DNA of 64,000 nt from Firmicutes bacterium HGW-Firmicutes-2 (GTDB taxonomy: Bacteria > Bacillota > Clostridia > Lachnospirales > Vallitaleaceae). Shown in pieces: positions 1 through 64,000 of this stretch. Numbering within the stretch: the first letter of the stretch is position 1; the number at the start of each line of letters is the position of its first letter. The DNA lies in NCBI GenBank assembly GCA_002841495.1, contig PGZV01000016.1:62001-126000 (forward strand). Reading direction: 5' to 3'. Under the pieces are notes generated by a model, which saw nothing but the letters and a program-made list of their open reading frames with translations, did not search any database and was not told the origin of the DNA. A program made the translations under genes and the position numbers.

Positions 1-183
1 ATTGAGCTGGCTATGAAGGCCGGCTATTCTACAGCATCCAGATTGGCTAGAGAAATGGGATTTGGTGCCGGTATGGGTCTTGCTAACATGAAACGATATG
101 CCGATATACTTCAGATTGAATCAGAACCCGGTAAAGGAACCACGGTTGAAATTACAGTAAAGCTCTATCCTGAACAAGCTTAA
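1..183 (+). CDS. HATPase-fold ATP-binding protein, C-terminal part (cut by window edge)
   Basis: Only the last 60 codons are present; the reading frame is open to the left edge. The residues GFGAGMGLANMKRYAD followed by ESEPGKGTTVEI match the G2 box and last beta strand of the HATPase_c_2 (RsbT/SpoIIAB-like) fold, which binds ATP in anti-sigma and switch kinases. It lies 65 bp before the hydrogenase-like gene on the same strand. I infer a regulatory role with its neighbours; its partner protein is not visible. Confidence 0.7.
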   Translation: MELAMKAGYSTASRLAREMGFGAGMGLANMKRYADILQIESEPGKGTTVEITVKLYPEQA

Positions 184-248
184 GAAGAAAGATTCGTGTG
201 CGTTATAGCATCATTATCATATAGAGTTCTATTAGGAGGCATCATGAT

Positions 249-1568
249 ATGGGAAATTACCATTCAGTAACCCTTGATAAAAATCGTTGTATAGGTTGTA
301 CGGATTGTATCAAGCGCTGTCCGACGGAAGCCATTCGTGTCAGGCATTCAAAGGCAGAAATCACAGATGATCTTTGTATCGATTGCGGTATGTGTATTCG
401 TGTCTGTAAAAGCCATGCAAAACGAGCACTTACCGATTCCTTAGATAAAATCAATAAGTTCAAATATAAAGTTGCCATTCCGGCACCAACCTTATATACC
501 CAATTCAAAAAGCTAAGAGATCCTAATATCGTGCTTACAGCACTTAAAAAAATTGGATTTGATGAAGTTTTTGAAGTGGCTAAGGCAGCAGAAGTTGTTA
601 CGGCATATAGCCAAACACTACTAGAAGAAGGTAAGATTAATCGTCCTGTTATTTCTTCTGCTTGTCCTGCCATTGTCAAATTAATTCAAATGCGTTTTCC
701 TTCATTAATAGACAATGTTATGCCTATTATTTCTCCAAAAGAAGCCATTGCCCGTTATGCAAGACAATATTTGATGAATCAAGGTCTTGAAAGTAAAGAT
801 ATCGGTATATTCTTTATAACACCATGTGCAGCAAAAGTTACAAACAGCAGACAACCACAGACAATCAAAACATCTGACGTTGATGGTGTTATATCCATGA
901 AAGACATATACTTGGAGCTGATTCCTGTCATCAATAAACTGCAACCGGAAGATATTGAGACCCTTCAAATGAGTTCCGCTAATGGTATAGGATGGGCAGC
1001 CAGTGGTGGAGAAGGTCTAGCATCAAAAGTCTATAACCTGGTAGCTGTTGACGGCATAGAGAATGTTATTACCATTTTGGAAAGAGTTGAAAATAATAAG
1101 TTGGATGTTGATTTCATTGAGTGTTTGGCTTGTGTAAACGGTTGTCTAGGTGGTCCTTTAACGGTTGAGAACTCTTTTGTCAGTACGAATCGAATGGGTA
1201 AAATAAAAAAGTATGTCAAACAACATGGAAAAACAAGAGACCTTAATATTATAAGTCCCAAAATACGTCTCAAATGGGATTATGCCCTTGAAGTGACACA
1301 TGTAAGGAAATTAGATGATAATATGATGGTTGCTTTAACTAAGATGGAGCAGATTGATGATTTACACAAGACATTGCCGCGAATTGATTGTGGATCATGT
1401 GGTGCACCTACTTGTAAAGCTTTTGCTGAAGATGTTGTTAGAGGCGATGCAATTATAGAAGACTGTATTTTCATGTTAAGAGAAAAGGTGAGGTCTATGG
1501 CAGAGGAAATGATGGCACTAAGTGGCATGTTACCACCTTCCATTGATCAGAATAGGAGGGAATCATGA
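249..1568 (+). CDS. Ferredoxin / [FeFe]-hydrogenase H-cluster domain protein, probably sensory
   Basis: The 439-residue protein starts with two [4Fe-4S] ferredoxin motifs (Cys14/17/20/24 and Cys43/46/49/53). A hydrogenase large-subunit-like domain follows, about residues 70-330. The H-cluster loops are recognisable: SACPA with Cys139, TPCAAK with Cys193, and ACVNGCLGGP with Cys295 and Cys299. At position 138, where catalytic enzymes have the proton-relay Cys of TSCCP, there is Ala. The C-terminus carries a further four-Cys Fe-S motif (Cys381/384/389/406). No PAS domain or kinase follows. The RBS AGGAGG ends 8 nt before ATG. The HATPase and DRTGG neighbours suggest a redox or hydrogen sensor rather than a bulk hydrogenase; that is inference. 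Confidence 0.8.
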   Translation: MGNYHSVTLDKNRCIGCTDCIKRCPTEAIRVRHSKAEITDDLCIDCGMCIRVCKSHAKRALTDSLDKINKFKYKVAIPAPTLYTQFKKLRDPNIVLTALKKIGFDEVFEVAKAAEVVTAYSQTLLEEGKINRPVISSACPAIVKLIQMRFPSLIDNVMPIISPKEAIARYARQYLMNQGLESKDIGIFFITPCAAKVTNSRQPQTIKTSDVDGVISMKDIYLELIPVINKLQPEDIETLQMSSANGIGWAASGGEGLASKVYNLVAVDGIENVITILERVENNKLDVDFIECLACVNGCLGGPLTVENSFVSTNRMGKIKKYVKQHGKTRDLNIISPKIRLKWDYALEVTHVRKLDDNMMVALTKMEQIDDLHKTLPRIDCGSCGAPTCKAFAEDVVRGDAIIEDCIFMLREKVRSMAEEMMALSGMLPPSIDQNRRES

Positions 1569-1900
1569 CCATAAATGATGTACAAACAATACTAAAGGCA
1601 ACGGTTGTAACTCAATCACTTTATGAAAACAATGAAGTTTTATCCGGTTTTGTCGGTGATTTGCTCAGTGTCGTTATGGGCAAAGCCAAAGAACAATGTG
1701 CTTGGATCACCATACAAGGCCATATAAATATCATAGCCGTCGGTACCTTAATCAATGTAGGCTGTATTATAGTTACAGAAGGTTTTAAAGTAGATGAAGA
1801 TGCTATAAAAAAAGCGAATGAAGAAGATATTGTCATCATGACAACACAATTATCTTCCTATGAAGCTGCTGCTTTATTGTCTAGAGACGGTTTGGAGTAG
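1565..1900 (+). CDS. DRTGG-domain protein
   Basis: This 111-residue protein resembles stand-alone DRTGG domains, which often sit beside CBS domains or hydrogenase-like genes in Clostridia. The pattern of alternating hydrophobic strands, with AWITIQGHINIIAVG and IIVTEGF, is typical. Its ATG overlaps the stop of the preceding hydrogenase-like gene by 4 nt (ATGA), so translation is probably coupled. The ligand and function are not known; a small regulatory binding domain is the likely role. Confidence 0.7.
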   Translation: MTINDVQTILKATVVTQSLYENNEVLSGFVGDLLSVVMGKAKEQCAWITIQGHINIIAVGTLINVGCIIVTEGFKVDEDAIKKANEEDIVIMTTQLSSYEAAALLSRDGLE

Positions 1901-1911
1901 GTGATTGTTTT

Positions 1912-2454
1912 ATGAAAGAATTATCCATGCATATATTAGATATTGCAACAAATAGTGTACGAGCCGGTGCAAGTCGAATCCTTATTACGGTTTCAGAAGA
2001 CGTTATAAATAATGAGTTCCGGTTTGATATAGAAGATAATGGAAAAGGTATTCCTGACGATATTCTAGATACAATCAAAAATCCTTTCACCACATCTCGT
2101 ACCTTACGTAAAGTCGGACTTGGCATACCGCTCTTAGATGAGAACTGTCGACTATGTGACGGTTTTCTAGAAATTACGTCTAAAGTTGGCAAAGGTACTA
2201 CATTAAAATCTATGATGGTTTATAACCACATTGACCGTCCACCCATGGGTGATATCGTTAATACCATAATTGGGCTCATGACTTCTAATGAAACCATCGA
2301 TATTGGTTATAAGCATTGCTATAATGACAATTGCTTTGAAATCAGTACGAAAGATTTGCAGGAGGAATTAGAAGATGTACCCTTAACTTCAGTAAGTGTC
2401 ATACAATGGTTAAGGGCATTTCTAGCGGAATCTTTAGAAGAACTTCGAGTATAA
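1912..2454 (+). CDS. HATPase-domain ATP-binding protein
   Basis: This 180-residue protein has the N box (DIATNSVRAGAS), the G1 box (DIEDNGKGIPDD) and a G2-like box (VGLGIPLLDENC) of the GHKL ATPase fold, within residues 1-105. There is no histidine phosphorylation domain and no membrane segment. It is the last gene of the cluster, 11 nt after the DRTGG gene. It may be a soluble switch kinase acting with the upstream HATPase and the Fe-S protein. Its substrate is not visible. Confidence 0.7.
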   Translation: MKELSMHILDIATNSVRAGASRILITVSEDVINNEFRFDIEDNGKGIPDDILDTIKNPFTTSRTLRKVGLGIPLLDENCRLCDGFLEITSKVGKGTTLKSMMVYNHIDRPPMGDIVNTIIGLMTSNETIDIGYKHCYNDNCFEISTKDLQEELEDVPLTSVSVIQWLRAFLAESLEELRV

Positions 2455-2570
2455 CCAATAACAACTCAACTAAGCCATCTTTAAAACAAACAAAATAAGG
2501 GTTCAATTCAATAGTGTAAAAGATATGACAATAATGGATTGATTAAGGCCTATATTTGTTTTTTATAAAT

Positions 2571-2610
2571 ACAGTGTGTATACATAATACACTGTAAAAT
2601 CATGTATAAT
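2571..2610 (+). promoter_or_regulatory. Candidate promoter and operator for the rnf operon
   Basis: The 356 bp between the HATPase gene and rnfC hold no convincing ORF. They contain an inverted repeat, ACAGTGT (2571-2577) and ACACTGT (2589-2595), followed by a TATAAT box at 2605-2610. No good -35 is seen; the inverted repeat covers the -35 position, so an activator or repressor site is possible. A start here would give a leader of about 190 nt before rnfC. Confidence 0.35.
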
Positions 2611-2810
2611 GAGACTTGGAGATTTTAAACATGATTCGTAACATTGTCAACTATGTATCAATCGTTGTGGGAATGGTGGATTTGTATTATTATATGTACT
2701 GAACCATAATGCATTGGATGTATAGGATTAATGTCTCAAGTTAATAATAAGTCTAGGGCAGTTTTAGTTTGTAACTTTATAGTTGCAAAAAAACAGAATG
2801 GAGGTTGCCT

Positions 2811-4133
2811 ATGGCAGCATTTACTTTCAAACGTGGAATTCATCCACCGGATCACAAAGAATCAACGAATCAAAAACCCATAAAAATATTGAAACCTATT
2901 GGAGATCTTGTTTTTCCAATGGCGCAACATATTGGGGCACCTTGTGAGCCTATTGTCAAAAAGGGTGATCGAGTATTGTTAGGACAAAAAATCGCAGATT
3001 CAGAAGCTTTTGTTTCTTCTCCGATTTTTAGTAGTGTTTCTGGGACTGTCAAATCCATAGAAGAAGTGGAACACCCTAACGGTTTTAAGTGTAAGGGTAT
3101 AATCATTGAAAATGATCATCTCTATGAAGATGACCCAAGTTTAAATCAGCCACATGATTATAAGAACATGACAAATGACGAAATATTAGCGGTTATCAAA
3201 AACGCCGGTATTGTCGGTATGGGCGGTGCTACATTTCCAACCCATATTAAGCTTGCACCGCCACCGGATAAGAAAATTGATTTTATCATTTTAAACGGTG
3301 CTGAATGTGAGCCTTATCTGACGTCGGATCATCGTATTATGTTAGAAGAAACAGATCGATTGATAGCCGGCCTTAAAGTTTTACTTAGTATGTTTAAAGA
3401 AGCAAAGGGTATCATAGGTATAGAAGCAAATAAACCTGATGCCATAAAAAAGGTAACTGAGGCAGCAAAAGCAGAACCTCGTATTGATGTTATTACCCTT
3501 CATACGAAGTACCCTCAAGGCGCTGAAAAGCAACTAATTTATGCGGCAACAAAAAGAGAAGTACCACCTGGTAAACTACCTTTTGAAGTTGGATGTATTG
3601 TTCAAAATGTTGATACCATCGTTGCCATCCATAGAGCGGTAGACCGTGGACGTCCCTTAACAAGAAGAATTGTTACGGTTACAGGTGATGCGATTAAAGA
3701 ACCGCAAAATTTCAAAGTAAGACTTGGTACCAGTTATAAAGAACTGATTGAAGCTGCAGGCGGTTTTGTTGAAAAACCTGCAAAAATCATATCCGGTGGA
3801 CCTATGATGGGATTTGCTATGTATACCCTGGATGTGCCGATTATAAAAGGTTCTTCTTCCATACTTTGTTTAACTAAAAAAGCCATAGCAACAGCAGATG
3901 AAAGTAATTGTATGCGATGTGGTAAATGTGTTAGTGCATGTCCCATGGGTCTGTTACCTTTTGAATTGAATAAATTTGCATTGGCACAGGTTGAGGATGA
4001 ATTCGAGGCTTACAAAGGCATGGATTGTATGGAATGTGGCGCATGTTCCTATGTATGTCCTTCCAAAAGACATTTACTCCAGTCCTTTAGAACGACCAAG
4101 AAAAAAATTCTTACCAACAGAAGAAAATCTTAG
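2811..4133 (+). CDS. rnfC: Rnf electron transport complex subunit RnfC
   Basis: RnfC is the peripheral subunit of the Rnf complex (ferredoxin:NAD+ oxidoreductase), thought to carry the NADH/FMN site. The 440-residue protein has the N-terminal RnfC domain, the glycine-rich GMGGATFPTHIKL stretch, an SLBB-like region, and two C-terminal [4Fe-4S] motifs, CMRCGKCVSACP and CMECGACSYVCP. The frame also opens at a TTG two codons upstream, but GGAGG at 2800-2804 sits 6 nt before ATG 2811, so 2811 is preferred. It is the first gene of a tight six-gene operon. Confidence 0.95.
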   Translation: MAAFTFKRGIHPPDHKESTNQKPIKILKPIGDLVFPMAQHIGAPCEPIVKKGDRVLLGQKIADSEAFVSSPIFSSVSGTVKSIEEVEHPNGFKCKGIIIENDHLYEDDPSLNQPHDYKNMTNDEILAVIKNAGIVGMGGATFPTHIKLAPPPDKKIDFIILNGAECEPYLTSDHRIMLEETDRLIAGLKVLLSMFKEAKGIIGIEANKPDAIKKVTEAAKAEPRIDVITLHTKYPQGAEKQLIYAATKREVPPGKLPFEVGCIVQNVDTIVAIHRAVDRGRPLTRRIVTVTGDAIKEPQNFKVRLGTSYKELIEAAGGFVEKPAKIISGGPMMGFAMYTLDVPIIKGSSSILCLTKKAIATADESNCMRCGKCVSACPMGLLPFELNKFALAQVEDEFEAYKGMDCMECGACSYVCPSKRHLLQSFRTTKKKILTNRRKS

Positions 4134-4142
4134 GAGGCTCAT

Positions 4143-5078
4143 ATGTCAGATATGTATATTATTTCTTCATCACCGCATATTAAATCAAAAGATTCGGTGC
4201 AAAAAACGATGTTAGATGTATTGATTGCTTTGACACCCGCCGCCTTATTTGCCATATATTATTTTGGTGTCGGTGCTTTTAGTACAATTGTTATTTGTAT
4301 CCTGTCCAGTGTTTTTGCGGAATGGGGTTATTCAAAATTAATGAAACAAAGAAATACAGCAATGGATTTATCTGCTGCGGTAACAGGTTTGTTACTGGCA
4401 CTTAACTTACCAAGCTCGATTCCTTGGTGGGTTTCGGTAATGGGTAGTTTTTTTGCTATTATTATTGTAAAGCAGTTATTTGGTGGTCTAGGACAAAACT
4501 TTATGAATCCGGCTTTAGCTGCAAGAGCTTTTCTACTGATTTCTTTTACCGGTCTTATGACCACATGGGGTGTTATAGATGGTGTTAGTGCGGCTACACC
4601 ACTAGGTATCATGAAAGAGGGTGGTCAGATGATGCCATCACTTTTTGATACTTTTATTGGCACCATACCCGGATCATTAGGTGAGACTTCTGCTATAGCC
4701 CTACTTATAGGTGGTTTATATCTAATGGCAAGAAAAGTAATTTCATGGCGTATACCGATTATTTATATTGGAACAACGGCTGTTATGGTATTATTTTTTG
4801 GTGGTCAAGGCTTTGATTTGACTTATCTAGGGTATCATATTTTTTCAGGTGGTTTAATGATTGGTGCTTTCTTTATGGCAACAGATTATTCTTCCTCACC
4901 AACCACACCTAAAGGACAAATTATAATGGGCCTTGGATGCGGTTTGTTAACAGCTTTAATTCGACTTTTTGGTGGCTATCCTGAAGGCGTATCCTTTGCA
5001 ATCTTGATCATGAACTTATTTGTACCTCTAATTGACAAATACACAGTTCCAAAATCATTTGGGGAGGTGGCAAAATAA
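4143..5078 (+). CDS. rnfD: Rnf complex membrane subunit RnfD
   Basis: RnfD is an integral membrane subunit that carries covalently bound FMN. The 311-residue protein has about eight to nine hydrophobic helices and the segment SAATPLGIM, which contains the Thr expected to hold FMN, near residue 155. An AGGAGG-type RBS precedes the ATG, 9 nt after the rnfC stop. The stop overlaps the rnfG start by one base (TAATG), showing translational coupling. Confidence 0.95.
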   Translation: MSDMYIISSSPHIKSKDSVQKTMLDVLIALTPAALFAIYYFGVGAFSTIVICILSSVFAEWGYSKLMKQRNTAMDLSAAVTGLLLALNLPSSIPWWVSVMGSFFAIIIVKQLFGGLGQNFMNPALAARAFLLISFTGLMTTWGVIDGVSAATPLGIMKEGGQMMPSLFDTFIGTIPGSLGETSAIALLIGGLYLMARKVISWRIPIIYIGTTAVMVLFFGGQGFDLTYLGYHIFSGGLMIGAFFMATDYSSSPTTPKGQIIMGLGCGLLTALIRLFGGYPEGVSFAILIMNLFVPLIDKYTVPKSFGEVAK

Positions 5079-5665
5079 TGGCTAAACAATCAGATAACAT
5101 TATAAAAAATGCAATGATCTTATTTATGATTACGGTTATTGCAGGAACCTTGCTTGGATTGACTTATGAAGTAACTAAAGAGCCCATACGCATTCAACAG
5201 GAAAAACTCAAAAATAACGCTTTAAAAGCCGTTGTATTTGAAGCAACTGATTTTACATTGGTCGATCTTGAAGCGAGTGCAAATGACCAAGGTATTGAGA
5301 ACCTTTATGAGGCAACCAAGGATGGCGCTATAATCGGTTATGCCTTTGAGATGACAGCTACTGAAGGGTATGGTGGTAATATTGCTTTAATGGTCGGTAT
5401 CGGTATTGAAGACCAAATACTGGGTGTTGATGTTATTAAACACAATGAAACGCCGGGTCTAGGCGCTAAGATTACTGAACCTGCTTTCAAGTCCGAATTT
5501 GAAGGGCGTCCGATTGCACCTTTAACAGTTACTAAAGGAGCGCCAACCGGCAATCCAAGTGATATAACTTCCATAAGTGGTGCCACCATAACCTCCGTAT
5601 CTGTTACGAATGCTGTAAATGTTGCCACTCAATATTACAATGACAATATGGCGGGGGTGAATTAG
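5078..5665 (+). CDS. rnfG: Rnf complex FMN-binding subunit RnfG
   Basis: RnfG has one N-terminal membrane helix (about residues 10-30) and an extracytoplasmic FMN-binding domain. The motif SGATITS near residue 172 contains the Thr that is modified by FMN in this family. HNETPGLGAKI is also characteristic. The length of 195 residues is normal. The gene overlaps rnfD by 1 nt and is followed directly by rnfE. Confidence 0.95.
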   Translation: MAKQSDNIIKNAMILFMITVIAGTLLGLTYEVTKEPIRIQQEKLKNNALKAVVFEATDFTLVDLEASANDQGIENLYEATKDGAIIGYAFEMTATEGYGGNIALMVGIGIEDQILGVDVIKHNETPGLGAKITEPAFKSEFEGRPIAPLTVTKGAPTGNPSDITSISGATITSVSVTNAVNVATQYYNDNMAGVN

Positions 5666-6271
5666 ATGAAAAGTGCTATTAAAAGATTTAAGGCAGGTAT
5701 CCTAGATGAGAATCCTGTTTTTATTCAAGTACTGGGTATGTGTCCAACCTTGGCTGTAACAACTTCCGCAGAAAATGGTATTGGTATGGGACTTGCAACC
5801 ACCACAGTATTAATTATGGCTAATCTGGTTATATCTCTCCTTAGAAACATCATTCCTTCAAAAGTAAGAATACCAGCTTTCATTGTCGTCATAGCCTCAT
5901 TTGTAACGATTGTGGATTTTATGCTTCAAGGTTTTGTACCTGCCCTTTATGCTTCACTAGGCTTATTCATACCACTAATCGTTGTAAACTGTGTTATATT
6001 AGGACGTGCAGAAGGTTTTGCTTCTAAGAATAAACCATTTATATCCGTTGTTGACGGATTAGGTATGGGACTTGGTTTTACACTTGCCCTTGGATCAATT
6101 GGTGCCGTAAGAGAAATATTAGGAGCAGGTACATTTTTTGGTATGAATGTTATGCCAGCCGGATATGTTCCAATATCGATTATGATACTAGCACCTGGTG
6201 CATTCTTGGTTCTAGGTATATTACTGGCAGCATTTAATTATGTTTTGGCAAAAGCAGCCAATAGAAATTAG
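5666..6271 (+). CDS. rnfE: Rnf complex membrane subunit RnfE
   Basis: RnfE belongs to the RnfA/RnfE pair of inverted-topology membrane subunits that form the ion-translocating core with RnfD. The 201-residue protein has six hydrophobic segments. It carries family motifs NPVFIQVLGMCPTLAVT and GLGFTLALGSIGAVRE. GGGGGTG-like sequence at the end of rnfG acts as its RBS, and the genes abut. Confidence 0.94.
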   Translation: MKSAIKRFKAGILDENPVFIQVLGMCPTLAVTTSAENGIGMGLATTTVLIMANLVISLLRNIIPSKVRIPAFIVVIASFVTIVDFMLQGFVPALYASLGLFIPLIVVNCVILGRAEGFASKNKPFISVVDGLGMGLGFTLALGSIGAVREILGAGTFFGMNVMPAGYVPISIMILAPGAFLVLGILLAAFNYVLAKAANRN

Positions 6272-6280
6272 GAGGTTATG

Positions 6281-6856
6281 ATGGATTTATTATTGTTCTT
6301 TATCGGTGCCATCTTGGTCAACAACATCGTGCTTTCAAGGTTCTTAGGTGTTTGTCCATTTTTAGGTGTATCTAAAAAAGTAGAGACCGCTCTTGGTATG
6401 GGCCTTGCTGTTACATTTGTTATGACTTTAGCATCCATTATGTCATATATAGTCTATGAATTTATACTAAAAACCTTTAAGATAGAATTTTTGTATACCA
6501 TAGCATTCATTTTAGTTATCGCATCTCTTGTACAGTTGGTTGAGATGATTATTCAAAAAACAAGCCCTTCTTTATACCAAGCTTTAGGGGTGTTCTTACC
6601 TCTAATAACTACCAATTGTGCTGTACTTGGTATTGCAGTTATTAATATGCAAAATGAATATTCATTGTTCAAAAGCATCGTTAGTGGTCTAGGTACAGCG
6701 ATTGGCTTTACATTGGCAATCGTTTTAATGGCGGGTATTAGGGAACGTATCGAATACAATCCAATTCCAAAATCTTTTAAGGGATATCCAATCGTATTAA
6801 TTACAGCCGGACTCATGGCGATTGCTTTCCTTGGATTTACCGGATTGATCAAATAA
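6281..6856 (+). CDS. rnfA: Rnf complex membrane subunit RnfA
   Basis: RnfA is the partner of RnfE in the membrane core. The roughly 190-residue protein has six predicted helices and the motifs VNNIVLSRFLGVCPFLG and LPLITTNCAVLG, with the Cys residues thought to ligate the membrane iron-sulfur cluster shared with RnfE. Two ATGs stand side by side at 6278 and 6281. AGGAGG (6270-6275) is only 2 nt from the first and 5 nt from the second, so 6281 is preferred. Confidence 0.94.
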   Translation: MDLLLFFIGAILVNNIVLSRFLGVCPFLGVSKKVETALGMGLAVTFVMTLASIMSYIVYEFILKTFKIEFLYTIAFILVIASLVQLVEMIIQKTSPSLYQALGVFLPLITTNCAVLGIAVINMQNEYSLFKSIVSGLGTAIGFTLAIVLMAGIRERIEYNPIPKSFKGYPIVLITAGLMAIAFLGFTGLIK

Positions 6857-6871
6857 GATGGAGGTATTAGG

Positions 6872-7672
6872 ATGGAACTGACAAATATAATTTTTTCGGC
6901 TCTAAGTATTGGCGGCCTTGGATTAATCTTTGGATTAGGACTTGGGTACGCTGCTAAAAAATTTGCCGTTCATGTCAACCCTCTCGTTGCAGAGGTTAGA
7001 GAAGCTTTACCAAGTGCTAATTGTGGTGCTTGTGGTTACGCCGGTTGCGATGCATTCGCTAAAGCTGTAGTCGAAGGTGACGCCAAAACCAATGGATGTC
7101 CTGTAGGTGGGCAAAGCTGTGCAGATGCAGTGGCTAAAATTATGGGGGTAGAAGTAAGCAATCTTGACCCCACAACGGCCTTTGTCAAATGCTTTGGTGA
7201 TTGTGATAAAGCCAAGGAAAAATTCATCTATAATGGTGTGGCAGATTGTATGGACGCAAGTCAAGTTCAAGGTGGTGGTTCGAAGGCATGTTCATATGGT
7301 TGCCTAGGTTTAGGTAGTTGCGTTAAAGCTTGTATGTTCGATGCTATACATGTTGAAAATGGTATTGCGGTTGTTGATGAAAATAAATGTACTTCATGTG
7401 GACTGTGTGTAGTTGCATGCCCCAAAGATATTATAGAAATTATGCCTTTAGCATCTAGAGTTCGTGTAAATTGTAACTCTGAAGATAAGGGTAAAGATAC
7501 GATGAAGGCATGTAGTGTTGGATGCATCGGTTGTCGAAAGTGCTCCAAAGCATGCGAATATGACGCCTTTACATTCACTAATGGATTGGCAAAAATTGAT
7601 TATGACAAATGTGTTCAATGTGGTGCTTGTATCGATGTATGTCCTACCAATGCTATCACACGACACGCTTAG
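6872..7672 (+). CDS. rnfB: Rnf complex ferredoxin-accepting subunit RnfB
   Basis: RnfB takes electrons from reduced ferredoxin. The 266-residue protein has one N-terminal membrane helix (about residues 6-26) and then the CGACGYAGCDAFAKAV Fe-S motif. Several ferredoxin-type motifs follow: CLGLGSCVKAC, CTSCGLCVVACP, CIGCRKCSKAC and CVQCGACIDVCP. The several ferredoxin motifs in series are typical of clostridial RnfB. The gene ends the operon and is followed within 20 bp by a strong terminator. Confidence 0.95.
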   Translation: MELTNIIFSALSIGGLGLIFGLGLGYAAKKFAVHVNPLVAEVREALPSANCGACGYAGCDAFAKAVVEGDAKTNGCPVGGQSCADAVAKIMGVEVSNLDPTTAFVKCFGDCDKAKEKFIYNGVADCMDASQVQGGGSKACSYGCLGLGSCVKACMFDAIHVENGIAVVDENKCTSCGLCVVACPKDIIEIMPLASRVRVNCNSEDKGKDTMKACSVGCIGCRKCSKACEYDAFTFTNGLAKIDYDKCVQCGACIDVCPTNAITRHA

Positions 7673-7686
7673 ACCAGAATTTATAT

Positions 7687-7726
7687 ACAGACTGTCTCAT
7701 AAAACCATGAGCCAGTCTGTTTTTTT
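7687..7726 (+). terminator. Rho-independent terminator of the rnf operon
   Basis: The stem ACAGACTG (7687-7694) pairs with CAGTCTGT (7713-7720), with an inner CTCAT/ATGAG stem and a run of seven T. It lies 14 bp after the rnfB stop. Confidence 0.92.
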
Positions 7727-7868
7727 AATCAATACCCTGAAAAACTATACAAATAAATAGGCCTATGATAGAATAGAACTGCGTTAACATAAACGGCGTC
7801 ACTATGTGTCGGATATATGTTTATTTATATGCATATTTTTTGTTATAAAACAAGTAAAGGGGATTATT

Positions 7869-8138
7869 ATGACATATCAGAAAAAAAGCTCAAAAAACGG
7901 TTGGACTTTGTTCTTACTTGTTTTGACCGGTATCGTTCTTGGAGGTTTTATCGGTAGTTTAGCACAAGGCGTCCCATACTTAAAATGGCTGGACTTCGGC
8001 TACAAATTTGGGATGGTTGGTAACCCACTAGAAATAGATCTGAAAGTCATTGAAGTGACTTTTAAGATATTAATTCGAATCACAGTGTCCAGTATCTTGG
8101 GCGTAGCTTTATCAATATTTGTTTACAGAAAGTTATAA
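7869..8138 (+). CDS. DUF4321 family small membrane protein
   Basis: The 89-residue protein has two hydrophobic segments (about 13-35 and 62-85) and the sequence GIVLGGFIGSLAQGVPYL. It matches DUF4321, a family commonly found just upstream of maf in Clostridia; its function is unknown. The frame extends further upstream, but AAAGGGG at 7856-7862 places the start at ATG 7869. The stop overlaps the maf start by one base. Confidence 0.75.
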   Translation: MTYQKKSSKNGWTLFLLVLTGIVLGGFIGSLAQGVPYLKWLDFGYKFGMVGNPLEIDLKVIEVTFKILIRITVSSILGVALSIFVYRKL

Positions 8139-8746
8139 TGATGAATTCTATAGAAATTATTTTGGCGTCAGGATCACCTAGACGCAAAGAGATTCTTGAC
8201 AACTTAAAATTATATCCAAGGATTATTCAACCTGATATTAATGAATCCCATAAACCCAATGAAAAGCCTCATGCGCTTGTCCATAGACTGTCCTATGAAA
8301 AAGCATATGCTGTTGCAAAAAATTTGGATCGAGGTTTGATTATTGGTTCAGATACAATTGTGGTTATTGATAATCAGATTCTTACCCAGCCCAAAACCAC
8401 TGCAGAAGCTAAAGCTATGTTGACAGCAATCAGTGGTAGAACCCATCAGGTTTTGACCGGTATAACACTCATATACCAACCGAATCATGAGGTTTTTACT
8501 CAGGTTGCTATGACCAATGTTATTATGAATCCATTAACAGATGCGTGGATAGATAACTATGTAGCCACAGGTGAGCCTATGGATAAAGCTGGCGCTTATG
8601 GAATACAAGGTATTGGCGCCACACTTGTAAATCGAATCGACGGTGAATACAATACCGTTGTTGGTTTGTCCGTCCAAACATTGATGGATGGCTTTAGATC
8701 ACTGAATTTAAACTATTTTGATTTAATAAAACAGGATCGAGCATAA
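8138..8746 (+). CDS. maf: Maf-family nucleotide pyrophosphatase
   Basis: Maf proteins hydrolyse dTTP, UTP or modified nucleotides and have been linked to septum control. The opening IILASGSPRRKEILDNL is diagnostic for the family; GSDTIVVIDNQI and PMDKAGAYGIQGIGA contain the conserved catalytic region. The length of 202 residues is normal. Two ATGs are adjacent (8138, 8141); either could be used. It is in the usual place before radC and the mre genes. Confidence 0.93.
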   Translation: MMNSIEIILASGSPRRKEILDNLKLYPRIIQPDINESHKPNEKPHALVHRLSYEKAYAVAKNLDRGLIIGSDTIVVIDNQILTQPKTTAEAKAMLTAISGRTHQVLTGITLIYQPNHEVFTQVAMTNVIMNPLTDAWIDNYVATGEPMDKAGAYGIQGIGATLVNRIDGEYNTVVGLSVQTLMDGFRSLNLNYFDLIKQDRA

Positions 8747-8791
8747 GGAACAGATGATATTTTTAGAAAGACTATAGCCTAGGGGGGGACC

Positions 8792-9487
8792 ATGCATAAA
8801 ACAATGTCCATCAAGGAAATTCCAATTGAAGAACGACCTTACGAAAAACTGGAAATGCGAGGTGCTTCTGCCTTGTCAGATGCAGAACTTCTCGCAATTA
8901 TCATTAAAAGCGGTACTAAAGAAGAAAAATCAACAGACATCGCTATGCGCGTGTTGAACCAGCATGCTTCCGGTTTAATTGGTCTGCATAAGCTTAGCAT
9001 GAAAGAACTACAAACGATTAAAGGCATCGGCCGTGTAAAAGCGATACAGCTAAAAGCCATCACCGAACTTTCTAATCGAATGGCGAAGGCAACCTATAAG
9101 GAAAAGCTAAATGTGCATTCGCCTTCATCTGTTGCTTCCATATATATGGAGGCAATGCGTCATTTAGATTGTGAACATTTCAAGGTTGTTATATTAGACA
9201 CGAAACACAATATTATTGGAGATCATACGTTATCCGTTGGTACGGTCAATGCTTCTCTTGTACACCCTAGAGAAGTATTTATTTATGCATTAAGACACCA
9301 TGCGGTTAGTATCATTCTCTTACACAACCATCCTAGCGGAAATTCAACACCTAGTAATGAAGACATAGCTATTACAAAACGCATTCAATCATCAGGAGAA
9401 ATCTTAGGAATTGCCTTACTTGACCATATTGTTATTGGAGATGGCAATTTTACCAGTTTAAAAGAAAAAGGTTATATCAGTGGTTAA
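8792..9487 (+). CDS. radC: RadC family JAMM-domain protein
   Basis: The 231-residue protein has an N-terminal helix-hairpin-helix-like region (about 10-90) and a C-terminal JAMM/MPN domain with the metal motif HNHPSGNSTPSNED. Family members were named for DNA repair but their real function is unsettled. AGGGGGG precedes the ATG. It is followed 12 bp later by mreC. Confidence 0.93.
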   Translation: MHKTMSIKEIPIEERPYEKLEMRGASALSDAELLAIIIKSGTKEEKSTDIAMRVLNQHASGLIGLHKLSMKELQTIKGIGRVKAIQLKAITELSNRMAKATYKEKLNVHSPSSVASIYMEAMRHLDCEHFKVVILDTKHNIIGDHTLSVGTVNASLVHPREVFIYALRHHAVSIILLHNHPSGNSTPSNEDIAITKRIQSSGEILGIALLDHIVIGDGNFTSLKEKGYISG

Positions 9488-9499
9488 AGTGGAGGCAAT

Positions 9500-10339
9500 A
9501 TGGCAAGAAGACGTAATGTAACATCACAAAAAATTATAACGGTAATATCAGTCCTTTTTCTCTTCTTAATGATTTTAACATGGGAAACAAGAACTGAAAT
9601 TTCACCTATTGAAAAAAGTGTGGCCTATGTAGTTATTCCTGTGCAAAAGGGCGTTACATATTTTGGTGATTGGTTAGTCGGTAGCGTGAATTTTATTAAG
9701 AATATTAATGAACTTGAACAACTTAATAAATCATTAAGTGAAGAAGTTCATCAACTAACATACGAAAACAAAATCCTAGATCAGTCAAAATCAGAACTAG
9801 AAAGACTAAGAACCTTATATGAGCTTGATCAGCGTTATGCAGATTATCCTAAAACAGGGTCAAGAGTCATAAGTAAAGATCCAGGAAATTGGTATCATGT
9901 TTTTACCATCGATAAGGGTGAAAGTGCAGGCTTCAAACCTGATATGGTCGTTATGTCAGGTGCAGGGCTACTTGGGAAGATTATCGAAGTCGGTCCTAAT
10001 TATTCCAAAGTACGATCTATTATAGACGATAAAAGCAGTGTTAGTGCCTTTATTGTTCGAACAGAAGATTTATGTATTGTCAAAGGCGACTTGACTTTAT
10101 ATAATGATGGCCTTTTAAGAGTTGAGTATATTGGCGAGAATGTCAATTTGATCATAGGTGACGAAATAACCACTTCACATCTTGGGGATGTCTATCCACC
10201 TGGCATTTTAATTGGCCATATTGTGGAAATTGAAAACAACCCCAATCGTTTAACGCAAGTTGCTTACCTAAAGCCTGTAGTTGATTTTAAACATATGGAA
10301 GAAGTTCTTGTTATCAACCGTCTGTGGAGGAACCAATGA
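9500..10339 (+). CDS. mreC: Cell shape protein MreC
   Basis: MreC links the cytoskeleton and wall synthesis enzymes of the elongasome on the outer face of the membrane. The 279-residue protein has an N-terminal membrane helix (about 11-30), a coiled coil (about 70-112) and the beta-rich MreC domain. PGNWYHVFTIDKGESAGF and LLGKIIEVGPNYSKV are typical. mreB, which usually precedes mreC, is not here. The stop overlaps the mreD start. Confidence 0.93.
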   Translation: MARRRNVTSQKIITVISVLFLFLMILTWETRTEISPIEKSVAYVVIPVQKGVTYFGDWLVGSVNFIKNINELEQLNKSLSEEVHQLTYENKILDQSKSELERLRTLYELDQRYADYPKTGSRVISKDPGNWYHVFTIDKGESAGFKPDMVVMSGAGLLGKIIEVGPNYSKVRSIIDDKSSVSAFIVRTEDLCIVKGDLTLYNDGLLRVEYIGENVNLIIGDEITTSHLGDVYPPGILIGHIVEIENNPNRLTQVAYLKPVVDFKHMEEVLVINRLWRNQ

Positions 10340-10866
10340 GAAAAGTTCAGTTTGCCCGGTTTTTTGTAATTGGGTTGATCATATTGATTAATTTCATCCT
10401 TCAGCCTATCTTATTTCAGGAAATAGCCTTTAATGGTATTGTTCCAAATATCTTTGTCATTACTATTGTCTCTTTCGGCTTATTAAGAGGCCGAGTAGAG
10501 GGGGCAGTTGTCGGTGTCATTATTGGCTTATTACATGATATTTTTTATGGTGATGTGATTGGCTTTTATGCTTTGATTTACATGTATATTGGTTATGGTA
10601 CCGGTTTTTTTCATCGTACTTTTTACAGAGAAAGTATACTTGTACCTATAGCTATGATTGGGATCGCCGATTTTTTTCAAAATTTTATCGTATATTTTTT
10701 CACATTTTTATTTAGAGGTCAGTTAAAGTTGAACCTGTATTTTTCCATGATTATTATACCTGAACTTATTTATTCGGTTTTTGTAGGTTTTATACTTTAT
10801 CGGATTTACTATTTTATTAATCTTTATGTGGAAAAAAATGAATGGTTAAAGGAGAATGAAGATTAA
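10336..10866 (+). CDS. mreD: Rod shape protein MreD
   Basis: MreD is a small membrane protein of the elongasome. The 176-residue protein has five to six hydrophobic helices and the signature GIVPNIFVITIVSFGLLRG. The frame opens at a GTG four codons earlier, but GGAGG (10326-10330) lies 5 nt before ATG 10336, which overlaps the mreC stop as ATGA. It is followed directly by the PBP2 gene. Confidence 0.9.
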   Translation: MRKVQFARFFVIGLIILINFILQPILFQEIAFNGIVPNIFVITIVSFGLLRGRVEGAVVGVIIGLLHDIFYGDVIGFYALIYMYIGYGTGFFHRTFYRESILVPIAMIGIADFFQNFIVYFFTFLFRGQLKLNLYFSMIIIPELIYSVFVGFILYRIYYFINLYVEKNEWLKENED

Positions 10867-13620
10867 TTGAAAACATTATTTAAAGCAGTTTATAGCTTTC
10901 TTACACATAGATTATTTTTATTATTAATAATTGTATTCATTCTTTTTTATATATTGGTCATGAGGCTTTTCGAGCTTCAGATTGTAGAGGGTGAAGAACT
11001 GGCCAAAGCGTTCGAGCTTAGTGTTGTTAGAGAAGTCAGTATCGAAGGTCATCGAGGCAATATCTATGATCGTAATGGTTATCCTTTGGCAGAAAATATT
11101 ATTTCCTATACGGTTTATTTAAATGACAGCGTTGAAGTGACCGACAAAAATCAGATGATTCATGATCTAATAGATGTCATTAAGAACAATGGCGATGCTA
11201 TAGTAGATGAATTTCCTTTAAGACAAACTGGAGACGGGTTTGAGATTATCGGAACTGAAAGACAAGTTCTCAATTTCAAGAAAAATGTGTTTAATTTAAG
11301 ATATACGACACTCTTAACTGAAGAACAAATTGCTATGGAACCTTATGAAATATATTTGTTTCTAAGAGATCAACGTTTTAGCATTGATGCAACCCAATAT
11401 ACAACAGCAGAAATACTGGATATCTTGAATATTCGATACGCTCAGTACATTAAACGGTATTCGAAGTATCAACCTGAAGTTATTGCAACGAACGTAAGTC
11501 ATAAAACACTGGCAATGCTGGAAGAGAAAAATGATGTGTTCCCCGGTGTTTCTATTGTTGAAACACCTTATCGAGTCTATAACGATGCACCGTATTTTGC
11601 CCATATCATTGGATATACTAGGAAAATTGATTCTGAACGTTTAGAGGTCTTAAAACCTTTGGGATATACTGCGGAAGACACCATTGGCGTTATTGGTATA
11701 GAGAAAGAGATGGAGTCCTATCTAAGAGGCTATGACGGTGCGCAAAAAGTGGAAGTGAATAACCTTGGTAAAACTATGCTTGTTCTTGACAATATTGACC
11801 CAATTATGGGAAATGATGTATATCTGACCATAGATAGAGACTTGCAGATCAATACCTATAATATTCTTGAACGTCAATTGGCAGAAATTATCGTAGATCG
11901 AATGCTTATGCGATTACCAAATACAAGGGAGCAAAGATATATACTTCTGAAAGATATATATGATTCTATATTTAGGTATGATTTAATAGATACAAGGTTA
12001 ATTGATCCGAAAAATAGTGAAGGGCAATCACGGATTCATAATCTCATGATAACAACAAAAGAACAAATGTCTTCTTATGTTATAAATGAAATAAAAAGTG
12101 ATGCTCTACCAATTAACTACACTAAGTACGGGACCATCTATACCTACTTTTTGGAAAATCTAAGAACTGAAGGTATTTTGGATAAAGATTATAGATACGA
12201 TGAAAACTATGTAGCTTTCAAAAAAAGTCAGATAAGTTTCCAAGCCATGATGTTTGAATTCTATAAAGCGAATTATTTTATCTTACCAGAAGTCATGGAG
12301 GATGCCAAAGAAGATGAAGTTTTTGAATACATTATAAAGTTCATTGAAGAAGAAAGTGCTACACGCTACGACTTTACAAAATATATATATTTGTACCTTT
12401 TGGATAGAGAAGCCTTTAATTATTATGATCTTACTTATATGATTATAGATTTTGGATTGGTAACTGCTTCTGAGCAAGATATGGCAAATCTTAAAAGTCG
12501 TAGATTAATACCAATAGAGTTTATGAAGCAAAAGATATTAAATATTGAAATAACACCTCATCAGCTTGCTTTAGATCCTTCTTCCGGAGCCGTTGTCATT
12601 ACTGATGTTGATACAGGTGAAGTATTAGCACTTGTAAGCTATCCTTCTTATGATAACAGTCGACTCGTCAACACTTTTGATAACAATTACTATGCTAGTC
12701 TTCTATCGGATCCTACAAGTCCATTGTACCCAAGAGCAACTTATGCCAAATCCGTTCCCGGATCAACATTTAAAATGATTACAGCCATAGCTGCTCTTGA
12801 AGAGGGGGTTATCCGCCCGGCAGACCGTGTTCTTGACAGAGGTATATTTACGAAAATCTTTCCTTCTCCAAGTTGTTGGATTTATTCCCAAAGTCGTGGT
12901 AGTCATGGATCTATTAATGTTATTCAAGCACTAGAACACTCCTGTAATTATTTCTTCTATGAAATGGGTTGGCGGCTAAGTTTTAATGAAGAAGGTAATT
13001 ATAGTGACGCATACGGTATCGGTGTTCTGGCAGATTATGCAGGTCGATTCGGCTTGGATTCAAAAACGGGTATAGAGATAGGTGAAGCCTCATCCACATT
13101 GGCTGAAAGGGATGCCGTTAGAGCGACTATCGGTCAAGGCACCCATGATTTTACACCTGTTCAATTAGCTAGGTACATGAACACATTAGCCAATGATGGT
13201 AAGATGCAAGAACTTAATGTGGTGGACAAAATTATGGATAAGTCAGGTGATATAGTGGTGGACTTCACACCAAAAACCATTATAGAAAACAACTTTAATC
13301 AGAATCACTTAGATGTAGTAAAAAAAGGTATGTTAGATGTAACAGAAGGTTCTGGAGGTACAGCCAGATCGTATTTTGCTGATTTTCCTATTTCTATTGC
13401 CGGAAAAACCGGAACAGCAGAATTAATCAAGTCCAGAGCTTCGCATGCTATATTTGCGGGATTTGCACCCTATGATGATCCTACTGTGTCGATTGCATCG
13501 GTTATACATTTTGGTTATTCTTCAAGATATGCAGCCTTAAACTCAAAAAAAGTACTTGCTATGTATTTTGAAATTAATAAAGAACCGGAGAATTACACCA
13601 CAAGTAATATATTGAATTAG
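10867..13620 (+). CDS. mrdA: Penicillin-binding protein 2 (elongation transpeptidase)
   Basis: This class B PBP cross-links peptidoglycan during elongation. It has one N-terminal membrane helix (about 17-37), a PBP dimerisation domain and a C-terminal transpeptidase domain. The active-site motifs are STFK (Ser633/Lys636), SCN (692-694) and KTG (847-849). At 917 residues it is longer than most bacterial PBP2 proteins; an Asp/Glu/Tyr-rich insert of about 250 residues (about 330-580) sits before the transpeptidase core. The start is TTG, right after the mreD stop, with GGAG 12 nt upstream. Its partner RodA is encoded at 15460. Confidence 0.92.
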   Translation: MKTLFKAVYSFLTHRLFLLLIIVFILFYILVMRLFELQIVEGEELAKAFELSVVREVSIEGHRGNIYDRNGYPLAENIISYTVYLNDSVEVTDKNQMIHDLIDVIKNNGDAIVDEFPLRQTGDGFEIIGTERQVLNFKKNVFNLRYTTLLTEEQIAMEPYEIYLFLRDQRFSIDATQYTTAEILDILNIRYAQYIKRYSKYQPEVIATNVSHKTLAMLEEKNDVFPGVSIVETPYRVYNDAPYFAHIIGYTRKIDSERLEVLKPLGYTAEDTIGVIGIEKEMESYLRGYDGAQKVEVNNLGKTMLVLDNIDPIMGNDVYLTIDRDLQINTYNILERQLAEIIVDRMLMRLPNTREQRYILLKDIYDSIFRYDLIDTRLIDPKNSEGQSRIHNLMITTKEQMSSYVINEIKSDALPINYTKYGTIYTYFLENLRTEGILDKDYRYDENYVAFKKSQISFQAMMFEFYKANYFILPEVMEDAKEDEVFEYIIKFIEEESATRYDFTKYIYLYLLDREAFNYYDLTYMIIDFGLVTASEQDMANLKSRRLIPIEFMKQKILNIEITPHQLALDPSSGAVVITDVDTGEVLALVSYPSYDNSRLVNTFDNNYYASLLSDPTSPLYPRATYAKSVPGSTFKMITAIAALEEGVIRPADRVLDRGIFTKIFPSPSCWIYSQSRGSHGSINVIQALEHSCNYFFYEMGWRLSFNEEGNYSDAYGIGVLADYAGRFGLDSKTGIEIGEASSTLAERDAVRATIGQGTHDFTPVQLARYMNTLANDGKMQELNVVDKIMDKSGDIVVDFTPKTIIENNFNQNHLDVVKKGMLDVTEGSGGTARSYFADFPISIAGKTGTAELIKSRASHAIFAGFAPYDDPTVSIASVIHFGYSSRYAALNSKKVLAMYFEINKEPENYTTSNILN

Positions 13621-13717
13621 TCAGGCATAAGAAACATATCTTTCAACTGTATACAATAAGCCTGTTATTATGTATAATAAGGATTAGAAAAATTTTTATT
13701 GAATTAAGAGGGATTAT

Positions 13718-14348
13718 ATGAATGAATTGGTATTAATCAATAACGGCTACAAAAGTAAAATTAACTGAAGGAAAAAAATTTTTTGGCAACGCTAAAATCT
13801 CTATTGGATTTGAAGGGCGTAGCCTTAGCGATACTCAACAACAATCTGTCATTCAGATGATTCATGAATTAACGGATATGGAAGTTTTTTGTATCGTAGA
13901 TGAAAAAATGCCCATAGTTTCACCTGAAAGTTTGATGGCAATGGCTAACTTAACAAAAGAAAGAGCACCTATGGGGCATTTCCCAAAAGAAGTGGCTGTT
14001 TTTCATCAAGGTACACTTAGGTCAGGACAGGAACTAAATATGGATACGGGTATCGTCATATTGGGTGATATTAATCCCGGTGCAAAAGTGACAGCTAAGG
14101 GTAATATTGTGGTTCTAGGTAGTCTTAAAGGGTACGCCCATGCAGGATGCGACGGTGAAAGACAAGCATGTGTTATTGCCTTAAACATGCAACCAACACA
14201 AATTCGAATAGGAGATGTAATAGCACGATCTCCTGATAAATTCGAAGAAAGCAGAACAGTAGCGCAAATCGCTTTTATCGAAGATGACCGTATCGTTATT
14301 GACCATATTGAAGGTAACATCCATAAAGATTTCAAAATCTTAAACTAA
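13718..14348 (+). pseudogene. minC: Septum-site protein MinC, N-domain disrupted by a frameshift
   Basis: MinC blocks FtsZ assembly away from midcell. The C-terminal beta-helix domain is intact, with GDINPGAKVTAKGNIVVLG and AHAGCDGERQ. ATG 13718, with AGAGGG upstream, reads MNELVLINNGYKSKIN and stops at 13766. The homologous continuation (KKFFGNAKISIGFEGR) is in another frame, which is closed by a stop at 13734 and has no ATG until 13857. Between the two parts about 20 residues expected in the N-domain are missing, which suggests a deletion of a length not divisible by three. Translation from 13857 would give 163 residues lacking most of the FtsZ-inhibiting domain. A sequence error is the main alternative. 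Confidence 0.75.
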
Positions 14349-14369
14349 AATGCAAAGGGGATCAAACTC

Positions 14370-15167
14370 GTGAGTGAATGTATTGTAATTACCAGTGGAA
14401 AAGGTGGGGTTGGTAAAACCACCACAAGTGCTAATATCGGTATTGGTTTGGCTATGTTAGGAAAAAAAGTTATATTAATAGATGCGGATATCGGATTAAG
14501 AAATTTGGATGTCGTTTTGGGCTTAGAAAATCGTATTGTATACAATCTTGTTGATGTGGTAGAGGGCAATTGTCGCTTAAAACAAGCATTGATCAAAGAT
14601 AAAAAGTTCCCGGAACTCTTTTTATTGCCTGCGGCACAAACCAGAGATAAGGATGCTGTATCACCGGAACAAATGAAAGAGCTTTGTGAAAATCTTAAAG
14701 AGGATTTTGACTATGTCATCATTGACTGTCCTGCCGGTATAGAACAAGGATTTAAAAATGCTATTGCAGGTGCTGACAGAGCCATAATCGTAACCACGCC
14801 AGAGATATCAGCAATTAGAGATGCCGATAGAATTATTGGCTTACTTGAAGCCAATGAAATGAAAGACCATCGACTTATCGTCAATCGACTAAGAACTGAT
14901 ATGATAAAACGAGGGGATATGATGTCAGTTGAAGATGTTATTGATATTCTAGCGATTGATTTAATTGGTGCCATACCTGATGATGAAAATATCGTCATCT
15001 CAACCAATAATGGTGAACCCATTGTTATCAATCAAGATGTCTTGTCAGGTAAAGCTTATTTAAATATTTGTAAGCGGGTTATGGGAGAAGATGTACCTTA
15101 CCTAGACCTTAATGTTAATGTTAGTTTTTTCAAGAAATTGAGAAATATAATGGGTATAAATAATTAG
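14370..15167 (+). CDS. minD: Septum-site ATPase MinD
   Basis: MinD is a membrane-associated ATPase that recruits MinC and oscillates or localises with MinE. The 265-residue protein begins with the deviant Walker A motif SGKGGVGKTTTSANIG. It also shows DADIGLRNLDVVLG and DYVIIDCPAGIEQGF. The C-terminal tail SFFKKLRNIMG is a likely amphipathic membrane-targeting helix. The start is GTG with AAAGGGG upstream. Confidence 0.96.
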   Translation: MSECIVITSGKGGVGKTTTSANIGIGLAMLGKKVILIDADIGLRNLDVVLGLENRIVYNLVDVVEGNCRLKQALIKDKKFPELFLLPAAQTRDKDAVSPEQMKELCENLKEDFDYVIIDCPAGIEQGFKNAIAGADRAIIVTTPEISAIRDADRIIGLLEANEMKDHRLIVNRLRTDMIKRGDMMSVEDVIDILAIDLIGAIPDDENIVISTNNGEPIVINQDVLSGKAYLNICKRVMGEDVPYLDLNVNVSFFKKLRNIMGINN

Positions 15168-15181
15168 AGAGGAGCCTTATA

Positions 15182-15457
15182 ATGGGATTTTTCAGTAAAA
15201 AGAAACAATCAAGCAGTGTAGCAAAAGATCGTTTGAAACTGGTTCTTATCCACGACAGGGCCAACTGTAATACAGAATTACTTGAAATGATGAAACAAGA
15301 AATTATTGATGTCATCAGTCGCTATATGGAAATAGATGAGAAAGGCTTGGAAATTAATCTGGGAACGACAACATCAGAATATGAAAATGGAATTGTACCG
15401 GCACTTTATGCCAATATTCCTATTCGTAACATGCGTGCTCCAGCTAAGAGAACGTAA
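15182..15457 (+). CDS. minE: Cell division topological factor MinE
   Basis: MinE stimulates MinD ATPase and gives topological specificity. The 91-residue protein has a basic, membrane-binding N-terminus (MGFFSKKKQSSSVAKDRLK), the MinD-contact helix around RLKLVLIHDRANCN, and the dimerisation strands towards the C-terminus. It follows minD by 14 bp and precedes rodA by 2 bp. Confidence 0.93.
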   Translation: MGFFSKKKQSSSVAKDRLKLVLIHDRANCNTELLEMMKQEIIDVISRYMEIDEKGLEINLGTTTSEYENGIVPALYANIPIRNMRAPAKRT

Positions 15458-15459
15458 TT

Positions 15460-16587
15460 ATGTTTAAGCAATATGACTTTAAACGTTTTGACTTCGTGTT
15501 GGTCCTACTTGTGGCCTTACTAGGTATTATTGGTATTGTGGCCATTGGAAGTGCAACACGGGTTTATAGCCCCGATGGGACCAGTGAAATCGTAAATAAA
15601 CAAATGATTGGCCTTGTTTTTGGCTTTTGTATCCTATTATTCTTTGCTTTTTTTGACTATCATTGGTTAGGAAGATTAGCTATTCCCATTTATATATTCA
15701 CGATTCTTTTATTAGCTTTGGTACTGGTTGCAGGATCATCTGCGAATAATGCAGTAAGATGGATTGATATAGGCCCATTCAGACTTCAGCCTAGTGAATT
15801 TGCAAAGATATTCTTAGTACTGGTTCTAGCCAAATATTTTGACAAGTTTGAATCTAAAATCAATCAATGGTATATTGTTTTAGGTTCTATATTGATAACA
15901 GCAATACCCACACTTTTAATCATAAGGCAACCGGATCTTTCTACAGGTATGATTATGTTCTTAATACTGGCCTTCATGATTTATGTTTCAGGGATTAGCT
16001 ATTTATATATAGCCGGTGCCGGTGCTGTGCTCATACCCTCAGCTCTAATTGGCCTCTGGTATATTCAAAAACCGGAGCAGACTTTACTAAAAGATTATCA
16101 AGTGAATCGAATCATATCTTTAATAAAGCCGGAGAGTGTGGACCCATCTTTACTCATGCAAACCAATAACTCCATTCAGGCCATTGGTTCAGGGCGTATA
16201 TTTGGAAAAGGCTTATATTTAGGCAAAGTCAATCAATATGATTATTTACCCGAGCCACAAACAGATTTTATCTTTTCCATAATTGGTGAGGAATTTGGTT
16301 TCTTTGGATGTACGATTGTCATTTTATTGTTGTTCATTCTCATATTAAAATGTTTGTGGATTGCTAAAGATACCACTGATTTGTTAGGCAAGTTGATTAT
16401 TACCGGTATTGTAGCCATCATTACATATCAGTCCTTCGTCAATATTGGTGTCACAATCGGTATAGTACCTAATACGGGTATACCTTTACCCTTTATAAGT
16501 GCAGGACTCAGTTCTTTAATGGCAAATATGATTGGCATGGGTATTATACTTAATATAGGCATGCAGAGGAAATCAGCACAGAAGTAA
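15460..16587 (+). CDS. rodA: SEDS glycosyltransferase RodA (FtsW/RodA family)
   Basis: SEDS proteins polymerise lipid II. The 375-residue protein has about ten membrane helices and family motifs WIDIGPFRLQPSEFAKI, AIGSGRIFGKG and PEPQTDFIFSIIGEEFGF. Its place in a cluster with mreC, mreD and mrdA supports RodA rather than FtsW. The final motif TGIPLPFISAGLSSL is also typical. Confidence 0.92.
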   Translation: MFKQYDFKRFDFVLVLLVALLGIIGIVAIGSATRVYSPDGTSEIVNKQMIGLVFGFCILLFFAFFDYHWLGRLAIPIYIFTILLLALVLVAGSSANNAVRWIDIGPFRLQPSEFAKIFLVLVLAKYFDKFESKINQWYIVLGSILITAIPTLLIIRQPDLSTGMIMFLILAFMIYVSGISYLYIAGAGAVLIPSALIGLWYIQKPEQTLLKDYQVNRIISLIKPESVDPSLLMQTNNSIQAIGSGRIFGKGLYLGKVNQYDYLPEPQTDFIFSIIGEEFGFFGCTIVILLLFILILKCLWIAKDTTDLLGKLIITGIVAIITYQSFVNIGVTIGIVPNTGIPLPFISAGLSSLMANMIGMGIILNIGMQRKSAQK

Positions 16588-16627
16588 GCATCTCATAATA
16601 ACATTCATAATCAAAGGGGGTCTATTC

Positions 16628-17023
16628 ATGAACATAGGTTTAATCGCTCACGACAACAAAAAAAAACTCATGCAAAATCTGTGCATAGCCTATAAAAATA
16701 TTCTATCTAAACATGATATATTTGCTACAGGTACAACCGGTAGACTTGTAGAAGAGGTGACCAATCTTTCAATACAGAAATACTTGGCAGGACATTTAGG
16801 TGGACAACAACAGCTTGGTTCTCAGATTGCGCATAACCAGATTGATATGGTGATCTTTCTAAGAGATCCATTATCCCAGATGCAGCATGAACCGGATCCT
16901 TCAAGTGTTATTCGTTTGTGTGATATTCATAACATTCCTATTGCAACCAATCTAGCAACAGCAGAGCTCTTAATTAAATCATTAGAACGAGGCGACTTGG
17001 AGTGGAGAAACGCGATAAATTAG
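16628..17023 (+). CDS. mgsA: Methylglyoxal synthase-like protein with catalytic Asp replaced
   Basis: Methylglyoxal synthase turns dihydroxyacetone phosphate into methylglyoxal. The 131-residue protein is clearly of this family: LIAHDNKK, ATGTTGRLVEE, FLRDPLSQ, EPDPSSVIRLCDIHNIPIA and NLATAELL. The highly conserved GGDQQ segment, whose Asp is the catalytic base, reads GGQQQ here (Gln60, codon CAA). The second acidic residue (Asp90) and His87 are kept. The protein may be inactive, weakly active or a phosphate-responsive binding protein. It ends the minCDE-rodA cluster. Confidence 0.85.
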   Translation: MNIGLIAHDNKKKLMQNLCIAYKNILSKHDIFATGTTGRLVEEVTNLSIQKYLAGHLGGQQQLGSQIAHNQIDMVIFLRDPLSQMQHEPDPSSVIRLCDIHNIPIATNLATAELLIKSLERGDLEWRNAIN

Positions 17024-17055
17024 CAGAGAAGTTTCTTGACACTTAGCTATAATAA

Positions 17056-17188
17056 GACTTTTCTAGAGAACAAGAAAAGAAGCTTCGCTTCGTTATGAGC
17101 TCTGCTCATATTTCTGAATGGTTCGAAAGGAAAGGTCTTTGCTGCCACGCTTCAAGGCTGAATACTAAAGTATGACTTTCCTAGAGAA
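17056..17188 (+). repeat. Dispersed repeat family 1, copy A
   Basis: The copy is bounded by GACTTTTCTAGAGAA (17056-17070) and GACTTTCCTAGAGAA (17174-17188). Inside are AGAAGCTTCGCTTC and GCCACGCTTCAAGGCTGAA-like segments, shared in part with copy B near 41085-41110. It directly abuts the A-run of a terminator. No ORF is present. Confidence 0.7.
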
Positions 17189-17190
17189 TC

Positions 17191-17224
17191 AAAAAAGAGG
17201 TCAATCATGATTGACCTCTTTGCT
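17191..17224. terminator. Bidirectional terminator between mgsA and the P-loop gene
   Basis: AAAAAAGAGGTCAATCA pairs with TGATTGACCTCTTTG as a near-perfect stem, with an A-run on one side and T-rich sequence on the other. It sits between convergent genes. Confidence 0.85.
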
Positions 17225-17266
17225 TATTAATATCTATTTAAAATCAGTTACCAAAATCTACTTGTA

Positions 17267-17686
17267 TTAAGCCTTAATTAAGAATTCTTCTAGGAAATCA
17301 GGTATATTACAAGCATCGCAGGTTAAACTAAATACAAATCTAACGTCAAATTTATCGGATACAGCTTTTAATTTTTTTATTAATGCGTCTGATTTTGAAA
17401 CTTCATCAATGTGCGCTTGACGGAGAAGCCCATCAGCATAAACCTCAGTGATATCACTATCTTCTGATAAAATACCACACATGAATCCAAAAAATTCCTT
17501 ATAATCAGCAATTGGATAATCTGATATATTAATATATCGAATTTCGTGTCTTAAATCGTACATATGACTTGAATCCAAATCAATATAGACAATGTTTCCC
17601 TTAGTAGTTTTAAGAGCATTATTGGCCATATCGATTAATGCCTTTGTTTTACCTTCACCTGTGTCTCCTGCAACCAATCGTATCAT
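17267..17686 (-). CDS. Small P-loop ATPase-like protein of unknown function
   Basis: The 139-residue protein has a Walker A motif GDTGEGKT near its N-terminus and a strand IVYIDLD that could be Walker B. Similar short proteins in Clostridia are sometimes labelled PilT-like, but nothing here supports a pilus role. AAGGAGGAG precedes the ATG. It stands alone on the minus strand between two terminator or promoter regions, so it is a single-gene unit. Confidence 0.75.
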   Translation of the reverse strand: MIRLVAGDTGEGKTKALIDMANNALKTTKGNIVYIDLDSSHMYDLRHEIRYINISDYPIADYKEFFGFMCGILSEDSDITEVYADGLLRQAHIDEVSKSDALIKKLKAVSDKFDVRFVFSLTCDACNIPDFLEEFLIKA

Positions 17687-17864
17687 AGCAATCTCCTCCT
17701 TGACATTAAAATGAATCCTCGTTGCTATCAGACTTATGTCTGAGAGCTATAATATAGTATTCTATGTTCGTCAGAGGTTTCCTTTTTTTAATTCAACATT
17801 TATAAAAAAAGTTTGAAATATATTTATATTTTGTATATATCATACAATGAAAGAAGATAAAAGT

Positions 17865-18773
17865 ATGCGTCTTTACAACATCTATAGTCAATATTTAAAA
17901 AATGAATATGGTACGAAGGTTTATAAATTGCCAATTAATTTACCGATTACGTGTCCGAATAGAGATGGAACACTTGGCAGACAAGGCTGTTATTTTTGTA
18001 GTGACAAAGGTGCCGGTTTTGAATCTTTACCGTCCACTCAATCCGTATCAACACAATTAAGATCTAATATGGATTATATTGGAAAAAGATACGGTGCTAA
18101 GAAATTCATAGCTTATTTTCAAAACTATACCAATACTTATATGTCCTATGATGTGTTTGATGCATATATTCGTTCAGCCTGCATAGAACATATTGTAGAA
18201 ATAGATATTGCCACAAGACCGGATTGTATTGACCGGGAATATCTTAAAATACTAAAAAACATCAGTAACTTCTATCATGTAAAAATCGTCATCGAACTTG
18301 GTTTACAAACGACCAATGACGATACTCTGGTAAAAATCAATCGTGGTCATGATGTATTGTCTTATATAAATGCCACAAATTTAATTCATGATTATGGATT
18401 TAAAGTATGTACGCACTTAATCATGAACCTACCTTGGGATGAAGATGATGAAGTTATAAAGATGGCTTTACTGATGAATCAACTGAATGTTGAAATGGTA
18501 AAACTACATGCTTTGTATATTGCCAAAGGTACAGTTTTTGAAAATATGTACAATCAAGGGTTGTTAAAGATGGATACTATGGATAATTACATAAATAGGG
18601 TCGTGAACTTCTTGACATACCTTGATCCGAACTGTGCTGTTCAAAGATTGGTCAGTCGAGCACCAAAAGAAGACACAGTATTTTGCAACTGGAATACAAG
18701 TTGGTGGATTATTAAGGAGAGTATTGAAAAAAAAATGTTGAAAGAAGGATTATATCAAGGTAAAATGATATAA
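17865..18773 (+). CDS. TIGR01212 family radical SAM protein (YtqA-like)
   Basis: The protein has an early cysteine cluster, TCPNRDGTLGRQGCYFC, matching the unusual spacing of the TIGR01212/YtqA radical SAM family. Other conserved parts are KFIAYFQNYTNTY, EIDIATRPDC, ELGLQTTND and HLIMNLPWD. The substrate is unknown; the Elp3-like core hints at RNA or protein modification. The frame opens at 17847, but that ATG has no RBS, and homologues begin near MRLYNIYSQYLK, so 17865 is chosen. Confidence 0.88.
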   Translation: MRLYNIYSQYLKNEYGTKVYKLPINLPITCPNRDGTLGRQGCYFCSDKGAGFESLPSTQSVSTQLRSNMDYIGKRYGAKKFIAYFQNYTNTYMSYDVFDAYIRSACIEHIVEIDIATRPDCIDREYLKILKNISNFYHVKIVIELGLQTTNDDTLVKINRGHDVLSYINATNLIHDYGFKVCTHLIMNLPWDEDDEVIKMALLMNQLNVEMVKLHALYIAKGTVFENMYNQGLLKMDTMDNYINRVVNFLTYLDPNCAVQRLVSRAPKEDTVFCNWNTSWWIIKESIEKKMLKEGLYQGKMI

Positions 18774-18804
18774 TGTCAAGAGAACGAATAGAAGAGGTGG
18801 TCGC

Positions 18805-20283
18805 ATGGCTTCTAAAAAAAATAGTAACCGCTACCTAAAACTCAAATCAGAAACAACTCAAAAAACCGAGGCAACCAAACATTTGAATTTTGGTGTTTTT
18901 GTTTTTGTGCTTATATTAGCCTATTTGGTATTTATCATGATTTCTTTTGCCATAAAAGAAAAGGTGAATTATACCATTGCAGAACTTGGGACATTATCTC
19001 ATTCAAATACTTTTACAGGTTTGGTTATAAGAAATGAAAGTGTGACCACTGCTGATTCAGCCGGAGAAATCCGTTACTTTTTAACAGAAGGGGCGCGTGT
19101 TAGAAATACCAACACGGTTTGTGGGGTTATTTCTGATGCAGACTATGTTGCACTGCTAGATCAGGAGATTTTTAAAGCTAATCAAAGACTTGACAGTAGC
19201 GATTCATCTTTTGAAGACAGTTATGGCTATCTTCAAAACCGCATAAAAAATTATGTCATTAACCAACACAACAAAAAATTTGACCATACGTATACGGTGA
19301 GAAAGCAGTTGGAAAATGATATAAGCGATATACGAAATACCGTTATTGTTCAACAAAGAAGTCTGGGACTATCGGACAGTTCGAATATTGATACGTTAGA
19401 AAAAGAACTTGGCAATAGTATACGTATGCATAAAGCAACCAGTAGTGGATTGGTTTCTTATATTATTGACGGTATGGAGGACATTACCACTGAAACTTTT
19501 AAAATCAGTGATCTAAATCGTGCGCCTGAAATTCAAGACACGGTGACTAAAAGTAATATTTCTATGGGACAACCCATTTTTAAAGTAGTCGATAATTACT
19601 TATGGCACATAGTGGCAGAAATAGATCCTGAGAGTGCTAAGTTACTAGAAAACATGAATTATAAAACCATTCATTTTGTTGAAAAAAACATAGAAATTGT
19701 GGCAAAAATTCAAGTATTTACAGAAGATCATAAAACATATATAAAAATAGAAGCAGATCGTATGTTAAATGAATTTTTAAATGAGCGATTTGTTGATTTT
19801 AGAATTATTCATGAAAATCATCAAGGTATAAAAATACCCGAATCCGCAATTGTCAGAAAGAACTTTGCAGTCATACCGTCTCAGTACTTCGGATATTTAA
19901 ATAACCGGTATGGTGTTTATAAAAAGGTGATGTCAGAGGATGCTCCAGGAGATAGTACCATTGATTTTACATCCACAAGACTATTTCAAAAGGTAGATGA
20001 TTTCGTTTATGTACCTACTTCAGACACGATTAGAATTGGTGACGTATTATCTTTTACAGACCCTGATTCCATGGTCACGACAGAGTTCATAATAGAAAAA
20101 ACAGAAGATCTGGATGGCGTTTATGTGGTTAATAAAGGTTTTGCTGATTTCAAATTCATAGAAACAACTTATAAAGATATTGATTATCGCATCGTTGCGC
20201 CATATACACCTTATGGCGTACGGATCTATGACCGAATAGCTACAGAAGGTATAACGACAACTGAATATCAAACCATTAATTAA
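18805..20283 (+). CDS. HlyD-like membrane-anchored protein
   Basis: The 492-residue protein has a charged N-terminus, one membrane helix (about 28-50) and a large extracytoplasmic part. A barrel-sandwich-like start (TFTGLVIRNES, GEIRYFLTEGARV), a coiled region (about 115-200) and later beta domains resemble HlyD/membrane fusion proteins. In Clostridia such a gene often precedes the YggS-sepF block, as here. No ABC transporter partner is adjacent, so an efflux role is not supported; a cell-envelope role is inference. Confidence 0.7.
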   Translation: MASKKNSNRYLKLKSETTQKTEATKHLNFGVFVFVLILAYLVFIMISFAIKEKVNYTIAELGTLSHSNTFTGLVIRNESVTTADSAGEIRYFLTEGARVRNTNTVCGVISDADYVALLDQEIFKANQRLDSSDSSFEDSYGYLQNRIKNYVINQHNKKFDHTYTVRKQLENDISDIRNTVIVQQRSLGLSDSSNIDTLEKELGNSIRMHKATSSGLVSYIIDGMEDITTETFKISDLNRAPEIQDTVTKSNISMGQPIFKVVDNYLWHIVAEIDPESAKLLENMNYKTIHFVEKNIEIVAKIQVFTEDHKTYIKIEADRMLNEFLNERFVDFRIIHENHQGIKIPESAIVRKNFAVIPSQYFGYLNNRYGVYKKVMSEDAPGDSTIDFTSTRLFQKVDDFVYVPTSDTIRIGDVLSFTDPDSMVTTEFIIEKTEDLDGVYVVNKGFADFKFIETTYKDIDYRIVAPYTPYGVRIYDRIATEGITTTEYQTIN

Positions 20284-20293
20284 GGGGGCCAAT

Positions 20294-20983
20294 ATGATTC
20301 AAGAAAATCTTAATAACATTAACAAGAAAATCACAGAAACTTGCCTTAAAATGGCTATAGATCCCAAAAATGTTGTCTTGATTAATGTATCAAAGACAAA
20401 ACCGCTTAGCTTATTGGAAGAAGGTTATGCAGCCGGTATGCGCATTTTTGGTGAGAATAAAGTTCAGGAAATTTGTGATAAATATGAACAATTCAAAAAA
20501 GATGATATACAGTGGCACATGATTGGACATTTGCAACGTAACAAAGTCAAATATATTGTTGACAAAGTTGCACTCATTCATTCTGTTGACTCATACCGTC
20601 TTGCTGAAACCATATCCAAAGAAGCAAAAAAGAAAAATGTAGTTGCACACATTCTCATACAAGTCAATGTCGCACAAGAAGACAGTAAATACGGGTTGGA
20701 AACGGCAGAAGTTATGGATATGGTTAAGTCCATACATCAATTGGAACATCTTAAGATAGAAGGCCTAATGACCATTGCACCTTTTGTTGAGAATGCTGAG
20801 GAGAATCGCCCTATATTTAAGGCTATGTACCAACTTTCTGTTGACATAAAAGAACAAAACCTTGATAATGTGAGTATGGATGTCCTATCTATGGGTATGA
20901 CCAATGATTTCACAGTGGCCATAGAAGAAGGGGCTACCATGATTCGAATCGGAACCGCTCTATTCGGCGAACGAAACTATTGA
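20294..20983 (+). CDS. YggS family pyridoxal phosphate homeostasis protein
   Basis: YggS/YlmE/PROSC proteins bind PLP and balance vitamin B6 pools. The 229-residue protein shows INVSKTKPL with the PLP-binding Lys, GENKVQE, WHMIGHLQRNK, and SMGMTNDFTVAIEEGATMIRIGTALFG (the phosphate-binding end is within this segment). It lies 10 bp after the HlyD-like gene and before sepF, as in many Gram-positive bacteria. Confidence 0.94.
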   Translation: MIQENLNNINKKITETCLKMAIDPKNVVLINVSKTKPLSLLEEGYAAGMRIFGENKVQEICDKYEQFKKDDIQWHMIGHLQRNKVKYIVDKVALIHSVDSYRLAETISKEAKKKNVVAHILIQVNVAQEDSKYGLETAEVMDMVKSIHQLEHLKIEGLMTIAPFVENAEENRPIFKAMYQLSVDIKEQNLDNVSMDVLSMGMTNDFTVAIEEGATMIRIGTALFGERNY

Positions 20984-21046
20984 TAAAATGGTTAAGGCGA
21001 AAATCCCCTTAGCCATGTAAATAATTAATTACAAGGGGTGAACATT

Positions 21047-21559
21047 ATGGCAAAATTCATTGATAAAATGATGGATATGATGAAATTAAACGATTATGAA
21101 GATGAGCAAGAAGATATTGATGTTCGTGAAGATTACATACAAGAATCTGCTTACCGTCAAACACTCAAAGACAATCAAGGGGAGCAGACAAGGTCTTTTA
21201 GAACATTCTCCGGTGGTAAAGATACACCCAGTGCGTCTAAAGTGGTAAATTTTCAAGCAAGTGTTCAAATGGAAGTTGTTGTTATTCAACCGGAATCCTA
21301 TGATGAAGCACAAGACATATGTGATCATATTAAAAGCCAACGTCCGGTGATCATCAACTTAGAAAATATGGAGCGCAATGTTGCGCAACGTATCATGGAT
21401 TTTGTTAGCGGATCCTGCTATACATTAAATGGTAATCTTCAAAGAGTCACAAATAATATCTTTATCATTGCGCCTGAAAATGTAGATGTTGCCGGTGATT
21501 TTCGAGAAGAACTTAAATCAAACGGTATTATTTTACCTTGGAAGACTCAGGAAGATTAA
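21047..21559 (+). CDS. sepF: Cell division protein SepF
   Basis: SepF tethers and bundles FtsZ. The 170-residue protein has an N-terminal amphipathic segment (MAKFIDKMMDMMKL), an acidic linker and the SepF core with RPVIINLENM and RIMDFVSGSCYTLNG. The frame also opens at GTG 21038, but AAGGGG at 21033-21038 gives normal spacing to ATG 21047. A small inverted repeat (20987-21016) lies just upstream. Confidence 0.93.
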   Translation: MAKFIDKMMDMMKLNDYEDEQEDIDVREDYIQESAYRQTLKDNQGEQTRSFRTFSGGKDTPSASKVVNFQASVQMEVVVIQPESYDEAQDICDHIKSQRPVIINLENMERNVAQRIMDFVSGSCYTLNGNLQRVTNNIFIIAPENVDVAGDFREELKSNGIILPWKTQED

Positions 21560-21583
21560 TCACCGACCCTTTTTGGAGGTTTT

Positions 21584-21856
21584 ATGACAGTTTTATTCAT
21601 ACGTGCACTGTACTATTTTCTCGTTATCTTAAGTACTTTGATTGTTGTGAGCGCCTTAATTTCTTGGTTGCCTATCAATCATGGTAACTTTTTTGTGCGG
21701 TTACTACACACCATCATTGATCCCATATTAATACCTATTCGAACCATGATTAAAAAATCAATTTTTGGTGGCGCAAACATGGCTTTGGATTTTTCACCTT
21801 TTATTGCCTATTTAATTTTGACAACTTTACAAAACTATTTACGTCCTTATATGTAG
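21584..21856 (+). CDS. YggT family membrane protein
   Basis: The 90-residue protein has two hydrophobic helices (about 5-27 and 64-85) joined by the signature LISWLPINHGNF and PILIPIRTMI. YggT proteins are linked to envelope stability and division but their exact role is unclear. TTTGGAGG precedes the ATG, 24 bp after sepF. Confidence 0.9.
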   Translation: MTVLFIRALYYFLVILSTLIVVSALISWLPINHGNFFVRLLHTIIDPILIPIRTMIKKSIFGGANMALDFSPFIAYLILTTLQNYLRPYM

Positions 21857-21871
21857 AATGGATGCTTATAT

Positions 21872-22651
21872 ATGGAAGCGAAAGATAAATCCGATCAATT
21901 GTTCCTAAATAGGCTTGAAGACCTTCTTTGTAAAGCAGATAATATGAATTGGGTAACACATACAGATTTTTTAGATCTTCATCAATTGTCATTGGCTAAG
22001 TCATACTTAGATAAAGCCGGTGTCAACTATCAAGCATATGGTGGTTATGCTCAGGCAGAAAGAGTCATGCTGTTTATGTATCCTACAGGTGACTTTGATC
22101 ATATTCATTATGATTATGATACTTCTGTTATGTATATACGTGTAGATTTACCCTCGATTATAAGCGGAAAAAATCCTACCCATCGTGATTATCTAGGTGC
22201 CCTCATGAATCTGGGCATAGAACGCAAGCTGATCGGGGATCTTTTGGTCGATGATCAAGGCATGTCAATGATTTGCATGGCCACAATTGGTGCATTCATT
22301 ATGGATCAGATTGTAAGTGTTGGCAGAAACAAGGTCAGTCTTATAACCATATCCAAATCAGATTTTGACCGTATGAATAGCCAAAGCTATAAACACATCA
22401 AAGGCACGGTGGCATCTTTAAGGTTAGATAATATCCTTAAACTAGGTACCGGATTGTCTCGTCAAAAGAGTGTTGAATACATCCAGATGGGACGTGTTTT
22501 CATAAATGGTAAGGAAGTATCCCAAATAAGTTTAATCGTTAAGGTTCAAGACATCATTTCCATTCGAGGTGTAGGAAAAATTCGTTTGGAAAACATTGGA
22601 AAACTGACAAAAAAAAATCGAATCTCAGTAGAAATCGATCACTATCAATAG
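21872..22651 (+). CDS. S4-domain RNA-binding protein YlmH
   Basis: The 259-residue protein has the YlmH N-terminal region and a C-terminal S4 domain (about 185-235; VASLRLDNILKLGTGLSR, VNGK-like FINGKEVS). YlmH homologues bind ribosomal or tRNA substrates and in some Firmicutes help rescue stalled ribosomes. It sits between yggT and divIVA, its usual place. Confidence 0.92.
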   Translation: MEAKDKSDQLFLNRLEDLLCKADNMNWVTHTDFLDLHQLSLAKSYLDKAGVNYQAYGGYAQAERVMLFMYPTGDFDHIHYDYDTSVMYIRVDLPSIISGKNPTHRDYLGALMNLGIERKLIGDLLVDDQGMSMICMATIGAFIMDQIVSVGRNKVSLITISKSDFDRMNSQSYKHIKGTVASLRLDNILKLGTGLSRQKSVEYIQMGRVFINGKEVSQISLIVKVQDIISIRGVGKIRLENIGKLTKKNRISVEIDHYQ

Positions 22652-22661
22652 GAGGGTAATC

Positions 22662-23234
22662 ATGGCTAGACTAACACCGATAGACATAGAATCAAAAACA
22701 TTTACAAAAAGTGTATCCGGTTACAACAATCGAGAAGTAAAGACTTTTCTTCGAGAAGTTTTGGTGAATTACGAGCAGCTCTACAAAGAAAATATCGAAC
22801 TAAGAGATAAAGTAAATATGCTCAATGAAGGCATACAATACTATAAAACCATAGAGGATGTTTTACAAAACACGTTGATTCAAGCAGAAAAGATGGCTGA
22901 AGAAACCAAAAATCTGGCACGAAAAAAAGCAGAACAAATTATTAAAGAAGCTGAAATCAATGGGCAAGCAATTGTTAATGAAGGTAAAAATGAAGTCTAT
23001 ACCATTAACAAAAAAAGAGAAGAACTGATCAAACAGTATGATGCATCAAAAATTCAAATCAAGCATTTTTTAAATGCTCAACTTGAGATGACTGAAAAAA
23101 ACGAACTTGAACTTCTAAAAAGCATAAATGCAGTACCCCTTAACGGTTCTTATACGTTTGATGAAGAAGTTGTAGAAGCAGATGATGATGATATGGCAGA
23201 AAATGTTGTAAGCGACGAGACCCTTGAGTCATAA
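22662..23234 (+). CDS. divIVA: DivIVA domain protein
   Basis: DivIVA marks curved membrane at poles and septa. The 190-residue protein opens with the membrane-binding segment LTPIDIESKTFTKSVSGYNN and then coiled coil (about 25-155). The acidic C-terminus (EEVVEADDDDMAEN) is a tail outside the family core. GGAGGG precedes ATG. It ends the division block. Confidence 0.93.
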   Translation: MARLTPIDIESKTFTKSVSGYNNREVKTFLREVLVNYEQLYKENIELRDKVNMLNEGIQYYKTIEDVLQNTLIQAEKMAEETKNLARKKAEQIIKEAEINGQAIVNEGKNEVYTINKKREELIKQYDASKIQIKHFLNAQLEMTEKNELELLKSINAVPLNGSYTFDEEVVEADDDDMAENVVSDETLES

Positions 23235-23255
23235 TGATTATAAATACGCACAGTC

Positions 23256-23287
23256 AACTGTCTAAGTATGCTTAGGCAGTTTTATTT
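23256..23287 (+). terminator. Weak terminator after divIVA
   Basis: AACTGTCTAAG (23256-23266) pairs with CTTAGGCAGTT (23271-23281) with one G-U pair, followed by TTTTATTT. The aroB RBS begins within the T-rich end, so read-through is possible. Confidence 0.6.
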
Positions 23288-23296
23288 GGAGGACAT

Positions 23297-24379
23297 ATGA
23301 AATCAATACATGTAGAAACACCCCAAAAAGAATACAACATACACTTTGAGGCTTCTTTTAAGCCACTAGTTGGACATATCTTAGAGCTTGATAAGCGTTA
23401 TAGTAAAATAGCAATCCTATCTGATGATCAAGTCGCACCTTTATACACCTCTGAACTAAAAAATGTTCTTGAATCTCTTAATGTTGAGGTTCTAAGTTTT
23501 GATTTTGCTCATGGTGAAAAGAATAAAAATTATAAGACCATTAACTTAATCTATGATTTCTTAATTACCAACCAATTTGATCGTCAATCCGTTTTAATCG
23601 CTCTTGGTGGTGGTGTCGTTGGTGATATGGTAGGTTTTACAGCGGCCACTTATATGCGTGGCATTGATTTCATTCAGGTACCCACAAGTCTTTTAGCTCA
23701 AGTGGATAGCAGCATAGGTGGCAAGACCGGAGTTGATTTTAATGGCTATAAAAATATTGTTGGTGCATTCCATCAACCTGAAATGGTATTTATTAACACG
23801 AAAACCTTAAGAACACTGCCTACCCAAGAATTTGCATCCGGTATGGGTGAAGTGATTAAACATGGGTTGATTAAAGATGAAGCTTATTTGTCCTTTCTAG
23901 AAAATAACGTGGATGCCATAAAAAGTCTCAATCATGAAGCCATTACAGAACTGATTAAAACATCATGTCTGATCAAGTCAGAGATTGTATCACAAGATGA
24001 AAGAGAGCAGGGGTTAAGAGCCACTCTTAATTTTGGACATACCATCGGCCATGCCGTTGAAAGATTAATGAATTTCAGCCGTCTTCATGGAGAGTGTGTT
24101 GCTCTTGGCATGATAGCAGCTTCATCGATAAGTCATGCACTCGGCAATATAACAACATCTGATTTGGATAGAATTTCATCTCTATTAGGTTTATACAATC
24201 TTCCGACTAAAATCGAAGGATTATCGGCCGAGGATATATACAAAGAGCTTTTCTTTGACAAAAAAACAAAGCATCATCAGCTAAACTTCGTCCTTCTCAA
24301 AACAATAGGTACATGCTATATGGACAACAATGTGGAAGAGAAATTGATTATGGAAGGTATTAAGGCAATCCTTAATTAG
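23297..24379 (+). CDS. aroB: 3-dehydroquinate synthase
   Basis: AroB makes 3-dehydroquinate from DAHP in the shikimate pathway. The 360-residue protein has the NAD-binding GGGVVGDMVGFTAATYMRG, the FIQVPTSLLAQVDSSIGGKTG active-site stretch and the metal ligands in EVIKHG and NFGHTIGHAVE / LHGECV. TTGGAGG precedes the ATG. No other aro genes are in the window. Confidence 0.96.
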   Translation: MKSIHVETPQKEYNIHFEASFKPLVGHILELDKRYSKIAILSDDQVAPLYTSELKNVLESLNVEVLSFDFAHGEKNKNYKTINLIYDFLITNQFDRQSVLIALGGGVVGDMVGFTAATYMRGIDFIQVPTSLLAQVDSSIGGKTGVDFNGYKNIVGAFHQPEMVFINTKTLRTLPTQEFASGMGEVIKHGLIKDEAYLSFLENNVDAIKSLNHEAITELIKTSCLIKSEIVSQDEREQGLRATLNFGHTIGHAVERLMNFSRLHGECVALGMIAASSISHALGNITTSDLDRISSLLGLYNLPTKIEGLSAEDIYKELFFDKKTKHHQLNFVLLKTIGTCYMDNNVEEKLIMEGIKAILN

Positions 24380-24387
24380 GTGTTCAT

Positions 24388-24885
24388 ATGTTTATAATAA
24401 GTATAGTTTGCATAATTGCGTTGGTTGGACTCGATCAATGGACAAAGTGGTTGACCATCGCGCACTTACAAAATCAAAATGATATTGTTATCCTTGAGGG
24501 TATTCTCAAGCTTACCTATGTAGAAAACCGTGGCGCAGCCTTTGGTATGCTACAAAACCAAATTGGCGTTTTTGCTGTCTTTACAATCCTTACCTTATGT
24601 GCCATGATTTTCATTTATTATATCCTTCCAAGAGACAAATCTTATTTGCTATTAAGGGTTACGATGGTGCTTCTTTTTTCTGGTGCTCTTGGAAATTTCA
24701 TTGACAGAATGAGGAATGGCTTTGTAGTAGATATGTTTCATTTTCACTGGTTTGAGTTTCCTGTTTTTAATGTGGCGGATATCTTAGTGGTCATTGCTTG
24801 TTTTTCACTGATTTACCTTGTGCTATTTCATTATGAAGAAGAGGATCTTGACATTAAGAAATGGTTGCGTGATCGTCATGAATAA
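24388..24885 (+). CDS. lspA: Lipoprotein signal peptidase (signal peptidase II)
   Basis: LspA cleaves signal peptides of prolipoproteins in the membrane. The 165-residue protein has four helices and both catalytic Asp motifs, GNFIDRMRNGFVVD and FNVADI. VENRGAAFGM is also conserved. It is 8 bp after aroB and overlaps the rluD start. Confidence 0.95.
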   Translation: MFIISIVCIIALVGLDQWTKWLTIAHLQNQNDIVILEGILKLTYVENRGAAFGMLQNQIGVFAVFTILTLCAMIFIYYILPRDKSYLLLRVTMVLLFSGALGNFIDRMRNGFVVDMFHFHWFEFPVFNVADILVVIACFSLIYLVLFHYEEEDLDIKKWLRDRHE

Positions 24886-25801
24886 TCAAGAGTTTGTTGT
24901 GACTAAAGAAGAAACTGGTGAGCGATTAGACAAATACCTAACATCAAAGCTTTCGGATGTAACAAGGTCTCATATTCAAAAGTGGATAACAGAAGAGCAG
25001 GTTACCTTAAATCATTTACCGGTGAAATCCAACCATAAAGTGCAATTGGGGGACAAGATAGTTCTGACCATACCTGTCGTTAAGGATGTCGCTATAACGC
25101 CAACCCCTATGGAACTGGATATCGTTTATGAAGACCAGGACCTACTAATCATTAATAAGCCGGTTGATATGGTTGTACACCCGGCTCCCGGTCACTATGA
25201 GGACACCTTAGTCAATGGGATTATGTATCATTGTAAGGCAAGTCTTTCCGGAATCAATGGTGAGTTGCGTCCGGGAATCGTTCATCGCATAGACAAAGAT
25301 ACCACAGGTCTTTTGGTTGTATGTAAAAATGACCGTGCCCACGTACATGTAGCAGAACAGCTTAAAGAACACAAAGTCGATCGTCTCTATGAAGCCATCG
25401 TCTATAATAGCGTAAAAGACGAAGAGGGGACAGTCGAAGGTCCTATCGGTCGCCATCCCATTAACCGAAAAAAAATGGCGATTAATTTCAAAAATGGTAA
25501 AGACGCAATCACCCATTATAAAGTCCTCAATCGATTAGAACATGGCTTTACCCATATCGAACTTAAACTAGAAACAGGACGAACCCATCAGATTCGTGTT
25601 CATATGGCCAGCATCAATCATCCATTACTTGGAGATCCTCTCTATGGCCCCAGAAATAGCCATATGAAGTTGCCGGGACAGATGCTTCATGCCAAGACAC
25701 TTGGCTTCATACATCCCTCAACTGGGCAATATATGTCCTTTACAGCGCAAAGGCCAGTAGACTTTGAAAAAGCATTGTTGCGTCTTGGATATAAAGAATA
25801 A
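24878..25801 (+). CDS. rluD: RluA/RluD family rRNA pseudouridine synthase
   Basis: The 307-residue enzyme has an N-terminal S4 domain (RLDKYLTSKLSDVTRS) and the catalytic motif HRIDKDTTGLLVV containing the nucleophilic Asp. LETGRTHQIRVHMA and HPLLGDPLYG complete the family core. The frame is open from 24818, but ATG 24878 overlaps the lspA stop by 8 nt and gives the normal N-terminus. The RluD name is by position next to lspA and overall size; the exact target uridines are not proven. Confidence 0.92.
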   Translation: MNNQEFVVTKEETGERLDKYLTSKLSDVTRSHIQKWITEEQVTLNHLPVKSNHKVQLGDKIVLTIPVVKDVAITPTPMELDIVYEDQDLLIINKPVDMVVHPAPGHYEDTLVNGIMYHCKASLSGINGELRPGIVHRIDKDTTGLLVVCKNDRAHVHVAEQLKEHKVDRLYEAIVYNSVKDEEGTVEGPIGRHPINRKKMAINFKNGKDAITHYKVLNRLEHGFTHIELKLETGRTHQIRVHMASINHPLLGDPLYGPRNSHMKLPGQMLHAKTLGFIHPSTGQYMSFTAQRPVDFEKALLRLGYKE

Positions 25802-25864
25802 AACATTTTCGTCATAAAAACATAGACAAGAATAGAACTCTATGTTAAATTATATTTAATGTCT

Positions 25865-26024
25865 GGTTAAGGCGTCAAAACTATATAGTGAACTTTCATA
25901 TGCAATTTATAGTTATGAATGTATCAACGTAATCTATATATTTCATATGAATTTAGTGAAACTTAGTTTTGTCCCTCTAACCATGTCTGGTTAAGGCGCA
26001 ATTTATAGTTATGAATGTATCAAC
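25865..26024. repeat. Palindromic repeat family 2, copy D (complete plus partial)
   Basis: A unit of about 118 bp (25865-25982) starts GGTTAAGGCGTCAAAACTA and ends with TAGTTTTGTCCCTCTAACC, giving imperfect inverted ends of nearly 40 bp. A second, internally shortened copy follows at 25989-26024. The core ATAGTTATGAATGTATCAAC recurs in copy E at 54960-55000. There is no ORF inside. The block lies between rluD and the pyrR leader, in a 372-bp gene-free stretch. Confidence 0.7.
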
Positions 26025-26053
26025 TTCATAAAAAATCAAATTTCAATATCCAG

Positions 26054-26150
26054 AATCTTTTTAAATTAGTTCCGTGAGACTAATAAGAGGTTGTCGATCG
26101 TCATTGCTACGGCTTCTTATTATGTTGTTTAATAAGAAGTCTTTTTATTT
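26054..26150 (+). promoter_or_regulatory. PyrR-dependent transcription attenuator
   Basis: The segment AGTTCCGTGAGACT (26069-26082) matches the PyrR-binding loop of pyr leaders. It sits in an anti-antiterminator hairpin (TTAGT/ACTAA extended by the CTTTTT and AAGAGG arms). The 3' arm CTAATAAGAGG can instead pair with CTTCTTATTA to form an antiterminator. A terminator follows: GGCTTCTTATT pairs with AATAAGAAGTC, then TTTTTATTT (26111-26150). With UMP-bound PyrR, termination is favoured. The pyrR start is 24 bp downstream. Confidence 0.85.
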
Positions 26151-26173
26151 GTCAAAAGGAAAGGGATACGACT

Positions 26174-26692
26174 ATGAAACACATATTGGACCAACAGGCC
26201 ATAGGACGCATGGTTACACGTATCGCCCATGAAATTATTGAGAACAACAAGGGTGTTTCCGATGTGGTTATTCTTGGTATTAAAACAAGAGGTGTTCCAC
26301 TAGCCAAAAGAATCGTTGAGAAAATCGAAGAAATTGAAGGTCTCAAAGTGCCTTTCGAATCACTGGATATCACGTTCTACCGAGATGATTTGGAGAAAAA
26401 AAGCATACAACCCGTGGTTAACAACCAACTCAGTATCAATGTGAATGACCAAATCGTTGTACTGGTAGATGATGTGGTCTATACCGGCAGAACATGTAGG
26501 GCAGCACTAGATGCGGTTATGGATGCCGGACGTGCCAGAAAGATACAATTTGCAACACTTATTGATAGAGGACATAGAGAATTGCCACTTCGAGCGGATT
26601 ATGTCGGTAAAAATGTACCGACATCAAAAGAAGAAATCGTTTCTGTTCATCTAGTAGAAATCGATGGGGAAGACAGTGTCGTTATCGAGTAA
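26174..26692 (+). CDS. pyrR: Pyrimidine operon attenuator / uracil phosphoribosyltransferase PyrR
   Basis: PyrR senses uridine nucleotides, binds pyr mRNA leaders and often has uracil phosphoribosyltransferase activity. The 172-residue protein has the PRPP loop [20 protein letters not shown] and the [15 protein letters not shown] and [10 protein letters not shown] segments. AAAGGAAAGGG precedes the ATG. It autoregulates through the attenuator just upstream. Confidence 0.97.
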
Positions 26693-26766
26693 GATACTAT
26701 AAATAGGCAGTTTTAATCTAAATAATATTCTTAAGTAATAATTTTGGGTCAGCAACTCACTCAATA

Positions 26767-26810
26767 TACAATAATAAATAGGCGCGCAGCTTATTGTATT
26801 ATACAGCCTA
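26767..26810 (+). promoter_or_regulatory. Inverted repeat in the uraA leader, class unknown
   Basis: TACAATAA (26767-26774) pairs with TTATTGTA (26791-26798). Within and after it TAGGC (26779-26783) can instead pair with GCCTA (26806-26810), so two exclusive folds are possible. It does not match a PyrR box or a purine riboswitch, and no terminator lies between it and uraA. Confidence 0.3.
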
Positions 26811-26839
26811 CGGGCAAAACTATCTTAGGGGGCATCATA

Positions 26840-28072
26840 ATGGAAAATATTTCACTATCAAAAAAAATGATTCTTGGTTTACAACATGTTCTTGCCATGT
26901 TTGGCGCAACGGTTCTTGTACCTTTTTTAACCGGTCTTGATCCTGCTATTGCATTGCTTGGAGCTGGGGTTGGAACCTTACTGTTTCACTTCTGTTCAAA
27001 AGGTATCGTACCTGTATTTCTTGGTTCAAGCTTTGCCTTTATTGGTGCCATAGCATTAACACTTCAAAGTGAAGGCCTTGCTTTTGTCAAAGGCGGTCTC
27101 ATTGCTGCCGGATTTGTTTATATGTTAATCGCGGTGATTATATACTTCATTGGTGTAGATGCAGTCAAAAGGCTTTTCCCACCGATTATTACAGGACCCA
27201 TTATCATGGTTATCGGTCTTAGACTTAGCCCCGTCGCCGTAAATATGGCATTTTATCAAGATGGTATGTTTAATCTAACATCGACTATTATAGCCGCTAT
27301 TGTTATTTTAACTATGGTAATAGTATCTATATTCTTTAAAGGCTTTTTCAAACTTGTTCCTATTTTAATCGCAATCACAGTTGGCTATATCGTATCGATG
27401 CTTTTTGGTATTGTTGATTTTGGAGCAATACAAGATGCAAGCTTCTTTACTTTCCATAAAGAATCTGATGCACTAAAAAATCTTCTAACCATGCCAAGAT
27501 TCACTATATCCGGCATTATTGCCATCGCACCAATTGCTTTTGTTGTCTTTATCGAACACATTGGCGACATAACAACTAATGGCGCTGTAGTTGGTAAGAA
27601 TTTCTTGGAAAATCCCGGTGTACATAGAACAATATTAGGGGATGGTGTGGCTACTGCTTTTGCAGGTCTTATTGGTGCTCCGGCGAATACGACTTATAGT
27701 GAAAATACAGGTGTACTGGCTGTAACCAAAGTTTATGATCCAGCCATAATAAGAATAGCAGCTGTATTTGCCATCATTATGAGTCTAATTGGACCACTTA
27801 CAGCAACCATAAGTACTATACCACTACCAGTTATGGGTGGTGTCAGTGTTATCCTTTTTGGTATGATCGCTTCTGTTGGTGTACGTATTGTGGTATCTGC
27901 TGACCTTGATTTCTCTCACAGCCGAAACCTAATGATATCAGCTTTGATACTTGTCCTAGGTATTGGTGTTGATGCTTTTCCACTAGGATCAAGTGGTGTG
28001 ACCATATCCGGTCTTGCTATCGCAGCATTAATCGGTGTTGTCCTCAATTCAATATTACCTTCTGAAATATAA
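26840..28072 (+). CDS. uraA: Uracil permease (NCS2 family)
   Basis: This 410-residue transporter brings uracil into the cell with protons. It has about 12-14 hydrophobic segments and family motifs QHVLAMFGATVLVP, FVVFIEHIGDITTNGAV and GAPANTTYSENTGVLAVT. A longer frame from 26744 exists, but AGGGGG at 26827-26832 fits ATG 26840, which gives the usual N-terminus. It follows pyrR as in Bacillus pyr operons. Confidence 0.93.
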   Translation: MENISLSKKMILGLQHVLAMFGATVLVPFLTGLDPAIALLGAGVGTLLFHFCSKGIVPVFLGSSFAFIGAIALTLQSEGLAFVKGGLIAAGFVYMLIAVIIYFIGVDAVKRLFPPIITGPIIMVIGLRLSPVAVNMAFYQDGMFNLTSTIIAAIVILTMVIVSIFFKGFFKLVPILIAITVGYIVSMLFGIVDFGAIQDASFFTFHKESDALKNLLTMPRFTISGIIAIAPIAFVVFIEHIGDITTNGAVVGKNFLENPGVHRTILGDGVATAFAGLIGAPANTTYSENTGVLAVTKVYDPAIIRIAAVFAIIMSLIGPLTATISTIPLPVMGGVSVILFGMIASVGVRIVVSADLDFSHSRNLMISALILVLGIGVDAFPLGSSGVTISGLAIAALIGVVLNSILPSEI

Positions 28073-28101
28073 AAAATAATTTTATATGAATTTTCCAAAC
28101 A

Positions 28102-28131
28102 AAAAATGATGGCCTAGGCTGTCATTTTTTT
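28102..28131 (+). terminator. Rho-independent terminator after uraA
   Basis: AAAAATGA-TG-GCC (about 28102-28113) pairs with GGC-TG-TCATTTTTTT. It separates pyrR-uraA from pyrB-pyrC. No PyrR box is seen here, so it appears to be a constitutive stop rather than an attenuator. Confidence 0.8.
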
Positions 28132-28147
28132 ACATATATGTTATAAT
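28119..28147 (+). promoter_or_regulatory. Candidate pyrB promoter
   Basis: CTGTCA (28119-28124) and TATAAT (28142-28147) are 17 bp apart. The -35 overlaps the 3' arm of the upstream terminator. The pyrB RBS AGAGGTGAG follows at about 28171. Confidence 0.55.
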
Positions 28148-28183
28148 CAAGACGATACAAATCAAGAACAAAGAGGTGAGTCC

Positions 28184-29122
28184 ATGCACTATAACAAGAA
28201 ACATTTTTTAGATTTAAAGTCACTCAGTGCCAGTGATATCCATTATTTATTGAATTCGGCTCAAAAAATGAAATATGTGCTAGAAAACAGTAAAGGTTAT
28301 GTAGCGCCTCATCTAAAGGGTAAAACTGTTGCAACCTTATTTCATGAAGAAAGTTCTAGAAGTCGTCTTTCCTATGAACTGGCTGCACAAAATCTTAGCG
28401 CCAAAGTCATCAACATCACAACCGCTCGTGAATTTAACCAGAAAATATCTTTAAAAGAAGTAGGGACCTATGTGGATAAAATGGGGGCTGATTTTATCGT
28501 TATACGACATCCTATTTCAGGTGGACCTCATCATTTGGCCAAATATGTGAAAGCTTCCGTGATCAATGCTGGTGACGGACTGAATGAAAACCCAAGTGAA
28601 GCACTGGTTGATCTTTTGACCATACTGGAACAAAAAAATAGCTTTACAGGCTTAAAAGTTGCCATAATAGGTGATATTATGTATAACCGAGTGGCAAAAA
28701 GCTCTATTTGGGCCTTAATAAAGCTTGGAGCAAAAGTATCTATTGCCGGTCCGGCAACCCTCATTCCTAGGGATATTGAGAAAACAGGTGTAACCATTCA
28801 TCATTCGGCTACTGAAGCCATTATTGATGCGGATGTCGTCCTATGTCTTAAGGTACAGGAAGATCGACGAGGTGTTGCACTAATACCATCATTAAATGAG
28901 TACAAAAAGCTTTATAAAATTAATAAGACACGTCTTAGTTATGCCAAAGAAGATGTCATCGTCATGCACCCAGGACCAATCAACCGTGGTATTGAGATTT
29001 CTTCTAGTATTATAGATAAAGAAGGCTCTGTTCTTGATAAACAGCAGGGGAGCGGCATAGCTGTTCGTATGGCCTTGTTTCATTTACACTGCCGATCTGG
29101 AGGAGGATCTTTACATGTCTAA
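28184..29122 (+). CDS. pyrB: Aspartate carbamoyltransferase-like protein with divergent active site
   Basis: The 312-residue protein has the transcarbamylase fold signs: FHEESSRSRLSYELA, NAGDG, GLKVAIIGDI and MHPGPINRG. Known ATCases have STRTR, HPTQ and RVQ; here these read SSRSR (57-61), NPSE (136-139) and KVQ (223-225). The GETLADT-type 80s loop is replaced by NQKISLKEVG. The carbamoyl phosphate and aspartate contacts are therefore altered. The place between uraA and pyrC argues for PyrB, so either the enzyme tolerates these changes or it has another role. It overlaps pyrC by 8 nt. Confidence 0.8.
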   Translation: MHYNKKHFLDLKSLSASDIHYLLNSAQKMKYVLENSKGYVAPHLKGKTVATLFHEESSRSRLSYELAAQNLSAKVINITTAREFNQKISLKEVGTYVDKMGADFIVIRHPISGGPHHLAKYVKASVINAGDGLNENPSEALVDLLTILEQKNSFTGLKVAIIGDIMYNRVAKSSIWALIKLGAKVSIAGPATLIPRDIEKTGVTIHHSATEAIIDADVVLCLKVQEDRRGVALIPSLNEYKKLYKINKTRLSYAKEDVIVMHPGPINRGIEISSSIIDKEGSVLDKQQGSGIAVRMALFHLHCRSGGGSLHV

Positions 29123-30401
29123 CACTAATTTAATTTTAATACGAAAAGCTACAATAATCACGCACGATAAAACCATCTACAACATGGATATTTTAATTGA
29201 AAATGATAAAATTATCGATGTCGATACCAATATTAATGTGGATCAATGTGATATCATCGAAGCAGAAGGATTATATGTCATACCAGGCCTTATTGATATG
29301 CACTGTGAACTTTGTGAACCGGGTTTTGATTATAGAGAAAGTTTTGAAACCGGTGGTGCAGCCGCAATAGCCGGTGGTTTTACCGCACTAACTTGTAATC
29401 CCATGACCAGTCCGATTATTGACAATAAAACCGTTGTTGAATACGTCGTTAATAAAGGTCATAATGTATCTCCTGTAGCCATCTATCCTTATGGTGCTTT
29501 AACAAAAGGAAATGAAGGTGAGTATATGACGGAGATTGGCGGTATGCAATTAAGGGGCATTGTGGCTGTATCAGATGGGGATATATCTATTCAGGATAGT
29601 AAAACCTTAAAACGCGTCCTACAATACGCATCCATGTTTGAACTGCCTATTATATTACATTGTGAAGACCATAGCTTATCTAAAGGATTTGGTGTTAACG
29701 ATGGGTACATAGCCACTCAGTTAGGGCTTGAAGGCAGTATGGCAGCATCAGAAACCCTTATGGTAGCAAAATACATTGCGATCGCTGAGGAACTTAAGAT
29801 TAGAATCCATCTTGCACATATATCTACAAAAGAATCCGTTGAACTCATTCGTGCTGCAAAAAGGCGGGGCGTACGCATGACTTCTGAAACATCACCTCAA
29901 TATTTTTCACTAACAGAGGAAGCCATTAAAGGTTACAACACTTATGCCAAAGTCAATCCACCTCTTAGAGAAGAAGAAGATATCAAGGCTATTATTAAAG
30001 GATTACAAGATGGTACTATAGATGTCATCAGCTCCGATCACCAGCCTCATAATATTGATAGTAAAGCCATAGAATTTAGTTTGGCAGCAAACGGCATTTC
30101 AGCTCTTGAGACTGCATTAGCTGTATCTTTTACATATTTAGTAAAACCCGGCTATTTAAAAATGGAACAATTGGTTGAAAAAATGTCACATAGACCGTCA
30201 CATTTATTAAGCCTTAACAAAAGTTTCTTTGGTGTCGGTCATCTTGCAGATTTAGCCATATTTGATCCTGAATCCGATTATGTTGTAGATGCAACGAAAT
30301 TTAAATCAAAAGCTAAACATTCACCATATCATGGTATGACTTTAAAAGGACTTATGAAGTATACCTTTGTAGAAGGTAAAAAATATACCTTGAACATCTA
30401 A
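29115..30401 (+). CDS. pyrC: Dihydroorotase-like amidohydrolase lacking key residues
   Basis: The 428-residue protein is of the class I dihydroorotase family. It keeps HCEDHS (His182), LAHISTKESVE (His235) and SSDHQPH (Asp308). The usual DxHxHxRxPG reads DMHCELCEPG, so the second metal His is Glu65 and the substrate Arg is Cys67. The usual MPNTxP reads NPMTSP, so the substrate Asn is Met97. These losses fit a non-catalytic pseudo-dihydroorotase, as known in some ATCase-partner proteins, or a different substrate. It overlaps pyrB by 8 nt and likely forms a unit with it. Confidence 0.8.
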   Translation: MSNTNLILIRKATIITHDKTIYNMDILIENDKIIDVDTNINVDQCDIIEAEGLYVIPGLIDMHCELCEPGFDYRESFETGGAAAIAGGFTALTCNPMTSPIIDNKTVVEYVVNKGHNVSPVAIYPYGALTKGNEGEYMTEIGGMQLRGIVAVSDGDISIQDSKTLKRVLQYASMFELPIILHCEDHSLSKGFGVNDGYIATQLGLEGSMAASETLMVAKYIAIAEELKIRIHLAHISTKESVELIRAAKRRGVRMTSETSPQYFSLTEEAIKGYNTYAKVNPPLREEEDIKAIIKGLQDGTIDVISSDHQPHNIDSKAIEFSLAANGISALETALAVSFTYLVKPGYLKMEQLVEKMSHRPSHLLSLNKSFFGVGHLADLAIFDPESDYVVDATKFKSKAKHSPYHGMTLKGLMKYTFVEGKKYTLNI

Positions 30402-30413
30402 GTGAAAATATAC

Positions 30414-30466
30414 CTAGATGTCTAGATACAAATATATCTAGACAGTCTAGATGAGTATGGTATAAT
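30414..30466 (+). promoter_or_regulatory. Promoter with repeated TCTAGA boxes upstream of the recombinase gene
   Basis: An extended -10 element, TGG followed by TATAAT (30461-30466), lies 16 bp after a TAGACA -35 (30439-30444). TCTAGA boxes occur at 30421, 30437 and 30446, with a partial CTAGATG at 30414. The boxes at 30421-30442 form an inverted repeat, and the -35 lies inside the box array. A repressor site is likely; the protein is unknown. Confidence 0.55.
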
Positions 30467-30522
30467 AGAGATGTAACTATGCGCAAAACACAACTTTAAC
30501 GAATAGATGGAGGACGTCTCCT

Positions 30523-31590
30523 ATGAAGCACATGAATTATCATGAAGAACTTAATATCGCCAACAACAAGCGTTTACGGGAACTGATTCATGATCTTCCA
30601 CCATTTGTATTTGAATTCTTTCGTGGTATTGAACAAACCACATCATCCAAAACCAGAATCGCTTATGCATACGACTTAAGAATTTTTTTCAAGTTCTTAA
30701 GTCTGCAGCATGTAGATTTCAAAGATGTGGATTATACGACGATAACTGTTACAGACTTAGATAAGGTTACCCCAGACCATCTTGAGATCTATTTGGACTA
30801 CCTTAACTACTACACCGACGATATGGGTACTGAAGAACACACCAATAAGGAACGTGGCAAATCAAGGAAAATGGCAAGCTTAAGAACCTTCTATAAGTAT
30901 TACTATAGGAAGCAAAAAATCAAGACCAACCCTACTTTATTGGTTGATTTGCCTAAGATTCACGACAAAGTCATCACAAGACTGGAAATCAATGAAGTGG
31001 CAAGTCTTCTAGATGAAGTGGAATCCGGCGAACATCTGACTAAAAAGCAACAGAGTTTCCATCAATATACTAAAGAACGGGATCTAGCCCTTGTTACATT
31101 GCTACTTGGTACAGGCATCCGGGTCAGTGAATGTGTTGGTTTAGATCTATCAGATGTTGATTTTGATGTGGATGGTATTCGGATTGTTCGAAAAGGCGGT
31201 ACAGAAGTCATCATCTATTTTGGTCATGAAGTACGCTTAGCACTTATGACCTACTTGGATCAGCGTAAAAAAGTCATTGCTTCAGAAGGTCATGAAGATG
31301 CCTTGTTTTTATCCATGCAAAACAAACGACTGGCCGTTAGAAGCGTTCAAAACATTGTCAAGAAATACGCCAAGCTGATCACAAAGCTTAAAAACATATC
31401 ACCTCATAAACTGCGTAGCACTTACGGTACCAATCTCTACCGTGAAACTGGTGATATCTATTTAGTAGCAGATGTCTTGGGTCATAAGGATGTTAATACC
31501 ACCAAAAGGCATTATGCAGAGATTGAAGATGAACGCCGTAGAATGGCTGCAAAAGCTGTCACCTTAAGAGATGATCAACATCGGAGGTAA
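30523..31590 (+). CDS. XerC/XerD-type tyrosine recombinase
   Basis: The 355-residue protein has an N-terminal core-binding domain (about 25-135) and a catalytic domain with all expected residues: Arg200 (GTGIRVSE), Lys224 (RKGG), His295 and Arg298 (SPHKLRST), His321 (LGHKDV) and Tyr331 (KRHYAEI). Strong similarity to chromosomal Xer proteins suggests dimer resolution, but no dif site is seen and the gene could be an integrase. It has its own promoter and is followed by adh 5 bp later. Confidence 0.9.
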   Translation: MKHMNYHEELNIANNKRLRELIHDLPPFVFEFFRGIEQTTSSKTRIAYAYDLRIFFKFLSLQHVDFKDVDYTTITVTDLDKVTPDHLEIYLDYLNYYTDDMGTEEHTNKERGKSRKMASLRTFYKYYYRKQKIKTNPTLLVDLPKIHDKVITRLEINEVASLLDEVESGEHLTKKQQSFHQYTKERDLALVTLLLGTGIRVSECVGLDLSDVDFDVDGIRIVRKGGTEVIIYFGHEVRLALMTYLDQRKKVIASEGHEDALFLSMQNKRLAVRSVQNIVKKYAKLITKLKNISPHKLRSTYGTNLYRETGDIYLVADVLGHKDVNTTKRHYAEIEDERRRMAAKAVTLRDDQHRR

Positions 31591-31595
31591 TTTAT

Positions 31596-32762
31596 ATGAA
31601 TATGAATTTAGACTTTGAATTTGCAACCGCAAAACAAATAATATTTAAAACAAATGGCATCATGGATATTGCTAAGTCCATTCTTAAGCTTGGTAAATAC
31701 CCCTTGGTCGTAACCGGCAAAGATAAAGGACGGGCAAAACCCCTTTTAGACGCCTTAAGTCACGCCTCCATGAACTATGTGCTTTATACCATTCATAGTG
31801 AGCCAACGACAACAGACCTTATTCAAGGTGTAGAAATCGCCAAAGACAGCAAGTGTGATATGGTCATCGGGTTTGGTGGTGGCAGCGTACTAGATAGTGC
31901 CAAAGCCATTGCCATACTCATGAACAACCCCGGTGAATTAATGGACTATTTGGAAGTCATTGGCAAAGGATTGCCTATGGGAAATCCCTCTGCGCCTCTA
32001 ATACTAATACCGACAACATCAGGTACCGGTTCAGAAGTAACGAAAAATTCAGTGGTGACTTCTCAAGAGGAAAAAATAAAAGTCAGTCTTAGAAGTCCCT
32101 CTATGCTTGCGGATTTAGTTTTGGTTGATCCGTCCTTAACACTAAGCATGCCACAAGCCATTACAGCCAGTACAGGTCTGGATGCTTTGACCCAAGTCAT
32201 AGAACCTTATGTTTCATCCTTTGCCAACCCGCTCACAGATGGTTTCTGCCGAGAAGGTATCTGGCGTATCGGTCGTTCTATCAAAAAAGCCTACGATGAC
32301 GGTTTGGATATAACAGCTCGAGAAGACATGGCCCTTGGCAGCTTACTCGGTGGTATGGCCTTAGCCAATGCCAAATTAGGTGCCGTACATGGTTTTGCCG
32401 GTGTCATTGGGGGTAAACTAGGTGCCCCTCACGGCTTCGTCTGTGCCGCTCTTCTACCCTCAGTCATTGAATATAACATAAGAGCTCTAATAGAAAGAGA
32501 CCCTGAACATATCGCCTTAAGAAGGTATCAAGAGATCTCTATTTGGCTAACCGGTGATGACCATGCTGACATATCGGCATGTGTCCATTGGCTAAAAGAC
32601 CTCTATCAACATATGAACATCCAAGGATTAGCGGCATTTGGCATCACCACAAAAGACTTTGATGACATCATACGAAAATCTTCCGGATCAAGTAGCATGA
32701 AAGGTAATCCAATTACCTTGACTCATGAAGAAATGATAAATATACTAACAGAATCCATGTGA
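31596..32762 (+). CDS. Iron-containing alcohol dehydrogenase family protein
   Basis: The 388-residue protein has the family nucleotide motif GFGGGSVLDSAKAIA and the metal-binding region with HGFAGVIGGKLGAPHG. IPTTSGTGSEVTKNSV is conserved. The family reduces aldehydes or oxidises alcohols with NAD(P)H; the substrate cannot be told. GGAGG lies 8 nt before ATG and the gene is 5 bp from the recombinase stop, so the two are cotranscribed. Confidence 0.92.
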   Translation: MNMNLDFEFATAKQIIFKTNGIMDIAKSILKLGKYPLVVTGKDKGRAKPLLDALSHASMNYVLYTIHSEPTTTDLIQGVEIAKDSKCDMVIGFGGGSVLDSAKAIAILMNNPGELMDYLEVIGKGLPMGNPSAPLILIPTTSGTGSEVTKNSVVTSQEEKIKVSLRSPSMLADLVLVDPSLTLSMPQAITASTGLDALTQVIEPYVSSFANPLTDGFCREGIWRIGRSIKKAYDDGLDITAREDMALGSLLGGMALANAKLGAVHGFAGVIGGKLGAPHGFVCAALLPSVIEYNIRALIERDPEHIALRRYQEISIWLTGDDHADISACVHWLKDLYQHMNIQGLAAFGITTKDFDDIIRKSSGSSSMKGNPITLTHEEMINILTESM

Positions 32763-32770
32763 AAAGTTAT

Positions 32771-32826
32771 AAAAGAGCGGTATGGTTTACATAATATAGT
32801 TATGTCAACTGTATCGCTCTTTTTAT
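32771..32826. terminator. Bidirectional terminator
   Basis: AAAAGAGCG (32771-32779) pairs with CGCTCTTTTT at 32815-32824, with inner ACATAA/TTATGT. It ends the recombinase-adh unit and can also end the minus-strand genes from 33924. Confidence 0.8.
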
Positions 32827-32909
32827 TCTAACTTGTTAAATACATGCTTTTATTCTTCTACTTTAATTATGTATATTACAAATACCCGGCTCATAACCAG
32901 CTATAATAA

Positions 32910-33065
32910 TCATAATATATTATTTAGTAATAGTATTAACACTATAAAAATGGCAGCTACAATACGTATCATTTTATCATTTTTATCATTAATTCTTTTA
33001 TTAAAAACAAGAGATATTAATAAAAGTGCTATAGGAATAATAGTCAAATAATTTATTCTGTTCAT
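32910..33065 (-). CDS. Very small membrane protein, unknown
   Basis: ATG at 33065 is preceded by GGGGTGATTG. The 51-residue product reads MNRINYLTIIPIALLLISLV, then a charged stretch KRINDKNDKM, then a second hydrophobic helix ending in NNIL. The shape is two membrane helices with a short charged loop. I do not recognise a family. It is third in a minus-strand row with the 48- and 199-residue proteins. Confidence 0.55.
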   Translation of the reverse strand: MNRINYLTIIPIALLLISLVFNKRINDKNDKMIRIVAAIFIVLILLLNNIL

Positions 33066-33154
33066 ATCAATCACCCCATTACTGTGGTAAATACCAGAAA
33101 GGTTCTAGTTACCTATAATTCATAGTTACTACTTTTTAAATCTTATAATTATAG

Positions 33155-33301
33155 CTATCTGTTATGACATAAGCCCAATACCTCCAAATAAACCCAAGAT
33201 ATACTATTAACAGAATTAGGTACAATTATATTTCTTACGCATAATAAAACAAGTATAATAGATAAAACCATTGAGAAGATGATAAATGCTTTATATTTCA
33301 C
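33155..33301 (-). CDS. Very small single-helix membrane protein, unknown
   Basis: GTG at 33301 lies 8 nt after AAAGGAG; an in-frame ATG at 33307 is too close to that RBS. The 48-residue product has a hydrophobic helix (about 5-22; FIIFSMVLSIILVLLCV) followed by a polar tail. It is 23 bp after the 199-residue membrane protein gene. No family is recognised. Confidence 0.5.
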   Translation of the reverse strand: MKYKAFIIFSMVLSIILVLLCVRNIIVPNSVNSISWVYLEVLGLCHNR

Positions 33302-33324
33302 CTGCATATCTCCTTTTGTTTTGC

Positions 33325-33924
33325 TCATTGTTTTGGGATAATTATTTCTGGATGTTTTACTTCTGGAACATTTACATTGTTGTCTTCATTGTATAGATCA
33401 GGTAAAGGATCTTCATTGTATACATTAGGTAAAGGGCTTTCATAAATAACTACATTATGAGTTAAATATTCTTTAAATTCCAAAATAGATTGATTTCTAT
33501 CACTTACTCTTGATTCACGATGTGCAGAAACGATTTCATGTAATAGTGCTCTTATTTCTGAAGAGTGAGACATTACCTCTACTTTTCCTTGTTCCGTAAT
33601 CATCAAACCGAACAAATTATTTAATGCCAAGTTAAGCTCAAAGATTGGATCATCACTACTTTCATATTGAATATTATACTGTATATATGCCAATAACCAT
33701 GATATTTTTGCAATTGCTTGATAATAGTATGTACCAATACTAGTATCAAGTTCATATTTATATAAATTCTGTTCTAGTTCACTTGTTACTTGAAAAACAT
33801 CCAGTATCTGTTGGTCTGTATACTGCAACGTTTTTATTTTATTGTTATTATTTAATATTGTTATAAATAATATTATATTTATAACTAAAGAGCTAATTAT
33901 AATTATTGAAATAATCCTTTTCAT
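33325..33924 (-). CDS. Membrane-anchored protein of unknown function
   Basis: The 199-residue protein has one N-terminal membrane helix (about 4-23) and a mainly helical extracytoplasmic part. Near the C-terminus is a tandem repeat of about ten residues, PLPNVYNED then PLPDLYNED (about 168-187), in a Pro/Asn-rich tail. AGAGGAT precedes the ATG. It is the first gene of a three-gene minus-strand unit in AT-rich DNA. I do not recognise a family. Confidence 0.7.
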   Translation of the reverse strand: MKRIISIIIISSLVINIILFITILNNNNKIKTLQYTDQQILDVFQVTSELEQNLYKYELDTSIGTYYYQAIAKISWLLAYIQYNIQYESSDDPIFELNLALNNLFGLMITEQGKVEVMSHSSEIRALLHEIVSAHRESRVSDRNQSILEFKEYLTHNVVIYESPLPNVYNEDPLPDLYNEDNNVNVPEVKHPEIIIPKQ

Positions 33925-33985
33925 TTAGTTAACATCCTCTCATAGAAATAGCACATGCATATTACTTAGTACTAGTAAACCTATC

Positions 33986-34009
33986 TTTGTTATATATAAG
34001 CATAACAAA
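33986..34009 (-). promoter_or_regulatory. Inverted repeat in the leader of the small-membrane-protein unit
   Basis: TTTGTTAT (33986-33993) and ATAACAAA (34002-34009) form perfect 8-bp arms with an 8-bp spacer. The site resembles a repressor operator but the spacing does not fit the usual Rex site. It lies 62 bp upstream of the 199-residue protein start. Confidence 0.4.
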
Positions 34010-34181
34010 AGAGGCATTAATAAATATCTGTAATATATTCAATTTTTTGTCTTGGAAATAAATTGCGAAATGTCATGATTACCTATACATTTCCCTTCTG
34101 CTATGAAATAGTCGGTGAAAATATGTCTGTTAGAAACGCAACTATTTCTTATGATTTCATACATGAATCTGCATATGATTA

Positions 34182-34210
34182 TTTATATATTACTTTGATA
34201 TTTTTGTCAA
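34182..34210 (-). promoter_or_regulatory. Candidate minus-strand promoter in the 33925-34415 gap
   Basis: On the minus strand TTGACA (34205-34210) and TATAAA (34182-34187) are 17 bp apart. The rest of this gene-free stretch is AT-rich. A 41-codon minus-strand frame (34039-34164) follows this promoter but has no good RBS. A perfect 8-bp palindrome pair, GATGTGTC and GACACATC, sits at about 34250-34267, without a T-run. Confidence 0.55.
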
Positions 34211-34328
34211 GTTTTAGAAGTTTTTTTGATTCTATATGCCTATAGAAGACGATGTGTCAAGACACATCCTTGTTGTATATAAATGAATATGCTTGATTAG
34301 GCCATGCCTAGAAAAATAAGACCTTTTA

Positions 34329-34380
34329 AAGTAATAAATAAGGACTATATTAACATAACATTATTATGTCAACATAGTCC
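34329..34380 (-). terminator. Terminator after the methyltransferase gene
   Basis: GGACTAT (34342-34348) pairs with ATAGTCC (34374-34380), with inner ACATAA/TTATGT arms. On the minus strand the stem is followed by TTATTTATTACTTT; on the plus strand a short T-run also follows. Confidence 0.55.
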
Positions 34381-34415
34381 CTGTTTTTCATTGTTTTCTG
34401 TTTAGATAAGAATTC

Positions 34416-35024
34416 TTACTGAATATCGTAAAATTCACCTTTTTTAGCGATCCCAAAAGCAAAACTTGTTTTAAAGAACCGATGATACTCCACTAATCTA
34501 AAACCGCCGTGTTGTATGGTCATAACCGTTTCTCTATTAAGGTGGCAATTACTGGCCACCCTCTTCCATACCGGTGTTAACTTGTGAAAGAGTTGATTGT
34601 AAGGTCTGGCACTGGGTAATACATGTTCCATGAAGTATAACCTGCCATCCGGTCTTAGTACTCGATATAGCTCACTTACGCCCTTATCAGGCTCGAGAAC
34701 CGTACAAAACAAAAAGGTTACAACAATGCTATCAAATGACGCATCCTCAAAAGGTAAACGAGTTACATCACCTTTCATAATACTTAAAACCAAATCTCGG
34801 GGTATTTTTTTGATGGAAAAATGATCCGGAATCTTTTGATCAACTAAAGTTAAGCTGTCCATCTGCTCGTAAGGATAATAATTCAGATTAACACCTGTAC
34901 CATACCCGACTTCTAAGACATCACCAGACACATCTTTAAGTAATTGCTTTCTCTTATCATGAAGCCTTAATTTTTCCAGAGGCATCATAAAGGCATCGTA
35001 ATAAAAATGCTTTAGCTTGCTCAT
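34416..35024 (-). CDS. Class I SAM-dependent methyltransferase
   Basis: The 202-residue protein has the SAM-binding motif VLEVGYGTGVNL, the acidic residue in LTLVDQ and the motif IV region FDSIVVTFLFCTV. It resembles the UbiE/PmtA-like group, small enzymes that methylate lipids or quinones, but the substrate is open. The frame extends to 35048, but AGGTGA precedes ATG 35024. It is a single gene with a palindrome in its leader and the same palindrome in its terminator region. Confidence 0.82.
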   Translation of the reverse strand: MSKLKHFYYDAFMMPLEKLRLHDKRKQLLKDVSGDVLEVGYGTGVNLNYYPYEQMDSLTLVDQKIPDHFSIKKIPRDLVLSIMKGDVTRLPFEDASFDSIVVTFLFCTVLEPDKGVSELYRVLRPDGRLYFMEHVLPSARPYNQLFHKLTPVWKRVASNCHLNRETVMTIQHGGFRLVEYHRFFKTSFAFGIAKKGEFYDIQ

Positions 35025-35040
35025 AAGGTCACCTACTTTA

Positions 35041-35058
35041 CATAACATTATTATGTTA
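35041..35058 (-). promoter_or_regulatory. Palindromic operator-like site upstream of the methyltransferase
   Basis: CATAACATTATTATGT (35041-35056) is a 16-bp perfect copy of 34354-34369 on the other side of the gene. Each copy has ACATAA/TTATGT arms. A TATAAT box for the minus strand is at 35116-35121. It may bind an autoregulator, or it may be a short repeat flanking a mobile cassette. Confidence 0.4.
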
Positions 35059-35132
35059 ACTGATTGTCGTCATTGTCGTGTTTAGCTTTTAGTTTTAACA
35101 CTTTACCATACTTACATTATAAAACAACGCAT

Positions 35133-36545
35133 CTAAAAAGTATAGTAACTATGAACATGATCACTAAAGAGTTCGCCTAATGTAGGATGGGCAAAAACCA
35201 TGTCTTGTAGTTGATGGATTGTAAGACCGCCTTCCATAGCTATGATGCCATAATGAATCAAATCTGTACTATGAGCACCAAGGATATGCAGTCCGATTAG
35301 TTTTCCGTCTTCACTTATAAGGGATTTGATAAAGCCTGTTGTTGCATTCATGGCCATTGCTTTACCGGATGCACCATAGAGGGTTTTTTGGGTCTTGAAT
35401 TTAATATCTTTTTCCTTCGCTTCTTCCTCACTTAGACCAACACTCCCTATCTCAGGGTCTGTAAAAATACAGCTGGGAATATATGGGCTATGGATATTTT
35501 GATCCTTTAGAAGATAGCCCATTAATTGTCGTCCTTGGTTGTAAGCAGCATGTGCCAATAAGGAAAGTCCGTTAACATCACCAATTGCATAGATGCCTTC
35601 TACACTGGTTTTATAGTTGGCGTCTACTTGTATGAATCTATTATTATGTGTTATACCCAGTTCTTCAATGGTTTCCTGATCCCAAACGCCCATACGGCCA
35701 ACAGATAACAGAACATACTCCGAATTAATATGAACCTCTTTTTCCTTTTCTATAAAGACGGTCCGAATACCGTTATTAACCTTACTACCATCCTTATTTT
35801 TCATTTCTTCCATATCACTAGAAAGAGATTCAAAGCCGATCACCTTTGAACCGGTATGTATATCTATACCGGCTTGTTGACATAGACTTTTTAAGCGTTT
35901 GGATATTGAACTGTCTATTGTTGGTAATATATTTTTCTCATATTCAACGACACTGACATTTACACCCATATGACTTAGCATAGATGCAAACTCCATACCA
36001 ATCACACCACCGCCAACGATGGTTATAGATATAGGTAAGCGTTTCATCTCCAGAATATCCTTAGATGTTAGTATGCGTTCATTTTCTATGCCATTTATTT
36101 TAGGTGTCACACTTTTTGAACCGGTTGCAAGAACAATGGCATCTCCTACAAAACGACTGATAGAACCATCACTTAAGGTGACCGATACCGTGTTGCTATT
36201 TACTATTTTGGCATAGCCTTCAATATAGTTTACTTTTTCTTTCTTTAACTGACCCATGATGCCCTTTGCCAAATCGTTTATGATTTTTGCTTTTTGATCT
36301 TGCATACTTTCATAATCCAGTTCTACATGGTCATTATGAATGCCCATCTCACTGGCATGCATCATTTTGTTGTACAAGGCACCACGTTCTATTAAAGTTT
36401 TGGTGGGTATACAGCCATAATTAAGACAAGTGCCACCGATTTTGTGATCTTCAATCAAGGTTATGTTCCCGCCATAACGCGCACCATAGAGTGCGGCTTC
36501 ATAGCCGGCCGGCCCACCACCTATAATGATTATGTCTTTTATCAT
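35133..36545 (-). CDS. lpdA: Dihydrolipoyl dehydrogenase
   Basis: LpdA (L protein) reoxidises the dihydrolipoyl arm of GcvH with NAD. The 470-residue flavoprotein has GGGPAGYEAALYGARYG for FAD, the redox disulfide in GGTCLNYGCIPTK, the NAD motif VGGGVIGMEFASML, and the C-terminal His-Glu region HAHPTLGELF-like. There is no lipoyl domain. It overlaps gcvPB by 4 nt, so it is the last gene of the gcv operon. Confidence 0.95.
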   Translation of the reverse strand: MIKDIIIIGGGPAGYEAALYGARYGGNITLIEDHKIGGTCLNYGCIPTKTLIERGALYNKMMHASEMGIHNDHVELDYESMQDQKAKIINDLAKGIMGQLKKEKVNYIEGYAKIVNSNTVSVTLSDGSISRFVGDAIVLATGSKSVTPKINGIENERILTSKDILEMKRLPISITIVGGGVIGMEFASMLSHMGVNVSVVEYEKNILPTIDSSISKRLKSLCQQAGIDIHTGSKVIGFESLSSDMEEMKNKDGSKVNNGIRTVFIEKEKEVHINSEYVLLSVGRMGVWDQETIEELGITHNNRFIQVDANYKTSVEGIYAIGDVNGLSLLAHAAYNQGRQLMGYLLKDQNIHSPYIPSCIFTDPEIGSVGLSEEEAKEKDIKFKTQKTLYGASGKAMAMNATTGFIKSLISEDGKLIGLHILGAHSTDLIHYGIIAMEGGLTIHQLQDMVFAHPTLGELFSDHVHSYYTF

Positions 36546-37999
36546 TGTTCTTCTCCATTGAAACGATAACTAAGTACCGGATTCCTTGCAACACTAACTT
36601 CATCTAATCGTCTGACAGATGCAGTTGTTGGTGCATTATGCAACAATTCCGGTTGCTCTTTCGCTTCTTTTGCAATCTTAAGTAGAATATTTATATAGTC
36701 ATCTAAAGTTTCAAGACTTTCTGATTCAGTAGGTTCAATCATAAGGCATTGTTCAACAATCAAAGGGAAATAAATCGTTGGTGGATGCACCTTATAATCA
36801 ATTAAACGTTTTGCAACATCTAGAGTAGATACATCACCCGGTTCTTTTAATCCAGCTAATACAAATTCGTGCTTACATAAAGCCTTATAAGGAACTTTAT
36901 AAGCTTCTTTTAAACAAGCTTTCATATAATTGGCATTAAGGACCGCCAATTGACTGGCAAGCTTTAAGCCTTCTCCGCCCATCGTAAGGAAATACACATA
37001 GGCTCTTAAATAGACACCGAAATTACCAAAGTAGTTCTTAACATGTCCAATACTCTTAGCGGGCATCTCAAAGGTATAGAAGTCCTCATCAGATGCTTTA
37101 ACGATTGGTCCGGGCAGATAGTCTTTTAAACTAGACACCACACCAACGGGTCCTGAACCTGGCCCACCACCACCATGAGGTGTTGATAATGTCTTATGTA
37201 GATTCAGATGAACAATATCAAAGCCCATTTCCAGAGGTCTGGTAATCCCCATATTGGCATTCATATTCGCGCCGTCACAATAGACAAGCCCTCCTACATC
37301 ATGAATACGCTTCGTGATCTCAAGAATATCTTTCTCAAAAAGTCCTAATGTATTGGGGTTGGTCAACATGAGTCCGGCTGTATTCTCATCAATGAGCTGA
37401 CTAAGTGCATCCATATCAATGGTACCTTCAGCGTTAGACTTCACTTCCTTCGCAATAAACCCCGCCATGGCAACACTGGCCGGATTCGTACCATGTGCAG
37501 AGTCCGGAATAATGATGTTCTTTTTATGAACATCTCCTTGGTCGATGAGATATTGTTTCATAATCATTAGACCTGTGAGTTCACCATGTGATCCCGCAGC
37601 CGGTTGCAAGGAAATGCCTGGCATACCGGTAAGTTCACTTAACATACCCTGCAGTTCATTGATGATTTTCATATTACCTTGAACATGCTTTTCACGCCAA
37701 CTTGGGTGGGTATGGGAAAAATTCGGCATAGCAGCAACCACTTCATTAATCTTGGGGTTATATTTCATGGTACAAGAACCAAGGGGATACATACCTGTAT
37801 CCACACCGTAATTTCTATTAGAAAGTTTGGTAAAATGCCTGACCACATAGTTCTCACTAACCTCAGGCAATCTTGGTGCTTCTTCGCGTCTAAACTTATC
37901 AGGAATATCAAATGACTTACTATAGTCTTCAAGGTCATAGGTATCAAAGTAATACCCACGTCTTCCTTCTTTGCTGATTTCATATATGTTTTTTTGCAT
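36542..37999 (-). CDS. gcvPB: Glycine dehydrogenase (decarboxylating) subunit 2
   Basis: P protein subunit 2 carries the PLP site of the glycine cleavage system. The 485-residue protein has the PLP Lys in LNLHKTLSTPHGGGGPGSGP. Other conserved segments are LGSCTMKYNPK and SLQPAAGSHGELTG. It overlaps gcvPA by 1 nt and lpdA by 4 nt. The split P protein is the form usual in Firmicutes. Confidence 0.96.
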   Translation of the reverse strand: MQKNIYEISKEGRRGYYFDTYDLEDYSKSFDIPDKFRREEAPRLPEVSENYVVRHFTKLSNRNYGVDTGMYPLGSCTMKYNPKINEVVAAMPNFSHTHPSWREKHVQGNMKIINELQGMLSELTGMPGISLQPAAGSHGELTGLMIMKQYLIDQGDVHKKNIIIPDSAHGTNPASVAMAGFIAKEVKSNAEGTIDMDALSQLIDENTAGLMLTNPNTLGLFEKDILEITKRIHDVGGLVYCDGANMNANMGITRPLEMGFDIVHLNLHKTLSTPHGGGGPGSGPVGVVSSLKDYLPGPIVKASDEDFYTFEMPAKSIGHVKNYFGNFGVYLRAYVYFLTMGGEGLKLASQLAVLNANYMKACLKEAYKVPYKALCKHEFVLAGLKEPGDVSTLDVAKRLIDYKVHPPTIYFPLIVEQCLMIEPTESESLETLDDYINILLKIAKEAKEQPELLHNAPTTASVRRLDEVSVARNPVLSYRFNGEEQ

Positions 38000-39330
38000 T
38001 ATGCAAGCACCTCCTTCATAGCAACCACCAAAGTATCCAGATCTTCTTTTTCATGCACTTCCGTGGTCGTTATTAATAGAAGATTTTGTTCATGGTCAAT
38101 TATAATACCCGGTATGATCTGAAACAATTCAAGGGACTTCATAACCTCTTCGCTGTCTTTAACCTGAATCACGAATTCATTAAAGATTTGCTGATTGTGC
38201 ATGATTTTAATACCCTTGATACCTTTTAAGTGGTCTCTAAGGTAACAAGCATTAATATGAGATCGTCTAGCGACTTCATAAATACCTGCAAGTCCCATGG
38301 TACTTAAATAAATGGTGGCAGCAAGCACATTCAGTGCTTCATTAGAGGTGATGTTACTTGTGGCTTTTTCTCTACGTATATGTTGTTCTCTTGCTTGCAA
38401 GGTCAATACATACCCTCTTTTACCATCCAAGTCAAGAGTTTCACCAACAATGCGACCAGGCATCTTACGCATGAGTTTTTCAGTACAAGCCATATAACCC
38501 AGCGTGGGACCGCCAAAATTCATGGGATTGCCAAATACTTGACCATCACCTACTGCAATGTCAGCACCCCACTCTCCTGGTGATTTGAATAGACTTAAAG
38601 ACATGGGATTGGACATGATGACAAGTAAGCTCTTGTTTGCATGTAGTTGCTCTGACACACCTGTCAGGTCTTCCAAATTACCATAATAGTTTGGTGTTGC
38701 AACGAGATAGGCGGCAACATCATCATGGATATAGTCTTTTAATATATCGCTATCAACAACACCATCTTTTGAAGGCACTTCTACCAAATTCAAATCCTTA
38801 TACTTTAAATAAGTTCTTAGTACATTTTTTGATTCCGGTGATAGTGTATCCGGAATAAGTATTGTATCACGCCTTGTTGCTCCACAAGCCATAAAAGCTG
38901 CTTCTGCAAGGGCTGTTGAACCGTCATAATGAGATGCATTGGCAACCTGAAGTCCTGTTAGCTCACAGATCATCGTCTGATATTCGAAGATAGCTTGCAA
39001 AGTACCTTGGGATATTTCAGGCTGATAAGGTGTATAAGCGGTATAAAACTCTGATCTGGATATCAAATGAGGTACAATCGTTGGTATCAAGTGCTCATAG
39101 ATGCCACCACCGACAAAACTCAACCAATTAGCGGTATCTATATTACTTTCACCAAGTTTTGTTAATTTTCTGATGACACGTCCTTCACTTTCTGCCTTTG
39201 GTAAGCGCATAGGTGACTTAAGCAAAGCCTTAGCATCAATATCCGTAAATAGATCTTCTATGGATTCTACACCAATTTTTTGGAGCATATGGTCAATATC
39301 CGCTTGGGTATGTGGCAAATAAGGATGCAT
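37999..39330 (-). CDS. gcvPA: Glycine dehydrogenase (decarboxylating) subunit 1
   Basis: This 443-residue subunit pairs with GcvPB to decarboxylate glycine and load the aminomethyl group on GcvH. Typical segments are PYLPHTQADIDHML, SFVGGGIYEHLIP, YTPYQPEISQGTLQ and NFGGPTLGYMAC. AGGAGG precedes the ATG. It lies 9 bp after gcvH. Confidence 0.96.
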   Translation of the reverse strand: MHPYLPHTQADIDHMLQKIGVESIEDLFTDIDAKALLKSPMRLPKAESEGRVIRKLTKLGESNIDTANWLSFVGGGIYEHLIPTIVPHLISRSEFYTAYTPYQPEISQGTLQAIFEYQTMICELTGLQVANASHYDGSTALAEAAFMACGATRRDTILIPDTLSPESKNVLRTYLKYKDLNLVEVPSKDGVVDSDILKDYIHDDVAAYLVATPNYYGNLEDLTGVSEQLHANKSLLVIMSNPMSLSLFKSPGEWGADIAVGDGQVFGNPMNFGGPTLGYMACTEKLMRKMPGRIVGETLDLDGKRGYVLTLQAREQHIRREKATSNITSNEALNVLAATIYLSTMGLAGIYEVARRSHINACYLRDHLKGIKGIKIMHNQQIFNEFVIQVKDSEEVMKSLELFQIIPGIIIDHEQNLLLITTTEVHEKEDLDTLVVAMKEVLA

Positions 39331-39339
39331 AAAGTCCTC

Positions 39340-39723
39340 CTATTCTAAGCTGTTGCAATAAGCTTCATATGCATCAGCATCCATGAGCGTTTCTAATTCA
39401 TCCGTTTCAAAACCTTCAATAATGGCAATATACTCATCAAAAGGCGCTTTATTTAACAGTTCCGGTTCATCTTCCAGTTTACTATTGACTTCAATGACTG
39501 TGGCACCTATTGGCAGGTAAATGTCAGCTGCGGCTTTTACGGATTCAACAACCGCAAAGTTATCTTCTGCTGCGAAGCTTTCATCCACATCCGGTAATTC
39601 AATAAAGACAATGTCTCCCATCGCTTCTTGAGCGTAGTCAGTTATACCGATAAAACCACGGTCACCTTCAATCTTAATCCATTCATGATCCTTCGAATAA
39701 TATAATCCTTTAACTATTTTCAT
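39340..39723 (-). CDS. gcvH: Glycine cleavage system H protein
   Basis: GcvH carries the lipoyl arm that shuttles between P, T and L proteins. The 127-residue protein has the lipoylation motif VVESVKAAADI with Lys63. The frame opens five codons earlier, but GGAGG lies 6 nt before ATG 39723, giving MKIVKGLYYSKDHEWI. It is between gcvT and gcvPA. Confidence 0.96.
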   Translation of the reverse strand: MKIVKGLYYSKDHEWIKIEGDRGFIGITDYAQEAMGDIVFIELPDVDESFAAEDNFAVVESVKAAADIYLPIGATVIEVNSKLEDEPELLNKAPFDEYIAIIEGFETDELETLMDADAYEAYCNSLE

Positions 39724-39803
39724 AAAAAACCTCCTCAAATTTATAATGATTTATTGAATCTTATTTTGAATCTTGTTCCAAATTTTATCAAGCCGTTGAT
39801 TCG

Positions 39804-40883
39804 TTATTGTTTCAAAAATCTTTTGTTTATTATCTTAGCTTCGATGCGGTTCTTTCTGATCTGTACAACCATACTATCTTTGTCATAGGCATAAGGTATT
39901 AATGCCAAACCAATAGACTTGCCCAGTGTTGGCGAGATGTAACCGGTAGTGACTGTACCGATTACATCACCTTCAGAGCTTAAGACGTCCGTTCCATGTC
40001 TGGCAATCCCTTTCTCCATTAATTCAAAACCAACCAGTTTTCGCTTTGGTTGGTTCTTATACTGTTCTAGACTTGATTTACCAATGAAATCATCCCCATT
40101 TAATTTAACAAAATAACCTAACCCGGCTTCTAATGGATTAATGGTTTCAGATAGCTCGTTTCCATACAACGGCATACCGGCTTCAAATCTTAATGTATCT
40201 CTAGCACCTAAACCACATGGTTTAATGCCATAGGACGCACCTTTGTCTAATAATAATGTCCAGATAGTCTGCGCATATTTTTTATCAAAGTATAGCTCAA
40301 ATCCATCTTCACCTGTGTAACCGGTTCTAGAGATTAACATAGGTACATCCGCAAGAACCACCTGATCCATAAAGTGGTAGTATTTCACCGTATCTAAAAG
40401 CGCATCGGTTAATGTCATAATGAATTCAACAGATTTTGGTCCTTGTACCGCTAATTGACATAACTCATCTGTTATATCTTTTAGGTCAACACCCGGTAAT
40501 AAATGACTTTCAATCCATTTATAATCCTTATCCTTATTACCGGCATTAACAACCAAAAGCAGATCATCAGGTTCATGTTGATACACAAGGATGTCATCTA
40601 CTGTCCCACCATCTTCATAACACATCGGTGCATACATGGCTTGACCATTTTCAAGCGTTGTCAAATCATTAGTCACCATATGATTGATACAAATCTTAGC
40701 ATCTTCTCCTTTTAGCACAAACTTACCCATATGGCTTACGTCAAATAAACCGATTGCATTTCTCGTAGCTGCATGTTCATCCATAATGCCCTCATATTGT
40801 ATCGGCATATCAAAGCCGGCAAAATCTACAATCTTAGCTTTATACTGGACATGCATATCATATAAACATGTTCGCTTTCCCAT
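39804..40883 (-). CDS. gcvT: Aminomethyltransferase (glycine cleavage T protein)
   Basis: GcvT moves the methylene group to tetrahydrofolate and releases ammonia. The 359-residue protein has GFDMPIQYEGIMDEH, FDVSHMGKF, RTGYTGEDGFELY and GLGARDTLRFEAGMPLYGNE. The frame is open from 40916, but AAGGAGG lies 5 nt before ATG 40883. It is the first gene of the operon and is controlled by the upstream glycine riboswitch. Confidence 0.96.
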   Translation of the reverse strand: MGKRTCLYDMHVQYKAKIVDFAGFDMPIQYEGIMDEHAATRNAIGLFDVSHMGKFVLKGEDAKICINHMVTNDLTTLENGQAMYAPMCYEDGGTVDDILVYQHEPDDLLLVVNAGNKDKDYKWIESHLLPGVDLKDITDELCQLAVQGPKSVEFIMTLTDALLDTVKYYHFMDQVVLADVPMLISRTGYTGEDGFELYFDKKYAQTIWTLLLDKGASYGIKPCGLGARDTLRFEAGMPLYGNELSETINPLEAGLGYFVKLNGDDFIGKSSLEQYKNQPKRKLVGFELMEKGIARHGTDVLSSEGDVIGTVTTGYISPTLGKSIGLALIPYAYDKDSMVVQIRKNRIEAKIINKRFLKQ

Positions 40884-40910
40884 AAGTACCTCCTTACATA
40901 ATTTTTTCAA

Positions 40911-41136
40911 GAACAAAGAGGCTATGCCTCGCTTTGCAAAGCAAATTGTTCCGGCAGGAAAGATTTCCTTGATAGTTAATGCGACACTTCAACGCATTAA
41001 CATAGCATAGACTTTCCTAGAGTAGAACAAAGCGACTTCGTCGCGGTTTGCTTGCAAATTATTCCGGCAGGAAAGTACTATAACGTTTTCTGCCATGTTT
41101 CAAGGCTGAAAACTAGAGCATGACTTTCCTAGAGAA
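40911..41136 (+). repeat. Dispersed repeat family 1, copy B (two units in tandem)
   Basis: Unit B1 (40911 to about 41023) starts GAACAAAGAGGCTATGCCTC and ends with ACTTTCCTAGAG. Unit B2 (41024-41136) starts GAACAAAGCGACTTCGTCGC and ends GACTTTCCTAGAGAA. Both contain TTCCGGCAGGAAAG. The end abuts the A-run of the riboswitch terminator. The repeat thus lies in the leader between the glycine riboswitch and gcvT. Confidence 0.8.
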
Positions 41137-41137
41137 T

Positions 41138-41188
41138 AAAAAACAGAGTCCTAAAAGCACAATAAATAAGCACCTTTAAAACTCTGTA
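41138..41188 (-). terminator. Terminator of the glycine riboswitch expression platform
   Basis: On the minus strand CAGAGT plus AAAG pairs with CTTT plus ACTCTG, followed by TTTTTTATT. The 5' arm overlaps the end of the second aptamer, so ligand binding can prevent formation and turn on gcvT. Confidence 0.8.
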
Positions 41189-41336
41189 TGTTTACCTGAG
41201 AGTATTGCCCCTTCGGTGACCACTTAAGGTCTTTCCAGAGAGCTATCCTTTAGGGATCCTTTTGCCTGAAAGATTCTACATTCTAGGACTTGGAATGTAT
41301 TGCTTCTTCGGCGCCAACTGATGGTCTCTTTCCCTA
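41181..41336 (-). promoter_or_regulatory. Tandem glycine riboswitch upstream of gcvT
   Basis: Two aptamers are read on the minus strand. The first contains GGCGCCGAAGAAGCAA and TTTCAGGCAAAAGGA. The second contains CACCGAAGGGGCAA and CTCTCAGGTAAACATACAGAG. These GCCGAAG...GCAA and CTCAGGCAAA segments are the conserved core of glycine riboswitches. The gcv genes downstream confirm the assignment. A terminator follows immediately. Confidence 0.95.
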
Positions 41337-41361
41337 AAATCATTTAGCATAATCTACTATC

Positions 41362-41391
41362 AGTATAACACACTCAAGATATTTCTGTAAA
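41362..41391 (-). promoter_or_regulatory. Candidate promoter of the gcv operon
   Basis: On the minus strand TTTACA (41386-41391) and TATACT (41362-41367) are 18 bp apart. The expected start is about 20 nt before the first riboswitch aptamer. Confidence 0.6.
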
Positions 41392-41444
41392 TTATAATAA
41401 GAAATTTTACAAATGGGAAAGGAAAATCCATGACTTTAGTTAAT

Positions 41445-41813
41445 CTATTCTAACAATGTAACTGCTGTTTCTTGACTTTTTATGATCGGAATCAGTATCT
41501 GTTCCCCTGCTTGAATGGTTGTATCTTTCAAATGATTCATCTTTATCACTTCTTTAATATAAGAGTCATGATCATAATAATCACGATTCATATATGTACT
41601 TGCTATAGACCATAAACTGTCATCTTTTTCAATGTGGATAACGATGTAAGCTTTATCTTCCACATACATACTACCTTGTACGCTACTTGATCCAAAACTC
41701 ACTTGAACCAGGTACAATAATAGTACCGCTGCAACGATAATACCGGCTAACGTTTTTATAGATTCATAATTCTTGTAATTTCTGTATTGTCTGCGTTTTG
41801 CTATCGACTTCAT
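41445..41813 (-). CDS. LysM-domain membrane protein, YneA-like SOS division suppressor
   Basis: The 122-residue protein has a basic N-terminus, one membrane helix (about 20-40) and a C-terminal LysM domain (about 56-112; YIVIHIEKDDSLWSIASTYM). This is the layout of YneA, which delays division during SOS in Bacillus. It is divergent from lexA, as yneA is, and its promoter holds LexA boxes. GGAG lies 7 nt before ATG 41813; the frame extends to 41846 but overlaps the operator. The YneA role is inference from layout and regulation. Confidence 0.8.
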   Translation of the reverse strand: MKSIAKRRQYRNYKNYESIKTLAGIIVAAVLLLYLVQVSFGSSSVQGSMYVEDKAYIVIHIEKDDSLWSIASTYMNRDYYDHDSYIKEVIKMNHLKDTTIQAGEQILIPIIKSQETAVTLLE

Positions 41814-41824
41814 CTCATCACTCC

Positions 41825-41955
41825 CGAACGTTTGTTTGTATCTCAATTATATACGAACGTGCGTTCTATGTCAATGCTTTTCATAAAAAAAGCGAACAAA
41901 TGTTTGATGTTTATTAGAAGCTATGATATACTAATTTTAATAGAACATATATTCT
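41825..41955. promoter_or_regulatory. Divergent SOS promoters with LexA boxes
   Basis: Boxes of the CGAAC-N4-GTTYG type occur at 41825-41838 (CGAACGTTTGTTTG), 41854-41867 (CGAACGTGCGTTCT) and 41893-41906 (CGAACAAATGTTTG). A weaker one is at 41942-41955 (AGAACATATATTCT). The minus promoter TTGACA (41869-41874) and TATAAT (41846-41851), 17 bp apart, has a box in its spacer. The plus promoter TTGATG (41904-41909) and TATACT (41927-41932), 17 bp apart, has a box over its -35. LexA thus represses both genes. Confidence 0.88.
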
Positions 41956-42061
41956 ATTATGAATGTAAATCAAGCAAACAAAGTTAAATGCAGTTAAATA
42001 ACTTAGGTCATTAACTAAGGTAAATATATGAATGGGGTGAGCTTCGTGTCAAACGATTTAG

Positions 42062-42091
42062 GAGAAAAACAACAATGAGAAAAACAACAAT
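42062..42091 (+). repeat. 15-bp tandem duplication in the lexA 5' end
   Basis: GAGAAAAACAACAAT is present twice with no gap. The seam creates an in-frame TGA at 42076-42078 in the frame that would start at ATG 42028. Removing one copy restores an open frame through [10 protein letters not shown], the normal start of LexA helix 1. Confidence 0.9.
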
Positions 42092-42681
42092 TGATTCTAG
42101 ATTTTTTAAAGAAGGAGATCTTAAGTAAAGGGTATCCGCCGTCCGTCAGGGAAATCGGTGAAGCCGTTGGTTTAAAATCTACTTCTACTGTACATGGTCA
42201 TTTGGAACGTCTAGAGAAAAAAGGTATTATTCGTAGAGATCCTACTAAGCCAAGAGCGATTGAGATACTAGATGATGAGTTTAGTGTTCAAAGACGTGAA
42301 ATACTAAACGTTCCAATACTAGGACGTGTCGCTGCAGGAGAGCCTCTATTAGCTGTTGAAAATATAGAAGAATACTTTCCCCTACCGGTAGACTATGCAC
42401 CCAATCAGGAGTTGTTTATGCTTCGTGTTAAAGGTGATAGCATGATCAATGTAGGCATATTTGAAGGCGACTTAATTATCGTACAAAAACAATCAACCGC
42501 AACAAACGGTGACATCGTCGTTGCCCTACTTGAAGATTCCGTAACCGTCAAGACCTATTACCGTGAAAGTGATCACATTCGTCTACAACCGGAAAACGAT
42601 CAACTTGAGCCAATACGAGTTTATGATGATGCCATCGTGATCGAAGGTAAAGTCATCAGTTTGTTTAGACAATACATCTAA
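42091..42681 (+). CDS. lexA: LexA repressor, 5' end interrupted
   Basis: LexA represses SOS genes and self-cleaves when RecA is active. The winged helix-turn-helix ([20 protein letters not shown]) is present, as are the cleavage site Ala82-Gly83 (GRVAAGEP), the catalytic Ser117 (KGDSM) and Lys154 (VKTYY). The natural frame seems to begin at ATG 42028, GTG 42037 or GTG 42046, but a TGA at 42076 interrupts it. The longest open part starts at TTG 42091, which removes the first few residues of helix 1 and has only a weak RBS. Reinitiation at TTG, read-through or a sequence error are possible. Confidence 0.85.
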
Positions 42682-42728
42682 TAGTATTATTTTTCATTTT
42701 GCTGAACTAAACTAAAATATACAAAAAT

Positions 42729-42772
42729 AGGTCTGCCTCAGAAAAAAAATCTGATTCAGGCCTTTTTTATTC
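42729..42772 (+). terminator. Terminator after lexA
   Basis: AGGTCTGCCTCAGA (from about 42729) pairs with TCTGATTCAGGCCT, followed by TTTTTTATT. Repeat copy C begins at the end of the T-run. Confidence 0.8.
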
Positions 42773-42884
42773 TCTAGGAAAGGCTGTTTTGTGTTAATGC
42801 GTTGAAGCGTCACATTAACTATCAAGGAAATCTTTCCTGCCGGAACAATTTGCTTTGCAAAGCGAGGCGTAGCCTCTTTGTTCT
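42771..42884 (-). repeat. Dispersed repeat family 1, copy C (inverted)
   Basis: Read on the minus strand it starts GAACAAAGAGGCTACGCCTC and ends CTTTCCTAGAGA. It is nearly identical to unit B1 over about 115 bp, including GCTTTGCAAAGCAAATTGTT and GATTTCCTTGATAGTTAATG. It abuts the lexA terminator. Confidence 0.85.
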
Positions 42885-42930
42885 ATGTGTGTCCAAAAAT
42901 TCATTTCAGTGCGACACCGAATGAGGAAAG

Positions 42931-43025
42931 AAAAAGTGCTGATTAATCACAGTTCTACATGGATGTAGAACGTCCTTCATTTTTACATGGATGTAAAATG
43001 GAAGGATGATTAAGCAGCACTTTTT
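42931..43025. repeat. Nested inverted repeat forming a three-way junction
   Basis: The outer arms AAAAAGTGCTGATTAATCA (42931-42949) and its near-perfect complement (43007-43025) pair over 19 bp with one mismatch. Inside are two hairpins, GTTCTAC-ATGGAT-GTAGAAC (42952-42971) and CCTTC...TTTTAC-ATGGAT-GTAAAA...GAAGG (42974-43005). Both share the loop ATGGAT. The outer ends are A5/T5, so it could act as a bidirectional terminator or as a structured RNA. It is in a 594-bp gene-free stretch. Confidence 0.65.
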
Positions 43026-43052
43026 ATTGACGAAATGACAACTTATTCCCAA

Positions 43053-43125
43053 GTAGATATAATACAAAGCTTTTCCGCTGACCGTACGAAGTGTAAGGCA
43101 AGGAAAAGTTTTGTATTATATCTAC
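43053..43125. repeat. Long inverted repeat, 24-bp arms
   Basis: GTAGATATAATACAAAGCTTTTCC (arms 43053-43076 and 43102-43125) matches its complement at 23 of 24 positions, with a 25-nt loop containing CCGTACG. Each arm contains TATAAT-like sequence. There is no T-run. Function is unknown; a small transposable element or an RNA hairpin are options. Confidence 0.65.
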
Positions 43126-43212
43126 GACTATTGCCATTTACAAAGTCGACCACAAAACGCATCAAACAACATTAATTTTCACGAAATCTACTTCATAACC
43201 ACATTAAAGCAT

Positions 43213-43250
43213 AAAAAAGCCTCTAAGCACTCACTATCCACTTAGAGACC
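43213..43250 (-). terminator. Terminator of the minus-strand rsfS unit
   Basis: On the minus strand CTCTAAG pairs with CTTAGAG around a loop, followed by GGCTTTTTTAT. It lies 26 bp after the rsfS stop. Confidence 0.8.
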
Positions 43251-43275
43251 AAATTAACGCCTTGATACTATTTCA

Positions 43276-43536
43276 CTAAAACGATTTAACGTCCTCAATG
43301 ATCTTCCCATCCGCCCAAATACGCTCTAAATCATAGAACGAACGGTTTTCTTTATCAAAAATATGAACAATAATATCTTTAAAATCCAGTAGTACCCAAC
43401 TCCCATTATGATTACCTTCAATATTCTTGGTATCAAAACCGGCCTTGTTTAACTTCTCTTCTGTAAAATCCATTAAGGTTCTTACATGATTGGGGTTGTT
43501 ACCATGAGCTATGATGAAATAATCGTTATTCCCTTC
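43276..43536 (-). pseudogene. rsfS: Ribosomal silencing factor RsfS, 5' end missing
   Basis: RsfS blocks joining of ribosomal subunits in starvation. The homologous frame runs from DYFIIAHGNNPNHV through GSWVLLDFKDIIVHIF and FYDLERIWADG. Family proteins have about 35 more residues before DYF; here the frame is closed by TAA at 43537-43539 and has no ATG, GTG or usable TTG until ATG 43473, which lies inside the domain. A product from 43473 has 65 residues, about 55% of the family length. The lesion lies at the end of yqeK and looks like a deletion, or a sequence error. Confidence 0.75.
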
Positions 43537-44119
43537 TTAATTTCTTATAATAGTTATAAGTATCTTTTGTAACTGGGTCTATAGTTGCTTTTCTATGATA
43601 TAAATATTCCAGTGTGTCTTCCAGAATATAGAGCATGGCTTTATCTAAGTCCTGATAAGCAATTCTACGAATCAAATCAAGGCGACCGCCATGTTTTCGT
43701 CCCGGTTCAATATAATCACTTACGTAAACAATCTTTTCAAGTGTACTCATACTTGGTCGTCCTGTTGTATGATAAGCTATTGCATTAAGAATATCCGGAT
43801 CTTCCACATGATATTTTTCTTTTGCAATAAAAGCACCGACTTTAGCATGCAACAAATCACAATTTACCTCTTCGGCTTTAGTTTTTGAAATATGATACCG
43901 ATCACAAAGACGAAGTAATTTCTTATTGGAATAATGCTTGGCACAATCATGAAGTAGTCCTGCCAGGGCAGCTTTACTTGGATTATAATGATGAGCCTTT
44001 CCAAGTTCATAAGCTACTTTTGTAACACTAAGGGTATGCTCATATCTTTTTGGTGAAAGCTTTTTCTTAAGCCTTTGAGTGATTTTTTGATCTGCAATAA
44101 GGACTTCAATGGATTTCAT
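43526..44119 (-). CDS. yqeK: YqeK family HD-domain nucleotide hydrolase
   Basis: YqeK proteins hydrolyse diadenosine tetraphosphate (Ap4A). The 197-residue protein has the HD-domain metal motifs RYEHTLSVTKVAYELG and AGLLHDCAKHY, and AIAYHTTGRPSM. The frame has GTG and ATG starts just upstream, but AGGTGA fits ATG 44119 best. It overlaps nadD by 14 nt. Its 3' end runs into the damaged rsfS frame. Confidence 0.9.
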   Translation of the reverse strand: MKSIEVLIADQKITQRLKKKLSPKRYEHTLSVTKVAYELGKAHHYNPSKAALAGLLHDCAKHYSNKKLLRLCDRYHISKTKAEEVNCDLLHAKVGAFIAKEKYHVEDPDILNAIAYHTTGRPSMSTLEKIVYVSDYIEPGRKHGGRLDLIRRIAYQDLDKAMLYILEDTLEYLYHRKATIDPVTKDTYNYYKKLRRE

Positions 44120-44732
44120 AATCATCACCTAACTGATAGAGTTTGTGCTTTTGTATATAGTCAGAAACAGCGTCAGGTACATAATAGTTAATAGGCTTAC
44201 CTTCAGCGATACGTTTCCGAATCATTGAGCTTGAGACTTCAATCTGAGGCATGTGAACATTCATGAAAGCAGTATGATAACATTCCCTTAATCTGGCCTG
44301 TTGCTCCAATGACTTTTCCTCATCATAACCGCTACGATGCACAATCACAAAAGCACCTATTTTTAAAAGTTTCTTATGGTTATACCATTTTTCAAGATTG
44401 AAAAGTGAGTCTGTACCTATAATCAACCAATACTTGTTATCAGGAAACTCTTTTTGAAGCATAGCAAATGTATCTACCGAATAAACCTTACCCTTTCTAT
44501 TTAACTCATAATCTGAGATTCGAAAGGTAGGATGGTCTTTGGTCGCTATACGACACATTTCCATACGATGGGCACTGTCAATAATAACTTCGCCCTCTTT
44601 ATGAGGAGGATTGCCAGATGGCATGAACCATATCTCATCAAAGAGATGATGATCAGAGGTACACTGAGCTGCTATTAGATGACCGATATGTATGGGATTG
44701 AAAGTTCCACCCATGATAGCAATGTTTTTCAT
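44106..44732 (-). CDS. nadD: Nicotinate-nucleotide adenylyltransferase
   Basis: NadD makes nicotinic acid adenine dinucleotide in NAD synthesis. The 208-residue protein has the nucleotidyltransferase motif GGTFNPIHIGHLIAA and the C-terminal SSSMIRKRI, with FMPSGNPPHKEG in between. It lies between yhbY and yqeK, a conserved order in Firmicutes. Confidence 0.96.
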   Translation of the reverse strand: MKNIAIMGGTFNPIHIGHLIAAQCTSDHHLFDEIWFMPSGNPPHKEGEVIIDSAHRMEMCRIATKDHPTFRISDYELNRKGKVYSVDTFAMLQKEFPDNKYWLIIGTDSLFNLEKWYNHKKLLKIGAFVIVHRSGYDEEKSLEQQARLRECYHTAFMNVHMPQIEVSSSMIRKRIAEGKPINYYVPDAVSDYIQKHKLYQLGDDYEIH

Positions 44733-44759
44733 AATAGACTCCTTAATAGTTATTGTCTT

Positions 44760-45050
44760 CTATTTTGGTAAGACTATTTTAGACTCATCTTTTGATGGTC
44801 TATAGAGAACAAACTTGCGTCCTATAACTTGAACCACTTGAGCATGGGTTCTTTCGCCAATCATTTCTGCAATGTCTTTGACTTCATAGATACAGTTTTT
44901 AAGTACTGTGACTTTAATCAGTTCCCGTTTTTCAAGTGCTTCATTAATGCCTTCAGTTAGCTCCGGAGAAGCGCCGCCTTTTCCAACTTGAAAAATAGGC
45001 TCTAAAGCATTCGCCAATTTTTTCAAATATGCTCTTTGTTTCGAATTCAT
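44760..45050 (-). CDS. yhbY: YhbY family CRM-domain RNA-binding protein
   Basis: The 96-residue protein is a single CRM/YhbY domain with the motif QVGKGGASPEL in place of the usual GKGG loop region, and GERTHAQVVQVIGRKFVLYRPS. It binds pre-50S ribosomal particles. AAGGAG precedes the ATG. It sits between obgE and nadD as expected. Confidence 0.94.
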   Translation of the reverse strand: MNSKQRAYLKKLANALEPIFQVGKGGASPELTEGINEALEKRELIKVTVLKNCIYEVKDIAEMIGERTHAQVVQVIGRKFVLYRPSKDESKIVLPK

Positions 45051-45066
45051 ATATTTCTCCTTAATT

Positions 45067-45118
45067 GGATTAAAGTATCAAAACTATATTTTTCTAGTAT
45101 AGTTTTGATATCTTAACC
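45067..45118. repeat. Short palindromic element (family 2-like) between obgE and yhbY
   Basis: GGATTAAAGTATCAAAACTATA and TATAGTTTTGATATCTTAACC form a long stem around a short loop. The ends resemble GGTTAAGG...CCTTAACC of family 2. It is in transcribed space with no T-run, so a processing or stabilising hairpin is possible. Confidence 0.55.
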
Positions 45119-46396
45119 TTATTTATAATAGTCAAATTGTAGATAATAGATTTTTACTGTGTCGCCTTCTTCTATACCCAAAGATTCGAGTTCTTTAAGA
45201 ATACCCTCAGTTTCAAGAAAATTCTGAAAGAAAATAAAGCCTTTTTCATCTTCAAGATTGGTATAGCCAAGCATACGTTCAACCCTACTACCTTCAACTG
45301 TGAAAATCCCATCGGCTTCTTTAGAAACAATAATGGGTTCTTTAGGATCTTCAATGCTTTTAATAAAGAATTCCTGTTCGTAGACTAAATGTTCCTGTGG
45401 CATAGCTTTTAATATGCCGTCAAGATGGTACAGTAACTCATTTAAACCTTTTCTAGCTACAGCTGATATTGGGAAAACTTTAATCCCCTCTTTTTCAAAA
45501 GTCTCTGTAAGTCGATCTAAGGCTTCGTTTTCAAACAAGGCATCTATTTTGTTAGCCGCAATAATCTGAGGTTTTTTTAGCAATTCAGGGTTAAATTGTT
45601 CGAGTTCATATTGCATTTTGCGGATGTCTTCTACAGGATCTCTACCCTCAGTCGAAGCAACATCCACCACATGTAGTAATACCTTCGTTCTTTCTACATG
45701 CTTTAAGAATTCATGGCCAAGACCGATACCTTCTGAAGCCCCTTCAATAAGGCCTGGAATATCTGCAATAACAAATCCATCCCCATTAATATCTACCACA
45801 CCTAAGTTGGGGTTTAAAGTTGTAAAATGGTAGTTCGCTATTTTAGGTTTTGCATTGGATACAACGGAAAGCAATGTCGATTTACCAACATTGGGGTAAC
45901 CCACTAAACCGACATCAGCAATAGATTTGAGCTCAAGTATAATCTCGATTTCTTTATTTTCCTGACCCGGTTGTGCATACTTTGGTATTTGCATGGTAGG
46001 TGTCGCATAATGTTGATTGCCTTTTCCACCTTTGCCACCGTTTAATAATTTATAGACTTCATCTGAAGCAGAAAGGTCTTTTATAACTTTTCCGGTAATG
46101 GCTTCTTTAATAATGGTTCCTTTTGGGACTTTGATGATAAGATCATCTGCATCCTTGCCATGGCAATTACTGCCCATACCCATTTGACCATTTCCCGCTT
46201 TAAAAACCCTGGCATGTCTAAAGGGGTAAAGGGTGTTTAGGTTGGGATCAACGATAAAAATAACATCTCCACCACGTCCACCATCACCACCATCAGGGCC
46301 GCCGTTTGGTACATATTTTTCACGTCTGAAGCTGATACAACCGTCGCCGCCTCGTCCGGATTTCACTTTTAGTCTTACTTGATCTACAAAAATCAT
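45119..46396 (-). CDS. obgE: GTPase ObgE/CgtA
   Basis: Obg is an essential GTPase for 50S assembly and stress control. The 425-residue protein has the glycine-rich Obg fold (GGDGCISFRREKYVPNGGPD), the G domain with GYPNVGKSTLL, DIPGLIEGASEGIGLG and NKIDAL, and the C-terminal OCT domain (about 345-425). The frame opens three codons earlier, but AGGTG fits ATG 46396. Confidence 0.96.
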   Translation of the reverse strand: MIFVDQVRLKVKSGRGGDGCISFRREKYVPNGGPDGGDGGRGGDVIFIVDPNLNTLYPFRHARVFKAGNGQMGMGSNCHGKDADDLIIKVPKGTIIKEAITGKVIKDLSASDEVYKLLNGGKGGKGNQHYATPTMQIPKYAQPGQENKEIEIILELKSIADVGLVGYPNVGKSTLLSVVSNAKPKIANYHFTTLNPNLGVVDINGDGFVIADIPGLIEGASEGIGLGHEFLKHVERTKVLLHVVDVASTEGRDPVEDIRKMQYELEQFNPELLKKPQIIAANKIDALFENEALDRLTETFEKEGIKVFPISAVARKGLNELLYHLDGILKAMPQEHLVYEQEFFIKSIEDPKEPIIVSKEADGIFTVEGSRVERMLGYTNLEDEKGFIFFQNFLETEGILKELESLGIEEGDTVKIYYLQFDYYK

Positions 46397-46446
46397 AACT
46401 TGCACCTATTTTCCGTTGCCTAATAACAAATCAACTGTTCTTATTT

Positions 46447-46495
46447 GGTTAAAGGGTCAAAAACTAAGTTTCACTATAGTTTGATACCTTAACCC
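46447..46495. repeat. Short palindromic element (family 2-like) between rpmA and obgE
   Basis: GGTTAAAGGGTCAAAAACTA and TAGTTTGATACCTTAACCC form inverted arms around AGTTTCACTA, matching the ends of copies D and E. It lies upstream of obgE. Confidence 0.55.
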
Positions 46496-46544
46496 TTATT
46501 AATATTATAACATAGTAACGCATGTGGCATGCACACGCAAAATT

Positions 46545-46578
46545 AAAAAAGTTTCAACAGTCTAAACCATTGAAACTT
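46545..46578 (-). terminator. Terminator after rpmA
   Basis: On the minus strand AAGTTTCAA pairs with TTGAAACTT around a 12-nt loop and is followed by a T-run. It ends the rplU-prp-rpmA unit. Confidence 0.8.
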
Positions 46579-46587
46579 CAATAATTC

Positions 46588-46872
46588 TTATTGAGCTTTT
46601 GGATAAACAGATACTTGTTTTTTGTCTCTGCCTTTTCTTTCAAACTTAACAACACCGTCTACCAATGCAAAAAGCGTATCGTCGCCGCCTCTTCCTACAT
46701 TGTTTCCTGGATGAATCTTAGTTCCACGTTGTCTAAATAGTATATTACCTGCTAACACAAATTGTCCGTCTGCTCTTTTTGCACCAAGTCTTTTGGATTC
46801 GGAATCTCTACCATTTTTGGTAGATCCAACTCCTTTTTTATGTGCAAATAATTGAAGGTTCATTCTTAACAT
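46588..46872 (-). CDS. rpmA: Ribosomal protein bL27 with cleavable N-terminal extension
   Basis: The 94-residue protein starts [17 protein letters not shown]. In Firmicutes the segment up to FA is removed by the Prp protease to expose the functional L27 N-terminus. [17 protein letters not shown] and [15 protein letters not shown] are the family core. GGAGG lies 7 nt before ATG. The adjacent prp gene encodes the protease. Confidence 0.97.
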
Positions 46873-46874
46873 GG

Positions 46875-47198
46875 TTACACCTCCTCGATTTTAATATTTA
46901 TATAATCATGTCCATATTCTTCATAAATTGATGTCATACCCAGTTCAAATGTGTCAAGCAATACTTGACTCGTGGGGGACATAGTCGCCTTCATCAGCAT
47001 GTCGATTTTTCCATCTTCATCATATTGAAGTGAAAATCGGTCGTCTGTAAAGGACTTAATAGCATTGACTGTATTAATAGCAAGGACTGATACACTTGCA
47101 CATACAATGTCTTTACCTATTTCTTCAAAACCTGCATGACCACTTACACAAAAACCCACATTACCGGATTTTCTTTTATAAAGTATAATATCTATCAT
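46875..47198 (-). CDS. prp: Ribosomal-processing cysteine protease Prp
   Basis: Prp cleaves the N-terminal extension of L27. The 107-residue protein has the catalytic His in SGHAGF and Cys in [17 protein letters not shown]. It lies 2 bp after rplU and before rpmA, the conserved order. Confidence 0.94.
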
Positions 47199-47200
47199 AC

Positions 47201-47515
47201 CTATAAAGTAATCGTGTCGATTTTAACTGCAGTGAAAGGTTGTCTATGACCTTGTTTTCTTTTATAACCATTGTTCTTAGGCTTGTATTTGAAAACAGTG
47301 ATCTTTTTGCTTTTACCTTCAGCAGTAACGGTTCCTGTTACTTTTGCAGTTGTTATTGTAGGATTCCCAAGGGTCAAATCCCCTTCGTTTGAAACCAACA
47401 TAACTTGATCAAAAACCACAGCATCACCTTCAGCTAATCCGAGTTTTTCAACCCTTACGATATCACCTTCAGCTACTTTGTATTGTTTTCCACCTGTTGC
47501 TATAATTGCATACAT
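47201..47515 (-). CDS. rplU: Ribosomal protein bL21
   Basis: The 104-residue protein starts MYAIIATGGKQYKVAEGD and has FKYKPKNNGYKRKQGHRQPFT. The frame extends upstream, but GGAGG lies 7 nt before ATG 47515 and this is the normal start. It opens the rplU-prp-rpmA unit. Confidence 0.97.
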   Translation of the reverse strand: MYAIIATGGKQYKVAEGDIVRVEKLGLAEGDAVVFDQVMLVSNEGDLTLGNPTITTAKVTGTVTAEGKSKKITVFKYKPKNNGYKRKQGHRQPFTAVKIDTITL

Positions 47516-47590
47516 TCTGGCACCTCCTCGTTTTTTAAGACTCGCCGGTTTTGGCGTCCGAAGACTTATAACCTGACCGTGCGGCATACC
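47516..47590 (-). promoter_or_regulatory. Structured leader of the rplU operon, possible L21 leader
   Basis: Between the promoter and the rplU RBS the RNA can form GGCG/CGCC-based and flanking AAG/CTT pairs. Firmicutes often have an L21 autoregulatory leader in this position. I could not align it to the known consensus, so the class is tentative. Confidence 0.45.
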
Positions 47591-47597
47591 ATGGTAT

Positions 47598-47626
47598 AGA
47601 TTATCACAGTTAGTAGGCTATGTCAA
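47598..47626 (-). promoter_or_regulatory. Promoter of the rplU-prp-rpmA operon
   Basis: On the minus strand TTGACA (47621-47626) and TAATCT (47598-47603) are 17 bp apart, about 80 bp before the rplU start. Confidence 0.65.
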
Positions 47627-47745
47627 GGTCTTTTGGTAAATAGCTGTCTTAAGTATCTTTTTCAATTCAAACACTTCAACTGTTTCCAGAAATGTCTTTC
47701 TTTGTTATAATAAGAACAGTTTAATTTTGTGTATTTGGAGGTATT

Positions 47746-48285
47746 ATGAAAGAGTTAAAAATAACCTATGATAAAAAGCTTGCAAAGTACCATACCGTGT
47801 ACCATCATCATAAAAACATGACAGCCTTCCGATTGGATATCTACCGGAAACTGTCACAGAGTGAAGATTTATTCATTATGATTGAAACCCATCTTGGATC
47901 CGTACATCAACCTACCCCTCTGGATTACGTTATGAGTATTGAAAAAAGTCTGAACCGGTTTAATCTACAACATCAAATAAGGCCGATTCAAGTACGACAT
48001 GGAAAATCCATTCTTGGGGTATTAAGTAAAGGTAAACCCATTGAAGATTTTGCTATTGCTTTTCTTATTCCTAAGGCGCAATTTGATGACAACCTTTTTG
48101 AAACCTTCTTTTGTGAGTATGATCTGAAAATCGGTTACGGTATCAAAACAGATCATGAAAATCTATTTGAAGACTACAGAAAAGGCTATGTTAAGTCTTT
48201 TGATGACCCAAATTACTTTGCTCATAACCTTTTTGATTCTAGGATTTTCAACAAATTCCTTTCAACAGAACCGCTAACACAATAG
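47746..48285 (+). CDS. Hypothetical protein, 179 residues
   Basis: I do not recognise a family. The protein is soluble, mixed charge, with an N-terminal part KITYDKKLAKYHTVYHHHKN and a Phe/Tyr-rich C-terminal half. TTTGGAGG precedes the ATG, and TATAAT (47706-47711) with a weak TTTCCA -35 gives its own promoter. It is the only plus-strand gene within a long minus-strand run, so it is a separate unit. Confidence 0.7.
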   Translation: MKELKITYDKKLAKYHTVYHHHKNMTAFRLDIYRKLSQSEDLFIMIETHLGSVHQPTPLDYVMSIEKSLNRFNLQHQIRPIQVRHGKSILGVLSKGKPIEDFAIAFLIPKAQFDDNLFETFFCEYDLKIGYGIKTDHENLFEDYRKGYVKSFDDPNYFAHNLFDSRIFNKFLSTEPLTQ

Positions 48286-48294
48286 GTATAGGTA

Positions 48295-48825
48295 TTAGAA
48301 AAATTCAATATCTTCACTGCTAATCAACTCGGCAAACCAATTGGCCATAATCCTATGATGATGGTCAATAATTTGTTGTGCTGTTAAGGGAATAGAATCA
48401 AATGTAGTATGTGCATCTTTGGCTAATATATTGTGATACCCAAGAGAAAAAGCCTGTCTACAAGTTGTATCAATGCTACCTTCAGTCTGAACACCCGTAA
48501 TGACAAGGTATTTGATATCTTCTCTTGTTAATAAATCATGTAATTTTGTTTTATAGAAAGCATTTGGAGTATGATTCTCAATGACATAATCCTTTTCTAT
48601 AGGTTGAATGTATGGATGAATCTCCCATTCTTTTGTACCTTTAATAAAGCCTGAATCTTCATCTGAATGTTGCAAATATATGACCATGGCACCTTCTTCA
48701 TGGGCTCGGTCAATCAGGTTTCTAATATTCTTAAGTAGTGCTTCTTCTTTATATAATCTAAATTTATCTTTATCAAAAAGACCTTGTTGAACTTCAAGTA
48801 CCAATAAAGCTGTCTTGTTATCCAC
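48295..48825 (-). CDS. Isochorismatase-like hydrolase with all triad residues replaced
   Basis: The 176-residue protein has the isochorismatase/cysteine hydrolase fold: ALLVLEVQQGLF, GTKEWEIHPYIQP, HTPNAFYKTKLHDLL and ITGVQTEGSIDTTCRQA. Family enzymes use Asp, Lys and Cys. At those positions there are Glu11, Asn84 and Ser117. It is probably not a cysteine hydrolase and may be a binding protein. AAAGGAGGG fits GTG 48825; the frame is open to 48852. Confidence 0.85.
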   Translation of the reverse strand: MDNKTALLVLEVQQGLFDKDKFRLYKEEALLKNIRNLIDRAHEEGAMVIYLQHSDEDSGFIKGTKEWEIHPYIQPIEKDYVIENHTPNAFYKTKLHDLLTREDIKYLVITGVQTEGSIDTTCRQAFSLGYHNILAKDAHTTFDSIPLTAQQIIDHHHRIMANWFAELISSEDIEFF

Positions 48826-48900
48826 GTGAAGCCCTCCTTTCACATGTTTCAATTCTAGTATAACATATGTGTCAAAAAAAGTTGCCTTAATACTTGAAGT

Positions 48901-49083
48901 CTAATAATTGATTGAATTTTTGGTTCTGTCATTTTTGTGTCCTGTTAGAATTTTGTATTTGTATTTTATGTCGTTTTGATCAAGCAATCCAATAACACGA
49001 TTAAACTCATTTTCTAAAGTTGTTATATAAACTTCTTGCCAGTCACCGAAAAAAAAGTTTTTTAACTTCTTAAAAGTCGACAT
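48901..49083 (-). CDS. Small hypothetical protein, 60 residues
   Basis: The protein starts MSTFKKLKNFFFGDWQEVYIT and contains NRVIGLLDQNDIKYKYK, an alpha-beta pattern seen in small regulatory or DUF2007-like folds, but the match is weak. GGGCGGTGA precedes the ATG. It lies between rng and the isochorismatase-like gene. Confidence 0.6.
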   Translation of the reverse strand: MSTFKKLKNFFFGDWQEVYITTLENEFNRVIGLLDQNDIKYKYKILTGHKNDRTKNSINY

Positions 49084-49158
49084 ATGTCACCGCCCTCATT
49101 TTTATTACTCTCATTTTAACAAATGTATATTATAAATTCAACAATAAAATTATGCTAT

Positions 49159-50346
49159 CTAAATATCCCACAATTCTGATAGAGGTTGCTTAATTTTCTT
49201 TCTTGTAACCTCAACAAGACCCAGTGCTGTCATATCAATAACTGTTGTCTTAATTCTATCAAAGCTCGTTAGATATCTTAATCTTTGCATGAGCTTATTT
49301 TTATCATCTGGGTCTATCATATCAATAAAATCAATTATAATAATTCCTGATATATTTCTAGCACGCAACTGATAGGCAATCTCTTCTGCCGCCTCCATAT
49401 TGGTGTTAAAAATCGTCTCCTTAACTTGCTTCTTACTTAAGGTTTTTTCTGTATTAACATCAATCACAGTTAGGGCTTCTGTAGGTTCAATAATAATGGA
49501 TGCCCCTGATTTTAACCACACTTTTTTATGTAAAAGTTTATCGATCTTACCTTGAACATTAAAATAATGATACAAAGACATCTCTTCTTCAACAAGCATG
49601 AGTTTATGGACAATCTCCGGATGATTTTCACTTAGAAAAATTTCAACTTCATTATAAAGGTTTTGATCATCATATATGTAGCTGGTGACTTCATCTTCAT
49701 TAAAATCTTTGAGTAGCGTCATATAGGGTGAGCCTTGGGTATATATGCGTTGACCCGTGCTTCTAAAAGTCAAGGTTTTTAGTATCTTCTCGTATAAATG
49801 GATGAGTTTTTGGACTTCATCAACCACCAGTTCATCGGATACAAAACTACAATTGGTTCGAACAATAAAGCCAAAGGACTTTGAAACATAATTCTTAATG
49901 AGGTTTTTTAACCTTAATCGTTCATCATCCTCTGTGATTTTTGATGATATGAACACGGATGGTTTATCCGTCGTAAGCACAACATAACGCCCAGTTAAAC
50001 AAAAGTCTGTTATAGCTTTTGCTAGTTTGGTCTTATGGGCATCCTTTTGAATTTGTATGAGAATCTCATCCCCAGGTACGAGAGCCTGGCCTTTTCCTAC
50101 CTTTTTTGCATAATAAATATTTTTGGATTCGAGTAAAGATAAAAAGACATTGTCTGATTTACCGATATCTACAAAAGCGGATTGAATATTTTTTTTGACG
50201 GTCTTGACCGTGCCTACATAGATATTACCAATATCCGTTTCAACCTCTCCTGAAAAAAGATGTACTTCAAGGACGCGTTCCTTTTCATCCAAAAGCGCAC
50301 TCAGTATATTTTCATTATAACGGGTGGTCACCAATTTTTTACTCAT
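49159..50346 (-). CDS. rng: Ribonuclease E/G family protein lacking the Zn-link end
   Basis: The enzyme processes rRNA and mRNA 5' ends. The 395-residue protein has the split S1 domain (about 35-110), the RNase H-like core and catalytic acidic segments in VIDVNTEK and IIDFIDMIDPDDKN. It ends at GLVEVTRKKIKQPLSELWDI. Relatives continue with a CPxC Zn-link and a small domain; neither is here nor in the bases after the stop. The family name is sure; whether it is a complete enzyme is not. Confidence 0.9.
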   Translation of the reverse strand: MSKKLVTTRYNENILSALLDEKERVLEVHLFSGEVETDIGNIYVGTVKTVKKNIQSAFVDIGKSDNVFLSLLESKNIYYAKKVGKGQALVPGDEILIQIQKDAHKTKLAKAITDFCLTGRYVVLTTDKPSVFISSKITEDDERLRLKNLIKNYVSKSFGFIVRTNCSFVSDELVVDEVQKLIHLYEKILKTLTFRSTGQRIYTQGSPYMTLLKDFNEDEVTSYIYDDQNLYNEVEIFLSENHPEIVHKLMLVEEEMSLYHYFNVQGKIDKLLHKKVWLKSGASIIIEPTEALTVIDVNTEKTLSKKQVKETIFNTNMEAAEEIAYQLRARNISGIIIIDFIDMIDPDDKNKLMQRLRYLTSFDRIKTTVIDMTALGLVEVTRKKIKQPLSELWDI

Positions 50347-50350
50347 GTCA

Positions 50351-51028
50351 TCACGATCCTAACTTAACCTCTAATAAAGGTCTTAAACCATTATGGTCAT
50401 GGTAGATTTCAACTCGGTGGAATCTATAATCACCACGTTCATAAGATAAATCGTTTAAAGCCAATAACTTCTCTAGTACCATTTCCGGCTTAACATTAAA
50501 ATGGCTGCCATTGGCGATGGTCATTATAAGGTTCCCTTCTTTTAAAACTATATTTATAATACCCGGTCTTAAATCAAAATCATTAATTTTGCCTTTTTTG
50601 TTCTTTTTTCTAATCATCAGCGTATCCTGTGACATCATTTCAGCAACCATATCGACTGTTATGATCGGATTAAGAACTTCTATCTTATAGGTAGCAGCGA
50701 CAACCGATGCCATGGCTGATGTTTCTTTGCTCATGATCTCAACCCCATCTAAAAAGACGATACCCACAGGTGCCTTCTCATTAATGGCTTCTAATAATAT
50801 GTCCATTGCCACATCCTTCGTTAGTTTTACATCCATATACTCACTTTCACTGGTCACCCCAACGGCTAACGCACTGGCAAAAGAAAATACCTGATGCGGA
50901 TTAAAACCTTCGGAGTATGCAATAGGTATACCTGCTCTACTAAACATTTTCTGAAAAGTCCGCATCATGTCCAGATGTCCAACAAATCGAATCGGTCCTT
51001 CTTTTTTGAACTTAAGCCTTACGAGCAT
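50351..51028 (-). CDS. TIGR03936 / DUF2344 family radical SAM-associated protein
   Basis: The 225-residue protein starts MLVRLKFKKEGPIRFVGHLDMMR and has SRAGIPIAYSEGFNPHQVFSFA, the family signature. Such proteins occur next to or fused with the TIGR03960 radical SAM protein; the function is unknown. GGAGG lies 8 nt before ATG 51028, which overlaps the end of the upstream gene by 17 nt. Confidence 0.9.
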   Translation of the reverse strand: MLVRLKFKKEGPIRFVGHLDMMRTFQKMFSRAGIPIAYSEGFNPHQVFSFASALAVGVTSESEYMDVKLTKDVAMDILLEAINEKAPVGIVFLDGVEIMSKETSAMASVVAATYKIEVLNPIITVDMVAEMMSQDTLMIRKKNKKGKINDFDLRPGIINIVLKEGNLIMTIANGSHFNVKPEMVLEKLLALNDLSYERGDYRFHRVEIYHDHNGLRPLLEVKLGS

Positions 51029-52865
51029 AGCATATACCTCCTTCAAAGCACATGGCGCCACAGTTGGTACAACCTTCCAAACAATTAACGGTGGTCTCCC
51101 CTTTACTAGCGAGCAAAAACTCATCATGTAAAAATGATTTATTTACACCGACATCAATAAAATCCCATGGAAGTATTTCTTCTAGTTCACGCGTTCTTTC
51201 ATTATAAAAAGCTGAATCCATACCCAAATCAGCAAAAGCTTCATTCCATAAGGCTACATCAAAATGTTCCGACCATGCATCATATCGAGCTCCTTTTTGA
51301 TAAACCTTTAATATAACTTCATTAAGCTTTCGATCACCACGTGCTAACACACCTTCTATTCGGCTGGTATCCGCATCATGGCTGTTGTATTTGATATTCT
51401 TCTTGTTGATGTTCCTATTAATCAGTTTGGATTTTTCTAAAAAAGCATCACTGCTTGCTTGTCCCATCCATTGGAAAGGTGTAAATGGTTTCGGTATAAA
51501 AAATGAAGTACTTAGAACAACCTGAAGTCTTTGCTTACGCATATCTCCAGGCATGGTAAACCACTGGTTCACAATATCTTGTCCGAGCTTAGCAATAGCT
51601 AAAACATCCTCTTCTGTCTCTGTCGGTAAGCCAAGCATAAAATACATCTTAACCCTATTCCAACCGCCCATAAAAGCCTCGTAGGCACCTTTAAGGATGT
51701 CTTCTTCGCTTATGTTCTTATTAATAACATCCCGCATTCTTTGAGAACCGGCCTCCGGTGCAAAGGTCAGACTGCTTTTTCGTACATCTTGTACCTTACT
51801 CATCAATTCTATAGAAAAGTCGTCAATTCGAAGTGAGGGCAGGGACAAATTCACATGTGCCAGTTCTGGTGCTTCAATGAGATGAGAAGCTAAAGCATTC
51901 AAATGAGAATAATCACTGGAACTTAATGAGATTAGAGAAATTTCATCATGTCCGGTGTTCTTAACAATTTCTATAGCCTGTTCTTTTAACGCTTCTAAAT
52001 CTTTCTCTCTTACTGGGCGGTAAATGATACCTGCTTGACAGAAACGGCAACCTCTAGCACAGCCTCTAAAGAGTTCAAGTACAACCCGGTCATGCACTGT
52101 TTGAATATATGGAACAATTGGCTTCATCGGGTATCTGGAACCTGTCATATCCATCATGATGACTTTTTTCACTTGAGGCCTAGCATTTGGATTATTGGGA
52201 AGAAAACTTTCTATGGTCCCATCTTCATTATAACTAACCTCATAAAAAGCAGGCACATAAATGCCTTCAAAGGTGGCGGCTATTTCAAGAAAAGCTTTTT
52301 TAGTACCACCACTTTCCTTGTGAAATTTATAAGCATCCATTAAAGCATCCAATTGAACTTCACCCTCTCCTATATAGAAGAAATCAATGAAGTCGCTAAT
52401 AGGCTCAGGGTTATAGACACAAGGTCCTCCTGCACAAACAAGGGGATGGTCTTCTGTTCTGTCCTTGCTAAGTAAAGGTATTTGAGCCAGGTCCAGCACC
52501 CTTAAAATATTGGTATAGCACATTTCATATTGAATGGTAATCCCTATAAAGTCAAAAGTCTTTATAGGTTCTTGGCTCTCAAGGGCAAAAAGCGGAAGCT
52601 TCTCTTCTTCCATAATACGGTCTAAATCTACCCAAGGTGAAAATACACGTTCACACCAGAGATCATCTCGTTGGTTCAAAAGATTGTAAAGTATAGAAAG
52701 GCCTAAATGGCTCATTCCAATGTCATAAACATCCGGAAAACATAGGGCAAAGCGAATGGCTACTTCATTTTCATTCTTATAGATCGCATTAACCTCGTTA
52801 CCGATGTACCTTGCAGGCTTTTCTACTTGTAATAGAATCTTGTCTTCTAAAAACAATTTATTCAT
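51012..52865 (-). CDS. TIGR03960 family B12-binding-like radical SAM protein
   Basis: The 617-residue protein has an N-terminal cobalamin-binding-like region, the radical SAM motif RGCARGCRFCQAGIIYRP, and a Cys-rich C-terminus (CLEGCTNCGAMCFEGGICY). The substrate is unknown; the conserved link to rng, rplU and TIGR03936 hints at RNA or ribosome modification. It is the first gene of a three-gene minus-strand unit. Confidence 0.92.
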   Translation of the reverse strand: MNKLFLEDKILLQVEKPARYIGNEVNAIYKNENEVAIRFALCFPDVYDIGMSHLGLSILYNLLNQRDDLWCERVFSPWVDLDRIMEEEKLPLFALESQEPIKTFDFIGITIQYEMCYTNILRVLDLAQIPLLSKDRTEDHPLVCAGGPCVYNPEPISDFIDFFYIGEGEVQLDALMDAYKFHKESGGTKKAFLEIAATFEGIYVPAFYEVSYNEDGTIESFLPNNPNARPQVKKVIMMDMTGSRYPMKPIVPYIQTVHDRVVLELFRGCARGCRFCQAGIIYRPVREKDLEALKEQAIEIVKNTGHDEISLISLSSSDYSHLNALASHLIEAPELAHVNLSLPSLRIDDFSIELMSKVQDVRKSSLTFAPEAGSQRMRDVINKNISEEDILKGAYEAFMGGWNRVKMYFMLGLPTETEEDVLAIAKLGQDIVNQWFTMPGDMRKQRLQVVLSTSFFIPKPFTPFQWMGQASSDAFLEKSKLINRNINKKNIKYNSHDADTSRIEGVLARGDRKLNEVILKVYQKGARYDAWSEHFDVALWNEAFADLGMDSAFYNERTRELEEILPWDFIDVGVNKSFLHDEFLLASKGETTVNCLEGCTNCGAMCFEGGICYARKA

Positions 52866-53009
52866 AAAGTCTCCTTGTATTAAAAACTGCGTATGTAGCT
52901 ATTTTTGTCTTATAATCCTTAATCTTGATAAGCGATATCTACTTAAGGATTCTATCTCAACAGTAAATATTACATGATAATTATGAAATAGTCAAACACT
53001 GAATTTATA

Positions 53010-54791
53010 TTATCCAAGTAAGTTCATGTTCCACATCACAACACAAAAAGCTACACTGATGACAACATGACACCATAAAATGATATGAATACCTTTCTGT
53101 GTTGTATCAGGCTTGATTCTTAAAGCACTTAGTAAATCCAACAAGGTCGTTGTCACAATCATCCACCCTGCCATATGTATGTATTTTGCTAAAGCCAGCA
53201 TGTTAAAATTCATCATACTGTAAACGAGTAAAACAATCATACCAGCCAAAGAAACCAACTGGAAAAAGGATACTAGGCGTGCAACCCTGTAAATTGTAGA
53301 ACGATCTTTTCTCATAATAAAGGCCATCATACCATATATGAATGTTATAAGTATGAAGAGAATGCTTACACCGAAGGTGATGCCTTTATTTTCTAGACCA
53401 TTGATTCTTTCATAAGTTTGTGAGAAAGCTGTCGTCATGTAAGTCTCGCCATTTTTGCTAAAAAATTTCACTTTACCTATGGTTGTCTCATAGACATTAT
53501 TGCCAAGATGCACCATTTTTTCATCGTTTAATGTAAACCCGTCTGATAAAGAACCGGAGACATCCACCATTTTCCCAGGTACAAAAAAACGTAATATTTT
53601 CTCCGGTGTTTTTTGACTTAGCCATAAATTAACATAACAACCACCTACATTATAGGTTGCTCCTCCTACTTCGCTTGGGACTTCCTGATCTCCGTACAAT
53701 TGCCGTGTAACTTCTTTACTGATCCCGTCAATGGTCTTTGAAGGTACATATGTATTAAAAGAATAGAAGATGCCGGTTTTTTTCTCCGGGTACAATAGAA
53801 TTCTTGAGTAAAAATGAAGGGTCTCTCCCTTTTTGTCAAAGTATAAATGACCATTTTGCTCTTTTCTGTTCCAGACATAACCAATGCCTTCAAATTCATC
53901 CGCCATGGAGAACTGTTGCTCTAGAAGCTCTGCTTTATGCGTCTGACTCAAAATACGATTAGAAGGTTCGAGCAACCACTGAATATATCTTGCCATATCA
54001 TCTGCCGTACTGACTGCAGAGCCTTCGGGATAAATGTTCATAAACATGTCCATTGTAACTTGACCATTTGGTAAATAGGCTTGCGAAACTCTGACTGTAT
54101 CATGCATGTGAGCAAAAGTAGTATGATCCATTTCTAAAGGCTTAAAGATTCTTTCATAACAAAAGTCAGCAAAATCAGTCCCCGTTGACCTTTCAATAAC
54201 ATAGGCAGCAAGGCCAATCCCATAATTAGAGTAGGAGGCTATTTCACCGGGTCTATAGATCTGTTCTGGTCTGTATTTAACAATCGTTTCTGAAAGTGGC
54301 TCTGTATCACTGATGTTTTTAACCGCCATGCCTGTGACAATTTCTTCAAAACCGCTCGTATGGGTCAAGAGATGGTGCATTGTAACAGGATATTTTAATG
54401 GTTTGAAAGCTTGATTTCCTTCAAGGTATAAAGATATATCTTGGTCCATATCAATATAGCCTTCTTCCACTGCGATCAGTGCTGCCACAGCAACAAAAGT
54501 CTTCGATATGGATCCGATTCTAAAACCAACATCCTTCCCATTAGATTCAATATCATGTTCTACATCAGCAAATCCATACCCTTTTGAAAGTACTTTCTCA
54601 CCATCCACTACCATAGTGGCAACGGCACCTACAGACTTTCCTTCGTTAATAATCGTATTTATTTGCTGATCCATCTGTTCGGATAATTGTACAGTATCAG
54701 AATCACCTAATTGACCCCCATAAGCTGTTGTTGTCAAACTCATGAGTATAAAATACGCTACCACCACTAAATACATCATTTTTCTTTTCAT
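53010..54791 (-). CDS. Membrane-bound serine beta-lactamase-like hydrolase
   Basis: The 593-residue protein has a signal peptide (about 1-25) and a class C beta-lactamase/esterase domain (about 33-370) with SISK in GSISKTFVAVAAL and YSN in ASYSNYGIGL. The C-terminal part has four membrane helices (about 470-590). Substrates may be cell-wall peptides or small esters; antibiotic resistance cannot be inferred. It lies upstream of a histidine kinase gene in the same orientation order but separated by repeat DNA. Confidence 0.87.
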   Translation of the reverse strand: MKRKMMYLVVVAYFILMSLTTTAYGGQLGDSDTVQLSEQMDQQINTIINEGKSVGAVATMVVDGEKVLSKGYGFADVEHDIESNGKDVGFRIGSISKTFVAVAALIAVEEGYIDMDQDISLYLEGNQAFKPLKYPVTMHHLLTHTSGFEEIVTGMAVKNISDTEPLSETIVKYRPEQIYRPGEIASYSNYGIGLAAYVIERSTGTDFADFCYERIFKPLEMDHTTFAHMHDTVRVSQAYLPNGQVTMDMFMNIYPEGSAVSTADDMARYIQWLLEPSNRILSQTHKAELLEQQFSMADEFEGIGYVWNRKEQNGHLYFDKKGETLHFYSRILLYPEKKTGIFYSFNTYVPSKTIDGISKEVTRQLYGDQEVPSEVGGATYNVGGCYVNLWLSQKTPEKILRFFVPGKMVDVSGSLSDGFTLNDEKMVHLGNNVYETTIGKVKFFSKNGETYMTTAFSQTYERINGLENKGITFGVSILFILITFIYGMMAFIMRKDRSTIYRVARLVSFFQLVSLAGMIVLLVYSMMNFNMLALAKYIHMAGWMIVTTTLLDLLSALRIKPDTTQKGIHIILWCHVVISVAFCVVMWNMNLLG

Positions 54792-54884
54792 TTTAACACT
54801 CCTTCATTTCAGTATGAATACCATTATAGTACTCGTACCTATAAAGAAGCTTACGCCAATCTTAAATCTACCTTAAACAGACTA

Positions 54885-55047
54885 TATGTGAATTAGTGAA
54901 ACTTAGTTTTTACCCTACAACCATGATGGTTTAGGTGTTAAAACTATATAGTTGAACTTTTACATACAATATATAGTTATGAATGCATCAACGTAATCTA
55001 TATATTTTATGTGAATTAGTGAAACTTAGTTTTTACCCTACAACCAT
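54885..55047. repeat. Repeat family 2, copy E, reaching into the histidine kinase 3' end
   Basis: A 40-bp direct repeat occurs at 54885-54924 and 55008-55047 (TATGTGAATTAGTGAAACTT followed by the shared AGTTTTTACCCTACAACCAT). Between them is the same core as copy D, with ATAGTTATGAATGCATCAACG. The second unit includes the histidine kinase stop codon and its last four codons. Confidence 0.75.
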
Positions 55048-56451
55048 CGATGGTTTAGGTGTCGTTTTCGGCAAAGCTATACTGAAGATACTGCCAATAT
55101 GATGCTTAGATTCCATTGTTATGGTACCGTTATGAAGTTGAATGATTTTCATTGTAATGGCTAGACCTAGGCCACTACCCTCCACACCTGATTGTCTAGA
55201 TGCATCTACTTTAACAAAAGGTTTGAAAATATCTTCTTGTAAATCATCCGGGATGCCAATACCATTGTCAGAAATTAGTAAATATGCATTTTCCTCGTCC
55301 TCTTTTAGTTCAATATGTATTTTCGTGCCTTTATCGTTGTATTTCAATGCATTATTAATTAAGTTGTCGATTGCACGTTCTATCTCGTTGGTATCCAGTG
55401 GAACTTTAATTGCATGTGTCGGTATATCAAATTCATAATCAAAACCTTCAAAGATAAAATCATCCATATATTCAGCCAACTTGACTCTTAAAAATTCTGA
55501 AAAATCAACTGGCTCAAGATTAAGCTTAAAGTCAGGGCTGTCCAATTTGGTAAGTTCAAAAAGACCGGTTAATAAAGCACTAGCACGGTATGCATTGCGC
55601 CTAATCATCACCAAATATTGCCTGCTATCTTCACTAGGATGTTCAATACAATATTCTGTATAACCTGTGATGACCGCCAATGGGTTTTTTAGGTCATGGG
55701 CAATATCCAAAATCAATTGTTTTCTTAAGTGCTCTGATTTTTTCCTAAGCGCCATCTCGATTTCTATGGTCTCTGCCATTCTATTGAAAGCTTGCTCAAG
55801 ATCACCAAATTCATGTTTCAGATTTAATGATACCCTGGCCTCATAACGACCTTCTTTTATTAGATTGACACTTTTCTGAAGTTTCTCCATAGGTATTGAA
55901 AAGCTCCGCGCCATAATTTTAGAATAGATCTGACTGCTGGATGCTAGTAACAATAGATACACAGTTATCCCAAGAATAATCGTACCAACTACGATTACCG
56001 TATCTGAAGACGCATAGTTGCTATTATGGGTCATAGCAAAATCAAATCTTAAAGAAGTAGGAAAAGTTATGATCAACCAGAATTTTTCCTTTTCATTGTA
56101 GGCGATGCTATAGCTGTACTCTCGTGATATGGCTTGGGATGAGGTTAAGAAATGGGTAAATTCAGATACTGTGAGTTGTGCTCTAGGGAAATTATTAATA
56201 CCTTCTGTAAAAATGATCTTGTAATCCTCATCTATAATCTGTACACCACCATTATGATAGATGACATCCTGAACCTGAATATCCCTGTAATCATCCTTCA
56301 TCATCGATGTGGCATCATATTGGTTTTTCACAAGCGTGTCTTCAATAAATCCGGATACAACACTCAGTAATATCAGTGCCAAAATGGCAATGATAGACGT
56401 TATAAAAAATACAAGTATATAGTTAACCAGAAACCGTGTTTTCATTTTCAT
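55033..56451 (-). CDS. Sensor histidine kinase
   Basis: The 472-residue protein has two membrane helices (about 8-30 and 150-175) around an extracytoplasmic sensor domain, a HAMP region (about 175-230), the H box LILDIAHDLKNPLAVI, the N box and the G boxes (ISDNGIGIPDD, GSGLGLAI). It phosphorylates the response regulator encoded just upstream. Its final codons (MVVG) and stop lie in repeat copy E, so the native C-terminus may have been altered. Confidence 0.93.
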   Translation of the reverse strand: MKMKTRFLVNYILVFFITSIIAILALILLSVVSGFIEDTLVKNQYDATSMMKDDYRDIQVQDVIYHNGGVQIIDEDYKIIFTEGINNFPRAQLTVSEFTHFLTSSQAISREYSYSIAYNEKEKFWLIITFPTSLRFDFAMTHNSNYASSDTVIVVGTIILGITVYLLLLASSSQIYSKIMARSFSIPMEKLQKSVNLIKEGRYEARVSLNLKHEFGDLEQAFNRMAETIEIEMALRKKSEHLRKQLILDIAHDLKNPLAVITGYTEYCIEHPSEDSRQYLVMIRRNAYRASALLTGLFELTKLDSPDFKLNLEPVDFSEFLRVKLAEYMDDFIFEGFDYEFDIPTHAIKVPLDTNEIERAIDNLINNALKYNDKGTKIHIELKEDEENAYLLISDNGIGIPDDLQEDIFKPFVKVDASRQSGVEGSGLGLAITMKIIQLHNGTITMESKHHIGSIFSIALPKTTPKPSMVVG

Positions 56452-56461
56452 AAGTTTACTC

Positions 56462-57139
56462 CTATGCTTTGCTTAATTTATACCCTATACCTTTTATAGT
56501 GATGATAACAACAGGTTTTTTGGGATCCGTTTCTATTTTTTGTCTTAAATGACTAATGTGTACCATAATTGTATTATCATCATATAAATATTCTTCTTCC
56601 CAAACAGCTGTATAAATTTGCTTTTTGGTAAAAACACGTCCCGGATTTTCCATTAAGAATTTAAGAATCAAAAATTCCTTAGCACTTAAATCAATCGTCA
56701 TATCGTTCTTATAAAGTACACACGATACCAAGTCCAATGTTAAATCTCCAATAATAATAGATCTTTCATTAATAGGCATGGAATTGTTTTTCTTAACACG
56801 AACGCCTATTCGAGCCATCAGTTCGGCCATACTAAAAGGTTTAACCAAATAATCATCCGCGCCAAGACCAAAACCTAAAACCTTGTCCATGTCATCTCCC
56901 CTAGAGGTAAGCATAATTATTGGAAGATCACTTTTCTCACGAATCCGCCTTAATAGGTTAAATCCGTCCAGTACCGGCATCATGACATCAAAAAGACCGA
57001 TATCAATAGAGTGATGTTCAAAAATGTCCAAAGCTTCTTTTCCGTTCTTGGCGACACGAACATGATGACCTTCATTTTCTAGATTCAGCTTAAGCAGCTC
57101 TCTTAAATCTTTTTCATCTTCTGCCACCAATATGTTCAT
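56462..57139 (-). CDS. OmpR/PhoB family response regulator
   Basis: The 225-residue protein has a receiver domain with the phospho-acceptor Asp in LFDVMMPVLDG and the Lys in YLVKPF. The winged-helix DNA-binding domain ends with HISHLRQKIE and VITIKGIGYKLSK. GGAGG lies 5 nt before ATG 57139; the frame opens earlier. It pairs with the kinase 10 bp downstream. Targets may include the nearby serine hydrolase gene. Confidence 0.94.
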   Translation of the reverse strand: MNILVAEDEKDLRELLKLNLENEGHHVRVAKNGKEALDIFEHHSIDIGLFDVMMPVLDGFNLLRRIREKSDLPIIMLTSRGDDMDKVLGFGLGADDYLVKPFSMAELMARIGVRVKKNNSMPINERSIIIGDLTLDLVSCVLYKNDMTIDLSAKEFLILKFLMENPGRVFTKKQIYTAVWEEEYLYDDNTIMVHISHLRQKIETDPKKPVVIITIKGIGYKLSKA

Positions 57140-57391
57140 AAGAACCTCCAATATAAAAACCACATACTATAACTTTTTATGATATATTATTATAACATAT
57201 TCCTTATAAAGCATGAACCCCAATACAATAGGACATATCTAATTTAAAGTACATCCAAATACATTTCAGCCTTGATGAACAACGGCAATTGTGATATAAC
57301 TATAGCTAGAGTCTTTTTAATTCTAAAACCGATAGTATGATTAAGGGTCAAAACCATATGATACAATAATAAATATATCAGGAGGCTATAC

Positions 57392-58618
57392 ATGAAAAGT
57401 GCATACGATGTTTTGCTTGAGAGAGGCTTTATTGCTCAAGCTACCCACGAAGAAGAAATAAAAGAACTATTATCGAAGGAAAAAATAAGCTTTTATATAG
57501 GTTTTGATGCAACGGCTAATAGCTTGACTGCCGGACATTTCTTGACCATTATGGCAATGGCGCATATGCAACGTGCCGGTCATAGACCTATAGCACTTAT
57601 TGGTGGTGGCACCACCCGCATTGGTGATCCTTCCGGAAAAAGCGATATGCGACAGATGCTTACTTCTGAACAAATCGATGGCAATGCAGCTAATTTTAAG
57701 GTTCAGCTTTCTAATCTCATTGATTTTTCTGATGGAAAAGCCATCATGGTCGACAATGCAGACTGGCTGCTCAAATTAAACTATGTCGATTTTATTCGTG
57801 AAATCGGTGTTCATTTTTCTGTGAATCGTATGCTGACAGCAGAATGTTACAAATCCAGACTTGAAAAAGGTCTATCCTTTTTGGAATTTAACTATATGCT
57901 CCTTCAATCTTATGATTTTCTTGAACTGAACCAACGTTATGGTTGTGTGATGCAAATGGGTGGAAACGATCAATGGTCCAATATTCTAGGTGGTGTTGAA
58001 CTTATTCGTCGTAAAGAACAAAAACCCGCATTTGGTCTCACCTTTAATCTACTAACAACCAGTGAAGGTGTCAAAATGGGTAAAACCGAAAAAGGTGCAC
58101 TTTGGTTGGATAAAGAACGTACTTCTCCATATGAATTTTTCCAGTACTGGCGTAACATAGAAGATGTTAAAGTCAAAGAATGCCTAGCTCTACTAACATT
58201 CTTACCTATGGAAGAAGTCAATCGTCTTGGCGCTTTAGAAGGTGCGGAGATTAATCAAGCAAAAGAAGTCCTTGCTTATGAGATTACAGCCCTTATTCAT
58301 GGCGAAGAAGAAGCGAAAAAAGCGTTAGAAGCTACTAAAGCCCTATTTGGTAGTGGTGCGAAACTAGACAATGTACCACAAACACAGATGGATATCAGCT
58401 TGTTTGAAGCAGGCATGAATTTACTGGATCTCCTACTGAATGCCAAACTCATTCCAAGTAAATCTGAAGGTAGAAGAAATGTTCAACAAGGCGGCGTTCG
58501 TATTAATGACGTACAAATAACAGATGTGGAACATCTGATTACAAAAGATGATTTTAATGATGATGGTGAATTAATGATCCGAAAAGGCAAAAAAGTCCAC
58601 CATATGATAAAAATCTAG
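57392..58618 (+). CDS. tyrS: Tyrosyl-tRNA synthetase
   Basis: The 408-residue protein has the HIGH-like motif TAGHFLTIM, the KMSKS-like motif [11 protein letters not shown] and a C-terminal S4 domain (about 345-408). The 252 bp upstream has no T-box element that I can see, although tyrS genes often carry one; it holds a half-copy of the GATTAAGGGTCAAAAC repeat end at about 57340. AGGAGG precedes ATG. Confidence 0.96.
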
Positions 58619-58638
58619 ATTTTTCATATGGTTCATAT

Positions 58639-58683
58639 AATAAAAGAGGTATAAACCCGATTGGGCTTATACCTCTTTTATTA
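58639..58683. terminator. Bidirectional terminator between tyrS and pepD
   Basis: TAATAAAAGAGGTATAA pairs with TTATACCTCTTTTATTA through a CCC/GGG inner stem. A- and T-runs on both sides suit termination of both convergent genes. Confidence 0.92.
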
Positions 58684-58734
58684 TATATTGGATTCAATTA
58701 ATTCTTTTCAATCATAGTCACGCATCACGATTAT

Positions 58735-60198
58735 TTATTGTAACGTTTTTAGTAAAGCTTTCAAGAATTCCCAAGTTCTCATTGTGGATTCTATGTGAAG
58801 GCGTTCATTAGGTGAATGGACTTCTTCCATATCCGGTCCGAAAGATATCGCATCTAGATGGGGCAATTTTTCTAAAAAAGCACCCGGTTCCAAGCCAGCA
58901 TGAATGGCTTTAACAAGCGGTTTTTTATTATACATACCCTCGTAAACAAGAGCTGCTTGATCTAACAATCTAGAATCCGGTTTGAATTCCCACTCAGGGT
59001 AATCCGCAGTAGGTGTCAATGTAGCACCGATTTGTTTAGCAAACCACTCCAGTTGTGTCGTCATATGGTATTTTAGAGACCTAATGTTGCTTCTGATTGC
59101 AAACAACATAACGACTTCATCCCCTTCAACGGCACATTTTCCTAGATTAAGGGAGCTTTCAACCATACCTTCAAGTTCCGCACTCATTGTCTGAATACCT
59201 TTAGGGACGTTAATAAGTGTATAGATTAACTGGTCTGTTGTTTTTCTTGAAAAGACTTTTAAGTTCCTGTTATACTCTAAAGGCTTAACTTCAACAGTCA
59301 AATCCGGTTCAATTGTACGATTTTCTTTCTTAATTTGAGCTATGACTTCTTCATAAAGTATTTCAAAACTTGAATGATCCAAGCTTTCATATACAATTAT
59401 AACCTTTGCTTCTCTTGGTATAACATTATCTTTTGAGCCGCCCACAAAATCAACAATTCTAAAAGAGCAACTTTTTCGTAGGTGGCTTAAGATACGTCCC
59501 ATCAGATGGTCTGCATTGGCCCTATTTTTGTCAATATCTACGCCGGAATGGCCACCTTTTAGATTTTTTATTTCTATGATTTGAACCCTTGCTTCGTCAA
59601 AAACCTTGACAGTATGACTGATGGGTAGTCTTAAAGTGGCTTTTAGACCCCCTGCACAACCGACGGTCAATTCTCCTTCTTCTTCCGAGTCCAGATTAAT
59701 GAAATAGGATCCTTTTAATAGACTTTTGTCCATTTTTAGAGCACCTGTCAAACCTACCTCTTCATCTGTTGTCATAACCACTTCAAGAGGTGGATGGGAG
59801 ATATCTTCTGCATCTAATAGAGCCATAGCGTAGGCAATGGCAATGCCATTATCAGCACCAAGTGTGGTGCCATTCGCTGTTAGCCATGCACCTTCAACAA
59901 CAAGGTCAATCGGATCTTTCTCAAAGTCATGATCTGTTCCCTCGTTTTGTTCGCATACCATATCCAAATGCCCTTGAATAATAGTAATCGGTGCGTCTTC
60001 GTACCCTACTGTACCAGGTTTTTTTATGATCACATTAAGGTATTCATCTTGAATCACTTCCAAATTTCTTTCTTTTGCAAACGCAACCATGTAATCACTG
60101 AGCTGTTTTTCATGACCTGAACGTCTGGGTATCTGACTGATGGCTTCAAAATATTGAAATACTTTTTTGGGTTCAAGATTTTCTAGTTTATTTGTCAT
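58735..60198 (-). CDS. pepD: Aminoacyl-histidine dipeptidase (PepD, M20 family)
   Basis: PepD cleaves X-His dipeptides. The 487-residue metallopeptidase has the metal and catalytic motifs IQGHLDMVCEQNEG, GTTLGADNGIAIAYAM and TTDEEVGLTGA. SRKTTDQLIYTLINVPKG lies in the lid region. The frame opens at GTG 60204, but AAAGG suits ATG 60198. It is 35 bp downstream of the DUF711 gene. Confidence 0.93.
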   Translation of the reverse strand: MTNKLENLEPKKVFQYFEAISQIPRRSGHEKQLSDYMVAFAKERNLEVIQDEYLNVIIKKPGTVGYEDAPITIIQGHLDMVCEQNEGTDHDFEKDPIDLVVEGAWLTANGTTLGADNGIAIAYAMALLDAEDISHPPLEVVMTTDEEVGLTGALKMDKSLLKGSYFINLDSEEEGELTVGCAGGLKATLRLPISHTVKVFDEARVQIIEIKNLKGGHSGVDIDKNRANADHLMGRILSHLRKSCSFRIVDFVGGSKDNVIPREAKVIIVYESLDHSSFEILYEEVIAQIKKENRTIEPDLTVEVKPLEYNRNLKVFSRKTTDQLIYTLINVPKGIQTMSAELEGMVESSLNLGKCAVEGDEVVMLFAIRSNIRSLKYHMTTQLEWFAKQIGATLTPTADYPEWEFKPDSRLLDQAALVYEGMYNKKPLVKAIHAGLEPGAFLEKLPHLDAISFGPDMEEVHSPNERLHIESTMRTWEFLKALLKTLQ

Positions 60199-60233
60199 AT
60201 TCACACACCTTTCTATATACTAAGTTTAATACA

Positions 60234-61592
60234 CTAATTTTTAAAGCTATGAATCGGAGCCGGTATTTTACCACCTCGATTAATGAATTTTGAACAATCA
60301 AAATTATTCACCGGCATGATAGGTGCATACCCAAGTAAACCGCCAAATTCCACAATATCACCCACATCTTTGCCTATTACCGGAATGATTCGTACCGCTG
60401 TCGTTTTTTGGTTAATCATACCAATGGCCATTTCATCTGCTATGATACCGGCAATCGTGGTTGCTTTTGTGGATCCCGGTATGGCAATCATATCCAAACC
60501 AACTGAGCAAACACATGTCATGGCTTCTAATTTTTCAATAGTAAGGGCACCGACTTTTACAGCATTAATCATACCTTGGTCCTCACTTACAGGTATAAAA
60601 GCACCACTTAAACCACCTACATTAGAGGATGCCATAGCACCACCTTTTTTCACGGAGTCATTTAACATAGCAAGTGCTGCCGTTGTTCCAGGTGCACCTA
60701 CATATTCCAGTCCCATTTCACATAAAATATCGGCAATACTGTCCCCAATTGCAGGTGTAGGCGCTAGCGATAGGTCGATAATGCCAAAAGGCACATTCAA
60801 CCTTCTAGCAGCTTCCTTAGCCACCATTTGCCCGACTCTGGTAATCTTAAAAGCTACTTTTTTTATGGTTTCGCTTAAGACTTCCAAGCTTTCACCACGA
60901 CATTTTTCCACTGCCCTAAGAACAACACCAGGGCCACTGACACCTACATTGATAACAACATCTGCCTCTGTGACTCCATGAAAAGCACCTGCCATAAAAG
61001 GGTTGTCATCAGGTGCATTGGTAAATACTACAAATTTTGCACATCCTATAGAATCTGCGTCTTTTGTTGCTTCTGCTGTTTCTAAGATAATTTCTCCGAT
61101 TAGTTTGACAGCATCCATATTAACACCTGAGCGTGTTGATCCTACGTTGACTGAACTACAAACATGCTTGGTGGACGCTAAAGCATCAGGGATGGAACGG
61201 ATCAGCATTTCATCACTTGGCGTCATACCTTTACTGACCAGTGCAGAAAAGCCTCCAATAAAATTCACACCGACAGTTTCTGCCGCTCTGTCGAGTGTCT
61301 TGGCAATACTGACATAATCTTTTGTTTTACAGCTGCTGGCTGCTAGTGCAATAGGTGTAACGGATATCCTTTTGTTGACAATCGGAACCCCATACTCTTT
61401 GGATATGCTTTCACCCACTTTTACCAGATCTTTAGCATAGGTGGTGATCTTATTATAGATTTTTTCATTAAAGGCGTTGACATCTTCATCGGCGCAATCC
61501 ATTAGATTAATCCCCATCGTAATAGTTCTTACATCCAGATTTTCCGATTCTATCATATCTTTGGTTTCATATACTTCAAAAAAATTAATCAT
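60234..61592 (-). CDS. PFL family protein (DUF711, UPF0210)
   Basis: The 452-residue protein opens with [21 protein letters not shown] and has [35 protein letters not shown] and [18 protein letters not shown]. Members are of unknown function and form a conserved pair with the ACT-domain gene upstream; some fold data place them near anaerobic enzymes with a glycyl-radical-like barrel. The two genes are 8 bp apart. Confidence 0.92.
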
Positions 61593-61600
61593 ATCTTCAC

Positions 61601-61873
61601 CTATATTCTATGCATTTCATTAAATATATCTTCAAGTTGCAATTTGATAATGACGCCTATGGATTCACCTAATTTTGCTAGATTGTCTACATGTTCTTCT
61701 ATAGATTCCATATTACTAGTCAAATCAACAATCATCATCATATTAAAATAATCCTCTACGATGGTTTGTGAAATATCCAAAATATTAATGTTGTGGTCTG
61801 CAAGATAGGTACACGTTTTTGCAATAATACCTACTGTATCCTTACCAATTACTGTTATTATACCCTTTTTCAT
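61601..61873 (-). CDS. ACT-domain regulatory protein (UPF0237)
   Basis: The 90-residue protein is a single ACT domain ([39 protein letters not shown]). It likely binds an amino acid or other small ligand and regulates or assembles with the DUF711 protein encoded next to it. Confidence 0.92.
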
Positions 61874-61913
61874 GTTAATCCTCCTGTATATTGTATTTTT
61901 TGTTTTTGATTGA

Positions 61914-62708
61914 TTATAAGCTTATAAGTTCAGAATTAGAACACCTATTTGCAACTACTATTCTTATGTTCTCACTTAAATGCTTAAGCGTGCTTTTAAG
62001 CTCGTATTCTATGGAAGCATACGCCACATCCGGCATATTGTTTTCTTCACTAAGATGTCCAAGTATCACATGGCTCATACCTTGGTGATACAGTTCACAT
62101 ATCAATTGAGCAGAACGATCATTGGATAAATGCCCCAAATCACTTAAGATTCTTTGCTTGAGAAAAAACGGATAAGGTCCCACCTCAAGCATACGAACAT
62201 CATGATTGGCTTCTATAAAAAGAAGATTTGAATGAGCAAGATGGGTCTTAATATAATCGTTATAAGTACCTAAATCTGTTGCTACACTAATTTTTTTTCC
62301 TTCAGATACAAAAGTATACCCTATAGGATCAACAGCATCATGAAAGGATTTAAAGGCTGTTACCTGAATGTCACCAATAAAAAATGGCTCATCCTCAACG
62401 ACCGGGGTGAACAACATCGGGTTTATAACACCCAAAGAAGACTTATTCATAATCGCTTCAAAGGTATTTGATTTTGTATGAATAGGAATATGATGTTTCC
62501 TAGAAAGAACGCCAAGACCTTTTATATGATCAGAATGCTCATGGGTAATCAAAATGGCTTGTATTTGTTCCATAGTTACGTCCAAAGCACTAAGGCCTTC
62601 TTTTACTTTCTTACCACTCAGCCCTGCATCAATTAATATATGGGTGTCCTTACTGCTTATATAAATGCAATTGCCACTGCTACCACTTGCAAGACTACAT
62701 ATTCTCAT
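61914..62708 (-). CDS. Metallo-beta-lactamase-fold hydrolase (YycJ-like)
   Basis: The 264-residue protein has the metal-binding motif THEHSDHIKGLGVL, GSSGNCIYIS and ILGHLSEENN. YycJ/WalJ relatives are linked to cell wall or DNA metabolism, but no walRK genes are nearby. TCATCT overlap of the start is preceded by AGGAAG-like bases. Confidence 0.88.
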   Translation of the reverse strand: MRICSLASGSSGNCIYISSKDTHILIDAGLSGKKVKEGLSALDVTMEQIQAILITHEHSDHIKGLGVLSRKHHIPIHTKSNTFEAIMNKSSLGVINPMLFTPVVEDEPFFIGDIQVTAFKSFHDAVDPIGYTFVSEGKKISVATDLGTYNDYIKTHLAHSNLLFIEANHDVRMLEVGPYPFFLKQRILSDLGHLSNDRSAQLICELYHQGMSHVILGHLSEENNMPDVAYASIEYELKSTLKHLSENIRIVVANRCSNSELISL

Positions 62709-62871
62709 CTAACTTCCTCAACTTTCAAAACTCATATTCTGATAGGAAAACCTATAGCCTTAACCCACCAGAAAAATGAACTGACTCTATACTATCACAG
62801 GCCTTTATAAAAAGCTATATGAAACATACAAAACAACCTCTATCTTAAACCTATAGCGATTACATGCCCTA

Positions 62872-64000
62872 TTATAATGTATCTAATAAGCGATCATGAT
62901 CGATAATCAGTTTACCTCGACCGTGATTTTTTGAATAGTACATGGCATTATCCGCACGATGAAGGAGGCTTTCCACATTCTTAGCCACAGTGGGCAATGC
63001 AGATAATCCGATGGATATATCTACTTTAACTATTGTCGTTTCTTTATACATAATCTCCAGTGCTTTAATTTCTTCATGCAGAGCGGATATTATAATCTCT
63101 GCCTCATGAAGCGGCTTTTTTGGCAATACAACTAAAAATTCTTCCCCACCATAACGACCGGCATGCCCACCTTGTTCAAGTGCTATACGTTGGATGATGT
63201 TCGAGACTGCTTTAATAACCTCATCCCCAAACAAATGTCCATAAGTATCATTTATCTTTTTAAACCAGTCAATATCCAACAACGCCAATGAAAGGACCTC
63301 ATCCTCTTCAAGATGCTCTATTGCCTCAATTATAATACTCTGAATATGTTCTCTGTTATACAATCCGGTTAAACCATCGCGCGATGCAATCTCTTCCATT
63401 TTACTGTATAGATTGGCATTATTAATGGCTATGTTAATCTGACTGATAATGCTTTTAAAAAAATTCATACTGTTATGATCAAACATGTCTTTTGTATGAT
63501 GCTCGGCTATCAATAAACCGTATACATCGTCTGACTTGACCAATGGTACAATAATAAGTGATCCCACTTCTCTATGTTGGATAAAAGGATATTCATGTAC
63601 ATCTACATTTGAGTCCATATAAGGCTTTCCTTTATCATAAAAGCGATTATAAACACCTGATTCAACATCTGATTTAAAAGATTCCAAAAAATCGTACTCA
63701 ATAACTGTATTCACCTTATAGAACTTTTCATTGGTGCCTTCATCAAAGACATAAAGCATACAAGTATCCACACCAATTGCACCAATAATTGAATCGGCGA
63801 CCAAGCCAATTAATTCGTCAATATCCAGTACAGAACTAATATACCTCAAAAGTTCAGACTGAGTATACATTTCCGAACTAACGCGGTTCAACTCAATATT
63901 TTTCTTCTCAATTTCTTGTTTTTGTGTCAATAATACATGGTGCAACTTTTTGTATTTGATTTTTTCAATCTCTAGTGACTCATTTTCAATTTTGTTTTTC
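62872..64000 (-). CDS. GAF-GGDEF protein, probable diguanylate cyclase (5' end outside window)
   Basis: The reading frame is open to the window edge with a charged coiled-coil start, so the N-terminus is missing here. A GAF domain (about residues 40-180 of the visible part) precedes a GGDEF domain with RYGGEEFLVVLP. No RxxD inhibitory site stands five residues before GGEEF. It likely makes c-di-GMP in response to a ligand bound by GAF; no partner phosphodiesterase is in the window. Confidence 0.85.
   Translation of the reverse strand, partial: KNKIENESLEIEKIKYKKLHHVLLTQKQEIEKKNIELNRVSSEMYTQSELLRYISSVLDIDELIGLVADSIIGAIGVDTCMLYVFDEGTNEKFYKVNTVIEYDFLESFKSDVESGVYNRFYDKGKPYMDSNVDVHEYPFIQHREVGSLIIVPLVKSDDVYGLLIAEHHTKDMFDHNSMNFFKSIISQINIAINNANLYSKMEEIASRDGLTGLYNREHIQSIIIEAIEHLEEDEVLSLALLDIDWFKKINDTYGHLFGDEVIKAVSNIIQRIALEQGGHAGRYGGEEFLVVLPKKPLHEAEIIISALHEEIKALEIMYKETTIVKVDISIGLSALPTVAKNVESLLHRADNAMYYSKNHGRGKLIIDHDRLLDTL

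Follow-up and report, generated by a model that had tools for sequence, protein, structure and literature searches.

A family of small, folded, noncoding repeats in one orientation behind intrinsic terminators in relatives of Petrocella

In relatives of Petrocella (Clostridia, Lachnospirales, Vallitaleaceae), a small, folded, noncoding element of about 91-125 nt is present in dozens of copies, always in the same orientation, most of which, where the 3′ end is complete, stand directly behind an intrinsic terminator. The analysed stretch of 64,000 nucleotides (the window) comes from one such relative, a 3.52-Mb draft genome of 35 contigs (G000), which was compared with a congener (G006; one 3.52-Mb contig) and with more distant genomes. 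The single orientation, the sharp ends, the lack of a constant target duplication, the terminators present in empty sites and the arrays make targeted insertion behind a hairpin and T-run the simplest explanation, and we consider it rather probable that the repeat is a noncoding, two-domain mobile element that inserts one way behind terminator T-runs and is moved in trans, perhaps in single-stranded form. What moves small repeats in bacteria is in many cases not known; this family has a conserved fold, empty sites, boundaries and a landing rule that can be measured, and so renders the spread of such a repeat open to direct test.

Units, modules and boundaries

The preliminary description of the window had pointed out three repeat places (17056-17188, 40911-41136 and, inverted, 42771-42884), which are as it described and form one family with four units (Table 1). 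It had taken the copies to end in a form of a 15-mer, and this is found exactly at 17174-17188 and 41122-41136 and with one mismatch at 17056-17070, 41010-41024 and 42770-42784. At up to three mismatches the window holds seven matches against 1.93 expected, a number reached in 2 of 100 shuffles; genome-wide, at most one mismatch yields 41 matches against one for the reversed pattern. A 133-base query finds 45 matches in G000, and 46 are obtained with a B-type query at E values up to 10. Module models applied to the fetched stretches identify 64 sites in G000 and 69 in G006, fragments included. The near identity of unit B1 and copy C holds at 93%; the recent spread read from it is a weak argument, because a copy in another species (G007) is, at 97% identity, closer to B1 than copy C is.

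In the orientation of that description, the units are mosaics in which one of two 5′ modules (A or B) is combined with one of two 3′ modules (a or b). G000 holds 30 Aa, 13 Bb, 5 Ba and 3 Ab units besides 16 5′-only and six 3′-only copies; the corresponding numbers in G006 are 23 Bb, 19 Aa, 13 Ab, 18 5′-only and nine 3′-only. Some of the 5′-only copies may have 3′ variants that escape the models, and a short b form that lacks the inner hairpin exists. Orthologous sites can differ in type (24 and 25, Aa/Bb; 35, -a Aa/Ab; 6, Aa Aa/Aa Ab; 47, Aa/Aa Ab).

Read on the opposite strand, here called R, a unit follows a T-run and closes with a hairpin and T-run of its own. The R-left junction consists of a T-run, 1-3 bases and TCTCTAGGAAAG (34 a-type and 40 b-type junctions). 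The R-right end, a 5-pair hairpin followed by a T-run, closes with GCTTCTTTTCTTG in 47 A copies and with GCCTCTTTGTTC in 28 B copies, counted over copies whose match extends to the end of the model. The left end is not an inverted copy of either right end; the terminal inverted repeats by which MITEs are defined in excerpts of PMC3049150 are thus not seen. The four letters before the left end vary, and across the 74 junctions the T-run is the common feature, with no fixed short target word. A separate scan finds the unit's own end terminator-like in all four window units, and the main terminator scan does so for 83 of 98 copies outside the genus; since the T-run of each unit is predicted to pair with an inner strand as well (helix 3), these hairpins are described as terminator-like only. 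Tandem arrays occur in G000, G006 and G012, the one in G012 (L161) having a period of 118 bases and its own version of the inner hairpin.

Table 1. Units of the repeat family in the window and the terminators that they adjoin
Feature	Position	Strand	Basis
Unit 1, type A-a, 118 nt	17071..17188	- (R reading, TCTC end first)	R1 match 17072-17187, 54.8 bits; boundary analysis
Own end of unit 1: 5-pair hairpin then TTTTCTTG, terminator-like	17079..17091	-	terminator scan
Left-end remnant of another unit, in head-to-tail order with unit 1	17056..17070	-	one mismatch to 15-mer
Terminator stem; unit 1 adjoins its T-run	17194..17221	-	terminator scans
Unit 2, type B-b, 113 nt; units 2 and 3 are head to tail	40911..41023	-	R1 match 40911-41023, 120.4 bits
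Own end of unit 2: hairpin GAGGC.ATA.GCCTC + TTTGTTC, terminator-like	40918..40930	-	separate scan
Unit 3, type B-a, 112 nt	41025..41136	-	R1 match 41025-41135, 103.2 bits
Own end of unit 3: hairpin GCGAC.GAA.GTCGC + TTTGTTC, terminator-like	41032..41044	-	separate scan
Terminator stem of glycine riboswitch leader; unit 3 adjoins its T-run	41143..41187	-	fold (site 44), scan, Rfam riboswitch
Unit 4 (copy C), type B-b, 113 nt	42771..42883	+	R1 match 42771-42883, 114.3 bits
Own end of unit 4: hairpin GAGGC.GTA.GCCTC + TTTGTTC, terminator-like	42864..42876	+	separate scan
Terminator stem downstream of lexA (42091-42681 +); unit 4 adjoins its T-run	42729..42763	+	scan, site 45

Terminators and empty sites

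Terminators adjoin all three sites in the window, with the stem ending 6, 10 and 7 nt from the unit in the scan. The adjacency noted in the preliminary description therefore holds, with the correction that the terminator serves the strand opposite to that of the 15-mer. The terminator at unit 1 is preceded by a minus-strand ORF (17267-17686) without NCBIfam match. That at copy C is the terminator of lexA and was missed by a simpler scan that flagged the units' own ends. That at unit 3 belongs to the glycine riboswitch and stands upstream of gcvT, with units 2 and 3 in between (40911-41136 with 41244-41343). These two units put two terminator-like hairpins, both on the minus strand, into the gcvT leader, and an effect on regulation is possible. 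The family adds such hairpins behind many genes, and the gcvT leader offers a place to measure their effect on expression.

For the genome-wide test, copies with a complete 3′ end were scored for a terminator whose stem ends no more than 20 nt from the R-left end. A terminator aimed at the unit is found there in 59 of 93 copies from G000 and G006 (27/45 and 32/48, respectively), compared with 7 of 105 on the other side (3/49 and 4/56) and 7.05% of 4000 random intergenic positions; the distances from stem to element cluster at 5-14 nt. The T content of the last 12 nt is 7.7 versus 4.0. Where a T-run of at least five is present (53 copies), a hairpin precedes it in 85%, as against 47% of 235 control T-runs, and the 40 copies without such a run have a hairpin in 55%. 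The same one-sidedness recurs outside the genus, with 45 of 80 R-left sides against 5 of 79 other sides among 98 placed copies, 17 of which are preceded by another unit. This set derives from 122 matches (93 used, five sense-strand copies added, the other 24 being weak opposite-strand matches at the same places), includes some poorly bounded matches as well as near-identical pairs from G010 and G011, and omits nine unfetched hits (G220 four, G035 two, G010 two, G011 one). By simple ORF calls, 70 of 90 sites have an R-left gene that is read in the R direction, and 2 of 93 copies lie inside an ORF.

The remaining 34 of the 93 copies were not called beside a terminator. Inspection by eye revealed terminators with larger loops, beyond the limits of the scan, at sites 7, 12, 48, 55 and 72, and T/C-rich places just upstream of ribosome-binding sites at 3, 24, 30, 63 and 122. 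The uncalled G006 sites 66, 70, 71, 104 and 128 are all located within another repeat, X, and because of this shared location they probably represent one insertion event carried along by X. This second structured dispersed repeat also occurs in the window beside copy C (42891-43059), and the fetched stretches contain 15 match rows of it (four in G000 and 11 in G006, split copies being counted twice); five G006 copies of X harbor an A-a unit within X's inner hairpin, and three G000 copies do not. A third structured repeat, Y, was observed at L178 (G000:C15, about 160.6 kb) and elsewhere; it accounts for 19 match rows from G000 and 15 from G006 stretches. A D2-like domain is present in some of its copies, and Y may be related to the present family by modules.

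Comparison between the congeners provides the second line of evidence. Both flanks of 28 G000 sites were found in G006 stretches, 17 of them with a called G006 element in between, a set that is biased towards occupied sites because the stretches are centred on G006 copies. For the remaining sites, 36 flanks sought in G006 gave 33 matches, of which 30 were fetched and 22 resolved well enough. Seven sites are cleanly empty in G006 (0, 2, 21, 26, 39, 50 and 52). A terminator stands in four of them (0, 26, 39 and 52) and also at site 44, the window site 40911-41136, which was kept out of the clean set because the G006 sequence may be a decayed left end. At site 2 G006 has no T-run, at site 50 the hairpin is weak, and the site 21 target is itself similar to a B end, with the look of a decayed one. 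No constant target duplication is seen at the seven sites, and the target site duplication typical of MITEs is likewise not found: 0-1 nt are shared at sites 0, 26, 39 and 50, and at sites 2, 52 and 21 the last 6, 5 and 10 nt of the target, respectively, match the constant right end of the element, such that a short duplication there would be inseparable from a prior likeness of target and element end.

Clean empty sites would represent the older state, although in a comparison without an outgroup an empty site could also reflect precise loss. Scars in G006, where 7-11 nt of the left end are kept at sites 11, 31 and 63 and more at 19, indicate that some absences are losses and that deletions occur; at sites 1 and 17 the G000 unit is truncated and target sequence is missing. 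As for the other window sites, G006 has no unit at site 43 (unit 1), where the flanks are too diverged to place the junction, and at site 45 (copy C) its sequence behind the terminator can be read as a decayed end.

The preliminary interpretation as a whole is therefore partly supported. Of its two proposals, a possible role in 3′ end processing and targeted insertion at terminators, the latter gains from the one-sided, one-orientation adjacency in two species, repeated outside the genus, and from those empty sites of the congener in which the terminator already stands. The genome copies, once scored for distance, do not mostly lie away from terminators, and the repeat is in general no ordinary part of longer duplications, the five G006 copies in repeat X being the exception.

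Fold, distribution and the search for a mover

Nineteen copies from three genera fit one structure, with 95.0% of 605 cells paired, a fit that is favoured by the structure having been drawn from the same 19 sequences. Of its 32 pairs, 19 have changed on both sides, and covariation reaches 0.451 compared with 0.131 for shuffled alignments (none of 500 attains the observed value) and at most 0.103 when the structure is slid. The predicted fold has two domains: D1 is a three-way junction, and D2 is built on the stem GGAAAG/CTTTCC, whose inner hairpin is exchangeable. Folding energies vary between types: the A-type window copy gains nothing over its shuffled versions (z -0.41 and, for the opposite strand, -0.01), the B-type window copies reach z -1.86 and -3.28, and copies from two other genera -2.23 and -5.16.

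The structure model (R1) detects the A-type window unit though it was built without any A module. Among 392 genomes sampled in the order, it finds the element in 19, namely 17 of 22 in the family and 2 of 370 others (G035 and G220), with copy numbers that are lower bounds since nine candidates were scored per genome; plain DNA queries reach 7 and 12 of the 22 family genomes. An exact scan of genome contigs for the 29-base core of the A module, possibly excluding the window's own genome records, returned 29 stretches, in Petrocella sp. FN5, the MAG HGW-Firmicutes-3 and one contig end binned as HGW-Tenericutes-2. This last stretch (L110 4285-4313) comes from the same metagenome series as HGW-Firmicutes-3, and its placement is probably a binning error. 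No match was found in viral contigs with one B-type pattern, or in plasmids and phages with one B-type query each. In the Rfam search of the whole window, the glycine riboswitch alone reaches its gathering score and no family, group II introns included, does so over an element; six further loci gave no gathering-score match over an element, and at E up to 5 the region 42740-43080 returned sub-threshold matches only. Elsewhere in G000, L175 4411-4529 is a molybdenum/tungsten cofactor riboswitch (RF01055). A literature search that reached few subscription journals found no description of the repeat family.

As the preliminary description stated, no transposase lies inside the window units, and the search for a transposase or autonomous partner of the repeat found none. 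Half-copies in the fetched stretches were inspected by eye for halves a few kb apart on one strand. The pair G000 C25:19001 and C25:21086 was discarded as a single transposon because its members match two separate G006 elements, one of them complete. The Y1 HUH transposase was rejected as the present mover since PF01797 has no match in G000 (98.19% complete) or G007, which both hold many copies; it is thus missing in two of the four genomes of the genus, G006 and G008 having one each. As to reverse transcriptases, RVT_1 was found in 20 of 22 family genomes and gave no match in G017 and G020. Those of G000 and G006 lie in group II introns (RF00029) and carry, by eye, an HNH-like motif at the end. 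Group IIC intron proteins have no endonuclease according to excerpts of PMC7161350, and a class IIC enzyme was rejected on these grounds. One group II intron with an HNH-like end (L304 781-2562) is located in an apparent helicase gene, identified by eye, of a G000 conjugative element.

Competing explanations and known systems

In the proposed mechanism, the element would fold as a single strand into D2 and D1 and insert in one orientation, making no constant target duplication, directly behind the T-run of an intrinsic terminator or, less often, behind other T-rich tracts. Its trailing end on R has the target's own shape, a hairpin and T-run, so that each copy would become a new landing site; head-to-tail arrays would follow because the end of an inserted copy serves as such. 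An enzyme provided in trans would recognise the hairpin and T-run in one strand, at the target as well as at the element end, and the element would travel as a single strand, either DNA or RNA. A bolder version, which we regard as possible but doubtful, holds that the family is a selfish nucleic acid of a new class that uses terminators both as its address and as its own end: its RNA would obtain a 3′ end by intrinsic termination, the mobile unit would extend from terminator end to terminator end and make its own landing sites, and activity borrowed from the host or an intron would replace a transposase of its own.

Transposition as an IS200/IS605- or REP-type element, in which single-stranded DNA is moved by a Y1 HUH transposase possibly lost from some genomes, appears unlikely. 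IS200/IS605 elements rely on guides and cleavage sites, and here the T-rich left flank and the T-rich right end would be cleaved, with the strand pairing with the right end (GAACAA in B) acting as guide. Hairpins near both ends, the pairing of the right end with an inner strand (helix 3), the missing terminal inverted repeat and constant duplication, and the target's similarity to the right end at sites 2, 21 and 52 are in line with it, whereas no fixed tetranucleotide precedes the left end and the enzyme does not follow the element: G000, G007, G016 and G017 carry the element without PF01797, and G002, G004, G019 and G020 have PF01797 where the model detects no element.

We judge improbable, too, an RNA route, in which an R-strand RNA terminating at its own hairpin and U-run would be attached behind a terminator and then copied into DNA by a reverse transcriptase acting in trans, as group IIC introns do on their own behalf. 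The unit boundaries coincide with two terminator-like ends and RVT_1 is nearly general in the family, but G017 carries the element without an RVT_1 match. A GUGYG start is a hallmark of group II introns, and the unit has none. In excerpts of PMC7161350, group IIC introns are said to recognise the terminator stem-loop, which suits the route, and their proteins differ from the HNH-ended enzymes of G000 and G006.

A resident regulatory module, such as a second terminator or transcript stabiliser, selected and multiplied by recombination without being mobile, would explain why the fold is conserved across genera, why every unit supplies a terminator-like hairpin oriented like the gene upstream and why the R-left gene so often runs in the R direction; set against the empty sites in the congener, the different modules at orthologous sites and the insertion inside repeat X, it seems quite unlikely. 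Least probable of all is a passive pattern of insertion anywhere with survival only in harmless places: the regions behind terminators should indeed tolerate insertions and few copies lie within an ORF, but survival predicts neither one side nor one orientation (59/93 versus 7/105), nor distances clustered at 5-14 nt where random intergenic positions qualify at 7%.

Targeted insertion behind terminators, as favoured here, has partial parallels in several known systems. Nearest in choosing stem-loops is IS1272, which in excerpts of PMC5678879 targets them without target duplication, as found here; however, it replaces the stem-loop and has a transposase gene and inverted ends, whereas the present element leaves the terminator standing. 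IS200/IS605 elements and REPs with TnpA-REP (excerpts of PMC6006769 and PMC8266576) share hairpins near the ends, the lack of inverted terminal repeats and a target similar to the element end, but the target here is a T-run rather than a fixed short word, and Y1 is missing in two of four genus genomes. Group IIC introns occupy the same landing place, behind an intrinsic terminator stem-loop, in excerpts of PMC7161350, which cites Robart 2007 for insertion after intrinsic terminators; the present unit, in contrast, measures about 110 nt, and no ribozyme or reverse transcriptase was found in it. For the IS200/IS605 model the enzyme is missing here, and for the group IIC model the ribozyme and protein. 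Nearest in kind are the pneumococcal BOX elements and SPRITE, likewise small interspersed repeats: excerpts of PMC3049150 describe BOX as assembled from interchangeable modules and as having a predicted fold, the mixing of modules being seen here too (Aa, Bb, Ba, Ab), and SPRITE as resembling a Rho-independent terminator and enriched near gene 3′ ends. The present family, likened to both by description rather than sequence, differs in landing one-sidedly behind an existing terminator and in showing covariation across several genera.
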